This document shows, in pieces, positions 1-41,528 of a stretch of 41,528 nucleotides of DNA. How positions within the stretch are numbered: position 1 is the first letter of the stretch; each line of letters opens with the position of its first letter. The position numbers were made by a program, and so were the translations under genes. The stretch lies in NCBI GenBank assembly GCA_028293805.1, contig JAQGOC010000325.1:1-41528 (forward strand), in the 5' to 3' direction. The notes beneath the pieces were generated by a model that did not search any database, had not been told where the DNA came from, and was given only the letters and a program-made list of their open reading frames with translations. This DNA is from Gammaproteobacteria bacterium. Its GTDB lineage: Bacteria; Pseudomonadota; Gammaproteobacteria; Steroidobacterales; Steroidobacteraceae.

Positions 1-1
1 T

Positions 2-589
2 TGGAAAATCGCGATGGACAACTATCTCGAGTCGTATCACGTTCCGATCGGACATCCGGGACTGTTCCGCATGTTCACGCCTGACTACGACGACCAGGTC
101 AACCTGCCGACGGGTGTTGCCCGGGGCATCAGCTGGTTGCGCGAGCGGTTGTCCACAAAGTGGAGCGAGCGCATGTATCAGCAGCTCGTGGGCAAGGTCG
201 CGATAGGGCTCCCCGAAGCGCACCGCAGGCGCTGGAGCTTCTACAGCATGCTGCCGAATCTGGGGATAGACGTGTTTCCGGACCAGATGGACTTCTTCCA
301 GGTGCTGCCGCGCGGTCCCGGCAAATGCACGGTCCGGGGCGGGTCGTTCGCCCATCCTGATGACAGGCGCGAGATGAAGATCGTTCGCTACTTATCCACG
401 CGCATCAACCGGCAGGTCCAGCGGGAGGACGAGTTCCTATGTCGCCGCGTGCAACAGGGACTCGCATCGAGCAGCTATGAGCCGGGGCCACTGTCGAAGC
501 TCGAGAACTGCATGTTGGAGTTTCATGACCTGTTGCGGGGGAAGATTCCGGAAGCGGCCTGCCTGAGCGCACCTGCGACGTTCGCGTGA
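2..589 (+). CDS. Rieske non-heme iron oxygenase alpha subunit, C-terminal catalytic part (5' end outside window)
   Basis: The reading frame is open from the window edge and begins in the WK...DNYLESYH segment that opens the catalytic domain of ring-hydroxylating oxygenase alpha subunits. Counting from the ATG at 14, His9 and His14 (H-x4-H) and Asp139 in the segment REDEFLCRR are the expected 2-His-1-carboxylate iron ligands. The tail VQQGLASSSYEPGPLS is also typical of the family. The Rieske domain must lie upstream of the window. The DNYLE-YHVP loop and the QREDxxLCxxVQxGL motif resemble choline-monooxygenase-like members as well as aromatic dioxygenases, so the substrate is uncertain. The neighbours (BetI-like regulator, polyamine-type transporter, TmpA/TmpB-like pair) make a quaternary amine the better guess. 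The gene converges with the fusion regulator, whose C-terminal half is a degenerate relative of this protein. Confidence 0.85.
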   Translation, partial: WKIAMDNYLESYHVPIGHPGLFRMFTPDYDDQVNLPTGVARGISWLRERLSTKWSERMYQQLVGKVAIGLPEAHRRRWSFYSMLPNLGIDVFPDQMDFFQVLPRGPGKCTVRGGSFAHPDDRREMKIVRYLSTRINRQVQREDEFLCRRVQQGLASSSYEPGPLSKLENCMLEFHDLLRGKIPEAACLSAPATFA

Positions 590-685
590 TGCAAACGCGG
601 CGGTCGCGCTCGCCTCCTTCGCACAGCACCGGAGCTGGTCGCTTCGCTACAGCGCGCCGAAATGCCGCCGAGTGAATTCCTGCGG

Positions 686-2329
686 CTAGGGGTTTTGGGG
701 TACTTTGCCGACGAGCGGGAACAGATCGGCAATCGAGCGACGAAACTCGGCGAGAGCGGGTGTAACGGGTCCCGTTTCGAGGACTTCATCCGCGGCTGCC
801 ACGAGCCCGGTTTGAGTCGATTCGGCGAGCTCGACCTGCTGAGCGACCCAGACATCGATTCGTCGACGGCCGTCTGGTTCCTCTCCACTCTCCTGCCTCG
901 CTCGCTTGCGGCCCTTCTGTGCCCCTGCGGAGAAGTCCAGGCGCTGGAGGCGGCTGCGGCCGGGCGCTTCGGGCAGCACGCGCAGAATGGATGCACCCTC
1001 GGGTCGGATCTCGACCCAGTGATTCGGCGCCACAAAGCGACCCCGCGACGGCGAACTTTCCAACCACTGCTCGACCACCAGCTTCCAGTCAGCGGCAAGC
1101 TCGGTTTCCTGCATGCTCGTGGGCGCCAGCGCCGCGAGCCCAACCCAACCGCTCGAGTCCGTGCCTCCTTGCGCATCGCCTCCCTGCGCGCCGTCCGCCT
1201 GCATCGCGCCGGGCGCGCGCACGAGGATCAGGCCATCCTGTTGTTTCACGTCGAGCGGCGTCAGATCCCCCGCCGCTTCGCCGTTGGTCAGCCTGCCATC
1301 GAATTTGTACGTGAGTCCATGCGGCGCACAGGGTATCGCGCCAACGAAATGACCTTTGCGAACACTAACGAGGGCATGCGGCCGCCGCCGACATGCGTTC
1401 CGATAGGCACGCAGTCTGCCTTTCTCATCGCGGACCACCAGCGCTCGCTCGCTCGCGAGATCGCCTGCCAGGAAATCGCCGGCGGCAGGCATCTCCGCTT
1501 CGTGGCCGATCACCTGCCACGCGGGTCGAAACAGCCGCGCACGTTCGACAGCCAACAGAGCCCCATTCGAATAGGACGAGCTCGGCAAGCGTGCTCCAGT
1601 CGCTCCGGGAGCAGGCGCAGCACTCCGGCGGAGCGTCCCGCGGCCAAACTGGCCGGGAAACACCGATCGCAGGAACGCCATCGACTGCGCCCGCGCGACC
1701 GCTCGATCGACGTCCGCCTCGCGTTGAAAGGCGATTCCCTGCCAAAGGACTTCGAGCGCTCCGATGAGTCCCAGCGCGATACCATCCGTATCGAGATGAG
1801 ACTCGCCCGTCGTGACAATGACGCGCTCGATCAGATCCCGCACCAGCGCCGCGAAGTCCTCGTCCTTGCGTCCGCAGATGTCGTAATACTCCTGCCGCGA
1901 GCTGGCCTCGCCCCAGAACGAGTACCAGACGGAAACTTTCCGGGGGCTGGCGATCTCGGCATCCAGATACAGGTCCACGAGCAGCTCCAGCGCCTCGACA
2001 GGAGTGTCCCTGAGCTGCGCGACGGGAACGAGCACCCGCTCCTCGAACTCCGCGGCCAGATAGGCGAGGGACGCGACCAGCATCGCGTCCTTGGAGTCGA
2101 AGTAGAACCGCACGATGCCCGGCGACATCTCCGCGATCGCGACCACCTTCTCGACGGTCGTCCGCGACGGCCCATGAATGTGCAGGGCGGAGATGCAGGC
2201 GTCGATCAGCCGCTGACGCTGCCGCACCCTGGAGGCGCGCTCAGGGACCGCCTCGACGGTCTGCTTAGGCTTGCGTGCGGACACCACGTTGTTTCGGGTC
2301 ACTCTCGATGCGCCTGTGGATCTGGACAA
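686..2329 (-). CDS. Fusion regulator: BetI-like TetR repressor joined to a catalytically dead Rieske-oxygenase alpha domain
   Basis: One uninterrupted frame of 547 residues. Residues about 33-225 are a TetR/BetI protein: helix-turn-helix around 52-80 (RTTVEKVVAIAEMSPGIVRF), then a ligand domain with VWYSFW and ALEVLWQG segments like those of choline-sensing BetI. After an Ala/Pro-rich linker (230-248), residues 250-547 follow a Rieske oxygenase alpha subunit end to end: LFRPAWQVIGH, VVRDEKGRLRAYRNAC, IPCAPHGLTYKFDG, ADWKLVVEQWLES, TQTGLV. The Rieske ligands are C313, C334 and H337, but the first His is R315. Aligned with the oxygenase at 2-589, the iron ligands H, H and D become P427, F432 and Q498. 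I infer a sensor pseudoenzyme. The start is uncertain: TTG at 2329 is the longest, with GTG at 2302, 2287 or 2284 as alternatives. It is divergent from the permease genes and convergent with the intact oxygenase. Confidence 0.85.
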   Translation of the reverse strand: MSRSTGASRVTRNNVVSARKPKQTVEAVPERASRVRQRQRLIDACISALHIHGPSRTTVEKVVAIAEMSPGIVRFYFDSKDAMLVASLAYLAAEFEERVLVPVAQLRDTPVEALELLVDLYLDAEIASPRKVSVWYSFWGEASSRQEYYDICGRKDEDFAALVRDLIERVIVTTGESHLDTDGIALGLIGALEVLWQGIAFQREADVDRAVARAQSMAFLRSVFPGQFGRGTLRRSAAPAPGATGARLPSSSYSNGALLAVERARLFRPAWQVIGHEAEMPAAGDFLAGDLASERALVVRDEKGRLRAYRNACRRRPHALVSVRKGHFVGAIPCAPHGLTYKFDGRLTNGEAAGDLTPLDVKQQDGLILVRAPGAMQADGAQGGDAQGGTDSSGWVGLAALAPTSMQETELAADWKLVVEQWLESSPSRGRFVAPNHWVEIRPEGASILRVLPEAPGRSRLQRLDFSAGAQKGRKRARQESGEEPDGRRRIDVWVAQQVELAESTQTGLVAAADEVLETGPVTPALAEFRRSIADLFPLVGKVPQNP

Positions 2330-2333
2330 ACCC

Positions 2334-2347
2334 TGTACACACGTACA
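2334..2347. promoter_or_regulatory. Inverted repeat TGTAC-N4-GTACA, candidate operator of the fusion regulator
   Basis: A 14-bp site with perfect 5-bp arms and the spacer ACAC lies in the roughly 60-bp gap between the divergent fusion regulator (start about 2329) and the permease gene (start 2392). TetR-family repressors bind such palindromes next to their own genes. It is the only obvious palindrome in this gap. Binding by this protein is inferred from position only. Confidence 0.45.
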
Positions 2348-2364
2348 AGTTTATCGCGCACAAT
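2336..2364 (+). promoter_or_regulatory. Weak candidate promoter for the permease genes
   Basis: TACACA (2336-2341) and CACAAT (2359-2364), 17 bp apart, each match 4 of 6 bases of the sigma-70 boxes. The -35 box would lie inside the palindrome at 2334-2347, so bound repressor would block it. The matches are poor and the call rests mainly on position. Confidence 0.25.
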
Positions 2365-2391
2365 AGCCTGAAGGCACCCCATAGCGTGTTA

Positions 2392-3282
2392 ATGAAACTG
2401 ACCGCGCGCCCGGGCCGCTGGCTCATCATCCTCCCGCCGCTGCTGTTCCTGCTGGTGTTCTTCCTCATCCCGTTCGCATTCGCCTTCAAGATCAGCTTCG
2501 CCGAAGTCGCGGCACGGGTACCGCCGTTCACCGATATTCTCTCGAGCTCCCCCGGCCGCGGGCTGCAGCTCACCCTGAGCCCGTCGAACTACCAATACCT
2601 GTTCACGGACGAAGTCTACGGCTATGCCTACCTGTACTCGCTCAGGACCGCGTTCTTCTCGACCCTGATCTGCCTGGGCCTCGGCTATCCCATGGCGTAC
2701 GCGATCGCCCGGGCGTCGAAGTCGACGCAGAACATTCTCCTGCTGATCATCATTCTGCCGTTCTGGACTTCCTTCCTGCTGCGCGTGTATGCGCTCGAAG
2801 GCATCATCCGCGATAACGGCATGCTCAACACCGTGCTGCTGCATCTCGGGGTCATTCATCACCCCTTGCACATCATGCGCACGAGCCTCGCGGTCTATCT
2901 GGGAATCATCTATTCCTATCTTCCTTTCATGGTGCTGCCGCTGTTTGCCACGCTGGAGAAGCTCGACGCTACGCTGCTCGAAGCGGCCGCGGACCTGGGC
3001 AGCCCGCCGTGGCGCACGTTCATCGATGTGACGCTGCCGCTGTCGATACCCGGGGTGATCGCCGGTTCGATGTTGGTGTTCATTCCGGCGGTCGGGGAGT
3101 TCGTCATTCCCTCGCTGCTGGGCGGTCCGGACAACCTGATGATCGGCCGCGTCCTGTGGGACGAGTTCTTCGGAAATCACGACTGGCCGGTCGCCTCCGC
3201 CGTGGCGATCGCCTTCCTCGTGCTGCTGGCCGGCCCGATCGCGATCTACCAGTACTACAACGTGAAACAGCTCGAGCCGTAG
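2392..3282 (+). CDS. ABC transporter permease, PotB-like (spermidine/putrescine type)
   Basis: A 296-residue inner-membrane permease with about six hydrophobic segments. The first (residues 10-32) follows the short N-terminus MKLTARPGRW. The EAA loop that docks to the ATPase is clear as EAAADLGSPPWRTFIDVTLP, and VGEFVIPSLLGGPDNLMIG is typical of PotB. I chose the ATG at 2392. An upstream ATG at 2275 would add 39 residues that do not look like this family and would run into the divergent regulator. The gene is followed after 5 nt by the PotC-like permease, so the two are co-transcribed. Related permeases serve polyamine, aminoethylphosphonate and other amine importers; the flanking oxidation genes suggest a quaternary amine or its phosphonate. 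No ATPase gene lies in the window. Confidence 0.88.
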   Translation: MKLTARPGRWLIILPPLLFLLVFFLIPFAFAFKISFAEVAARVPPFTDILSSSPGRGLQLTLSPSNYQYLFTDEVYGYAYLYSLRTAFFSTLICLGLGYPMAYAIARASKSTQNILLLIIILPFWTSFLLRVYALEGIIRDNGMLNTVLLHLGVIHHPLHIMRTSLAVYLGIIYSYLPFMVLPLFATLEKLDATLLEAAADLGSPPWRTFIDVTLPLSIPGVIAGSMLVFIPAVGEFVIPSLLGGPDNLMIGRVLWDEFFGNHDWPVASAVAIAFLVLLAGPIAIYQYYNVKQLEP

Positions 3283-3287
3283 CGCAA

Positions 3288-4112
3288 ATGGAAAAACGCC
3301 ACTCACCGCTGCTGCTGTCCATCCTGTGCCTGGGGATCGCGCTGCTCTATGTTCCGATCCTGACGCTCATCGCCTATTCGTTCAACGCTTCGCCGCTGGT
3401 GAATGTGTGGGGTGGCTTCTCCACCATGTGGTACGCCGAGCTCATTCATAATCGGCAGCTGCTGGGGGCGGCCCTACTGTCATTGGAAGTCGCGGTCACG
3501 GCCTCCACGGTTGCGGTCGTACTGGGCACGCTTGCCGCGATTGCGCTCGTACGCTTCGCCAGGTTTCCGGGCCGATTGCTCCTCACGGGCATGGTGAACG
3601 CGCCTCTCGTGATGCCTGAGATCATCACGGGCATCACACAGCTGTTGCTGTTCGTCTCGATGCTGCAGATGTTCTCGTGGCCGCATCGGGGCTTCACCAC
3701 GATCGTCCTCTCTCACGTCGCCTTCTGCACCGCTTACGCGACGATCACTGTGCAATCACGCCTGCAGAGCGCCGACCGATCGCTGGAGGAAGCCGCGATG
3801 GACCTCGGGTCCGGGCCGGCGCGCGCCTTCATCGAGATCACGCTGCCGATCATCGCGCCGGCGCTGCTGTCGAGCTGGTTATTGAGCTTCACTCTGTCGT
3901 TGGACGATCTCGTGATCTCGAGCTTCGTATCCGGACCGGGCGCCAGCACCCTACCCATGGTCATCTATTCGAAAGTGAAGTTAGGCGTGAGCCCCGACAT
4001 CAACGCCCTCGCGAGCCTCATCATCATCGGCGTCGGTGTCTGCGTCATCGCCGCCGGCTATCTCATGCGTCGCGCGCAGAGGCAAAGAGAGCTCGAAACG
4101 AAGTTCCCTTAG
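3288..4112 (+). CDS. ABC transporter permease, PotC-like (spermidine/putrescine type)
   Basis: A 274-residue second permease of the importer. It starts MEKRHSPLLLSILCLGIALLY with an N-terminal membrane segment, and its EAA loop reads EAAMDLGSGPARAFIEITLP. The segments PLVMPEIITGI and FTLSLDDLVISSFVSGPG are characteristic of PotC/PotI. The start is the ATG at 3288, five bases after the stop of the PotB-like gene; the open frame extends further upstream but only inside that gene. It would form the heterodimeric channel with the preceding protein. It converges with the HD-domain gene at 4165, with no clear terminator between them. Substrate is not known from sequence. Confidence 0.88.
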   Translation: MEKRHSPLLLSILCLGIALLYVPILTLIAYSFNASPLVNVWGGFSTMWYAELIHNRQLLGAALLSLEVAVTASTVAVVLGTLAAIALVRFARFPGRLLLTGMVNAPLVMPEIITGITQLLLFVSMLQMFSWPHRGFTTIVLSHVAFCTAYATITVQSRLQSADRSLEEAAMDLGSGPARAFIEITLPIIAPALLSSWLLSFTLSLDDLVISSFVSGPGASTLPMVIYSKVKLGVSPDINALASLIIIGVGVCVIAAGYLMRRAQRQRELETKFP

Positions 4113-4164
4113 ACTGCCGACCCCACGTCATCGCACCCCGAATCACCCGGCCGCATTTGTGCCT

Positions 4165-4764
4165 CTATGCAGGATCCCGGCCCGTATAACGCGGGTCGTG
4201 AGGGGGTCGACCGAAGATCTTGCGCACCAGCGGCTCGAACTCCTCGAGCGGCTTCGTCGGGTACTCCGGATCGAATGACGCCTGGTCCCAACGCGCGCAG
4301 AACGCCTCGCAAGCGGCATACCACTTGTGCCCCTTCAGTCGATCGCGCGCATTCCGATCCCCACCCATGTGGTGCACGTAGTAGTACGACTGTACCAACC
4401 CATGGTGCTCGACTATCCAGGTCACCTCGGGGCGGACATACGGCCGCAGGATTCCCGCAGCAATTTCTGCATGATTGTAGGGAGCGAGCTCATCACCGAT
4501 ATCGTGAATCAGGGCCGCGACCACCAGCTCCTCATCCGCCCCATCGGCCAGCGCGCGGCTCGCGACCTGCAGGGAGTGCCCGAGCCGGCTGACGGGGTAG
4601 CCTTGCAGGGAGTGATCGAGCTTGCGCAGCGCATCCAGGACACGATCGGGCAAGCCCACGGCGTACTCCCGCTCGGAGCGGTCCAACAGCAGATAATCCT
4701 CGCGCGTGCCGTCCTGCATTCTGCGAAAACTGACCATTGGGCCCATTTGACTCTCCAGGCTCAT
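4165..4764 (-). CDS. HD-domain protein, TmpB/PhnZ-like mixed-valent diiron oxygenase
   Basis: A 199-residue protein with metal ligands placed as in an HD fold: H63 (LGHSLQ), H87-D88 (LIHDIGD), H98 (YNHAEIAA), H120/H121 (VEHHGL) and D160 (RWDQ) or D165. PhnZ and TmpB use this fold as a mixed-valent di-iron oxygenase to split a hydroxylated phosphonate C-P bond. TmpB acts on the hydroxylated trimethylammonio-ethylphosphonate and yields glycine betaine and phosphate. I assign the TmpB-like role because the gene directly follows a TmpA-like dioxygenase. The start at 4764 is set by GAGGAG seven bases upstream, just past the stop of that gene. A longer frame to 4854 would overlap it by 80 bp. Alternatives are a nucleotide phosphohydrolase or a myo-inositol-oxygenase-type activity on another compound. 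Confidence 0.7.
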   Translation of the reverse strand: MSLESQMGPMVSFRRMQDGTREDYLLLDRSEREYAVGLPDRVLDALRKLDHSLQGYPVSRLGHSLQVASRALADGADEELVVAALIHDIGDELAPYNHAEIAAGILRPYVRPEVTWIVEHHGLVQSYYYVHHMGGDRNARDRLKGHKWYAACEAFCARWDQASFDPEYPTKPLEEFEPLVRKIFGRPPHDPRYTGRDPA

Positions 4765-4774
4765 GCGGCTCTCC

Positions 4775-5917
4775 TCAATCCGAACGGCCGGGCGATTGCG
4801 CAACTGGCGAGGATGGCCGGCGACGCAGGACGCGATACAGACTCCGCGGTCCATCGATGTCGATATAACAACCCTGCAGATGGCGCTGCCCGGCCGCGGG
4901 ATCGAACCCCGTTCGACCGTGCAGGAGGCGGCGGTTATCCATCATGAGGAGCTCACCGGCGTCGAGCCGGAAGCGAATCTCGAATTCGGGGGAACGCAGC
5001 AGATGATCGAAGGCGCGACGGGCCCGATAGTAGTCCGCAAGGTCCTCGGGCAGCGCCAACGGCACGAAATCAAGTCGCGGACTGAAATTGATCGCCTGCA
5101 CCCGCCCCATGACATCGAGCTCGATCGGCGTCGCGCTGGCCACCAGCTCGGTGGTGTCATCCCGGTAGCGAAATCTCACCGGCGTACGCGAAAGCAATTG
5201 AAAGGCCTCGACGTCGCGTGTGCGCAGCGCCTCCGCGGCGGCGTGACCATCCACGAGAGTGGATAAACCGCCGGAGGTCTCGTTGATCAGGCAATGAAGA
5301 AGCTGGACGCCCGGCACCGGCGCGCGATAGGGATTGTCCGTGTGCGGATCCAGAGGCAGCGACGTATAGGCGAGATCACTCGCCTCCGGCACCGAGCGCA
5401 CCTCGAACAGGGCACCGAAGTTGGTCTGCCTCGTAAAGCCGAACGTGGCGGCGACCTGCAGGACCGTGCGGGGAACAGGCGGCACCCCCCTCAGAATGAG
5501 GAAGCCGTACTCCAGGAAAGCGCTGATCCAGCCCGCCAGTTTCGCATCGGCCGGGTGGCTATCCCACTCGGCCCGCGGGAAACTCGTCAGCGTCCCATTC
5601 CACGGGCGCGCAGCGGGAATGTCGTGCTCGCCAGGGGCGAGCACCGCTTCGGCCAGCAGCTCCTGCCCTAGAAAATCGGCCTCGTGGCCATCGCTGAATC
5701 GCACACGCAGACATCCGGGCCGCGGCTCCGAAACGGCGCTCAGGGCCAGCCCCAAATCCAGATCAGAAGGATCCTGCAGACGCTGCCCCGTCCGCAGGTC
5801 GAACGTCTGCGGATCCGGACAGCGCTCCCGCAGCCAGATCGGATGGAGCGCGAAGCGTTGGCCGCTGTCGAGCTCGATAGTGAGTTCCGTGGGAGAAGTG
5901 ATTTGCAATCGCGGCAT
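4775..5917 (-). CDS. Fe(II)/2-oxoglutarate dioxygenase of the gamma-butyrobetaine hydroxylase family, TmpA-like
   Basis: A 380-residue protein of two parts. Residues 1-95 resemble the small N-terminal domain of gamma-butyrobetaine hydroxylases (TIELDSGQRFALHPIWLRERCPDP). Residues 120-365 form the TauD-type core with the iron ligands H192, D194 (HTDNPY) and H333 (NRRLLHGRTGF), and R345 as the likely 2-oxoglutarate ligand. The family hydroxylates trimethylammonium substrates: gamma-butyrobetaine to carnitine, trimethyllysine, or (TmpA) trimethylammonio-ethylphosphonate. The HD gene just downstream favours the TmpA role; carnitine synthesis remains possible. The N-terminal zinc cluster, several Cys plus one His in the human enzyme, is reduced to a single Cys (C33). 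The gene starts 7 nt after the stop of the PotD-like gene and is clearly in one operon with it. Confidence 0.8.
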   Translation of the reverse strand: MPRLQITSPTELTIELDSGQRFALHPIWLRERCPDPQTFDLRTGQRLQDPSDLDLGLALSAVSEPRPGCLRVRFSDGHEADFLGQELLAEAVLAPGEHDIPAARPWNGTLTSFPRAEWDSHPADAKLAGWISAFLEYGFLILRGVPPVPRTVLQVAATFGFTRQTNFGALFEVRSVPEASDLAYTSLPLDPHTDNPYRAPVPGVQLLHCLINETSGGLSTLVDGHAAAEALRTRDVEAFQLLSRTPVRFRYRDDTTELVASATPIELDVMGRVQAINFSPRLDFVPLALPEDLADYYRARRAFDHLLRSPEFEIRFRLDAGELLMMDNRRLLHGRTGFDPAAGQRHLQGCYIDIDGPRSLYRVLRRRPSSPVAQSPGRSD

Positions 5918-5924
5918 GATGGAG

Positions 5925-7100
5925 TTACTTCGCCGTCTTGATTCGGGTCCAGGTGCGCGTGCGGATGCGCTCGAGCGCCGGGCTGACTTCCGCGGACTGA
6001 TACAACCTGGTCTCCACTTCCGCAGTGGGGTAGACCGCGGGGTCGTTCAGGACTTGCGGATCGACAAACGCGTTGGCCGCGAGGTTGTCGTTCGCATAAT
6101 GGATCTCGTTGGTGACCGCGGCGATGACGCGCGGCTCGAGCATGAAGTTCAGGAACTTGTGCGCGGCGTCGGGATGCGGCGCCCCGGCGGGAATCAGCAA
6201 CGCGTCGAAGGAAGCGTTGGCGCCCTCCTTCGGCACTGTGAATGCGAGGTTCACTGCCAGGCCGGCGGCCTTGGCGCGGGCCCGGGAGGTGGCATAGTCA
6301 CCGGACCAGGACATGGAGAGGCAGAACTCCCTGTTGGCGAGGCCGTTCATATACTCGGTGGAGTCAAATGCGCGGATGTACGGACGCACGGCAAGAACCA
6401 GCCGCGCGGCACGCTCGTAGTCCTCCTTGCGCTGTGTATTCGGGTCGATGCGCAGGTAGTTGAGCGCGAGCTGCAGGACATCCTCGGCCGAATCCAGCAG
6501 CGTCACGCCGCAATCCGCGAAGCGCGCGATGACCTGCGGCTTGAAGATCATGTCCAGGCTGTCGAGCGGCGCATCGGGCATACGCGCCTTGATCAGGTCG
6601 ACATTATAGGTAAAGCCGTTGACGTGCCGCAGATAGGGCATGGCGTGCCGATTCCCGGGGTCCGCTCCCGCCTCGCGGGCGAGCACGTGCGGATTGAGAT
6701 TCTTCCAGTTCGGCAGCTTGCCGCGATCCAGCGGCTGGTAGATGCCGGCCTTGATCTGGCGACTGAAGAAATCGGTCGACGCGCTCACCACGTCATAGCC
6801 CGAGTCGCCCGCCATCATCTTGGCCTCGAGAGTCTCATCGGCGTCGTAAGTGTCATAAACGACTCTGATGCCGGAGGCGCGCTCGAACTCCGCCACTGTG
6901 TTCTTGCCGATGTAATCCGCCCAGTTGTAGACGTACAGCACCTTCTCTTCAGGGGCTCTACCCACACGCCCGGACGCCACATGCGGATCGGGACTACAGG
7001 CACCGAGCGCAGCAGCGGTCAGCAGCACCAGCCTGCCGGAGGGCGCGACCGCCGCAAGCAGACTTGCGCAACACGCCAGCAGACGCGTCGGCGTCATCAT
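5925..7100 (-). CDS. Spermidine/putrescine-type ABC transporter substrate-binding lipoprotein, PotD/PotF-like
   Basis: A 391-residue periplasmic binding protein. The mature part begins KVLYVYNWADYIGKNTVAEFE, the hallmark of PotD/PotF, followed by VVYDTYDADETLEAKMMAGDSGYDVVSAS. The N-terminus is hydrophobic and ends in LGAC (C35), a lipobox, so the protein is probably a lipoprotein anchored to the membrane rather than freely soluble as in E. coli PotD. Two ATG codons lie in tandem at 7100 and 7097; I use the first. It is the first gene of a leftward operon with the TmpA-like and TmpB-like genes, while its permeases sit on the opposite strand and converge on that operon. Length is near PotF (370). 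The usual acidic polyamine contacts cannot be judged by eye, so the ligand may be another cationic amine. Confidence 0.85.
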   Translation of the reverse strand: MMTPTRLLACCASLLAAVAPSGRLVLLTAAALGACSPDPHVASGRVGRAPEEKVLYVYNWADYIGKNTVAEFERASGIRVVYDTYDADETLEAKMMAGDSGYDVVSASTDFFSRQIKAGIYQPLDRGKLPNWKNLNPHVLAREAGADPGNRHAMPYLRHVNGFTYNVDLIKARMPDAPLDSLDMIFKPQVIARFADCGVTLLDSAEDVLQLALNYLRIDPNTQRKEDYERAARLVLAVRPYIRAFDSTEYMNGLANREFCLSMSWSGDYATSRARAKAAGLAVNLAFTVPKEGANASFDALLIPAGAPHPDAAHKFLNFMLEPRVIAAVTNEIHYANDNLAANAFVDPQVLNDPAVYPTAEVETRLYQSAEVSPALERIRTRTWTRIKTAK

Positions 7101-7140
7101 GGGGCCCGCTCGAGGTTTCCGCGCAACCAGGCGTCCTGTA

Positions 7141-7170
7141 TTATTGACACGATAATAATAACGGTGCAAG
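7141..7170 (-). promoter_or_regulatory. Candidate sigma-70 promoter of the PotD-like/TmpA-like/TmpB-like operon
   Basis: Read leftward, TTGCAC (7165-7170) and AATAAT (7141-7146) are separated by 18 bp. They lie about 40 bp upstream of the ATG at 7100, in an unusually A/T-rich patch for this genome. No palindrome as clear as the one at 2334-2347 is visible here. Confidence 0.4.
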
Positions 7171-7213
7171 GCATCGGCGTGCACCTTCTGGCCCGTGGGA
7201 ACTGTAACCGCCC

Positions 7214-7654
7214 TCAAACGCTCGAGGGCAGCTCGAAGAGACTGGTGCCGATGATATCCAGCACCTGCACACCCGATTGCGTGGTCAGCAGCCAGCGCCA
7301 GCGCACGATCCCGACCTTTCCGGAGCTCGAGACACGGCTCTGGAGCACCTCCACGGTCAGGGACACTTCCTCCCCCGGCCGCAGCGGGTTCGGCCATTTG
7401 ACCTGCTCGAGCCCGGGGGAGCCGATGGATTCGGAATCCGTCAGCACATGGGTCACCAGCAGTTGCATGGCGATCGAGCAGGTCAGCCAGCCGCTGGCGA
7501 TGAGGCCCTGCCAGCGACTGCCAGCGGCCCGCTGCGGATCGGTATGGAACCACTGCGGGTCGTACCGGGTCGCGAACTCTATGATCTCCTCTTCCGTGAC
7601 GCGGCGCCGCCCGGCGCTGATGATCCTGCCCGGCTTGAATTCTGCAAACTTCAT
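7214..7654 (-). CDS. MaoC-like hot-dog dehydratase
   Basis: A 146-residue single hot-dog protein of the MaoC/(R)-enoyl-CoA hydratase superfamily. It starts MKFAEFKPGRIISAGRRRVTEEEIIEFATRYDPQWFH; the region VTEEEIIEFATRYDPQ-FHTD contains the Asp and His of the hydratase motif. Downstream it has LIASGWLTCSIAMQLL and LRPGEEVSLTVEVLQSR. Such proteins add water to trans-2-enoyl-CoA, but many have no known substrate. The frame extends upstream to 7816, but the family homology starts at the ATG at 7654. It lies upstream of the PotD-like operon on the same strand with a 113-bp gap that contains a separate promoter candidate, so it may not belong to that pathway. Confidence 0.8.
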   Translation of the reverse strand: MKFAEFKPGRIISAGRRRVTEEEIIEFATRYDPQWFHTDPQRAAGSRWQGLIASGWLTCSIAMQLLVTHVLTDSESIGSPGLEQVKWPNPLRPGEEVSLTVEVLQSRVSSSGKVGIVRWRWLLTTQSGVQVLDIIGTSLFELPSSV

Positions 7655-7864
7655 GCGGCAACATTTTGCGCCAACACCGGCAGGCTCCGCCAAAAATCGC
7701 GGCACGAGGGTGACGTGGGCAGTGAAACCTCCCCAAGCGCCACGTATCGCCATAGAATCGGACGAGCGCGCGGCCGAGCCGGCGCCAAGGTTGAATGGCG
7801 CGTCGCTGTCCCCCATCCCCTTGTCCAGGTCTCGTGCCCGGTTTCCAGGAGATACGTTTCCGTG

Positions 7865-8953
7865 ATGACGCTATTCCGGCCGCTACGCGCCGGCGACCTG
7901 CAGCTCGATAATCGAATCGTGATGGCGGCGCTGACCCGTGCACGCGCCGGGCGCACCCATATACCGAACGACCTGATGGCCGAGTACTACTCGCAGCGCG
8001 CCTCCGCGGGACTGCTGATCACCGAAGCGACGATGATTGCGCGAGATCAGTGCGCTTTCACGGGCGAAGGCGGGGTATTCGATGCGGCCTGCGTGGCGGG
8101 TTGGCGGAAAGTGACTGCTGCCGTCCACGCCCGCGGGGGGCGAATCATCGTCCAGCTATGGCATGGCGGCCGGGCGGCCCACTCCCTCCTGAACGGTGGG
8201 CTGCAGCCGGTTTCGAGCACCGACCGCGCGATCCGCGGCGGCACGATCCGCACTCCGGAGGGTCCAAAGCCTTATGAAGCGCCACGACGGCTGCGGACGG
8301 ACGAGCTCCCGGGAATCATCGAACAGTTTCGGGCGGCCGCGAGGCTCGCCAAGGAGGCTGGCTTCGATGGTGCCCAGATTCATGGCGCCCATGGCTACCT
8401 GCTGGACCAGTTTCTGCGTGATGGCGTCAACGATCGAACGGACGAGTACGGCGGGGCGCTGCCCAATCGCGCCCGGCTGTTGCTCGAGACGGTCGATGCG
8501 GTGGGCCAAATCTTCGGTACGGGTCGCGTCGCCGTGCGCATCTCGCCCCTCGTCGGCCTCAACGACATGGACGACTCCAACCCGGAAGAGCTCGTGAAAT
8601 ACATCGCGACCGAACTGAACCCCCGCAGGATCGCTTTCCTGGAAATCCGGCATGCCGATCACCGTGCGCCGGCCGAGCAGACGCTGGCGAGGATTGCGCG
8701 GGAGCACTTCAAGGGTGCACTGTTCGTCAACGGCGCCTATGACTTCGAATCCGCCCGCCTGGCGCTGGAAGGTGGCGGCGCCGATGCAGTGGTGTTCGGG
8801 AGACACTTCGTTTCGAACCCCGACCTCGTCGAACGCTTCTCGAGCGGCGCGGAGCTCAATGCGGTGGATACCGGCACGTTGTACACACCCGGCCCCGCGG
8901 GGTACACGGACTATCCCGCGTTGAATTCCGAGCGTGAGCCGCAACGGGCCTGA
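7865..8953 (+). CDS. Old yellow enzyme family FMN-dependent ene-reductase (NemA-like)
   Basis: A 362-residue flavoprotein of the OYE/NemA type that reduces activated C=C bonds of enones, nitro-esters or similar compounds with NADPH. It starts MTLFRPLRAGDLQLDNRIVMAALTRARA, with T24 at the flavin-tuning position. H173, H176 and Y178 in QIHGAHGYLLDQFL are the substrate-binding His pair and the proton-donating Tyr. NDRTDEYGG and the C-terminal phosphate-binding region DAVVFGRHFVSNPDL complete the barrel. The ATG at 7865 is preferred; the upstream open frame runs antisense through the MaoC-like gene. It is divergent from that gene and is followed 10 nt later by the phosphoglycolate phosphatase gene, probably as a two-gene operon. 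No regulator is adjacent. Confidence 0.9.
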   Translation: MTLFRPLRAGDLQLDNRIVMAALTRARAGRTHIPNDLMAEYYSQRASAGLLITEATMIARDQCAFTGEGGVFDAACVAGWRKVTAAVHARGGRIIVQLWHGGRAAHSLLNGGLQPVSSTDRAIRGGTIRTPEGPKPYEAPRRLRTDELPGIIEQFRAAARLAKEAGFDGAQIHGAHGYLLDQFLRDGVNDRTDEYGGALPNRARLLLETVDAVGQIFGTGRVAVRISPLVGLNDMDDSNPEELVKYIATELNPRRIAFLEIRHADHRAPAEQTLARIAREHFKGALFVNGAYDFESARLALEGGGADAVVFGRHFVSNPDLVERFSSGAELNAVDTGTLYTPGPAGYTDYPALNSEREPQRA

Positions 8954-8963
8954 GCAAATCCTC

Positions 8964-9617
8964 ATGCAACCCGCCCTGGTGATTTTCGATCTCGACGGCA
9001 CGCTCATCGACAGCGCTCCCGACATGCATCGCGCCGTAAATCGCATGCTGGACGATCTCGGATGCGCGCCGTTGTCTCTGGCCGACATCAGATCCATGGT
9101 CGGCGATGGCGCCTCCGCGCTGATCGCGCGGGCACTGGCCGCACGTCAATGCGTGACTGCCGACCCGGCCAAGGCGTTGGCGCTGTTTCTCGAGCACTAC
9201 GAGGCCGAGCCGACTGCCTTCACGCGGACCTATCCGGACGTGCACGGGACGCTCGACCGGCTGCGCGCCCACGGCCTGACACTCGCGCTGTGTACCAACA
9301 AGCCGGCGCGACTGACGCAAATGATTCTCGAACGGCTCGAAATCGACCGGTACTTCGTCCGGGTGATCGCGGGGGATTCCCTACCCTTTCGTAAACCCGA
9401 TCCGCGTGCGCTGCTGGCAGTGCTGACGGGCCTGGATACTCACATGGCTGCGACCCTCATGGTGGGCGACAGCGAAGTCGACGCGGCAACGGCCCAGGCC
9501 GCGGGCGTGCCATTCATCCTGATGACCTACGGCTATCACCGCGGCCCGATAGACGGCATCTCGAGCATCGCCACCCTCGACCGCTTCCACGAGTTGGCCA
9601 CTCTGCTGCACGCCTGA
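8964..9617 (+). CDS. gph: HAD-family phosphoglycolate phosphatase
   Basis: A 217-residue HAD hydrolase. Motif I is FDLDGTLIDS (nucleophile D9, acid/base D11), motif II is LCTNKP, the Lys of motif III is in RKPDP, and motif IV is MVGDSEVD. The helical cap between residues 16 and 80 fits Gph, which dephosphorylates 2-phosphoglycolate from oxidative damage and DNA repair. The ATG at 8964 is used; an in-frame GTG at 8934 would overlap the preceding gene. The gene follows the ene-reductase closely and converges with the alpha/beta hydrolase gene, leaving only eight bases between the two stops. Related HADs with other sugar-phosphate substrates cannot be excluded. Confidence 0.85.
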   Translation: MQPALVIFDLDGTLIDSAPDMHRAVNRMLDDLGCAPLSLADIRSMVGDGASALIARALAARQCVTADPAKALALFLEHYEAEPTAFTRTYPDVHGTLDRLRAHGLTLALCTNKPARLTQMILERLEIDRYFVRVIAGDSLPFRKPDPRALLAVLTGLDTHMAATLMVGDSEVDAATAQAAGVPFILMTYGYHRGPIDGISSIATLDRFHELATLLHA

Positions 9618-9625
9618 CGTTGGAC

Positions 9626-10597
9626 CTACCGTGGATCGGTGATTCCCGACCCCCGCACGCGCTCCGAGTGCCTGGGCAGCCTGGGCGGCTCCAGTTGCTT
9701 GAGCCAGCCCAGCAACGTCGCCGCCAAGGCAATGCGGTGGTCGGAATACGCATGATCGGTGGGTATGTGGATTTCCGTCAGCTGCGCGGGCGGGCTCTTG
9801 CGCACCGCCGCCGCAATCGCGACATCGTCGTCGTGCAGAAAATCGTCCGATTCCACGATCAACACCGGGCGCGAGTTCCACGCCGCCACATGCCCCGCCA
9901 AGTCCCAGGCCGCCGCATTTGTTTTGGCTTCCTCCAGCAAAGCCTCGGCGGTGGTGCCGGCCAGCGGCCCCATGTCCGACCGGAATTCCTCGAGCTGCGC
10001 CTTCTCGCGCTGCGGGCTGGGGTTGGCCAGCACTCCGGGGTTCCAGGCGGACAGCAGCGCTGCGCCCAGCACGCCTGGGTCGCGCATGGCGCCGATGCCC
10101 GCCATGAAGCCGCCCATGCTGTGCCCGATAAGCGCCAGCCGCCGCGGATCGATGCCGAGTCTGGCAACATTCTCCGGCGCGCGCAGGTACTCGAGTACCG
10201 TGTGCACATCGTCGATACAGTTCGTAAACGAAAAAGTGCCCCCGCTGCCCCAGGCGCCGCGGTAGTGGAAGATCAGCACGTTCCAACCGGAGCGCCGCAG
10301 GGTCTGAGCGAGGTCGCCGTTCTGCTCGAAACCCGGCAGACCGTGGAGCAACACCACCGTCGGATGAGGGTCGCCTCCCGTGGCTCGATAGAACACACCG
10401 AACATCACCGCGTCGTGACTCTGAATCGCGAGTTGGTACAGCGCGGCCGGATGCGCCTCGTCCCGTGCCGGGTCGGTGGTTATCGCGCCATCGATGGCAG
10501 GCGGTATGGGAGCCGCGAGCGTCCGCACCGCGCCCCCTAAAGCGAGCAAGGCGCCGGAAGCGAAAGCCACGATGGACCGCCCGCAAGGAATATTCAC
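9626..10597 (-). CDS. Exported alpha/beta hydrolase
   Basis: A 323-residue hydrolase with an N-terminal signal peptide (SIVAFASGALLALGGAVRTLAAP). The nucleophile elbow is GHSMGG (S160), the oxyanion region is LLHGLPGFEQNG, and likely acid and base are in VESDDFLHDDD and DHAYSDHR. It most resembles dienelactone-hydrolase/peptidase-like alpha/beta hydrolases acting in the periplasm; the substrate is unknown. The start is a GTG at 10597 with GGAG about ten bases upstream; the open frame continues to 10972 but that part runs antisense through the methyltransferase gene and lacks family features. It stands alone between convergent gph and the methyltransferase gene on the same strand, about 90 bp downstream of the latter. 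Confidence 0.8.
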   Translation of the reverse strand: MNIPCGRSIVAFASGALLALGGAVRTLAAPIPPAIDGAITTDPARDEAHPAALYQLAIQSHDAVMFGVFYRATGGDPHPTVVLLHGLPGFEQNGDLAQTLRRSGWNVLIFHYRGAWGSGGTFSFTNCIDDVHTVLEYLRAPENVARLGIDPRRLALIGHSMGGFMAGIGAMRDPGVLGAALLSAWNPGVLANPSPQREKAQLEEFRSDMGPLAGTTAEALLEEAKTNAAAWDLAGHVAAWNSRPVLIVESDDFLHDDDVAIAAAVRKSPPAQLTEIHIPTDHAYSDHRIALAATLLGWLKQLEPPRLPRHSERVRGSGITDPR

Positions 10598-10686
10598 CGT
10601 CTTCGGCTCCGCTGGATCTGGCCTGCCCCAATCATAGCTTGGCGGTCCGGTACTTCTGCACGCCCCAAGGGCCGCAGCGCGGCGAT

Positions 10687-11448
10687 TCAGGCGGGCTGGC
10701 CGAAATACACCAGCGTCCGGTACGGGAAAACGACCTTGCCGGCCCGATGATGGCGCTCGAACAGGTCGCGCAGCCCCGCGATCATGGGCTCGTATTGCGG
10801 GTGCCCGGGCTCCGGCGCATAGGAAGACGACAGGAGCCGTCCCTCGAGGCCCGCGAAGTCGAAGGTCTGCCGGTTGGGAAACATCGCGAGCTCGGGCAAG
10901 CGTCGTCCGAAGAACTCGCGGATCTTGGGCTCGTGCACGCGGTGGCTCGTCACCTGGTCGTATTCCGCGCAATGCCGCCGCAGCAAAGCCTCATAATCGT
11001 CGAGAAATGGCAGCGGCTCCAGGGGGCGCTCGTTCCAGATGAGAGCGACCCGGCCGCCTGGCCGCAGTATGCGGGCCAGCTCGCTGCGCGCTTTCTGCAC
11101 ATCGAACCAGTGAAACGCCTGGCTCGCGGTGATGAGGTCAACACTCGCGGCCGCCAGCGTCGTTTCCTCCGCAGTGCCGTGAACACTGCGAAAGCGGCCG
11201 TAGTCGCTCAGAAGCCTTTCGGCCGCCTCGCGCATTTCCCGATTCGGCTCGACCGCGAAGACCTCGGCACCCGTCTCGAGCAGCAGCTCGGTCAGGATTC
11301 CGGTGCCGGACCCCACGTCGGCGACGCTGGAGGTGCGTGCGAGCGCGCATTTCACGCGCAGCAACTCCAGCACCGCGGGCGGATAGCTGGGACGGTATTT
11401 GATGTAGTTCTCGACCCTGGTCGAGAATCGTTCGGTCGAGCTCAGCAT
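10687..11448 (-). CDS. Class I SAM-dependent methyltransferase (type 11 fold)
   Basis: A 253-residue methyltransferase. Motif I is VADVGSGTGILTELL (residues 42-56), followed by the acidic AVEPN strand end, ASQAFHWFD as the post-II motif, and LARILRPGGRVALIWNERP. These are the features of the UbiE/type 11 group. The N-terminus FSTRVENYIKYRPSYPPAVLELL matches a well-spread family of uncharacterised proteins, so the methyl acceptor is not known. The start at 11448 is the only good ATG. Upstream is a 220-bp gap before the EamA transporter gene on the other strand; I see no clear regulatory element in it. Confidence 0.85.
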   Translation of the reverse strand: MLSSTERFSTRVENYIKYRPSYPPAVLELLRVKCALARTSSVADVGSGTGILTELLLETGAEVFAVEPNREMREAAERLLSDYGRFRSVHGTAEETTLAAASVDLITASQAFHWFDVQKARSELARILRPGGRVALIWNERPLEPLPFLDDYEALLRRHCAEYDQVTSHRVHEPKIREFFGRRLPELAMFPNRQTFDFAGLEGRLLSSSYAPEPGHPQYEPMIAGLRDLFERHHRAGKVVFPYRTLVYFGQPA

Positions 11449-11668
11449 AGGGCGGCATTATGGCTCAATTGTTGGCAGAGTACCTGCTGCCGCGGGCGCT
11501 GGTCCTTACGCGGCCGAGCAAGTTTCGGGTCGCGCCGTCGCGCGCGCCAACTATCATCGGACCGGCACTAAAGTCGCAATGGCCTGCAGAAGCGCGAGCA
11601 TGCCCTTGTCAATTGACACCGAACAGGGACAATGACGCCCGCATCGCCGCCGCAGGAGATTCGATCCA

Positions 11669-12604
11669 ATGTCTTCGTCCGAATGCACCACGGCGAGCGT
11701 CGGGACGGCCGCGCCTGTAGCCGCCGCCACAACGAAAACCGCGGCCTGGGTGACGCCTGTCGAACTGACGCTGCTCGGCGCCATCTGGGGCGGATCATTT
11801 CTGTTGATGCGAGTCGCGGCCGCTGACTTTGGCCCGTGCGCGCTCGTCGAAGTGCGCCTCACGCTGGGCGCCCTCGTACTGCTGCCTTTTCTATGGAAGG
11901 CGCGCGCGCAGTTTACGCCCCGGCTCTGGTTGCAACTTGCGTGGATCTCCGCAATCAACTCTGCCATCCCCTTCGTTTTGTTTGCCTGGGGTGCGGAACA
12001 TGCTCCGGCCGGCATCGGCGCGATCACTAATTCCATGGCGGTGATGTTTGCGGCGCTCGTTGCATTCATCTTCTATGGTGAGCAGATCGGCGCACGTCGC
12101 GCGCTCGGACTCCTCGCCGGCTTTGTTGGAGTAGCGGTGCTGGCGAGCGGCAAAACCGGCGGCGCCAGCGCCGGGCCCGCGGTGCTGGCCGGTACCACGG
12201 CCGCCCTGCTCTATGGCATCGGTGTGAATGCCATTCGCAGATCTCTCAAGGGCGTTCCCGCGAGCGCGGTAGCTGCGGCCACCCTGCTTACAGCGAGTCT
12301 GCTGCTCGCGCCTCTGGCGATATACACGTGGCCCAATCATCCAGTCGCGGCGCTGTCGTGGCTGAGTGCGATATTGCTTGGCGTGCTGTGCACCGGCACT
12401 GCATTTGTCATTTACTACAGGCTCATACACCGGATCGGCGGGCCTCGCGCGGCCACCGTCACGTATCTGATCCCGCTCTTCGGAGTGATCTGGGCCTGGC
12501 TCATTCTCGGCGAGGCGCTGACCCTGTCCATGGCTGCCTCGGGGGCCTTGATCCTGGGCGGCGTGGCGCTGAGTCAGCAACGTCCCAAAAGCCCGCCTGG
12601 CTGA
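11669..12604 (+). CDS. EamA/DMT-family transporter
   Basis: A 311-residue inner-membrane protein with ten predicted hydrophobic segments arranged as two EamA repeats (about residues 30-158 and 168-303). Each repeat ends in the typical pattern: GIGAITNSMAVMFAALVAFIFYGEQ in the first and ATVTYLIPLFGVIWAWLILGE in the second. The family exports metabolites or amino acids such as threonine or cysteine derivatives; the substrate here is unknown. The ATG at 11669 follows AGGAG about ten bases upstream. The N-terminal 25 residues are Ala/Thr-rich and precede the first membrane helix. It is flanked by unrelated genes and appears monocistronic. Confidence 0.88.
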   Translation: MSSSECTTASVGTAAPVAAATTKTAAWVTPVELTLLGAIWGGSFLLMRVAAADFGPCALVEVRLTLGALVLLPFLWKARAQFTPRLWLQLAWISAINSAIPFVLFAWGAEHAPAGIGAITNSMAVMFAALVAFIFYGEQIGARRALGLLAGFVGVAVLASGKTGGASAGPAVLAGTTAALLYGIGVNAIRRSLKGVPASAVAAATLLTASLLLAPLAIYTWPNHPVAALSWLSAILLGVLCTGTAFVIYYRLIHRIGGPRAATVTYLIPLFGVIWAWLILGEALTLSMAASGALILGGVALSQQRPKSPPG

Positions 12605-12760
12605 CGTTCGTCTGTCAGCATTACGCCCTAACACCCGCGTCCGATCCAATCACCCTTGGTGCCATGTGCAGGCATCCAAGGAGGCACGCTTGAGCGGGGC
12701 GGCGGACGCGCGCTGCATCACCACGGCCGCGGTCCCGCAATTCGAGTAAACTGCGGCCGG

Positions 12761-13483
12761 ATGTACGATCAAAAAAGACTACTCGATTTTCCATCCCTGC
12801 TGAACGCGCGCGATCTGGGTGGCTATCCGACCACGGACGGCTCGACGACGCGCTGGCGCTCGCTCCTGCGTTCCGACGACCTGGCGCAGCTCACACTCGC
12901 CGGCGTACAGGCATTTGCCATGTATGGAATCGAGACGGTCGTGGATCTTCGTTGGCCCGAAGAAGTGGCCGCGAGCCCGTCTCCGGTCACGCGCGTGCTG
13001 AAACATATCCGCTATGAGCAGATATCTCTCCTGGCCCGCACGCCCGAGGAATGGCGGGTGCGGCGCGCGGACAACGCCGCCAAGGAGCTTTGGAACCGCG
13101 CCATGCTCGAAGGTGTGCGCTCGGAGCTGAAAGATGTCCTGCAGGTCATCGCGACGGCGGCCCCTGGACCTCTGTTGTTTCACTGCGTCGCGGGCAAAGA
13201 CCGCACCGGCCTGATCGCGGCGCTGATGCTCGCACTGGCCGACGTGGCGCCGGAGGCGATCGCCTACGACTACGCGGCGAGCACCGACAATCTTCGTGAG
13301 GCCTACCTGCAACGTTACGCGGACGCCGAGCCTGAAGCGATCATCGAAGCCGTCCAGTGTCCCGAGGAAGGCGTCCACAACATGCTCGCCTACCTCGCGA
13401 AATTCGGCGGCGCGGGCCCTTACCTGGAGGAAATCGGGATGCGGCACGAGGAAGTGCAGCGCCTGCGGGCGCGGCTCAGGTAA
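12761..13483 (+). CDS. IphP-type tyrosine/dual-specificity protein phosphatase
   Basis: A 240-residue phosphatase with the P-loop HCVAGKDRTG (nucleophile C142, transition-state Arg148). The N-terminal NARDLGGYPT and LLRSDDLAQLT motifs define the bacterial IphP/LipA-like group, whose members act on phosphotyrosine, phosphoinositides or other phosphoesters. VVDLRWPEEV is the expected general-acid region. The ATG at 12761 is used because family homology starts there; the frame is open to 12656 upstream without family features. No signal peptide, so it acts in the cytoplasm. No functional link to the neighbours can be seen. Confidence 0.85.
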   Translation: MYDQKRLLDFPSLLNARDLGGYPTTDGSTTRWRSLLRSDDLAQLTLAGVQAFAMYGIETVVDLRWPEEVAASPSPVTRVLKHIRYEQISLLARTPEEWRVRRADNAAKELWNRAMLEGVRSELKDVLQVIATAAPGPLLFHCVAGKDRTGLIAALMLALADVAPEAIAYDYAASTDNLREAYLQRYADAEPEAIIEAVQCPEEGVHNMLAYLAKFGGAGPYLEEIGMRHEEVQRLRARLR

Positions 13484-13554
13484 AGCCCAATCCGTCCCCC
13501 GCTCGCGCCGCGGCACGATAACGTCTGGGACTCGAACATTTTCGGAGAGCTCAA

Positions 13555-13968
13555 GTGGAGATCGCAGGGGGTTGTCTATGCGGGTCGGTGCGCTATCGAA
13601 GCACGGCCGCACCGCTCGTTACGCGCCAATGCTGGTGCCGGGTCTGCCAATACATCGGAGCTGGCAGCGGCACCGTAAACACCTGTTTCAGGACGGAGGC
13701 GCTGACGATCGAAGGCGAGATGCGGGACTACAGCTGCGTCGCAGACAGCGGCAATATCATGCATCGGCGCTTCTGCCCGTCCTGTGGCACGCATTTGTTC
13801 AGTGAAGCCGAAGCGCGTCCACATCTCATCTTCGTACGCAGCGGCACACTCGATGATCCCGAGATCGCAAAGCCGGCCGCGACAATCTGGACCTCGGAAG
13901 CGCCCGGCTGGGCCTGCTTTGACGAGCGAATCCCGAAGGTGGAGCGCCAGCCGCCACCGGCGGCATGA
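13555..13968 (+). CDS. GFA-family (glutathione-dependent formaldehyde-activating-like) zinc protein
   Basis: A 137-residue beta-sheet zinc protein. Cysteines C7 and C9 (GGCLCGSVRY), C26, C28 and C31 (CWCRVC), and C74 and C77 (FCPSCGTH) provide the two zinc sites of the family. The founding member was reported to speed up formation of S-hydroxymethylglutathione from formaldehyde, but most family members have no proven function. The start is GTG at 13555 with GGAGAG upstream at good spacing. It could help handle formaldehyde from Rieske-type demethylation (36046-37128), but it lies 22 kb away, so this is only a suggestion. Confidence 0.8.
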   Translation: MEIAGGCLCGSVRYRSTAAPLVTRQCWCRVCQYIGAGSGTVNTCFRTEALTIEGEMRDYSCVADSGNIMHRRFCPSCGTHLFSEAEARPHLIFVRSGTLDDPEIAKPAATIWTSEAPGWACFDERIPKVERQPPPAA

Positions 13969-14194
13969 GAGGCCCCGCCGCGCACGGCGCCATCGCAGCG
14001 GTGGCAGCACTGGCCGCAGCGCCCGCGTCGTTCAACGTGACCGACACCTGATCGGTTATGTCGATCAACGCTCAAACCCCGCTTTGCCAGGCGCGGCTCG
14101 GCGGCCGCCGCAGAGCTCGCGGGCGGGTGGCAGCCAGGGCAGTGTCGCTGAAATCTAACATCCGCCGCGTTGGTTACGCAGCGATAGCCACCGG

Positions 14195-14947
14195 CTATTT
14201 CACGCCGAGCGCCTGTCGCAACTGCGGTGCGGTCATCAGTTTGTCGTACACCGGCGTGCCGACATCGAACTGCCTGGCACGCGCCAACCCCCCTACGACA
14301 ACGGGCTCAAAGCCTGCATCTCTCACGAGGCGCCCGGCAACAGCGAGCGCATCCTGGTCGTCGCCGGCAAGTGGAATCGCGAGCGGCTCAGAGGCCCGAT
14401 GTGCTTCGCTTGCCATGCTGGTGTCGCTGATGGCGTTGAATGCGCGCACCAGCCGTACCCCGGGGAGAAATTCGGCCGAGGCCACGCCGGTCCCTTTGCG
14501 GCGCGCCTCTTCGGCCATCTGGCCGTCGCGAGCGGGATAGGGATTGCCGGTGTCGAGCACGATCTTGCCGGCAAGCTCATGCGCGAGGTCGCGACCCACC
14601 TGAGGCAGGGCGCCGTAGGGCACCGATATCAGGACGACATCGCCGAATACGGCGGCATCGTGCGGCGTGCCGACGTGGGCTTTTGGGCCCAGCGAGCGGG
14701 CGAGGCTTTTGAGCGCCTCAGGATGGCGTGAAGACAGCAGGACCTCGTGTCCGGACGCGACCCACAGGGCCGCCAGCGTGCCACCGATGTGCCCCGTCCC
14801 GATCACACCGATCTTCAGGGAGCCCGGATCGGGCTCGGGTTTCGGCGCCTCCGCCCGCGACGATGACACGCACAGGACGGCGGCCAAACCGATCGCGGTG
14901 CCCGCGATCCATCCAAACCATTCATTGCGTGCCGTCTCGCGAATCAT
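14195..14947 (-). CDS. Exported NADP-binding protein of the F420-dependent NADP oxidoreductase family
   Basis: A 250-residue protein. Residues 45-62 (KIGVIGTGHIGGTLAALW) are a clear Rossmann dinucleotide-binding loop, followed by LLSSRHPEALKSL for the NADP phosphate, VVLISVPYGALPQV and IVLDTGNPYPARDG, all typical of the F420_oxidored (Pfam) group. The true reaction is unknown; few proteobacteria make F420, so NADP-linked reduction of another partner is likelier. Unusual for this family, the Rossmann domain is preceded by about 40 residues with a hydrophobic segment (12-30) and an ARAEA-type end that looks like a signal peptide. If this is real, the protein works in the periplasm or is membrane-anchored. 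It shares direction with the lipoprotein gene about 45 bp upstream. Confidence 0.75.
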   Translation of the reverse strand: MIRETARNEWFGWIAGTAIGLAAVLCVSSSRAEAPKPEPDPGSLKIGVIGTGHIGGTLAALWVASGHEVLLSSRHPEALKSLARSLGPKAHVGTPHDAAVFGDVVLISVPYGALPQVGRDLAHELAGKIVLDTGNPYPARDGQMAEEARRKGTGVASAEFLPGVRLVRAFNAISDTSMASEAHRASEPLAIPLAGDDQDALAVAGRLVRDAGFEPVVVGGLARARQFDVGTPVYDKLMTAPQLRQALGVK

Positions 14948-14992
14948 TGTGCGCTCCTGGCGCCAGCTTCCGTCGGGCGCCGCCGCTCGCGA

Positions 14993-15703
14993 CTACTGGG
15001 GAGCGAAATCAACCTTCGTCGTCCAGTGAGGAAACGCCGGGTGAGTAGTGTCAATGATGAGATTGCCGTGCGCGGTCGGCGCCGTCGAGGCAACCTGTAA
15101 CTCGGTAGGCGTGCCGCACGGCACATCCATTGGGAACGTGCTGACCACCGAGATGGCCTTCGCCGCGGCCACGTCCGTGGGATCCTGGCTGACCGGTTCG
15201 ATGTGCGCGGCGGTAATCTGCGTGTTCTGTTCGGTGGCTATGCGGTATTTCACGCTGCCCGGCCAACCGCCCTTGGGAGTCTTGCCGGACCCCGTATCGA
15301 TGCGGGCTTCGCGCGTGAGCGGCGGCTCGACGAGCCTGATCTCGCGCGCCTGCAGCGGCACGAGCTTCTGTTTGGTGGTCAAGCCCTGCAGCTTCCAGGC
15401 AGCCCGTAACTGCAGCGGAAAGCTCGGACGGCAGCGGATCGCATATAAACCGCGCCACTGGGTGCCGTCCCGGTTGGAATTGAGCTCGATCCTCTGTTGC
15501 CCGCTCAGGCCGAACAGGAAGACGGAGCCGGGCGTCACCATCGAATCGGGCGACACGGTCGCCTTGATCTCATACATCCCGATGTCGTGGTTGGCCGGAT
15601 ATTCGGCCGGCGTCTGGTCGTGCACCTGCACGTCACAGCCGCCCAGGACCGCTGCCACGGCCCCTCCCACGAAGAAACACGTGAACTGGATCACCTTCGA
15701 CAT
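14993..15703 (-). CDS. Lipoprotein of unknown function
   Basis: A 236-residue protein that I do not recognise. The N-terminus MSKVIQFTCFFVGGAVAAVLGGC has a lysine, a hydrophobic stretch and the lipobox LGGC (lipidated C23), so it is a membrane-anchored lipoprotein. The mature part lacks repeats and membrane helices and is rich in beta-forming segments (MYEIKATVSPDSMVTPGSVF, WKLQGLTTKQKLVPLQAREI). Two further Cys (in IRCRP and VPCGT) could form a disulfide. The ATG at 15703 follows an AGGGGGGG stretch that can serve as ribosome site. The gene is the likely first of a pair with the exported oxidoreductase-like gene. Confidence 0.7.
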   Translation of the reverse strand: MSKVIQFTCFFVGGAVAAVLGGCDVQVHDQTPAEYPANHDIGMYEIKATVSPDSMVTPGSVFLFGLSGQQRIELNSNRDGTQWRGLYAIRCRPSFPLQLRAAWKLQGLTTKQKLVPLQAREIRLVEPPLTREARIDTGSGKTPKGGWPGSVKYRIATEQNTQITAAHIEPVSQDPTDVAAAKAISVVSTFPMDVPCGTPTELQVASTAPTAHGNLIIDTTHPAFPHWTTKVDFAPQ

Positions 15704-15893
15704 GCCGCCCCCCTTTTTATTGATCCCTCACCAAAACAGCTTGCCGATCGTCAGTACCCAGGAGTCTGACAAGTCGGCAGGCCCCTGACAAGAGAGGGGG
15801 CTTGACTCGAGGGGAAAGGGATATCCGCCGGCTGGCGCCGGGGGGGAAGTCAGGCCGGACGCACCGCGCTAGCGGGCGCCCGAGCCTGCTTCA

Positions 15894-15914
15894 GGAAACG
15901 CTGACTGCGCTTCC
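15894..15914 (-). terminator. Possible hairpin after the SANT-like gene
   Basis: Read leftward, GGAAGCGC and GCGTTTCC pair (one G-T) around the loop AGTCA, starting at the last base-pair of the stop codon. There is no T-run after it, so it is at best a weak terminator or an mRNA 3' stem. Confidence 0.25.
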
Positions 15915-16117
15915 TACTTCTTCTTCTTGGCGCCGGATCGCTTGGCCGCCCGGAAGGAAATCCCTGCCCGCATGGCCTTCTGCTGAACTGCAGCCGCAGT
16001 ACGCCCGAGCTTCTTGGCCACCTGGCCGGTCGGGGTTCCCGCTTTCGCGAGCGACTTGAGGGTTTTCAGCTCAGTGGAGCTCCAGGAGGAGCCATCATTC
16101 GGGGGACGCTTCGCCAT
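15914..16117 (-). CDS. Small SANT/Myb-like basic DNA-binding protein
   Basis: A 67-residue, strongly basic protein. The core SSWSSTELKTLKSLAKAGTPTGQVAKKLGRTAAAVQQKAMRAGI has the spacing of a SANT/Myb helix-turn-helix: a conserved Trp (W12) in helix 1 and the recognition-like helix RTAAAVQQKAMRAG. The tail AAKRSGAKKKK is Lys-rich and would contact DNA backbone. Such small proteins are common in proteobacteria and have no settled function; a nucleoid or regulatory role is inferred. GGAG lies nine bases before the ATG at 16117. It stands alone between a lipoprotein gene and a gene-poor stretch. Confidence 0.7.
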   Translation of the reverse strand: MAKRPPNDGSSWSSTELKTLKSLAKAGTPTGQVAKKLGRTAAAVQQKAMRAGISFRAAKRSGAKKKK

Positions 16118-17349
16118 TACTCGTTACTCCAAATACACCCAACCATAGGGTGGTTGCGGATAATACACGGATCGAGAACGAAAGGCGCGCCTAACATGGT
16201 GTATTGACATGTTGGAAAGACTTCGGGCGCCCCTGTCAGGGGTCAGATGTTGCCGGCGCAGGCCTTGGCGGCGCACGCCCACGGCGCCGCGGAGCGCCAA
16301 TTCCGTGACGGAGTACGCGTGTCAGGCATGGAAGTTGGTGAGACAGCCGCTGCTGTGAGCCACCGCTCACGCTGCAGCCTCGAAAAGGGCCGCGCCGACG
16401 GGCCAACTTGTAACTTTGTAAGTTTTGCAACTGGCCGCGCCGGCCCGGCGGAGCTTAAAAAAAAATATACAGACTCGCCAACGGGCGCCCGGCAGGACAC
16501 GCAGTCCCATGCCGGGCGCCGCTGCCGGGCGCCAAAGCGGCAAAACAGCGGGAAACGGCTGCCATGCGCTTCTGTCGGGTTGCCAGAGGGCCGCAACCCG
16601 GGTGCCCGCACTCATTTGCAGTCTGGAGGCGGTAGCCGTTGCGTTTACATTGCAGACACGCCCGGGGGATGGAAGGTTCCCGCCATACCCACAGGTTGTC
16701 GACGTGTTGCCGCAGACAGCCACCCGAGTCGGGCCAGTCGCGAACCGCCCTGCGGGGCCGGCCGTTATGCGAGCGGCCCTGCAGCAACGTGGGCACCTAC
16801 AAGGCCCGCCCCGGCACCGATCACGAATACGATGCGGTCGGGTGGTCAGAAACGGCTCCGCTGCGAAGTTGCGAATTGTGAATTGTGAATTGTGAATTTT
16901 CGCGGTCATCAGCACCGGAGAGTCAACGGGCGATCGATGGGCCGCCTATGCACGTAAAGACGCCGGTGCGGATGCCGCCGAAGCTGACACCCACGAGCAA
17001 CAAAGCCGGCAGCGCCGCAACAAACCGACTCGAAACAGCCCGAAAGCCCTGGGAGAGCTCGGTCGCGCAGGCGCGACGGCGGCCCCAACATCAGCGCCAC
17101 ACGCATCAGCAGCGAAGCCACGGGCTGCGTCCAGCTCCGCCAAGGAGCATCACGATCCCCTCCTGCGAGAAAACGCGCCTCGGGCCATGGCGCGCATGGG
17201 TTCGTACCGGCTGCGAAGCTGCGGCTCCTGCAGGCGATGTCGCCAGCACCCCGAGCGCGCGGATGAGACCGAGGAAGATGTGTGTTGAAGCACGCGAAGT
17301 TGATGCGCGTGATATCGAGCGCACCGAAACGCGTGCCTGCGTGCGTACG
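16118..17349. other. Gene-poor stretch without a convincing coding region
   Basis: About 1.2 kb between the SANT-like gene and the hydratase gene. Open frames exist on both strands but are rich in Arg, Pro and Cys, overlap each other and show no family motif. Seen here are an inverted pair ACATG-N9-CATGT (16195-16213), a CCCCT/AGGGG stem near 16231-16242, repeated GCCGGGCGCC-type GC-rich inverted and direct repeats (about 16490-16543), an A9 tract near 16460, and a heptamer tandem repeat (16873-16898). It may hold an untranslated RNA or decayed genes; I cannot tell which. Confidence 0.5.
16873..16898. repeat. Tandem heptamer repeat (GAATTGT), 3.7 copies
   Basis: Three exact head-to-tail copies of GAATTGT followed by GAATT. 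The A/T content stands out against the surrounding DNA of about 65% G+C. Each junction contains the half-palindrome AATT. Confidence 0.85.
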
Positions 17350-18159
17350 TTAAGTGCGGATGCCCTTTACGGCCGGAACCGACTTGCATAGAAGTTCGGC
17401 GACTCCATCGAACCTCACGCGCGCGCTCTGCCCGCTGCGGATAGCGTGGATCCCGGTCGTAGCCCCGGTCGATATGACATAACCCGCCTTCAGCGGCAGG
17501 CCGCGACGAGCGCAACGCCCCAGCGCGAACGCCAATCCGGCAAGCGGGCCGCCCGGCAGCGACAGGGCCCCGCCGCGCCCTGCCGAAACCTCCTCGACCA
17601 AGACCTCGCAGGTGAGCGATTCGAGGGCTCGTGCGCGCCAGTCGGGAATTGCTGGTCCGAGCAACAGCCCGGCGTTGTTGCCGAAGTCGGAAACCACGAC
17701 CACGGGTCCCAGCTCGCTGATGGAGGCGAGCGGACTACCCAGGATCTCTATGCCCACGTGCAGAGCCGCTACCAGCTGCGCCGCCTCGGTACGGGTCCAG
17801 TGGGTTTTGTCAGCTTGCGCATCGGCCGCGAGACGAAACACGAATTCCGCCTCGATGGCGGCGAATCCGCCGGTAAACGCCGGAAACTCGACGAGTTGCC
17901 CGGGCGGCGCGAGCCGGATCGCGCGCCGGAAAATCGGCCCCACGAACCGATCCTCCCCAACCCGCTCGAGCCAGGGCGGCCCGATGCGCCCCACTTTCCA
18001 CCCTGCGACATTGTCGGGCCAGAGCGCGATGGCCCGATCCTGATAAGCGTAGGCGGCATTGAGGGTCGATGGGACCCTGCCCGGGAAATCGGTCAACGCC
18101 GCGGCGTCGAGCCGCGCACGGACGAATTGCTCGGCAACTGCGTCACTGTCCATGCGCAT
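17350..18159 (-). CDS. 2-keto-4-pentenoate hydratase/fumarylacetoacetase-fold protein
   Basis: A 269-residue member of the 2-oxopent-4-enoate hydratase family (MhpD, DmpE, XylJ). Family markers are WKVG near residue 54, EAEFVFRLA, HVGIEILGSPLAS, SDFGNNAGLLLG and STGATTGI at the C-terminal end. MhpD-type enzymes hydrate 2-hydroxypenta-2,4-dienoate in meta-cleavage of catechols; 4-oxalocrotonate decarboxylases share the fold, and this sequence cannot separate the two roles. The start may be the ATG at 18159 or the second ATG at 18153, which has AGGA at better spacing. No other meta-cleavage gene is in the window, so its pathway is open. It lies downstream of ahcY but behind a strong hairpin. 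Confidence 0.8.
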   Translation of the reverse strand: MRMDSDAVAEQFVRARLDAAALTDFPGRVPSTLNAAYAYQDRAIALWPDNVAGWKVGRIGPPWLERVGEDRFVGPIFRRAIRLAPPGQLVEFPAFTGGFAAIEAEFVFRLAADAQADKTHWTRTEAAQLVAALHVGIEILGSPLASISELGPVVVVSDFGNNAGLLLGPAIPDWRARALESLTCEVLVEEVSAGRGGALSLPGGPLAGLAFALGRCARRGLPLKAGYVISTGATTGIHAIRSGQSARVRFDGVAELLCKSVPAVKGIRT

Positions 18160-18259
18160 GTCCTGTAAGGGAAACCGGTGTCATTTACAATCCGGCGCCG
18201 GCGACGAGTCCTGGTCCAGCGGGGTTGCGGCCCCGCTCCTGCGCGTCGGGAGCGGAAAA

Positions 18260-18291
18260 CCGCGCAGCGGCCCGGCCGGGCCGCTGCGCGG
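18260..18291 (-). terminator. Terminator hairpin of ahcY: 32-bp perfect palindrome
   Basis: Arms of 16 bp (CCGCGCAGCGGCCCGG and its exact complement) meet with no spacer, six bases after the ahcY stop. Read leftward it is followed by TTTTCC. A hairpin with a 4-base loop would have 14 G/C-rich pairs, fitting an intrinsic terminator, although the T-run is short. Confidence 0.7.
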
Positions 18292-18297
18292 CTCAAC

Positions 18298-19731
18298 TCA
18301 GTACCGGTAGTGGTCCGGCTTGTAAGGTCCGGCCTTGCCGACGCCGATATAGCCCGCCTGTGTGTCGGTGAGGACGGTGAGCTCGGCATTGAGCTTCGCC
18401 AGCTGCAGCCGCGCCACCTTCTCGTCGAGGTGCTTCGGCAGCACATACACGCCGATCGGATACTTCGAGGTATGGCTGAACAGCTCGATCTGCGCGATCG
18501 TCTGATTGGCAAAGCTCGAGCTCATCACGTAGCTCGGATGTCCGGTGCCACACCCCAGATTCACCAGCCGGCCTTCCGCCAGCAGAATCAGCCGCCGCCC
18601 ATCCGGGAAGATGATGTGGTCGACCTGCGGCTTGATGTTCTCCCACTTGTACTGCTTCAGGCTCGCCACATCGATCTCATTGTCGAAGTGCCCGATGTTG
18701 CAGACGATCGCATTGTTCTTCATGCGCTTCATGTGATCGTGCGTGATGACGTGGAAGTTGCCGGTGCAGGTGACGAAGATGTCCGCCTTGTCGGCGGCAT
18801 ACTCCATCGTCACGACGCGGTAACCTTCCATCGCCGCCTGCAACGCGCAAATCGGATCGATCTCGGTCACCCACACCTGCGCCGAGAGGGCACGCAGCGC
18901 CTGCGCGGAGCCTTTGCCCACGTCGCCGTAACCGGCCACGAGGGCCACCTTGCCGGCCACCATCACGTCGGTCGCGCGCTTGATGCCGTCCACGAGCGAC
19001 TCACGGCAGCCGTACAGATTGTCGAACTTGCTCTTGGTGACCGAGTCATTGACGTTGATGGCGGGGAAGGCCAGCTTGCCGTCCTTGGCCATCTGGTACA
19101 GGCGCTTCACGCCCGTGGTGGTCTCTTCCGTCACGCCCTTCACCTGCTTGAGCCGCGTGGAGTACCACTTCGGATCGGTCTTGAGCTTCGCCTTGATGGC
19201 GGCGAACAGTGCTTCCTCTTCCTCGCTCGTGGGTTTGGAAAGGACGCTCTGATCGGCTTCCGCGTTCGTGCCCAGATGCAGCAGCAGCGTAGCGTCGCCG
19301 CCGTCGTCGAGAATCATGTTGGTAAAGCCGCCGTCCGGCCATTCGAAGATCTTGTGCGTGTAATCCCAGTAGTCCACCAGGGATTCGCCTTTCCACGCGT
19401 ACACCGGCGTGCCGCGCACCGCAATCGCCGCGGCGGCGTGATCCTGTGTCGAGAAGATGTTGCACGAGGCCCAGCGCACCTGCGCTCCGAGTGCCTGCAG
19501 CGTTTCGATGAGCACGGCTGTCTGGATCGTCATGTGCAGCGAGCCGGTGATGCGCGCGCCCTTCAGCGGCTGCTGCGGGGCGAACTCGTCGCGGATCGCC
19601 ATGAGGCCGGGCATTTCCGTCTCGGCGATGAGGATTTCCTTGCGTCCCCAGTCGGCGAGCGCAAGATCCGCAACCTTGTAATCCACAGCTCCCGCGGTGG
19701 CACCCGCGGCCGTTTTCAATTTGGCGTTCAT
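18298..19731 (-). CDS. ahcY: S-adenosyl-L-homocysteine hydrolase
   Basis: A 477-residue NAD-dependent enzyme that splits SAH into adenosine and homocysteine and so removes the product inhibitor of methyltransferases. The N-terminus [16 protein letters not shown] and [21 protein letters not shown] are diagnostic. The NAD site is [17 protein letters not shown], catalytic segments [10 protein letters not shown]-like ([11 protein letters not shown]) and [15 protein letters not shown] are intact, and the C-terminal [21 protein letters not shown] with DHYRY end closes the neighbouring subunit's NAD pocket. GGAG is nine bases before the ATG. A SAH riboswitch in the leader (19771-19850) should raise expression when SAH builds up. 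The gene lies downstream of metK on the same strand. Confidence 0.98.
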
Positions 19732-19741
19732 ACTTAATTAC

Positions 19742-19753
19742 TCCGATATCGGA
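19742..19753 (-). promoter_or_regulatory. Palindrome covering the ahcY ribosome-binding site
   Basis: TCCGATATCGGA is a perfect 12-bp palindrome whose 3' arm carries the GGAG ribosome site of ahcY. A short TCCG/CGGA stem could mask that site and act as the expression platform of the upstream SAH riboswitch. The stem is only four pairs, so this is tentative. Confidence 0.35.
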
Positions 19754-19770
19754 AGCGAGCGCCGTGTTGG

Positions 19771-19850
19771 TTAAACACGCTGAAGCTTCTGAGCCTGGCA
19801 GGTGCGGCAAGATCGGATCTCACCCACCTGTCGCAGCGCTCCTCAGAAGC
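19771..19850 (-). ncRNA. SAH riboswitch in the ahcY leader
   Basis: Read leftward, the RNA starts GCTTCTGAG and ends CTCAGAAGC, a perfect 9-bp P1. Inside are the conserved GAGGAGCGCTGCGAC and CCAGGCTC blocks of SAH riboswitches. P2 is CAGGTG/CACCTG with an inner AGATC/GATCT stem. The downstream CAGCG (19778-19782) can pair with CGCTG in the conserved block to form the P4 pseudoknot. Known SAH riboswitches sit in front of ahcY and turn it on when SAH binds; position and motifs agree here. Confidence 0.92.
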
Positions 19851-19857
19851 CGAGCAT

Positions 19858-19881
19858 CGCCGCGTCACCTGTGACGCGGCG
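19858..19881 (-). repeat. Perfect 11-bp inverted repeat just upstream of the SAH riboswitch
   Basis: CGCCGCGTCAC and its exact complement are separated by two bases. In the leftward transcript this stem comes seven bases before the riboswitch P1. It may be a transcription-factor site, a protective 5' stem or a weak terminator of metK; it has no T-run. Confidence 0.5.
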
Positions 19882-19966
19882 TGATACTTGATCCATGCGC
19901 CGCAGCACAAGGACTTACCGGCATGGCGAGGACGCCGTTGCACGACGCCGCTGCGCCCATAGGCAT

Positions 19967-19988
19967 AGCCGGCGCTTGCGCACCGGCT
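19967..19988 (-). terminator. Weak hairpin after metK
   Basis: AGCCGG (19967-19972) and CCGGCT (19983-19988) can pair five bases after the metK stop, with further GC pairs inside. No T-run follows, so termination is uncertain. Confidence 0.3.
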
Positions 19989-19993
19989 GAAGA

Positions 19994-21166
19994 CTATGCC
20001 GCTCGAACCGATTTCCCTTCAGCGGCCAGCGCCGCCGCGCGATCTGTCCTCTCCCACGTGAACTCCGCCTCGTTGCGGCCGAAGTGTCCGTAGGCAGCCG
20101 TTTTCTGATAAATCGGCCGCACGAGATCGAGCATCTCGCGCAGACCGTAGGGCGTAAGGTCGAAGTGCTTGCGCACCAGCTGCGTCAGCCGGTCACGTGA
20201 CAAGCGGCTCGTGCCGAATGTCTCGACCATGATCGAGGTCGGTTCTGCCACGCCAATCGCGTACGAGACCTGCACTTCGCAACGTTCGGCAAGGCCGGCC
20301 GCCACGATATTCTTCGCTACGTAACGCGCCGCATAGGCGGCCGAGCGATCCACTTTCGATGGATCCTTGCCGGAGAACGCGCCGCCGCCGTGACGAGCGA
20401 ATCCGCCGTAGGTATCGACAATGATCTTGCGGCCGGTCAGCCCGCAATCGCCCACCGGACCCCCGACAACGAAACGTCCCGTCGGGTTGATGTGGTATTT
20501 GGTGCGCTTATCGATCCATTTTGCCGGCAGTACCGGCTTGAGAATCTCCTCGATCACCGCCTCGCGCAGCGCCTTGGTGGAGATGTCATCGCTGTGCTGG
20601 GTCGACAGTACGACGGCTTCCAGGCCCACCGGCTTGTCGTCCTCGTAGCGCAGAGTCACCTGGCTTTTCGCGTCCGGGCGCAGCCACTCCAGCTTGCCCG
20701 ACTTTCTCACCTGCGCCTGGCGCTTCACGAGCCGATGCGCCAGCGTGATGGCCGCAGGCATCAGGACGTCCGTCTCGTTCGTGGCGTAGCCGAACATGAG
20801 GCCCTGATCGCCGGCGCCCTGCTTGCGCTCGTCCTTGCGGTCCACGCCCTGTGCGATGTCGGGCGACTGCTTGCCGATGATGTTGACGACACCGCAGCTC
20901 CCCCCATCGAAACCCATATCGGAGGAGTTATAGCCGATGTCGAGCACGGTCTTGCGGACCAGCGCTTCCACGTCCACCCAGGCTGTCGTGGTCACCTCGC
21001 CCGCGACAACCACGACGCCGGTCTTGATCAGCGTCTCGCAGGCCACCCGGCCGCGCTTATCGTCCTTCAGGATGGCATCCAGCACGGCATCGGAAATCTG
21101 GTCCGCCACCTTGTCGGGGTGGCCCTCGGAGACGGACTCGGACGTAAACAGGAAGTTATTGGCCAT
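19994..21166 (-). CDS. metK: S-adenosylmethionine synthetase
   Basis: A 390-residue enzyme making SAM from methionine and [24 protein letters not shown] carries the ATP-binding His and Asp, [16 protein letters not shown] is the loop signature, and [19 protein letters not shown] the second signature with catalytic Lys. The family start [11 protein letters not shown] is the ATG at 21166; the frame runs upstream to 21265 without homology. It shares strand with ahcY (riboswitch-controlled) downstream and the ligM operon upstream, so SAM formation, SAH removal and adenosine salvage cluster together. A separate promoter candidate lies 100 bp upstream. I saw no SAM riboswitch in the leader. Confidence 0.97.
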
Positions 21167-21264
21167 TTGCTTGCGTTCCCGCCGAAAAGAAAGGTTCTGG
21201 GAAAAAGATAGTTTACCCGGTCGCCCGGAAGTGTGGGTGCCCGGAAGAGGGGTGGCGAACAGCA

Positions 21265-21292
21265 ATTATTGGACCCTCGACGGCCGACGCAA
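21265..21292 (-). promoter_or_regulatory. Candidate metK promoter
   Basis: Read leftward, TTGCGT (21287-21292) and AATAAT (21265-21270) are 16 bp apart, about 100 bp upstream of the metK ATG, in the 283-bp gap after ligM. The rest of that gap is GC-rich with short palindromes and no gene. Confidence 0.35.
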
Positions 21293-21400
21293 GGATCCTG
21301 TGACGGGCGACTCGCTTCCCGCGGGAGCGCCCCACTCGTCCGGCTGGGGCCCGGGCCCAGCGACCCTTTCGACGACCGGGGCGCAAGGGCCCTACCCCTC

Positions 21401-21413
21401 GCACCCCGGGTGC
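21401..21413 (-). terminator. Short GC stem downstream of ligM
   Basis: GCACCC and GGGTGC flank one C, about 37 bp after the ligM stop. It lacks a T-run; it could mark the end of the metF-pfkB-folD-ligM transcript but support is weak. Confidence 0.2.
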
Positions 21414-21449
21414 ATCCGGATTATCCGCTGGGCCGAAGCGGGCCGCGGC

Positions 21450-22865
<1,416 letters not shown>

Positions 22866-22885
22866 TCATGACACAAATGTTTCTA

Positions 22886-23839
22886 TTATCGGCCGGCGCC
22901 CGCGCCTGCGGTGTCTGAAGGTTTTGCGCCCGCCCGCATGAACGCCGCGGTGACCGCGTTGGCCAGCAGCATCGCGATCGTCATGGGGCCCAGGCCGCCC
23001 GGCACAGGCGTGATCCAGCCGGCCCGCCGGGCCGCCGGCTCGTACTCCACATCGCCCACGAGCTTCCCCGAGGCGATACGGTTGATTCCAACATCGAATA
23101 CCGCGGCGCCGGGCCGGACCCACTCGCCCGGGATGAAGCCCGCCTTGCCGACCGCCGCCACTACCAGCTCGGCGCGCTCGACTTCAGCCCGCAGGTCGCG
23201 CGTACCGGTATGGCACACCGTGACGGTCGCTCCGGCCAGCAGCAACTCGAGCGCCATCGGGCGGCCCACGATGTTGGACGCACCGACGACGGTTGCCCGC
23301 AGGCCGCGCAATGCAATGCCATATTCCTCGGCAAGGCGGATGACGCCCAATGGCGTGCAGGGCCGCAGCAGCGGGCGCTTCTGTGCGAGCAGGCCGGTGT
23401 TGAGCGGGTGAAACCCGTCGACGTCCTTCGCCGGATCGACCGCGTCCATCACGCGATTCGCGTCCATCCCCTTCGGTAAGGGCAACTGCACGAGAATGCC
23501 GTCGACGCGCTCGTCGAGATTCAGCGCGTGCACGAGCGCCAGCAGCTGCGCCTCGCTCGTCGTCGCTGGCAGATCCTGCGCAAAGGACTCGATGCCGGCT
23601 TCCGCACAAGACTTTCTCTTGCTCCGTACGTAAACCGAGGACGCGGCATCCTCGCCAACCTGTACCACGGCGAGGCCTGGGGGCCGGCCGAACCGGCTGG
23701 CAAATTCAAGCGCGCGCATCGCCACTGACTGGCGCACTTTCGCCGCGACGGCTTTGCCGTCCAGGATGATCGCGCCGCCGGGTGCGGGCGTAGGCCCAGC
23801 CGGACTTCGCGCCGCGCTGGAGGGTCTGTCGCCTGACAT
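22886..23839 (-). CDS. folD: Bifunctional methylene-THF dehydrogenase/methenyl-THF cyclohydrolase
   Basis: A 317-residue FolD that interconverts 5,10-methylene-, methenyl- and 10-formyl-THF with [13 protein letters not shown] carries the catalytic Lys; [29 protein letters not shown] (NADP site), FDVGINR and [11 protein letters not shown] are the family signatures. I start at the ATG at 23839 because GAGGTG lies six bases upstream; the ATG two codons earlier overlaps that site. About 25 extra residues, rich in Pro, Ser and Ala, precede the usual N-terminus. It follows the kinase gene by 10 nt and precedes ligM by 29 nt, so in this operon it probably works in the oxidative direction on C1 units delivered by LigM and MetF. 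Confidence 0.95.
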
Positions 23840-23849
23840 AGCCATCACC

Positions 23850-24779
23850 TCAAAACGCAGCGGCGAGGCGCTGTTTGAACTCAGCGGCCGTGAACGAGTG
23901 GTTCTGCGTTCCGAGCGATTCGATCTTGATCGCACCCATCAACGAGGCGATTCGCCCGGTGGCTTGCCAGTCCAGGCCGTGGAGCAGGCCGTGAATGAGA
24001 CCCGCGCGGTAAGCGTCGCCGCATCCGGTCGGATCGACGACCGCCTTCGGCTTGGCACACGGAATCTCGATCGGTCCGCCCTGCGTATGGATGGTAGACC
24101 CCTTGGCGCCGCGCGTGACGACGAGCGCCTGCACCCGCTGCGTGACATCCTGCTCTGTCCAGCCGGTTTTCTGTTGGATCATCTGCCATTCGTAGTCGTT
24201 CACCGCGAGCCACGTCGCCTGTTCCACGAAACGATGCAGATCCTTGCCGTCGAACATCGGCAGGCCCTGGCCCGGGTCGAAGATGAAAGGAATGCCGGCG
24301 GCGGCGAAACTTTCCGCATGCTGGACCATGCCGTCGCGGCCGTCCGGAGCCACGATGCCGATGGCAACATCCTGCGCGTCGGACACTTTGTTGAGATGTG
24401 ACAGCTGCATCGCCCCGGGATGGAAGGCGGTGATCTGGTTGTCGTCGAGGTCGGTGGTGATGAAGGCCTGCGCCGTGTGCTCAGATTCGATGACCTTGAC
24501 GTAATCGGCGGGAACGCCAGTCTTGTGCAGCCATTCGGCGTAGGAAGCGAAATCGCGCCCCACCGTGGCCATCGGATAGCCGGCATCGCCGAGGAGTTTC
24601 AGGTTGTACGCGATGTTGCCTGCGCAGCCGCCGAATTCCCGGCGCAGCTGCGGCACCAGGAATGAGACGTTCAGCATGTGGATCTTGTCGGGCAGGATGT
24701 GATTGCTGAAGCGGTCGCCGAAAACCATGATGGTGTCGAAGGCGACCGAACCGCAGATCAATGTTTTTTTCGTGGCCAA
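23850..24779 (-). CDS. PfkB-family kinase, probable adenosine kinase
   Basis: A 309-residue ribokinase-fold protein. [16 protein letters not shown] is the substrate-binding PfkB signature and [15 protein letters not shown] the ATP/anion-hole signature with catalytic D255. Bacterial adenosine kinases of proteobacteria have this N-terminus ([15 protein letters not shown]-like). Adenosine kinase would turn the adenosine made by AhcY into AMP and keep the SAH reaction moving; that fits its place between metF and folD in a C1/SAM block. A sugar or other nucleoside kinase cannot be excluded. Gaps of 16 nt to metF and 10 nt to folD show co-transcription. Confidence 0.82.
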
Positions 24780-24795
24780 AGTGCTACCTGTCTGG

Positions 24796-25752
24796 TTAGG
24801 CGTCCATAACGAACTTGCCGCCGTCCGGGTTCACTTCGAAGTTTCCGTCAACCACCGCGCGCATCCAGCGCGCCGTGGCGGCTACTCCGCCAAACGAATA
24901 GAAATGCGGCTGGACGAGGCGGCTGCCGCTGTGCGCGGCCTGACCCCGGACGAGGCCGGCAAGCATCTCATCCGGAGTGGTCGCGAGTCGAGCCAGGTTG
25001 GCCATGGTCTTCAGGTTTCCCATGAGCGAGTTGAGCGAGGCGCCCACGCCGCAGGCCATCGCGAACTTGATGAGCTTCGGCAGGGGCGTGGGACCGGCGA
25101 TCCCGACGTGCACCGGCAGTGCGATCCCCTCGCGCGTGAGCTGCTGGCCCCAGGCCACGATGGTGTCCGGATTGAAGCCGAACTGGGTAACGATGTGGAC
25201 CTTGATTCCCGTCCTGCTGGCGAATTCCTGCTTGTGACGCAGCGCCGCCAGCAGCGTGCCGGGCCCGACCGCCTTGTGACCCTCCGGATGGCCGGCGACG
25301 CCAACGCGCTTGAGGCCCGCATTCTGCAGAGCGCCCGATTCGATGATGTCGAGTGTGCTCGTGAATTTTCCGAGCGGTTTCTCGAGGTCGCCGGCGACGA
25401 GCAGCACCTGCTCCACGCCCGCGTCGGTCAGTTCGCTCAGCGCACTCTTAAGGGCATGCTCGCTGGCGAGCCGTCGGGCCACGATATGCGGTGAGGCGCG
25501 CAAGCCGATCGCCTGGACTTTGATCGCAAGCTGCACCACTTCGGCCAGTGTCGCCTTGGGAGTATGCGCGACATAGACAGGAGTACCCGCCGGCAGCTTG
25601 TTGGCGAGCGTCAGCAGCATCTCTTCATCGTGCGTGGAGATCTCGGTGGAGGCTCCGTGTGCGAACTCGACAACCGCGCGCTTCAGATCGAAGCTTTGAG
25701 AGGATTCGTAGGCTGCGGACTCGTTGGTTTTCATGGTCTCGTTGGTTCTCAT
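24796..25752 (-). CDS. MetF-like 5,10-methylenetetrahydrofolate reductase (divergent)
   Basis: A 318-residue TIM-barrel protein. It aligns with MetF at VEFAHGASTEIS (the SFEFFPP region), LRASPHIVARR, LLVAGDLEKPLG, VGVAGHPEGHKA and VTQFGFNPDT, but is clearly off the E. coli type. In the SYK-6 strain a MetF gene lies beside ligM and is needed to oxidise 5-methyl-THF from aromatic demethylation; I infer the same role. The start is unclear: ATG at 25752 or at 25734, because the first 36 bases are a near-duplicate (MRTNET/MKTNES). It is the first gene of metF-pfkB-folD-ligM; its promoter must lie in the 465-bp gap before fdsD. Confidence 0.8.
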   Translation of the reverse strand: MRTNETMKTNESAAYESSQSFDLKRAVVEFAHGASTEISTHDEEMLLTLANKLPAGTPVYVAHTPKATLAEVVQLAIKVQAIGLRASPHIVARRLASEHALKSALSELTDAGVEQVLLVAGDLEKPLGKFTSTLDIIESGALQNAGLKRVGVAGHPEGHKAVGPGTLLAALRHKQEFASRTGIKVHIVTQFGFNPDTIVAWGQQLTREGIALPVHVGIAGPTPLPKLIKFAMACGVGASLNSLMGNLKTMANLARLATTPDEMLAGLVRGQAAHSGSRLVQPHFYSFGGVAATARWMRAVVDGNFEVNPDGGKFVMDA

Positions 25753-26217
25753 GTCGCGACTCGCTCAGGGTTTGCGCCGGGTCACGCCGAAGGTTTCGTC
25801 GTTGAACCACGGCCCGCTGTGTTTCTGCAAAGAAGCGGAGCGCTGGCGGTGTCGGCTTCAATAGCCCAGCTCGTGTGCCGCGCGCCTCGCGACGGCAGAT
25901 TTTTCGTTACAGGTGCTGAGGACCGCGCGGTACTTGCGGCGGTTGTCGTAGGGGCGAAACGGCGGGGAACGGCGGTCGGCCGCCCGGGGTCGTTCGGACC
26001 CTACCGGGCTTGAATCTGCGGCTGCCTGCTTTCCGGCAACGTCCACGAAGGCTCGTCCCCCATCCGGTTCAGGCGCGCACGGTAGCGAGTCCCCGCCCGG
26101 GGCGGAAATCGGAAGATGGGATGTGAGCTATAGGCGGCGCGAATGCGAGGTATCGACTTAGGCCGGCCGGCAAAGCTCTTTTGACGCCGCAGGAAAGAAG
26201 GATTGGCCCCCACCGGC
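25753..26217. other. Gap between metF and fdsD
   Basis: No gene is supported: small open frames here lack family features. It must contain the promoter of the metF-ligM operon and the end of the fds operon. The only clear structure is a GC-rich inverted repeat, CCGCCC-G-GGGCGG (26093-26105), about 115 bp after fdsD and without a T-run. No good -35/-10 pair stands out. Confidence 0.5.
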
Positions 26218-26541
26218 TCAGCCCGCGTCTCCCCCGTAGGGGTCCGCCGGATCGGGCGTCCTCGAGAATTCGCCCAATTCCTGCGCAGCTTCCGGTGGCG
26301 CTGCGCCGGTGGCGGAGGCTTTGCTCTGCGCCGCGAGCTGCGCGACCGCATTCTTCGCTATATCGACGAGTCCCGCGCCCTGGCGCTCCTGACAGTAGGC
26401 GATGATCTGCGCGCGCATACGAGGATCCCAGTACCTGCGCAGGTGGTTGGCCACATCGCGGGCCGCCCCTTCCGGGTCGCTTTCACCGGCGAAGAAAGCG
26501 GTGATCTCGTTCGACATCTTGATGAGCAGATCGATATTCAT
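26218..26541 (-). CDS. fdsD: Formate dehydrogenase delta subunit
   Basis: A 107-residue protein that matches FdsD: IDLLIKMSNEITAFFAGESDPEGAARDVANHLRRYWDPRMRAQI-type sequence at the N-terminus and a Pro/Ala-rich tail. The small subunit belongs to soluble, NAD-dependent molybdenum formate dehydrogenases of the fdsGBACD kind, where it is needed for an active enzyme. The gene is last in the operon, 64 bp after fdhD, the usual order. No cofactor motif is present. The tail (residues 75-107) extends past the conserved core. Confidence 0.93.
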   Translation of the reverse strand: MNIDLLIKMSNEITAFFAGESDPEGAARDVANHLRRYWDPRMRAQIIAYCQERQGAGLVDIAKNAVAQLAAQSKASATGAAPPEAAQELGEFSRTPDPADPYGGDAG

Positions 26542-26605
26542 CGTAGGGCCTCGAAACCCGGTTCAGTTATTGCGCCGCAAGCGGCCCGCGACCGCTGTCG
26601 ACTCG

Positions 26606-27445
26606 TCACTTCAAGCGCTCAGGATGAGCGTAAACCACGTGCCGGTCGCGGCGTGCGAAGGCCACCAGCGTCACTCCGGTTTTCCGCGCCATTCGCACGG
26701 CAAACGCGGTGGGGGCCGAGAGAGCCGCCAGGAAGGAGATGCCGACAGTAGCTGTCTTCTGCACCATTTCGTAGCTCGCGCGGCTCGTGATCAACAGATA
26801 CCCCGAGGACAAATCTGTTTTTCCGCGCACCAGCGCCCCGATCGTCTTGTCCAGGGCATTGTGGCGCCCCACGTCCTCGCGCACGATCTGAATTCCCTGG
26901 CCCGGAACGACCCATGCCGCGGCGTGAACGCTGCCCGTGCGCGCATTGATGGGCTGCAGCGAGCCGAGTTGCTCGATCGCAGCGTGCAGATCCTCGATCG
27001 TTACCGTAGGCCCCGGCCCGACGGGCACCACCTCGCGAATGGCGTCCTCCGCAGTCTCGGCGCCGCAAAGGCCACAACCGGTTCTGCCCGTGAGATTGCG
27101 CCTCCTGTGCAGTAGCTCCGTAAAGCGCTCCCACGCGACCGTGATACGCACATCGACAGCCTCGGAGCCGAGTGTCACGGCCACTTCGCGGATTTCATCG
27201 GGACGCGTGACCAACCCTTCGCTGAGCGTGAACCCGACGGCGTAATCCTCGAGGTTCGCCGGGGTCGCCAGCATCACGACGTGCGGCACGTTGTGATAGA
27301 TGAGCGCGACCGGCACTTCTTCAGCGACCTGGTCCGTCGTATGCGTCGTCGCGCCCCCGGCCCAGCGATCGACACTTACCTCGGCACTGACCGACTTCGG
27401 CTCGCTGCTGACTGGTTCCGGCCCGCCGTCGACCACCGTTGACAT
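26606..27445 (-). CDS. fdhD: Formate dehydrogenase accessory sulfurtransferase
   Basis: A 279-residue FdhD (called FdsC in fds operons). It passes sulfur to the molybdenum cofactor before insertion into the formate dehydrogenase catalytic subunit. The mobile-loop Cys pair is C124 and C127 (RTGCGLCGAE); EDVGRHNALDKTIGA binds the cofactor, and LLITSRASYEMVQK is the C-terminal signature. About 25 variable residues precede the conserved DQVAEEVPVALIYHN start. It lies 18 nt after fdsA and before fdsD, the standard position. Confidence 0.96.
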   Translation of the reverse strand: MSTVVDGGPEPVSSEPKSVSAEVSVDRWAGGATTHTTDQVAEEVPVALIYHNVPHVVMLATPANLEDYAVGFTLSEGLVTRPDEIREVAVTLGSEAVDVRITVAWERFTELLHRRRNLTGRTGCGLCGAETAEDAIREVVPVGPGPTVTIEDLHAAIEQLGSLQPINARTGSVHAAAWVVPGQGIQIVREDVGRHNALDKTIGALVRGKTDLSSGYLLITSRASYEMVQKTATVGISFLAALSAPTAFAVRMARKTGVTLVAFARRDRHVVYAHPERLK

Positions 27446-27463
27446 GACGATCGCGGCGCCTCT

Positions 27464-30337
27464 TCAGGCCGGCGCCGGATCCCGCCTGCGCTTGCGCTCT
27501 GGCTTCGGCATCGAACGCTCTTCCTGCGCCCTCTTCTGCCACGCATCCTTCTGGTTCACGAACACGACCTCGACGGCGGTCACCTTGTACTCCGGACAGT
27601 TGGTAGCCCAGTCAGAGTTCTCGGTCGTGACTACGTTGGCGTTCGTCTCCGGGAAGTGGAACGTCGTGTAGACGACGCCCGGCGCGATTTTCTCGGTCAC
27701 CCTCGCGCGCAGCACGGTCTCACCGGCACGGCTCGTCAAGCCGACCCAGTCCCCATCGCTGATGCCGCGCACTTCCGCATCGTGCGGATGGATGTCCAGA
27801 ATATCTTCCGCGTGCCACACGACGTTCTGCGTTCGCCGCGTCTGCGCGCCCACGTTGTACTGGCTCAGGATCCGGCCCGTCGTGAGAATCAACGGGAAGC
27901 GGCTCGTCGAGCGCTCGCTGGTGGGCACGTACTCCGTCGCGAAGAACTTGCCCTTGCCACGCACGAACTGATGAATGTGCATCGTCGGCGTGCCATCAGG
28001 CGCGGCATCGTTGCAGGGCCATTGAATGCTGCCCAGGCGGTCGAGCTTCTCGTAGCTGACTGCGGTGAATGTCGGCGTGAGCTGCGCGATCTCATCCATG
28101 ATCTCGGACGGATGATTGTAGTTCATCGGATAGCCAAGGGCGTTCGACAGCAGCATCGTGACCTGCCAGTCCTCATAGCCGCCGCGTGGCGGCATCACTT
28201 TGCGCACGCGCGAGATACGACGTTCCGCGTTCGTGAACGTGCCGTCCTTCTCGAGGAAAGACGAACCGGGCAGGAAAATATGCGCGTACCGCGCCGTCTC
28301 GTTCAGGAACAGGTCCTGCACGATGACGCACTCCATCGCCTCCATTGCACGGCTGACGTGGTGAGTGTTGGGATCGGACTGCACGGGGTCCTCGCCCTGG
28401 ATGTACAGGCCCTTGAACGTGCCATCCAGCGCCGCTTCGAACATGTTCGGAATACGCAGGCCGGGCTCGGACTGCAGCTGCACGCCCCAGGCGCCCTCGA
28501 ACAACTGCCGCACGCTGGTATCCGACACGTGCCGGTAGCCGCTGAACTCATGAGGGAAGGAGCCCATGTCACACGAGCCCTGCACGTTGTTTTGCCCACG
28601 CAGCGGGTTCACGCCCACGCCTTCGCGGCCCAGGTTGCCCGTGGCCATCGCAAGATTCGCGATAGCCATGACGGTGGTGGTGCCCTGGCTGTGCTCGGTG
28701 ACGCCCAGTCCGTAATAGATCGCGCCGTTTCCACCCGTGGCGTACAAGCGCGCCGCGCCGCGCACGAGCTCGGCCGGAACGCCAGTGATGCCTTCCAACG
28801 CCTCCGGAGAGTTTTCTTGCTGCGAGACGAAGGCCTTCCACTTCGCATACGAGCCGGCTTCGCAGCGTTCGGCCGCGAAGTCGTCCTTCGTCAGGCCCTC
28901 AGTCACGAGGACGTGCGACATGGCGTTGAGCACCGCCACGTTCGTGCCGGGGGTGAGCTGCAAATGATAGTCCGCGTGGATATGCGGCGAGTGCACGAGG
29001 CCCGTGACGCGCGGGTCGATGACGATGAGCTTCGCGCCTTGGCGCAGGCGCCGTTTCATCTGCGATCCGAAGACGGGATGGCCATCGGTCGGATTCGCGC
29101 CGATGACCACCATCACGTCCGACTTCATTACGGACGTAAACGTCTGCGTGCCAGCCGATTCACCGAGCGTGTTTTTCAGGCCGTAGCCGGTCGGGGAGTG
29201 GCATACGCGCGCGCAGGTATCGACATTGTTCGTGCCGAATGCAGCGCGTACGAGTTTCTGCACGAGGAAGGTTTCCTCATTCGTGCAACGGGAAGAAGTG
29301 ATGCCGCCCACCGAGTCGCGGCCGTACTTCGCCTGAATGCGGCGGATCTCGCTCGCGGCGTAGCCGATCGCCTCATCCCACGAGACTTCTTCCCACTGGT
29401 CGGTGATGTTCTTGCGGATCATCGGCTTCGTGACCCGATCCGAGTGAGTCGCGTAGCCAAATGCAAAGCGGCCCTTCACGCACGCGTGCCCACGGTTCGC
29501 GTGACCGTTGCGGTCCGGCGTCATGCGCACCACTTCCACGTCCGCGCCTTCGCCCTTCACTTCAGCCTTGAAGCTGCAACCCACGCCGCAATAGGCGCAG
29601 GTGGTCGTGACCGCGCGCTCGGCCTTGCCGAGACCGATCACTGATTTTTCGGTGAGCGCGGCGGTCGGACACGACTCGACGCAGGCGCCGCAGGACACGC
29701 ACTCGGACTCCATGAACGGTTCGTTCTGGCTCGCGGAGACCTTCGATTCGAAGCCGCGGCCCTGGATCGTAAGGGCGAACGTCCCCTGTACTTCGTCGCA
29801 GGCGCGCACGCAACGCGAGCACACGATGCACAACTCGGGATCGAATGTGAAGTAAGGAGTGCTCTCGTCCTTGGCGGCAGGACGGTGCATTTCGATCTCG
29901 CCCTGTAGCCCGTACGAGGTCTCCTCGATGCCGACATCTGCCGCCACGTCCTGCAATTCGCAGTGGCCGTTCGCGGGACAGCTCACGCATTCGAGCGGAT
30001 GATCGGAGATGTAGAGGTCCAACACGCCCTTGCGAAGGCTCGTGAGCTTCTCGGACTGCGTATGGATCTTCATTCCCGGCGCGACGGTGGTCGTGCACGA
30101 GGCCGGGTAGCCCTTGCGGCCTTCGATCTCGACGAGGCACAGGCGGCAGGAGCCGAACGCCTTCAAAGTGTCCGTTGCGCACAGCTTCGGTACCTTGACG
30201 CCCGCGAGAGCTGCGGCGCGCATGACCGAGGTCCCTTCCGGAACTGTTACCGGCGTACCGTCGATGTCGACCGTAACCGGGCCTGCGCTCTGCGCCGGAT
30301 CCGGAGTACCGAGATCTTCATAATCGATTGCATACAT
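27464..30337 (-). CDS. fdsA: NAD-dependent formate dehydrogenase, molybdenum catalytic alpha subunit
   Basis: A 957-residue NuoG-like enzyme that oxidises formate to CO2. Residues 22-100 hold a 2Fe-2S cluster (C53, C64, C67, C81); H113, C117, C120 and C126 an N5-type cluster; C170/173/176/180 and C213/216/219/223 two ferredoxin-like clusters; C247, C250, C254 and C286 the cluster next to the molybdenum site. C379 (RVCHSPTGYG) is the molybdenum ligand, so this is a Cys and not a selenocysteine enzyme. The C-terminal part is the molybdopterin-dinucleotide domain. GAGGAG lies seven bases before the ATG, five bases after a strong hairpin. Electrons go via FdsB to NAD. It is the endpoint for both C1 routes in this window. 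Confidence 0.98.
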   Translation of the reverse strand: MYAIDYEDLGTPDPAQSAGPVTVDIDGTPVTVPEGTSVMRAAALAGVKVPKLCATDTLKAFGSCRLCLVEIEGRKGYPASCTTTVAPGMKIHTQSEKLTSLRKGVLDLYISDHPLECVSCPANGHCELQDVAADVGIEETSYGLQGEIEMHRPAAKDESTPYFTFDPELCIVCSRCVRACDEVQGTFALTIQGRGFESKVSASQNEPFMESECVSCGACVESCPTAALTEKSVIGLGKAERAVTTTCAYCGVGCSFKAEVKGEGADVEVVRMTPDRNGHANRGHACVKGRFAFGYATHSDRVTKPMIRKNITDQWEEVSWDEAIGYAASEIRRIQAKYGRDSVGGITSSRCTNEETFLVQKLVRAAFGTNNVDTCARVCHSPTGYGLKNTLGESAGTQTFTSVMKSDVMVVIGANPTDGHPVFGSQMKRRLRQGAKLIVIDPRVTGLVHSPHIHADYHLQLTPGTNVAVLNAMSHVLVTEGLTKDDFAAERCEAGSYAKWKAFVSQQENSPEALEGITGVPAELVRGAARLYATGGNGAIYYGLGVTEHSQGTTTVMAIANLAMATGNLGREGVGVNPLRGQNNVQGSCDMGSFPHEFSGYRHVSDTSVRQLFEGAWGVQLQSEPGLRIPNMFEAALDGTFKGLYIQGEDPVQSDPNTHHVSRAMEAMECVIVQDLFLNETARYAHIFLPGSSFLEKDGTFTNAERRISRVRKVMPPRGGYEDWQVTMLLSNALGYPMNYNHPSEIMDEIAQLTPTFTAVSYEKLDRLGSIQWPCNDAAPDGTPTMHIHQFVRGKGKFFATEYVPTSERSTSRFPLILTTGRILSQYNVGAQTRRTQNVVWHAEDILDIHPHDAEVRGISDGDWVGLTSRAGETVLRARVTEKIAPGVVYTTFHFPETNANVVTTENSDWATNCPEYKVTAVEVVFVNQKDAWQKRAQEERSMPKPERKRRRDPAPA

Positions 30338-30353
30338 GTCAGTCTCCTCGATT

Positions 30354-30381
30354 GCTGAAAGACGCCTGCGGCGCTTTCAGC
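30354..30381 (-). repeat. Strong hairpin in the fdsB-fdsA gap, next to the fdsA ribosome site
   Basis: GCTGAAAG-A-CGCC pairs with GGCG-CTTTCAGC around a TGC loop: twelve pairs with one bulged base. In the leftward transcript it ends just before AATCGAGGAGACTGAC and the fdsA ATG. It may stabilise or process the message, or tune fdsA translation. There is no T-run for termination. Confidence 0.7.
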
Positions 30382-30488
30382 AGGCGCCTAGCCGCGCAGG
30401 GCCGGCCGAAGCAAAAGGCGTGGCTTCTGCCTCCGGTTGATGGCCCCCTCGACCCCGCCTCATTTGGCTGAGTGCCCGAATAAAAAAC

Positions 30489-32033
30489 TCACTGGCGCGT
30501 TCGTGCGCGGAAATCGTCCCTGAAGTGCTTGAGCGCGCTTTGCACGGGGAACGGGGTCATGCCGCCCAGGCCGCACAGCGAGCCCTGCAACATGGTTTCG
30601 CACAGATCCTCCAGCAACTGCACATTCCGCTCGCTTTCCACTCCGTCGAGAATGCGATCGATGACCTCGACGCCGCGCGTCGAGCCGATTCGGCACGGCG
30701 TGCATTTGCCGCAGGACTCGACCGCGCAGAATTCCATTGCATAGCGCGCCATGCGGGCCATGTCGACGGTATCGTCGAACACGACGATGCCGCCGTGACC
30801 AAGCAACGCGCCGATGCCGGCCAGCGCTTCGTAATCGATGGCCACATCGAACTGCGACGCGGGAATGTAGGCGCCCAGGGGCCCGCCCACCTGTACGGCG
30901 CGAATCGGCCGGCCCGTGGCGGAGCCGCCGCCGTAGTCGTATAGCAACTCGCGCAACGTGACGCCGAAAGCCCGCTCGACGAGACCCCCTCGCTTGATGT
31001 TGCCGGCGAGTTGAATGGGCAGTGTGCCGCGCGACTTGCCCATGCCATAGTTCTTATAGAACTCCGCACCCTGATGCAGGATGGTCGGCACGGTTCCCAG
31101 CGTCACGACGTTGTTGACGATCGTCGGCTGTCCAAACAGGCCCTTGATCGCGGGCAGTGGCGGACGGACGCGGATTTCGCCGCGCTTGCCTTCAAGACTC
31201 TCGAGCATCGAGGTCTCTTCGCCACAGATGTAGGCGCCAGCTCCGAGTCGGACTTCGAGGTCGAAGCGCTTGCCGCTTCCCATGACGTCGCTGCCGAGAT
31301 AGCGCGCCTGATAAGCCGCGGCAATGGCGTGGTTCAGCGCGCGATAGGCGTGTGGGTACTCGGCCCGCAGATAGATATACCCCTGCGTTGCGCCAACGGC
31401 GATACCCGCGATGGTCATGCCTTCAACGAGGGATAGTGGATCGCCTTCCATCAGCATGCGGTCCGAGAATGTGCCCGAGTCCCCTTCGTCGGCGTTGCAG
31501 GTGACGTACTTCTGTCCGGCGGGCTGGTCGAGAACCGTTTTCCACTTGATGCCGGTCGGGAAAGCCGCGCCGCCGCGGCCTCGCAGGCCGGAGTCCAGAA
31601 CGGCCTGAACGATTGCCTGTGGCGTCATGGCCAGGGCACGCCGGAGGCCCTGATAACCACCGTTGGCCACATAATCCGCAACGCTGGTCGGATCAACGAT
31701 GCCCACCCGGGCAAAGGTCAGACGCTGTTGGCTTGCGAACCAGCTGAGCGCATCGGTTGGACCGAGCAACAGCGCATGGTCTCCGCCATTGAGAAAATCG
31801 GCCGCATAGAGGCCCGGCACATCGTCGACCGTCACGGGTCCGTAGGCGATCCGCCCCTTGGGGGTGACCACCTCGACCAACGGTTCGAGCCAATAAGCGC
31901 CGCGCGAGCCGTTGCGCACCAGGCGAAGCTCCACGCCCCGCGCGGAGGCCGCCCTGGAAATCGCCTGGGCAACCTCGCCGGCGCCCACTGAAAGAGCGCT
32001 CGCGTCCCGAGGAACATAAACCGTGGCAGTCAT
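30489..32033 (-). CDS. fdsB: NAD-dependent formate dehydrogenase beta subunit (FMN/NAD module)
   Basis: A 514-residue fusion of a thioredoxin-like N-terminal domain and a NuoF-like module, the usual FdsB build. The NADH site is LRGRGGAAFPTGIKW; NADEGDSGTFSDR and GAGAYICGEETSMLESLEG bind FMN and NAD; the 4Fe-4S motif is ESCGKCTPCRIGS with the fourth Cys in SLCGLGG near the C-terminus. It takes electrons from FdsA and reduces NAD. It lies 86 bp after fdsG and 151 bp before fdsA, with the hairpin at 30354-30381 in the latter gap. Confidence 0.97.
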   Translation of the reverse strand: MTATVYVPRDASALSVGAGEVAQAISRAASARGVELRLVRNGSRGAYWLEPLVEVVTPKGRIAYGPVTVDDVPGLYAADFLNGGDHALLLGPTDALSWFASQQRLTFARVGIVDPTSVADYVANGGYQGLRRALAMTPQAIVQAVLDSGLRGRGGAAFPTGIKWKTVLDQPAGQKYVTCNADEGDSGTFSDRMLMEGDPLSLVEGMTIAGIAVGATQGYIYLRAEYPHAYRALNHAIAAAYQARYLGSDVMGSGKRFDLEVRLGAGAYICGEETSMLESLEGKRGEIRVRPPLPAIKGLFGQPTIVNNVVTLGTVPTILHQGAEFYKNYGMGKSRGTLPIQLAGNIKRGGLVERAFGVTLRELLYDYGGGSATGRPIRAVQVGGPLGAYIPASQFDVAIDYEALAGIGALLGHGGIVVFDDTVDMARMARYAMEFCAVESCGKCTPCRIGSTRGVEVIDRILDGVESERNVQLLEDLCETMLQGSLCGLGGMTPFPVQSALKHFRDDFRARTRQ

Positions 32034-32119
32034 TTGCGCCCGTTACTCACTGTACGTAGCCATCGCCTGAACATGGGGACTTCGGAATCGGGTTACTACC
32101 GCGGCGCGCCGCATTTCGC

Positions 32120-32602
32120 TCACTTTTTAATACCTTGTTCCGCAATCATCGCGTCGAAGCGCTCCGGGGTGAGGCGCCCGTAGAGGCGGCCGTCGACCAT
32201 TGCAGCGGGCGAACACGCGCAATTACCCAGGCAGTAGATTGGTTCCAGCGAGAACCGCCCATCCGCGGTGGTCTCGTGAAAGTCCACCCCGAGGCGACGC
32301 TTCGCATGCTCGGTGAGATGCTCGGCACCCATCGCCTGGCAGGCCTCCGCCTGGCACAAGCTCACGACATGCCGCCCCGGGGGCGTGCGCCGGAAGTAGT
32401 GATAGAACGTGACGACCCCGTGAACTTCCGCCCGGGACAAGTTGAGTCCCTCGGCGACGAGGGGAACCGCCCCCTCCGGAACATAGCCCAGGGCCGCCTG
32501 GATGGCGTGCAACACCTCCAGGAGGGGGCCTGGGCGGCCTTTGAGATCCGCCACGATGCGGCGGACGGTGTCGGTATCGGTCAGGGGGGATGTCTGCATC
32601 AT
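32120..32602 (-). CDS. fdsG: NAD-dependent formate dehydrogenase gamma subunit (NuoE-like)
   Basis: A 160-residue thioredoxin-fold 2Fe-2S protein. The Cys ligands are in SLCQAEACQAMG and YCLGNCACSPAAMV; YVPEGAVPLVAEGLNLSRAEVHGVVTFYHYF is the family signature. It pairs with FdsB as NuoE pairs with NuoF. I start at the tandem ATG codons 32602/32599; the frame extends to 32725 without homology and would run through the promoter region shared with the LysR gene. First gene of the fdsGBA-fdhD-fdsD operon. Confidence 0.95.
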   Translation of the reverse strand: MMQTSPLTDTDTVRRIVADLKGRPGPLLEVLHAIQAALGYVPEGAVPLVAEGLNLSRAEVHGVVTFYHYFRRTPPGRHVVSLCQAEACQAMGAEHLTEHAKRRLGVDFHETTADGRFSLEPIYCLGNCACSPAAMVDGRLYGRLTPERFDAMIAEQGIKK

Positions 32603-32878
32603 GCAACAGAAGACGTTACGGCCACGGCCGGAATCAGGCCAATCAATATTCCGAATCCGAACTATTCGCTCCGAGTATACGTCCCGAGCCTGGCGGCGAC
32701 CGGCGAACGGCGCATGGCGACCCAATGGCCTGGGAAGTGTTCAATTTTCGAGACTACCGCCGGGCGGATTGAGTTCCGCCCGCCGTCGCGAACAGCAGGA
32801 AGCCCGTACTATAGCGGGGCTAAAAGCGCTGAACCTGAGCGGAATGCGCCCGCCTCGGTACTGAAAACGACTTGAGCC
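32603..32878. promoter_or_regulatory. Divergent control region of the fds operon and its LysR gene
   Basis: This 276-bp gap has an A/T-richer core at 32640-32680. It contains ATTC-C-GAAT (32648-32656) and CGAAT-N7-ATTCG (32652-32668), overlapping palindromes of the kind LysR proteins bind, and TATACT (32674-32679, leftward) as a -10 candidate for fdsG. No good -35 box accompanies it, which would fit activator dependence. The binding protein is inferred from position. Confidence 0.45.
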
Positions 32879-33802
32879 ATGCAACTGAACCGGTTCGACC
32901 TCAACCTGCTCATCGCCCTCGATGCCCTGCTTCAGGAGAAGAACGTCACGCGGGCCGCGGAACGCGTATTCGTGTCCCAGCCCGCCATGAGCGCGGCTCT
33001 GCAGAAACTGCGGGACTACTTCAACGACCAGCTCCTCGTGCGCGTGGGGCGGGACATGGAGCTCACGCCGCGCGGCCTGTCTCTCGCCGAGCCCGTCCGC
33101 GAGGCGTTGCTGCGGATTCAGGCGACGCTCGGCACCCAACCCAGTTTCGAACCGAGCACGGTGCGGCGCGCCTTCACTCTCATCGTCTCCGCCGATGCCG
33201 TACTGCGGGTGATGCCAACCGTGTTCCGGCGCCTCACCAGGGAAGCGCCCGGCGTCCAGTGCCACGTCGAGCACTTTTCCGAAACCACCTTGTCGCGGCT
33301 CGAATACGGCGACGCCGATCTGTATCTCGGACTGAACAGTCTGCGGCTGTTCGGGTTGCGGGCCTTCCCGGAAACGCTGCGGATCACCGATCTGCGCCCC
33401 GTCCGGTGGGTGGCTGTCGTCGCCCGCGACCACCCCACCGTGGAGGACACGATCACGGAGGCGCAGTACCTCGCCCTGCCACACATTTTCGGCTGGCCCA
33501 GCGGCCACACGCTGCCGCTGGAAGAACTGGTCCGGCGGCTCACGAATGCGGATATCGATGTACGGGCGACGACCCAGGGGCTGCTGGAGATCCCCTTCCT
33601 GCTGGCAGGAACGGAATTGATCGCGACCCTTCCCGAGCATCTGGCGCGCCTGCTCGCCAATCTCGCGCCGGTGAAGATCGTACCGCTGCCTTTCAACACG
33701 CCGGAGACACGTGAGGTCGTGATCTGGCACAAGCGCAACGAGCCGGATCCCGGTCACGCCTGGCTGCGCGACATCATCATCGAGGCGGCGCGGGAAACAT
33801 AG
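32879..33802 (+). CDS. LysR-family regulator, probably of the fds operon
   Basis: A 307-residue regulator. Residues 1-65 are the LysR winged helix (LNRFDLNLLIALDALLQEKNVTRAAERVFVSQPAMSAALQKLRDYF), in the style of the NodD/LinR subgroup. Residues 90-300 form the two-lobed effector domain (RAFTLIVSADAVLRVMPTVFRRL). It is divergent from fdsG; LysR genes are often found beside fds operons and activate them with formate as signal. Effector and targets here are inferred from position. It converges with the MetE-like gene, separated by about 90 bp of GC-rich sequence without a clear terminator. Confidence 0.88.
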   Translation: MQLNRFDLNLLIALDALLQEKNVTRAAERVFVSQPAMSAALQKLRDYFNDQLLVRVGRDMELTPRGLSLAEPVREALLRIQATLGTQPSFEPSTVRRAFTLIVSADAVLRVMPTVFRRLTREAPGVQCHVEHFSETTLSRLEYGDADLYLGLNSLRLFGLRAFPETLRITDLRPVRWVAVVARDHPTVEDTITEAQYLALPHIFGWPSGHTLPLEELVRRLTNADIDVRATTQGLLEIPFLLAGTELIATLPEHLARLLANLAPVKIVPLPFNTPETREVVIWHKRNEPDPGHAWLRDIIIEAARET

Positions 33803-33893
33803 CGCGGGCGGCGGGAACCGGCGGCGCAGGCAGGCTAGCCCGGCGCGAGTGGCGGCCGCGCCATGGCAACTCCCTACGTCCCCCTACTAGCGA

Positions 33894-35024
33894 TTACGCG
33901 TCGCCCCACACCTCACGCGCGATCTCCATGACCAGCCGCAGCTTCTGCGTCTGCTGCTCAACGGCGATATCGTTGCCGTGGATGGTGCTGGAGAATCCAC
34001 ACTGTGGCGAAAGAGCGAGTTGCTCCAGAGGGGCATACTTTGCCGCCTCATCGATGCGGCGCTTGATGTCGTCCTTTTTCTCCAGCGCGCCGAGCTTGGT
34101 CGTGATGAGACCGAGCACGACGATCTTTCCCTTGGGCAGAAACCGCAAGGGCTTGAAGTCGCCGCTGCGCTGGTCGTCGTACTCAAGGAAATAGGCATCG
34201 ATGTTCATCTCGGAGAGCAGCGCCTCCGCCACTGGCTCATAGCCGCCCTGCGCGGCCCACGTGCTCTTGAAGTTGCCGCGGCACAGGTGCATGGACAGTG
34301 TCATCCCAGCCGGTTTCTGCGCGACCACGCGGTTGACGAAGCTGGCATAGCGATGGGGCAACTCATTCGGATCATCACCTCGCTTGCGCGCGGCTTCACG
34401 CATCGCCTCGTCGCACAGGTAGGCGAGATTCGTATCATCCATCTGCACACTGACGCAGCCGGCCGCGGCGAGCGAGCGCAGCTCCTCGCCGTATGCATCG
34501 GCAACGTCCTGATAGAACTGCTCGAGATCGGGATAGTGTTCCTTGCTGATCCCGGCGCGGCCGCCGCGGAAGTGCAGCATCGTCGGTGAAGGGATGGTGA
34601 CCTTCGGCGTCCGCCGCGTAACAGTGTTGAGAAATTGGAAATCCGCGAGTTGGATATTCCTGACGTGGCGGACCTTGTCGATCACCTTCATCACCGGCGG
34701 CGACAGCTGTTCCCTGCCGTCGGGACCGTGTACCGCCACCGGGATTTCCGTCTTCACGCCGCCGAGTTGCTTGAGGAAGTCGACATGGAAGTACTCCCGG
34801 CGCAGCTCGCCGTCCGTGATGGATTGCAAGCCGACCTCTTCCTGCAGCTTCACCACCTCGACAATCGCCTTGTCTTCGATTGCGCGTAGCTGAAGGGGAG
34901 TGATTTCGCCCCGCACAGCCTGCGCATGCGCATCCAGAAGATACTTCGGGCGCAGGAAACTGCCGACATGGTCGGCGCGAAAAACGGCCAGCCCGCCGCC
35001 GGGCTTCAAATTTGCATTCATCAT
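33894..35024 (-). CDS. Cobalamin-independent methionine synthase catalytic-domain protein (MetE core-like)
   Basis: A 376-residue UROD/MetE-like barrel, about half the size of full MetE because the N-terminal barrel is absent. The zinc ligands are present: H246 and C248 (MHLCRGN), E281 (FLEYDD) and C342 (SPQCGFSS). DHVGSFLRP at the N-terminus and SITDGELRREYFH are typical of the YxjG-like group. Such short proteins may methylate homocysteine from a folate or another methyl donor, or act on other thiols; their substrates are mostly untested. With LigM making methyl-THF nearby, use of that methyl group is possible but unproven. It lies 24 bp downstream of fghA on the same strand. Confidence 0.82.
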   Translation of the reverse strand: MMNANLKPGGGLAVFRADHVGSFLRPKYLLDAHAQAVRGEITPLQLRAIEDKAIVEVVKLQEEVGLQSITDGELRREYFHVDFLKQLGGVKTEIPVAVHGPDGREQLSPPVMKVIDKVRHVRNIQLADFQFLNTVTRRTPKVTIPSPTMLHFRGGRAGISKEHYPDLEQFYQDVADAYGEELRSLAAAGCVSVQMDDTNLAYLCDEAMREAARKRGDDPNELPHRYASFVNRVVAQKPAGMTLSMHLCRGNFKSTWAAQGGYEPVAEALLSEMNIDAYFLEYDDQRSGDFKPLRFLPKGKIVVLGLITTKLGALEKKDDIKRRIDEAAKYAPLEQLALSPQCGFSSTIHGNDIAVEQQTQKLRLVMEIAREVWGDA

Positions 35025-35048
35025 GGATCCTTGCGAGTCGGGGGCGAG

Positions 35049-35909
35049 CTAGGCCTGCAGGATTCTGGCGTGGTGGACCAGGTGATCCTGCACGAAGCTC
35101 GAGATGAAATAATAGCTGTGGTCGTAGCCTTCCTGGAGCCGCAGATGCAGGGGGTAGCCCACCTTCTTGCAGGCGGCCTCGAAGAGCTGCGGATGCAGCT
35201 GTGTCTGCAGAAACTGATCTACGAGTCCCTGATCGATCAGAATGGGCGGCCTGCGGGCGGCGTCCTTCACGCCGGCCACCAGCTCGGTCGCATCGTAATT
35301 GCTCCACTGTCCGCGATCCGGGCCGAGGTAACCGGAAAACGCCTTCTGTCCCCAGGGGGACTGCTTGGGTGCCGCGATCGGGGCGAAAGCCGAGATCGAG
35401 CGATAGCGTTCAGGGTTGCGTAACCCGATAACCAGTGCGCCGTGCCCGCCCATGGAGTGCCCGAAGATGCCAGTGCGCGCGGCGTCCGCGGGGAACTGCG
35501 CTTCGATCAGCGCGCGCAGCTCCTGTGTGACATAGGTATACATGCGGTAATGGCGCGACCAGGGCTCGACCGTGGCGTCCACATAGAATCCCGCGCCTAC
35601 GCCGAAGTCCCACGAATCGCTGTCCCCCGGCAACTTCACGCCGCGCGGGCTCGTGTCTGGCGCGACCAGCATGATCCCGAGCTCGGCGGCCACTCGCTGC
35701 GCGCCCGCTTTGATCATGAACGTCTCTTCAGTGCACGTCAGACCGGCGAGGTAATACAGCACCGGTACGCGCCCGGACTGCGCCTGTGGCGGCGTAAACA
35801 CCGAGAACTTCATGGGGCAGGCAGTACTCGCCGCCGCGTGCTTGTAAAAGCCCACTGTTCCACCGAAGCAACGGTGCTGACTCACGACTTCGAACGGTAT
35901 GACTGCCAT
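35049..35909 (-). CDS. fghA: S-formylglutathione hydrolase
   Basis: A 286-residue serine esterase of the FghA/FrmB family that releases formate from S-formylglutathione. The nucleophile is S152 in GIFGHSMGGHGAL. LYYLAGLTCTEETFMIKAGAQRVA and APDTSPRGVKLPGDSDSWDFG are nearly invariant family stretches, and HDHSYYFISSF-type sequence (YDHSYYF) holds the catalytic His. It is the last step of glutathione-dependent formaldehyde oxidation; the dehydrogenase gene of that route (frmA/adhI) is not in the window. It lies between the MetE-like gene and the Rieske demethylase-like gene on one strand, which suggests it serves formaldehyde from that oxygenase. Confidence 0.95.
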   Translation of the reverse strand: MAVIPFEVVSQHRCFGGTVGFYKHAAASTACPMKFSVFTPPQAQSGRVPVLYYLAGLTCTEETFMIKAGAQRVAAELGIMLVAPDTSPRGVKLPGDSDSWDFGVGAGFYVDATVEPWSRHYRMYTYVTQELRALIEAQFPADAARTGIFGHSMGGHGALVIGLRNPERYRSISAFAPIAAPKQSPWGQKAFSGYLGPDRGQWSNYDATELVAGVKDAARRPPILIDQGLVDQFLQTQLHPQLFEAACKKVGYPLHLRLQEGYDHSYYFISSFVQDHLVHHARILQA

Positions 35910-36045
35910 GACACTTCACCGATCCTGTTTGAAAGCGACGGCAGCGCGACTCTTCTGTCGCGCCACGGATGTCTGACTGTTGAATGCCTGCGCAAACGTC
36001 CCGCGTAGCGTTCGACTGCACCGGCACGCTTCACGGCGGGTGCGC

Positions 36046-37128
36046 TCAACCCCCCGGCATTGCATCGGGGACCTCGGCTGGCTTGGGCCCTGCATGGCCC
36101 AAGGGGGCGCCCCGGTGCTCCGATTCTATCATCGTCTCCAGCAAACGCCGGCCCTGCATGGCGCCCGCATCGGCCTTGACCGCCACCTTGTAGGCCGGAT
36201 CGAAGTCTCCATCGCCCAGCACGGTTTGCTGCGCTTCGAGCATCTCGCGGTCCTCGTCGAACGTGCGACGCACGTTCTCGCGCAAGAACTCGGTGACCTC
36301 GGGCTCGTCCAACCGGAAATTGCGGGCGAACGCCCAGAAGTAGTGCGACGTCGAATCCGTTTCCGGGGTCACGAGATTGATGACCCGGCCCTCGACCCTG
36401 TTGGAACCTTCGATGGCCTCGAGTGGCTGTACCCCTACGTCGATGACGCAATATCCCGGCGGCTGATAGGTGGTGCGCTGCCAGCGCTGCACATTGGCAT
36501 TGGCCGGAACGCGGGCCAGGTATTGATAGAACGGCGGCGGGTTGCAGCTCGCGATTTCTTTCGTGACGCAGACCAGCTTATCCGTGTGTCTGACCTCGAC
36601 CGGCGTCTCCGCAACGGACTCGTGGCCGATCGTATGCACGTGGACGTAGGTTTCGTGGGACAGGTCGAGCAGGTTGTCGTTCAGCAGCTTGTAGCTGGCG
36701 CTGATCGGGTGGTAGCCCTCGCTCGCAATCCAACCCGGCCCATCCATCCAGTGAACTTCCGGGATGAGATCCGGGTCGGCGCGCTCCTCGGCGCCCATCC
36801 AGATCCACGCGAACGTATACCGCTCGACGACCGGAAACGTGCGCACTCTGGCCTTCGGCGGGATGAGCGTTTGGCCCGGGATGAAGATGCATTTACCCGT
36901 CGCGTCATAACGCAATCCGTGGTAACCGCAGCGCAAGCTGTCGCCCAGCAGTTTGCCTTTGGACAGGGGCGCCGAGCGATGCGGACAGCGGTCCTGCATG
37001 GCTACGACCTTGCCCCTGGAGGACCGCCAGAGCACCACGGGCTCCTTCAGCAGCCGTCGGCACAGCATCCGGCCCGCCACGATCTCCCTGCTGAACGCGG
37101 CCACTTGCCAACAATTGTTCAAGTACAT
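36046..37128 (-). CDS. Rieske oxygenase, vanillate O-demethylase (VanA)-like
   Basis: A 360-residue single-component-length Rieske oxygenase. The 2Fe-2S ligands are C48, H50, C67 and H70 (CPHRSAPLSKGK, LRCGYHGLRYD). The iron site H158-x4-H163 lies in NLLDLSHETYVHVHTIG, the VanA-type arrangement. It starts MYLNNCWQVAAFSREI with GGGGAA just upstream. VanA-type enzymes oxidise an O- or N-methyl group and release formaldehyde; the nearby fghA gene fits that chemistry. The reductase partner (VanB type) is not in the window. If it acts on vanillate, it would duplicate the THF-dependent LigM route; other methoxy or N-methyl substrates are equally possible. Confidence 0.87.
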   Translation of the reverse strand: MYLNNCWQVAAFSREIVAGRMLCRRLLKEPVVLWRSSRGKVVAMQDRCPHRSAPLSKGKLLGDSLRCGYHGLRYDATGKCIFIPGQTLIPPKARVRTFPVVERYTFAWIWMGAEERADPDLIPEVHWMDGPGWIASEGYHPISASYKLLNDNLLDLSHETYVHVHTIGHESVAETPVEVRHTDKLVCVTKEIASCNPPPFYQYLARVPANANVQRWQRTTYQPPGYCVIDVGVQPLEAIEGSNRVEGRVINLVTPETDSTSHYFWAFARNFRLDEPEVTEFLRENVRRTFDEDREMLEAQQTVLGDGDFDPAYKVAVKADAGAMQGRRLLETMIESEHRGAPLGHAGPKPAEVPDAMPGG

Positions 37129-37235
37129 TAGCGTTCCCCATCGAGGTGCCCGGGTGGGGGATTGTCTGCCTGCGCCAACCCGGGCCGCAACGTGATTCCT
37201 CGAATAGCCGCTATATCGATTGCAACTGCCTCGTC

Positions 37236-39008
37236 ATGGCCAACCCGTACCACGCACCGCTCTCCTTGATGCGCCTTGCCCTCCAGCAGGCTGCGCAGAG
37301 CGCCGGCGTGAGTGTCCTGAAAGGGTACCAGGAGATCCTGAGCGATCTTGCCGAGCCTATATTGGAAAACGCCGCCCGCTTCGCGAGCGACGTTCTCTCG
37401 CCTCTGAACAAAGTTGGCGATCGCACTCCGTCACGCTGCGAGCCGCAGGGCGTTGTCACCCCGCCTGGCTTTGTGGAGGCCTATCGGCGGTTTCGGGAAG
37501 ACGGTTGGGCGTCTCTCGCCGCACCCGCTGAATATGGCGGACAAGGCCTGCCCACGCTGCTGTCGGCGGCGGTCACCGAGATGTGGGGCGGCGCCAATCT
37601 GTCCTTCGCCATGTGTCCCGAGCTGACAGTGGGCGCGCTCGAAGCCATGCGAGTGCACGCTTCGGCCAAGCTTATCGGCGAATACGCCCCGCACCTCGCC
37701 AGTGGCTACTGGGCGAGCGCCATGTGCCTGACTGAGCCGCAGGCGGGTTCGGATCTCTCGACTCTGAGAACCCGGGCGGAACCCGACGGCGAGGCCTGGC
37801 GGCTGCGCGGTCGGAAGATCTACATTTCCTGGGGCGATCACGATCTGACCGGGAACATCGTGCATTTCGTGCTCGCGCGCACGCCGGACGCACCGCCCGG
37901 CCTCAAAGGAATCTCGCTGTTCCTCGTCCCGAAAAACCTCCGCGCGGCAAACGGCAGGCTCGAGAAGAATGACATCGACGCGGTGTCGCTCGAGCACAAG
38001 ATGGGAATCCGTGCGAGCCCGACGTGTGTGATGGTGTTGGGAGAGCACGGCGGCGCACGAGGCTGGCTGATCGGGCGCCTGAATGACGGACTTGGCTGCA
38101 TGTTCACGATGATTAATCACATGCGCCTCGGAGTTGGATTGCATTCAGTCGGCCTCGCCGAGCGCTCACTCCAATTGGCTCGCCACTATGCGCGCGAGCG
38201 CCTACAAGGTCGCGACACCGCGGGGGCACAGCGGCCCATCATCGAACACACGGACGTGCGCAGAATGCTCCTGCTGATGAAGTCGCTCACACAGGCCGCA
38301 CGCGGCCTGGCCTACACCGCAGCCGCCACGTTGGATGTGGCGCACCTCGCGAACGATGACGATGCCCGGCGAACGGCAGCAGCGCGGCGGGTGGATCTGC
38401 TGACCCCCGTGGTCAAAGCCTGGTGCTCGGACGTTGGTGTGGAAGTCGCCTCTCTCGGCGTACAGGTCCACGGCGGCATGGGTTACATCGACGACGCCGA
38501 AATCTCGCAGGTCTACCGGGACGCCCGCATCGGCCCGATCTTCGAGGGCACGAACTACATTCAGGCGCAAGACCTCCTCGGACGCAAAGTCATTCGCGAC
38601 CAGGGCGCGGCGCTGAATGAGCTGCTCGCCGAGATTGAAGCGGCAGCGCACGAGTTGCCCGCGGATACCGCCCATCCGCTGGCTCAATTGCGGACGGTCC
38701 TCGCGCAGAGCTGCACCCGGTTGCGTGCGGCCACCCATACCCTCATCGAACGATCAGCTCGCGAACCCGATCTCATCGGCGCCACGGCTCATCACTTTCT
38801 GCATTGGCTCGGCATCCTCGCAGGCGGCTGGCAATTGGCGCTCTCGGCCAGACGCGCGGTAGCGCAGATCGATGCAACTGCCGCGCGCGCGGTGGTCGAC
38901 ATAGCAGCCTTTTATGCTACGCACGTTCTCCCGCGCACCTACACACACGAAGCGGCGGTAAGGGACGGTGTTCGGGCGGTAGCGGAGGCCTCCATCGCCG
39001 ATTTGTAG
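37236..39008 (+). CDS. Acyl-CoA dehydrogenase with extra N- and C-terminal domains (DmdC-like size)
   Basis: A 590-residue flavoprotein, longer than classic 380-residue acyl-CoA dehydrogenases. It has the N-terminal extension and C-terminal domain of the group that includes 3-methylmercaptopropionyl-CoA dehydrogenase DmdC. AMCLTEPQAGSDLSTLRTRAE binds FAD and substrate; VQVHGGMGYIDDAEISQVYRD and IFEGTNYIQAQDLLGRK contain the catalytic Glu (E437). I start at the ATG at 37236; 30 further upstream residues lack homology. The acyl-CoA substrate is unknown. It is divergent from the Rieske gene and converges with the MarR gene (9-bp gap). With the enoyl-CoA hydratase it could form two steps of a beta-oxidation-like path. 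Confidence 0.9.
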   Translation: MANPYHAPLSLMRLALQQAAQSAGVSVLKGYQEILSDLAEPILENAARFASDVLSPLNKVGDRTPSRCEPQGVVTPPGFVEAYRRFREDGWASLAAPAEYGGQGLPTLLSAAVTEMWGGANLSFAMCPELTVGALEAMRVHASAKLIGEYAPHLASGYWASAMCLTEPQAGSDLSTLRTRAEPDGEAWRLRGRKIYISWGDHDLTGNIVHFVLARTPDAPPGLKGISLFLVPKNLRAANGRLEKNDIDAVSLEHKMGIRASPTCVMVLGEHGGARGWLIGRLNDGLGCMFTMINHMRLGVGLHSVGLAERSLQLARHYARERLQGRDTAGAQRPIIEHTDVRRMLLLMKSLTQAARGLAYTAAATLDVAHLANDDDARRTAAARRVDLLTPVVKAWCSDVGVEVASLGVQVHGGMGYIDDAEISQVYRDARIGPIFEGTNYIQAQDLLGRKVIRDQGAALNELLAEIEAAAHELPADTAHPLAQLRTVLAQSCTRLRAATHTLIERSAREPDLIGATAHHFLHWLGILAGGWQLALSARRAVAQIDATAARAVVDIAAFYATHVLPRTYTHEAAVRDGVRAVAEASIADL

Positions 39009-39017
39009 GCGCTTGCC

Positions 39018-39542
39018 TTACATCAACTTGTTGAGCAGTGCCAGAAGTTGAGCGCGGCCGCGTGTGCCGAGGCGTGCCAGGAGACGCTCTTCCCACTTGC
39101 TGTGCAGCTGGAGCGCGCGCTGCAGCAGCGCCACGCCTTGCGGCGTGAGATGTAATGCGGAGGAGCGACGATCGGCGATGCCCTCCTTGCGAACCGCCAG
39201 CCCGCGCCGCTGGAGCTCGTTGAGAAGGGGGACGAAGTTGGCTTTCTGCAGGCCGAGCGCGGCGCAAATGTCGTTCTGACGAACGCCCGGGTTCTCATTT
39301 ATGAGCGTCAGGACGGCAAACTGCGTCGGGCGCAGGTCGACTTCCTTCATGGCATCCACAAAGCCGGTCACCGATGACATCTGCGCGCGCCGCAGTGCGT
39401 AACCGACGTAGTCTGCCAGAGGTCCGAAGCGCAGCCCGCGGACGCTCGCCCCGTTATTATCACCGGCGTTCGATGCCTTGATCTTCGAGCTCGCGGTGGG
39501 TGCGCGACGCGTGCGCACGCCGGCCGAGGATTCCGATTTCAT
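39018..39542 (-). CDS. MarR-family regulator
   Basis: A 174-residue winged-helix regulator. About 40 basic, Ser/Ala-rich residues precede the fold. The DNA-binding part is VRQNDICAALGLQKANFVPLLNELQRRGLAVRKEG, and the wing ADRRSSALHLTPQGVALL holds the usual D-R pair. MarR proteins of aromatic catabolism often respond to acyl-CoA intermediates (for example p-coumaroyl- or feruloyl-CoA), and this gene lies between an acyl-CoA dehydrogenase and an enoyl-CoA hydratase gene. It follows the hydratase gene by 48 bp on the same strand, so control of the palindrome at 40439-40453 would include itself. Effector is inferred only. Confidence 0.88.
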   Translation of the reverse strand: MKSESSAGVRTRRAPTASSKIKASNAGDNNGASVRGLRFGPLADYVGYALRRAQMSSVTGFVDAMKEVDLRPTQFAVLTLINENPGVRQNDICAALGLQKANFVPLLNELQRRGLAVRKEGIADRRSSALHLTPQGVALLQRALQLHSKWEERLLARLGTRGRAQLLALLNKLM

Positions 39543-39590
39543 CTCAACCCACCTCCCTGTAGCGGTGCGGCGCGACCCTCATAACTGCGG

Positions 39591-40403
39591 TCACTTGGGT
39601 GCGGATACCTTCGGGGCGCGCTTCGCGAGAAAATCGCGAATGCGGCGCTTGGCCTCTTCGTCGCCCTGCGCGATGGAGGCCATCAGGGATTCCGTCAGAT
39701 ACCCCGTGGCCGGATCAGCCTCTGCGATCCGCGGCAGTGCGTGCATTACAGCAAAGTTCGTCATCGGAGCGTTGGCGGAGACTTTACCGGCGAGCTCCAG
39801 GGCTTTTTGCAGACCAGCGCCTGCCCCGACGAGGTAATGAGAAAGGCCCATCGCCTGGCCGGCTTGCGCGTCGTGCGAGCGGCCCGTCAGCATCATATCC
39901 ATCATGCGCGAGACGCCGATGAGCCGCGTCAATCGCACGGAACCGCCGCCGCCGACGAAGATACCGCGCTGGCCTTCCGGCAAAGCGTAAAACGTCGAGC
40001 TTTCCGCCACCCGCAGGTGAGCGGCGCACGCCAACTCGAGACCGCCGCCGATGACCGCGCCCTTGAGCACGGCGATGACCGGGACGGGGCCGAATTGAAT
40101 GTTCTCGAAGATTCGATGCCACAGGCGCGAATGCGCGATACCTGAGGGAATATCCCGTGAGCTGAGTTCCGACAGATCGAGTCCCGCCGAGAAATGCTCG
40201 CCCTCCCCCACCAGGACCACGGCACGAACCGACTCCGGGAGCCCCTCGAATACCGCGCCCAGGCCCAGTACGGTGACATCGTCCAGGGCATTGCGCTTCT
40301 GCGCCCGCGCAAGCGTAACGGTCAGAACGTCGTCGCCCTGCGATGCAACGCGGACGGATGCCGGCAGAGCCGCCGCGAGCTCAGCTAATTTCGGGTCTTG
40401 CAT
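39591..40403 (-). CDS. Enoyl-CoA hydratase/isomerase (crotonase) family protein
   Basis: A 270-residue crotonase. The oxyanion-hole strands are GEHFSAGLDL and GAVIGGGLELACAAHLR; both catalytic glutamates of true hydratases are in place, E122 (GGGLELA) and E142 (ALPEGQRGIFVGGGGSVRL). Hydration of an enoyl-CoA is therefore plausible; a feruloyl-CoA hydratase-lyase or another crotonase role cannot be excluded. The start at 40403 is clear, and its promoter overlaps a MarR-type palindrome. It forms an operon with the MarR gene. Confidence 0.9.
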   Translation of the reverse strand: MQDPKLAELAAALPASVRVASQGDDVLTVTLARAQKRNALDDVTVLGLGAVFEGLPESVRAVVLVGEGEHFSAGLDLSELSSRDIPSGIAHSRLWHRIFENIQFGPVPVIAVLKGAVIGGGLELACAAHLRVAESSTFYALPEGQRGIFVGGGGSVRLTRLIGVSRMMDMMLTGRSHDAQAGQAMGLSHYLVGAGAGLQKALELAGKVSANAPMTNFAVMHALPRIAEADPATGYLTESLMASIAQGDEEAKRRIRDFLAKRAPKVSAPK

Positions 40404-40438
40404 CGGGGTGGGTACTGCCTTGCCATTGAAAGGAGGTA

Positions 40439-40453
40439 GTTATAGTATATAAC
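40439..40453. promoter_or_regulatory. Palindrome GTTATA-GTA-TATAAC, candidate MarR operator
   Basis: Perfect 6-bp arms around three bases, 36 bp upstream of the hydratase start and inside its promoter. A/T-rich palindromes of this size are typical MarR-family operators, and the hydratase-MarR operon begins here. A divergent AraC gene shares the gap. Confidence 0.55.
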
Positions 40454-40470
40454 CGTGGGAGACATGACAA
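40442..40470 (-). promoter_or_regulatory. Promoter of the hydratase-MarR operon
   Basis: Read leftward, TTGTCA (40465-40470) and TACTAT (40442-40447) are 17 bp apart. The -35 matches 5 of 6 consensus bases and the -10 matches 4 of 6; an alternative -10, TATACT, begins two bases earlier. The -10 sits within the palindrome at 40439-40453, so a bound protein would block RNA polymerase. Confidence 0.55.
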
Positions 40471-40551
40471 AGTCCTCGGCGGCTTGCGGCGGCGGGCGTT
40501 GGATGACGGGTGACAAGTTGACGCGGTACTCGAAAGCACGGGGGCCGGAAC

Positions 40552-41514
40552 ATGACGCAGCTTGAGACCTTTACGACGGCCGGTCTGGAGCCGCGCCGCA
40601 AAATCGAATTCTGGAACGACACGGCCTGCGCCTCGTTCACTCCCATTGTCTCCGATCCGGTCGACCTGCGGAACTTCAACGGCCGCCTGACCCGCACCAG
40701 GTTCGGCGACATGCGGCTCGGCGAGGTCTACTCCGACGCACAGACTGTGCGCCACCTGCGCGCCCATGTGGCGCGCACCCGGACTGCGATGTTCTTCCTG
40801 CAGATGCAACTCGAGGGCGGCAGCATCAACCGCCAGGACGGCCGCGAAGCGGACCTCGGACCGGGTGACTTCACGCTGTGCGACACGACGCGACCGTACG
40901 AGATGCAGTTCGAGAACTCCAACCGGATGTTCGTCGTGGGTATTCCTGACACGTTGCTGCGGCGTCATCTCGCGTCTCCCGAAAGCGTGGTCGCGATTCC
41001 CATGTCCGGGAGCTCGGGGCTTTCCGGACTGCTGTCGCAATTCCTGCGGGATTTCTGGACCCGCTGCCACGACGACTTCGACCCTATCGTCGTCCCGCGT
41101 GTCAGCCGCGCCATTCTGGATCTCATGGCCAGTGCTTACACGCCATTGCCCCAGGCGCAGTCGGATCGCTCCTCGCTCGCGACCTCGCATCGTATCCGGA
41201 TCGTGAACTACATCGAGGCTCACCTCGGCGATCCGGACCTCACTCCGATGCGCGTCGCCGAGGCGTGCAAGATGACCCCGCGCTATCTGCATCACCTTTT
41301 CTCGGAAGAATCCGAGACAGTCGCGCGGTACATCCTGCGACGCCGCCTCGAGGAGTGCTCACGAGCGCTCACGATCCCGGCGCAGCGCGGCCGCACGGTC
41401 ACGGCGATCGCGTTCGATTACGGTTTCAACAGTCCGACGCATTTCGGCCGCGTGTTCCGGGCCCGCTACGGCACGACGCCGCGTGAGTACCGACGCGACC
41501 GCGTCGTGGGCTGA
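40552..41514 (+). CDS. AraC-family regulator
   Basis: A 320-residue activator. The N-terminal part (about 20-190) looks like the AraC-binding-like domain of the FeaR/AlkR kind (FNGRLTRTRFGDMRLGEVYSDAQTVRH, RPYEMQFENSNRMFVVGIP). The C-terminal 105 residues are the double helix-turn-helix: LTPMRVAEACKMTPRYLHHLFSEE and TVTAIAFDYGFNSPTHFGRVFRARYGTTPREYRR. It is divergent from the hydratase-MarR operon. Its targets may lie beyond the right edge of the window. GGGGG-containing sequence lies just before the ATG. Confidence 0.9.
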   Translation: MTQLETFTTAGLEPRRKIEFWNDTACASFTPIVSDPVDLRNFNGRLTRTRFGDMRLGEVYSDAQTVRHLRAHVARTRTAMFFLQMQLEGGSINRQDGREADLGPGDFTLCDTTRPYEMQFENSNRMFVVGIPDTLLRRHLASPESVVAIPMSGSSGLSGLLSQFLRDFWTRCHDDFDPIVVPRVSRAILDLMASAYTPLPQAQSDRSSLATSHRIRIVNYIEAHLGDPDLTPMRVAEACKMTPRYLHHLFSEESETVARYILRRRLEECSRALTIPAQRGRTVTAIAFDYGFNSPTHFGRVFRARYGTTPREYRRDRVVG

Positions 41515-41528
41515 CGATCGCCCGCGAC

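Follow-up and report, generated by a model that had tools for sequence, protein, structure and literature searches.

A single open frame of 547 amino acids (686-2329, minus strand) in the window, which is the whole 41,528-nucleotide stretch of DNA analysed here, links a repressor of TetR/BetI type to the alpha fold of a Rieske oxygenase (RO). The oxygenase half has lost its catalytic iron ligands, and its Rieske loops keep a C-x4-H...C-x2-H motif that is the same in all 44 distinct fusions of this kind, referred to below as dead fusions. Judged from the fusion and its TetR and BetI-type domains, the lost iron ligands, C313/H318/C334/H337, the divergent Pot-type permeases and the intact relatives, there is an even chance that the protein represses the divergent Pot operon as a one-component regulator whose former oxygenase half would be a regulatory, metal-bearing domain.

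On this reading, the gene would go back to two genes, one for a TetR protein and one for an RO, in a cluster for the uptake and catabolism of a putrescine-type amine. The TetR half would bind the region between the fusion and the Pot genes and repress the latter. The former oxygenase half would carry out no catalysis and would fold around a remade C-x4-H...C-x2-H site holding [2Fe-2S] or Zn, through whose metal or redox state it may modulate the TetR half, or it may act as a structural or dimerising domain. Catalysis would be left to a separate, intact oxygenase.

Domain architecture and recurrence of the fusion

The initial annotation had read a TetR-RO fusion in one frame, which the open frame and the Pfam domains confirm, and its residue numbers and coordinates were right. 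The frame begins at a TTG as listed, and the true start may lie further in. The fusion, its domains and its partner oxygenase are as follows.

686-2329, minus strand: TetR/BetI-type repressor joined to a catalytically degenerate RO alpha fold, 547 aa (open frame, Pfam, 44 distinct fusions)
2072-2206, minus strand: TetR_N helix-turn-helix (HTH) domain, residues 42-86 (Pfam 24.3 bits, cut-off 24)
1658-2002, minus strand: TetR_C_6/BetI-type ligand domain, residues 110-224 (Pfam 44.8 bits, cut-off 27)
1265-1519, minus strand: Rieske-fold domain, residues 271-355 (Pfam 39.7 bits, cut-off 20.3)
710-1093, minus strand: vestigial RO catalytic domain, residues 413-540, with P427/F432/Q498 at the iron-ligand positions (sequence and alignments; A413, W415 and P453 invariant)
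2-589, plus strand: RO alpha subunit, C-terminal part, iron ligands present, convergent partner (Ring_hydroxyl_A 135.8 bits)

Both parts of a TetR-family protein, the HTH domain and the C-terminal ligand/dimer domain, are found in the 547-residue protein by Pfam, and many HTH columns are nearly invariant among 38 aligned fusions. Of the features of an RO alpha subunit, the protein retains a match to the Rieske profile; it lacks C-x-H...C-x2-H and the 2-His-1-carboxylate, and its Ring_hydroxyl_A match at residues 433-522 (15.7 bits) falls under the Pfam cut-off of 24.9. As in an enzyme-derived regulator, a DNA-binding domain is thus joined to an enzyme homologue without catalytic ligands (Pfam, 44-row alignment). 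The partner oxygenase is convergent with the fusion, with 96 bp between the stops and iron ligands present in its C-terminal part, so the earlier description of an intact oxygenase face to face with the fusion holds. The partner is cut by the contig start, and its own Rieske domain therefore does not lie in the window.

The window is contig 17 of a metagenome-assembled genome (MAG) with 392 contigs and 4.92% contamination, figures that lend some colour to the idea that the fusion was made by an assembly or sequencing artefact. However, this idea is refuted by the recurrence of the fusion as 44 distinct sequences, one from the window and 43 from loci in other genomes, and it retains next to no probability: a fusion that recurs in this way is neither an assembly error nor chance. 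Exact duplicates and cut or broken copies were taken out before the 44-row set was made (the contig-cut or broken L050, L058, L061, L064, L072 and L075, the truncated L078 and L085, the contig-cut L086 and the fragment L155); near-identical rows were kept, so the 44 sequences are not independent.

Searches at wider scopes also returned the fusion. The fusion profile matched in 33 of 296 genomes of the order (E 1e-60 or better, the window's own among them), in 26 of them over both halves as counted among the matches listed. The public genome collection contains 55 loci that code for a relative, the last six being weak TetR-only matches, and the named loci with relatives come from MAGs labelled Proteobacteria, Gammaproteobacteria or Steroidobacteraceae. 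Among plasmid records, 71 matched the window's protein and 988 an intact fusion, none of them with a coverage of 80% or more. The initial annotation had raised the possibility that homologues in related genomes appear as two separate proteins. Separate halves do occur, in two alphaproteobacterial records and as some TetR-alone relatives, but 13 of 57 same-genus genomes have one protein matching both halves; in one more the protein is cut, and the other listed matches are mostly RO only.

The iron site and the Rieske site

In an ungapped reading from W415, P427, F432 and Q498 stand at the partner's His, His and Asp positions. MAFFT alignments put gaps in the loop of P427/F432, and ligand counts depend on the alignment: in the 44-row alignment no dead fusion has a histidine at either iron-His column (0/44) and nine have Asp at the third, whereas a different alignment puts a histidine at the first iron-His column in a single dead fusion, L068. 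The loss of the mononuclear iron ligands claimed in the initial annotation is borne out by the sequence and the alignment. The idea that the domain senses the oxygenase's own substrate or redox state found support in no test; the residues that would hold the iron are gone, and a BetI-type ligand domain is present in the TetR half itself.

The Rieske site has changed in a different manner, with one canonical ligand position altered and four residues kept.

1391-1393, minus strand: C313, first Rieske cysteine, invariant (44/44)
1385-1387, minus strand: R315, where the first Rieske histidine is canonical (His here in 7/44)
1376-1378, minus strand: H318, invariant His at Cys+5, proposed replacement ligand (44/44 dead fusions, 6/7 intact fusions, 0/48 partner oxygenases)
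1328-1330, minus strand: C334, second Rieske cysteine, invariant (44/44)
1319-1321, minus strand: H337, second Rieske histidine, invariant (44/44)

The Rieske CxH of the window's protein reads CRR (C313-R-R315). Where the column of the first Rieske histidine does not hold His, it holds R, Q, V, A, E, K or I, and the entropy of this H+2 column (2.57 bits) is above that of the median column (2.26). On a tree of 37 dead and seven intact fusions, H+2 changed at least four times and H+5 once. Nine columns are invariant among the 285 filled in at least 80% of the 44 rows, namely C313, H318, L320, C334, H337, L356, A413, W415 and P453. Among these, C313, C334 and H337 are canonical ligands, and H318 was singled out after the alignment had been seen. 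Four of the rows left out of the set (L050, L058, L061 and L072) also show the C313/H318/C334/H337 residues, and L064 and L075 are without the first ones. Describing the Rieske domain as dead was thus half right: the first histidine is free to vary, but C313, H318, C334 and H337 are present in 44/44. The retention of C313, C334 and H337 and the change to CRR had been noted correctly in the initial annotation, which missed H318.

All canonical ligands are intact in the 48 partner oxygenases, which have A, T or S at the H318 position. Among 24 further ROs, a histidine is found there in one, by elimination the fragment L155, a piece of a dead fusion, and L163 is the one intact fusion of seven with Ser. 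The best solved relative by sequence is the carnitine oxygenase CntA (PDB 6y8j; E 4.7e-29 for the Rieske half, 5.8e-49 for the intact fusions), whose cluster is bound by Cys86, His88, Cys106 and His109 according to the available part of its source (PMC7948474). In the alignment, CntA has a histidine at Cys+5 as the dead fusions do; since its cluster uses other residues, the Cys+5 position need not bind metal. The notion that H318 is a newly evolved ligand was rejected, because a histidine is already present in 6/7 intact fusions and CntA. The H318 position may be seen as offering a putative ligand ready for use, and C-x4-H...C-x2-H is possibly a remade metal or cluster site.

It has also been considered that the vestigial catalytic pocket might still bind the pathway substrate, as an enzyme-derived ligand domain like that of BzdR would. 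The BzdR precedent, as far as the available part of its source describes it (PMC3602430), and the amine pathway genes nearby would suit such a role. However, the stretch with the two iron histidines consists of alignment gaps in most rows (40/44 and 33/44), and five of the nine invariant columns lie at the Rieske loops. This reading has only a slim chance.

Intact fusions, losses and selection

Seven diverged gammaproteobacterial relatives (L144-L147 and L161-L163) are single-frame fusions of TetR and RO in which C/H/C/H and Glu/His/His/Asp are complete (7/7); in CntA, the bridging Glu is E205 (PMC7948474, available part). Three belong to the window's family, one elsewhere to the order and three elsewhere to the class. 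Class-wide, five of 369 genomes match at E 1e-45: the window's own, three with intact fusions and one with TetR alone. In a phylum-wide draw of 398 genomes, 22 match the intact-fusion profile (E 1e-110), none of them over the TetR domain (query start at least 190), and a TetR-like stretch adjoins the RO in five of 20 loci fetched from these matches. In the two alphaproteobacterial records examined, Shinella zoogloeoides and Rhizobium sp. SL42, TetR, Pot-type ABC, aminotransferase and RO are separate genes of one cluster. One genome, G207, has an intact fusion and, elsewhere, a TetR gene followed in the same direction by an RO gene, their open frames overlapping.

G207:C34:25105-26882 (L189 4552-6449): consecutive TetR and RO genes with overlapping frames, unfused, in the fusion's order

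The separate, overlapping and fused arrangements look like successive stages, an order in time that we infer. At L161 4114-5421 (minus strand) and L162 7164-8561 (plus strand), intact fusions are followed by a tandem second RO with intact ligands, and these tandem ROs perhaps form mixed trimers.

The Rieske tree (70 of 122 rows) places the dead halves in one clade (100/100) and the partner oxygenases in another (100/100). The intact fusions fall in two places, and a single clade uniting dead with intact fusions has a p-AU of 0.187, which neither establishes nor rejects it. On the TetR tree, dead fusions, TetR-alone relatives and intact fusions stand apart from two outgroup rows, with long branches flagged as risky. 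Within the fusions on this tree (56 labelled rows) sit copies that are TetR alone or broken, a pattern that requires at least six changes between fused and lost-or-broken states, four when broken copies are left out, and several TetR-alone relatives adjoin an intact RO. The Rieske half has therefore been lost or broken in several lineages and is dispensable in some, and the TetR half occurs without it.

These losses, together with the intact RO beside TetR-alone relatives, would be expected if the TetR repressor works through its own BetI-type domain and the fused dead enzyme is a decaying passenger, being lost lineage by lineage. The faster evolution of the Rieske half points the same way, with dN/dS of 0.24-0.68 in the 26 pairs whose TetR halves are most alike, compared with 0.08-0.33 for the TetR half (one of the 26 pairs undefined) and 0.11-0.46 for the partner oxygenase (the 21 pairs having one); these NG86 values are rough, with dS often around 1 or above and rows shared between pairs. 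However, none of the 26 pairs has a Rieske half with dN/dS as high as 1, 44 distinct sequences retain the frame, and an invariant four-residue metal-type motif (44/44) is not expected of a passenger. The Rieske half is constrained, under weak purifying selection and less so than the TetR half. Simple decay is considered rather unlikely.

ROs are often alpha-3 trimers, and the dead half might instead be a pseudo-subunit that joins the intact oxygenase next to it, an association by which the repressor would read or titrate the enzyme. An RO of OX type, with 59-76% identity to the query, is encoded separately in 21 of 22 dead-fusion genomes picked from the order-wide match list and tested at E limits of 1e-40 and 1e-60; in the exception, G117, the fusion is cut near a contig end. 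Such an RO also lies within the stretch fetched at 38 of the 44 dead-fusion loci; of the remaining six, three extend less than 2,310 bases on that side. The partner is of the same RO subfamily as the intact fusions, and CntA itself is an alpha-3 trimer (PMC7948474, available part). Against such a subunit role, the RO does not adjoin the fusion in three g33 genomes, and TetR-alone genomes retain the RO without a dead half; the arrangement is judged unlikely. The seven intact-fusion genomes have no RO at least 55% identical to the query at these same E limits, their stand-alone RO matches being 46% (G207), 40% (G670), 41% (G450) and 33% (G142) identical. The genome from which the window comes has a further OX-like gene at G000:C199:29016-29669 (L003, L101, L112), with about 74% identity to the window's partner across 72 residues; cut by the contig end, it is either a paralogue or comes from a second strain, the MAG having the contamination given above.

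For the preferred reading of a regulatory, metal-bearing domain, the relatives with an intact tail hint at a path from enzyme to sensor. It is tentatively proposed that an RO became a sensor in natural steps, from separate to overlapping genes and then to an intact fusion, after which catalysis was lost and a C-x4-H...C-x2-H metal or [2Fe-2S] site with a shifted histidine as ligand came to sense redox, oxygen or iron for the control of amine uptake. Living bacteria contain TetR-RO fusions of both kinds, with the catalytic site intact or lost, as well as unfused relatives and later losses, so each step is testable. Should H318 prove to ligate a cluster, the site would count as Rieske-type but with its histidine shifted.

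Gene neighbourhood and comparison with known systems

The neighbours of the fusion are genes of Pot-type putrescine transport and of amine catabolism. The Pot-like genes and the elements upstream of the fusion are as follows.

2391-3282, plus strand: PotH-like permease, divergent from the fusion (NCBIfam PotH 377.9 bits for 2275-3282, below the cut-off of 489); the ATG at 2391 is our own reading
3009-4112, plus strand: PotI-like permease, true start downstream of 3009 (NCBIfam PotI 329.3 bits, below the cut-off of 476)
5925-7943, minus strand: PotF-like substrate-binding protein, residues 330-672 of the frame matched (NCBIfam PotF 383 bits, below the cut-off of 636)
2350-2365, plus strand: TTTATCGCGCACAATA, promoter/operator-like element in the divergent intergenic region (similar block in 18/67 upstream regions, by eye)
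2334-2347, plus strand: TGTAC-N4-GTACA inverted repeat, candidate operator, not conserved (in 1/71 upstream regions, the window's own)

Homologous loci, of which one representative each was scanned, add a class III aminotransferase, FAD amine-oxidase/CrtO-like and choline-dehydrogenase-like proteins and an aminobutyraldehyde dehydrogenase. A gamma-glutamylputrescine-synthetase-like cluster gene lies near five of the seven intact fusions (L144, L145, L147, L161 and L162); L163 adjoins Pot genes, and L146 is near neither gene set in the stretch fetched. The only pathway match at a curated cut-off is the aldehyde dehydrogenase, at that of a subfamily, and for this reason the substrate is named no more closely than as, probably, an amine of putrescine or quaternary type. 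Other genes of the window include a TmpA/gamma-butyrobetaine-dioxygenase-like enzyme (4775-5917, minus strand) adjoining an HD-domain TmpB/PhnZ-like protein (4165-4854, minus strand), a pair in which a quaternary-ammonium or phosphonate side branch is possible, and a weak Rieske/GbcA-like match of 19 bits (36046-37128, minus strand), separate from the fusion. Elsewhere in the window's genome, a TetR-like match lies inside a 770-residue open frame (G000:C265:5864-6208, L113).

The upstream block, counted by eye in the divergent promoter region, resembles TTTATCSCGCACAATA. This TTTATC...GCACAAT block occurs exactly once in the genome and at one further site with two mismatches, which would be in keeping with a local target. 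Gapped inverted repeats in the upstream regions yielded no common operator. The commonest 5-base repeats occur in 7/44 regions, compared with three in shuffles, and were set aside as an operator because the stretch runs into the permease gene.

Within the open-licence literature searched, no TetR-Rieske fusion, Rieske pseudoenzyme or odd Rieske ligation such as a shifted His was found described, in line with the initial annotation, which knew of no regulator of this build. MliR was checked as an HTH-Rieske precedent and, on the available part of its source, rejected. The closest comparison for the TetR half is BetI, which has the N-terminal and C-terminal TetR domain families in common with the fusion; in contrast to BetI, the fusion is far under the BetI equivalog cut-off (71 vs 201.3 bits) and carries an extra 300-residue tail. 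PutA is a trigger enzyme, and the fusion of enzyme and regulator is known in trigger enzymes. The intact TetR-RO relatives would likewise, from their sequences, be enzyme and regulator in one chain, with all catalytic and cluster ligands in the fused chain (7/7), whereas the window's protein is without catalytic iron ligands.

For the oxygenase half, CntA resembles the dead fusions in the histidine at Cys+5, but has all canonical ligands and no TetR domain in what is available of its description (PMC7948474). The TetR-RO regulator is a new architecture, and the remade Rieske site would be a new element; the change from enzyme to regulator is already known, for example in BzdR (PMC3602430, available part). 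Members of the BzdR family have an N-terminal DNA-binding domain joined to a shikimate-kinase-like domain, and there too a former metabolic enzyme has lost its activity and been put to regulatory use, as the available part of the source relates (PMC3602430). The window's protein differs in its TetR-type DNA-binding domain, in having a Rieske oxygenase instead of a kinase and in keeping a metal-type motif. In addition, fusions with intact ligands occur here in nature, whereas those described for BzdR, in the same part of that source, are synthetic chimeras (PMC3602430).
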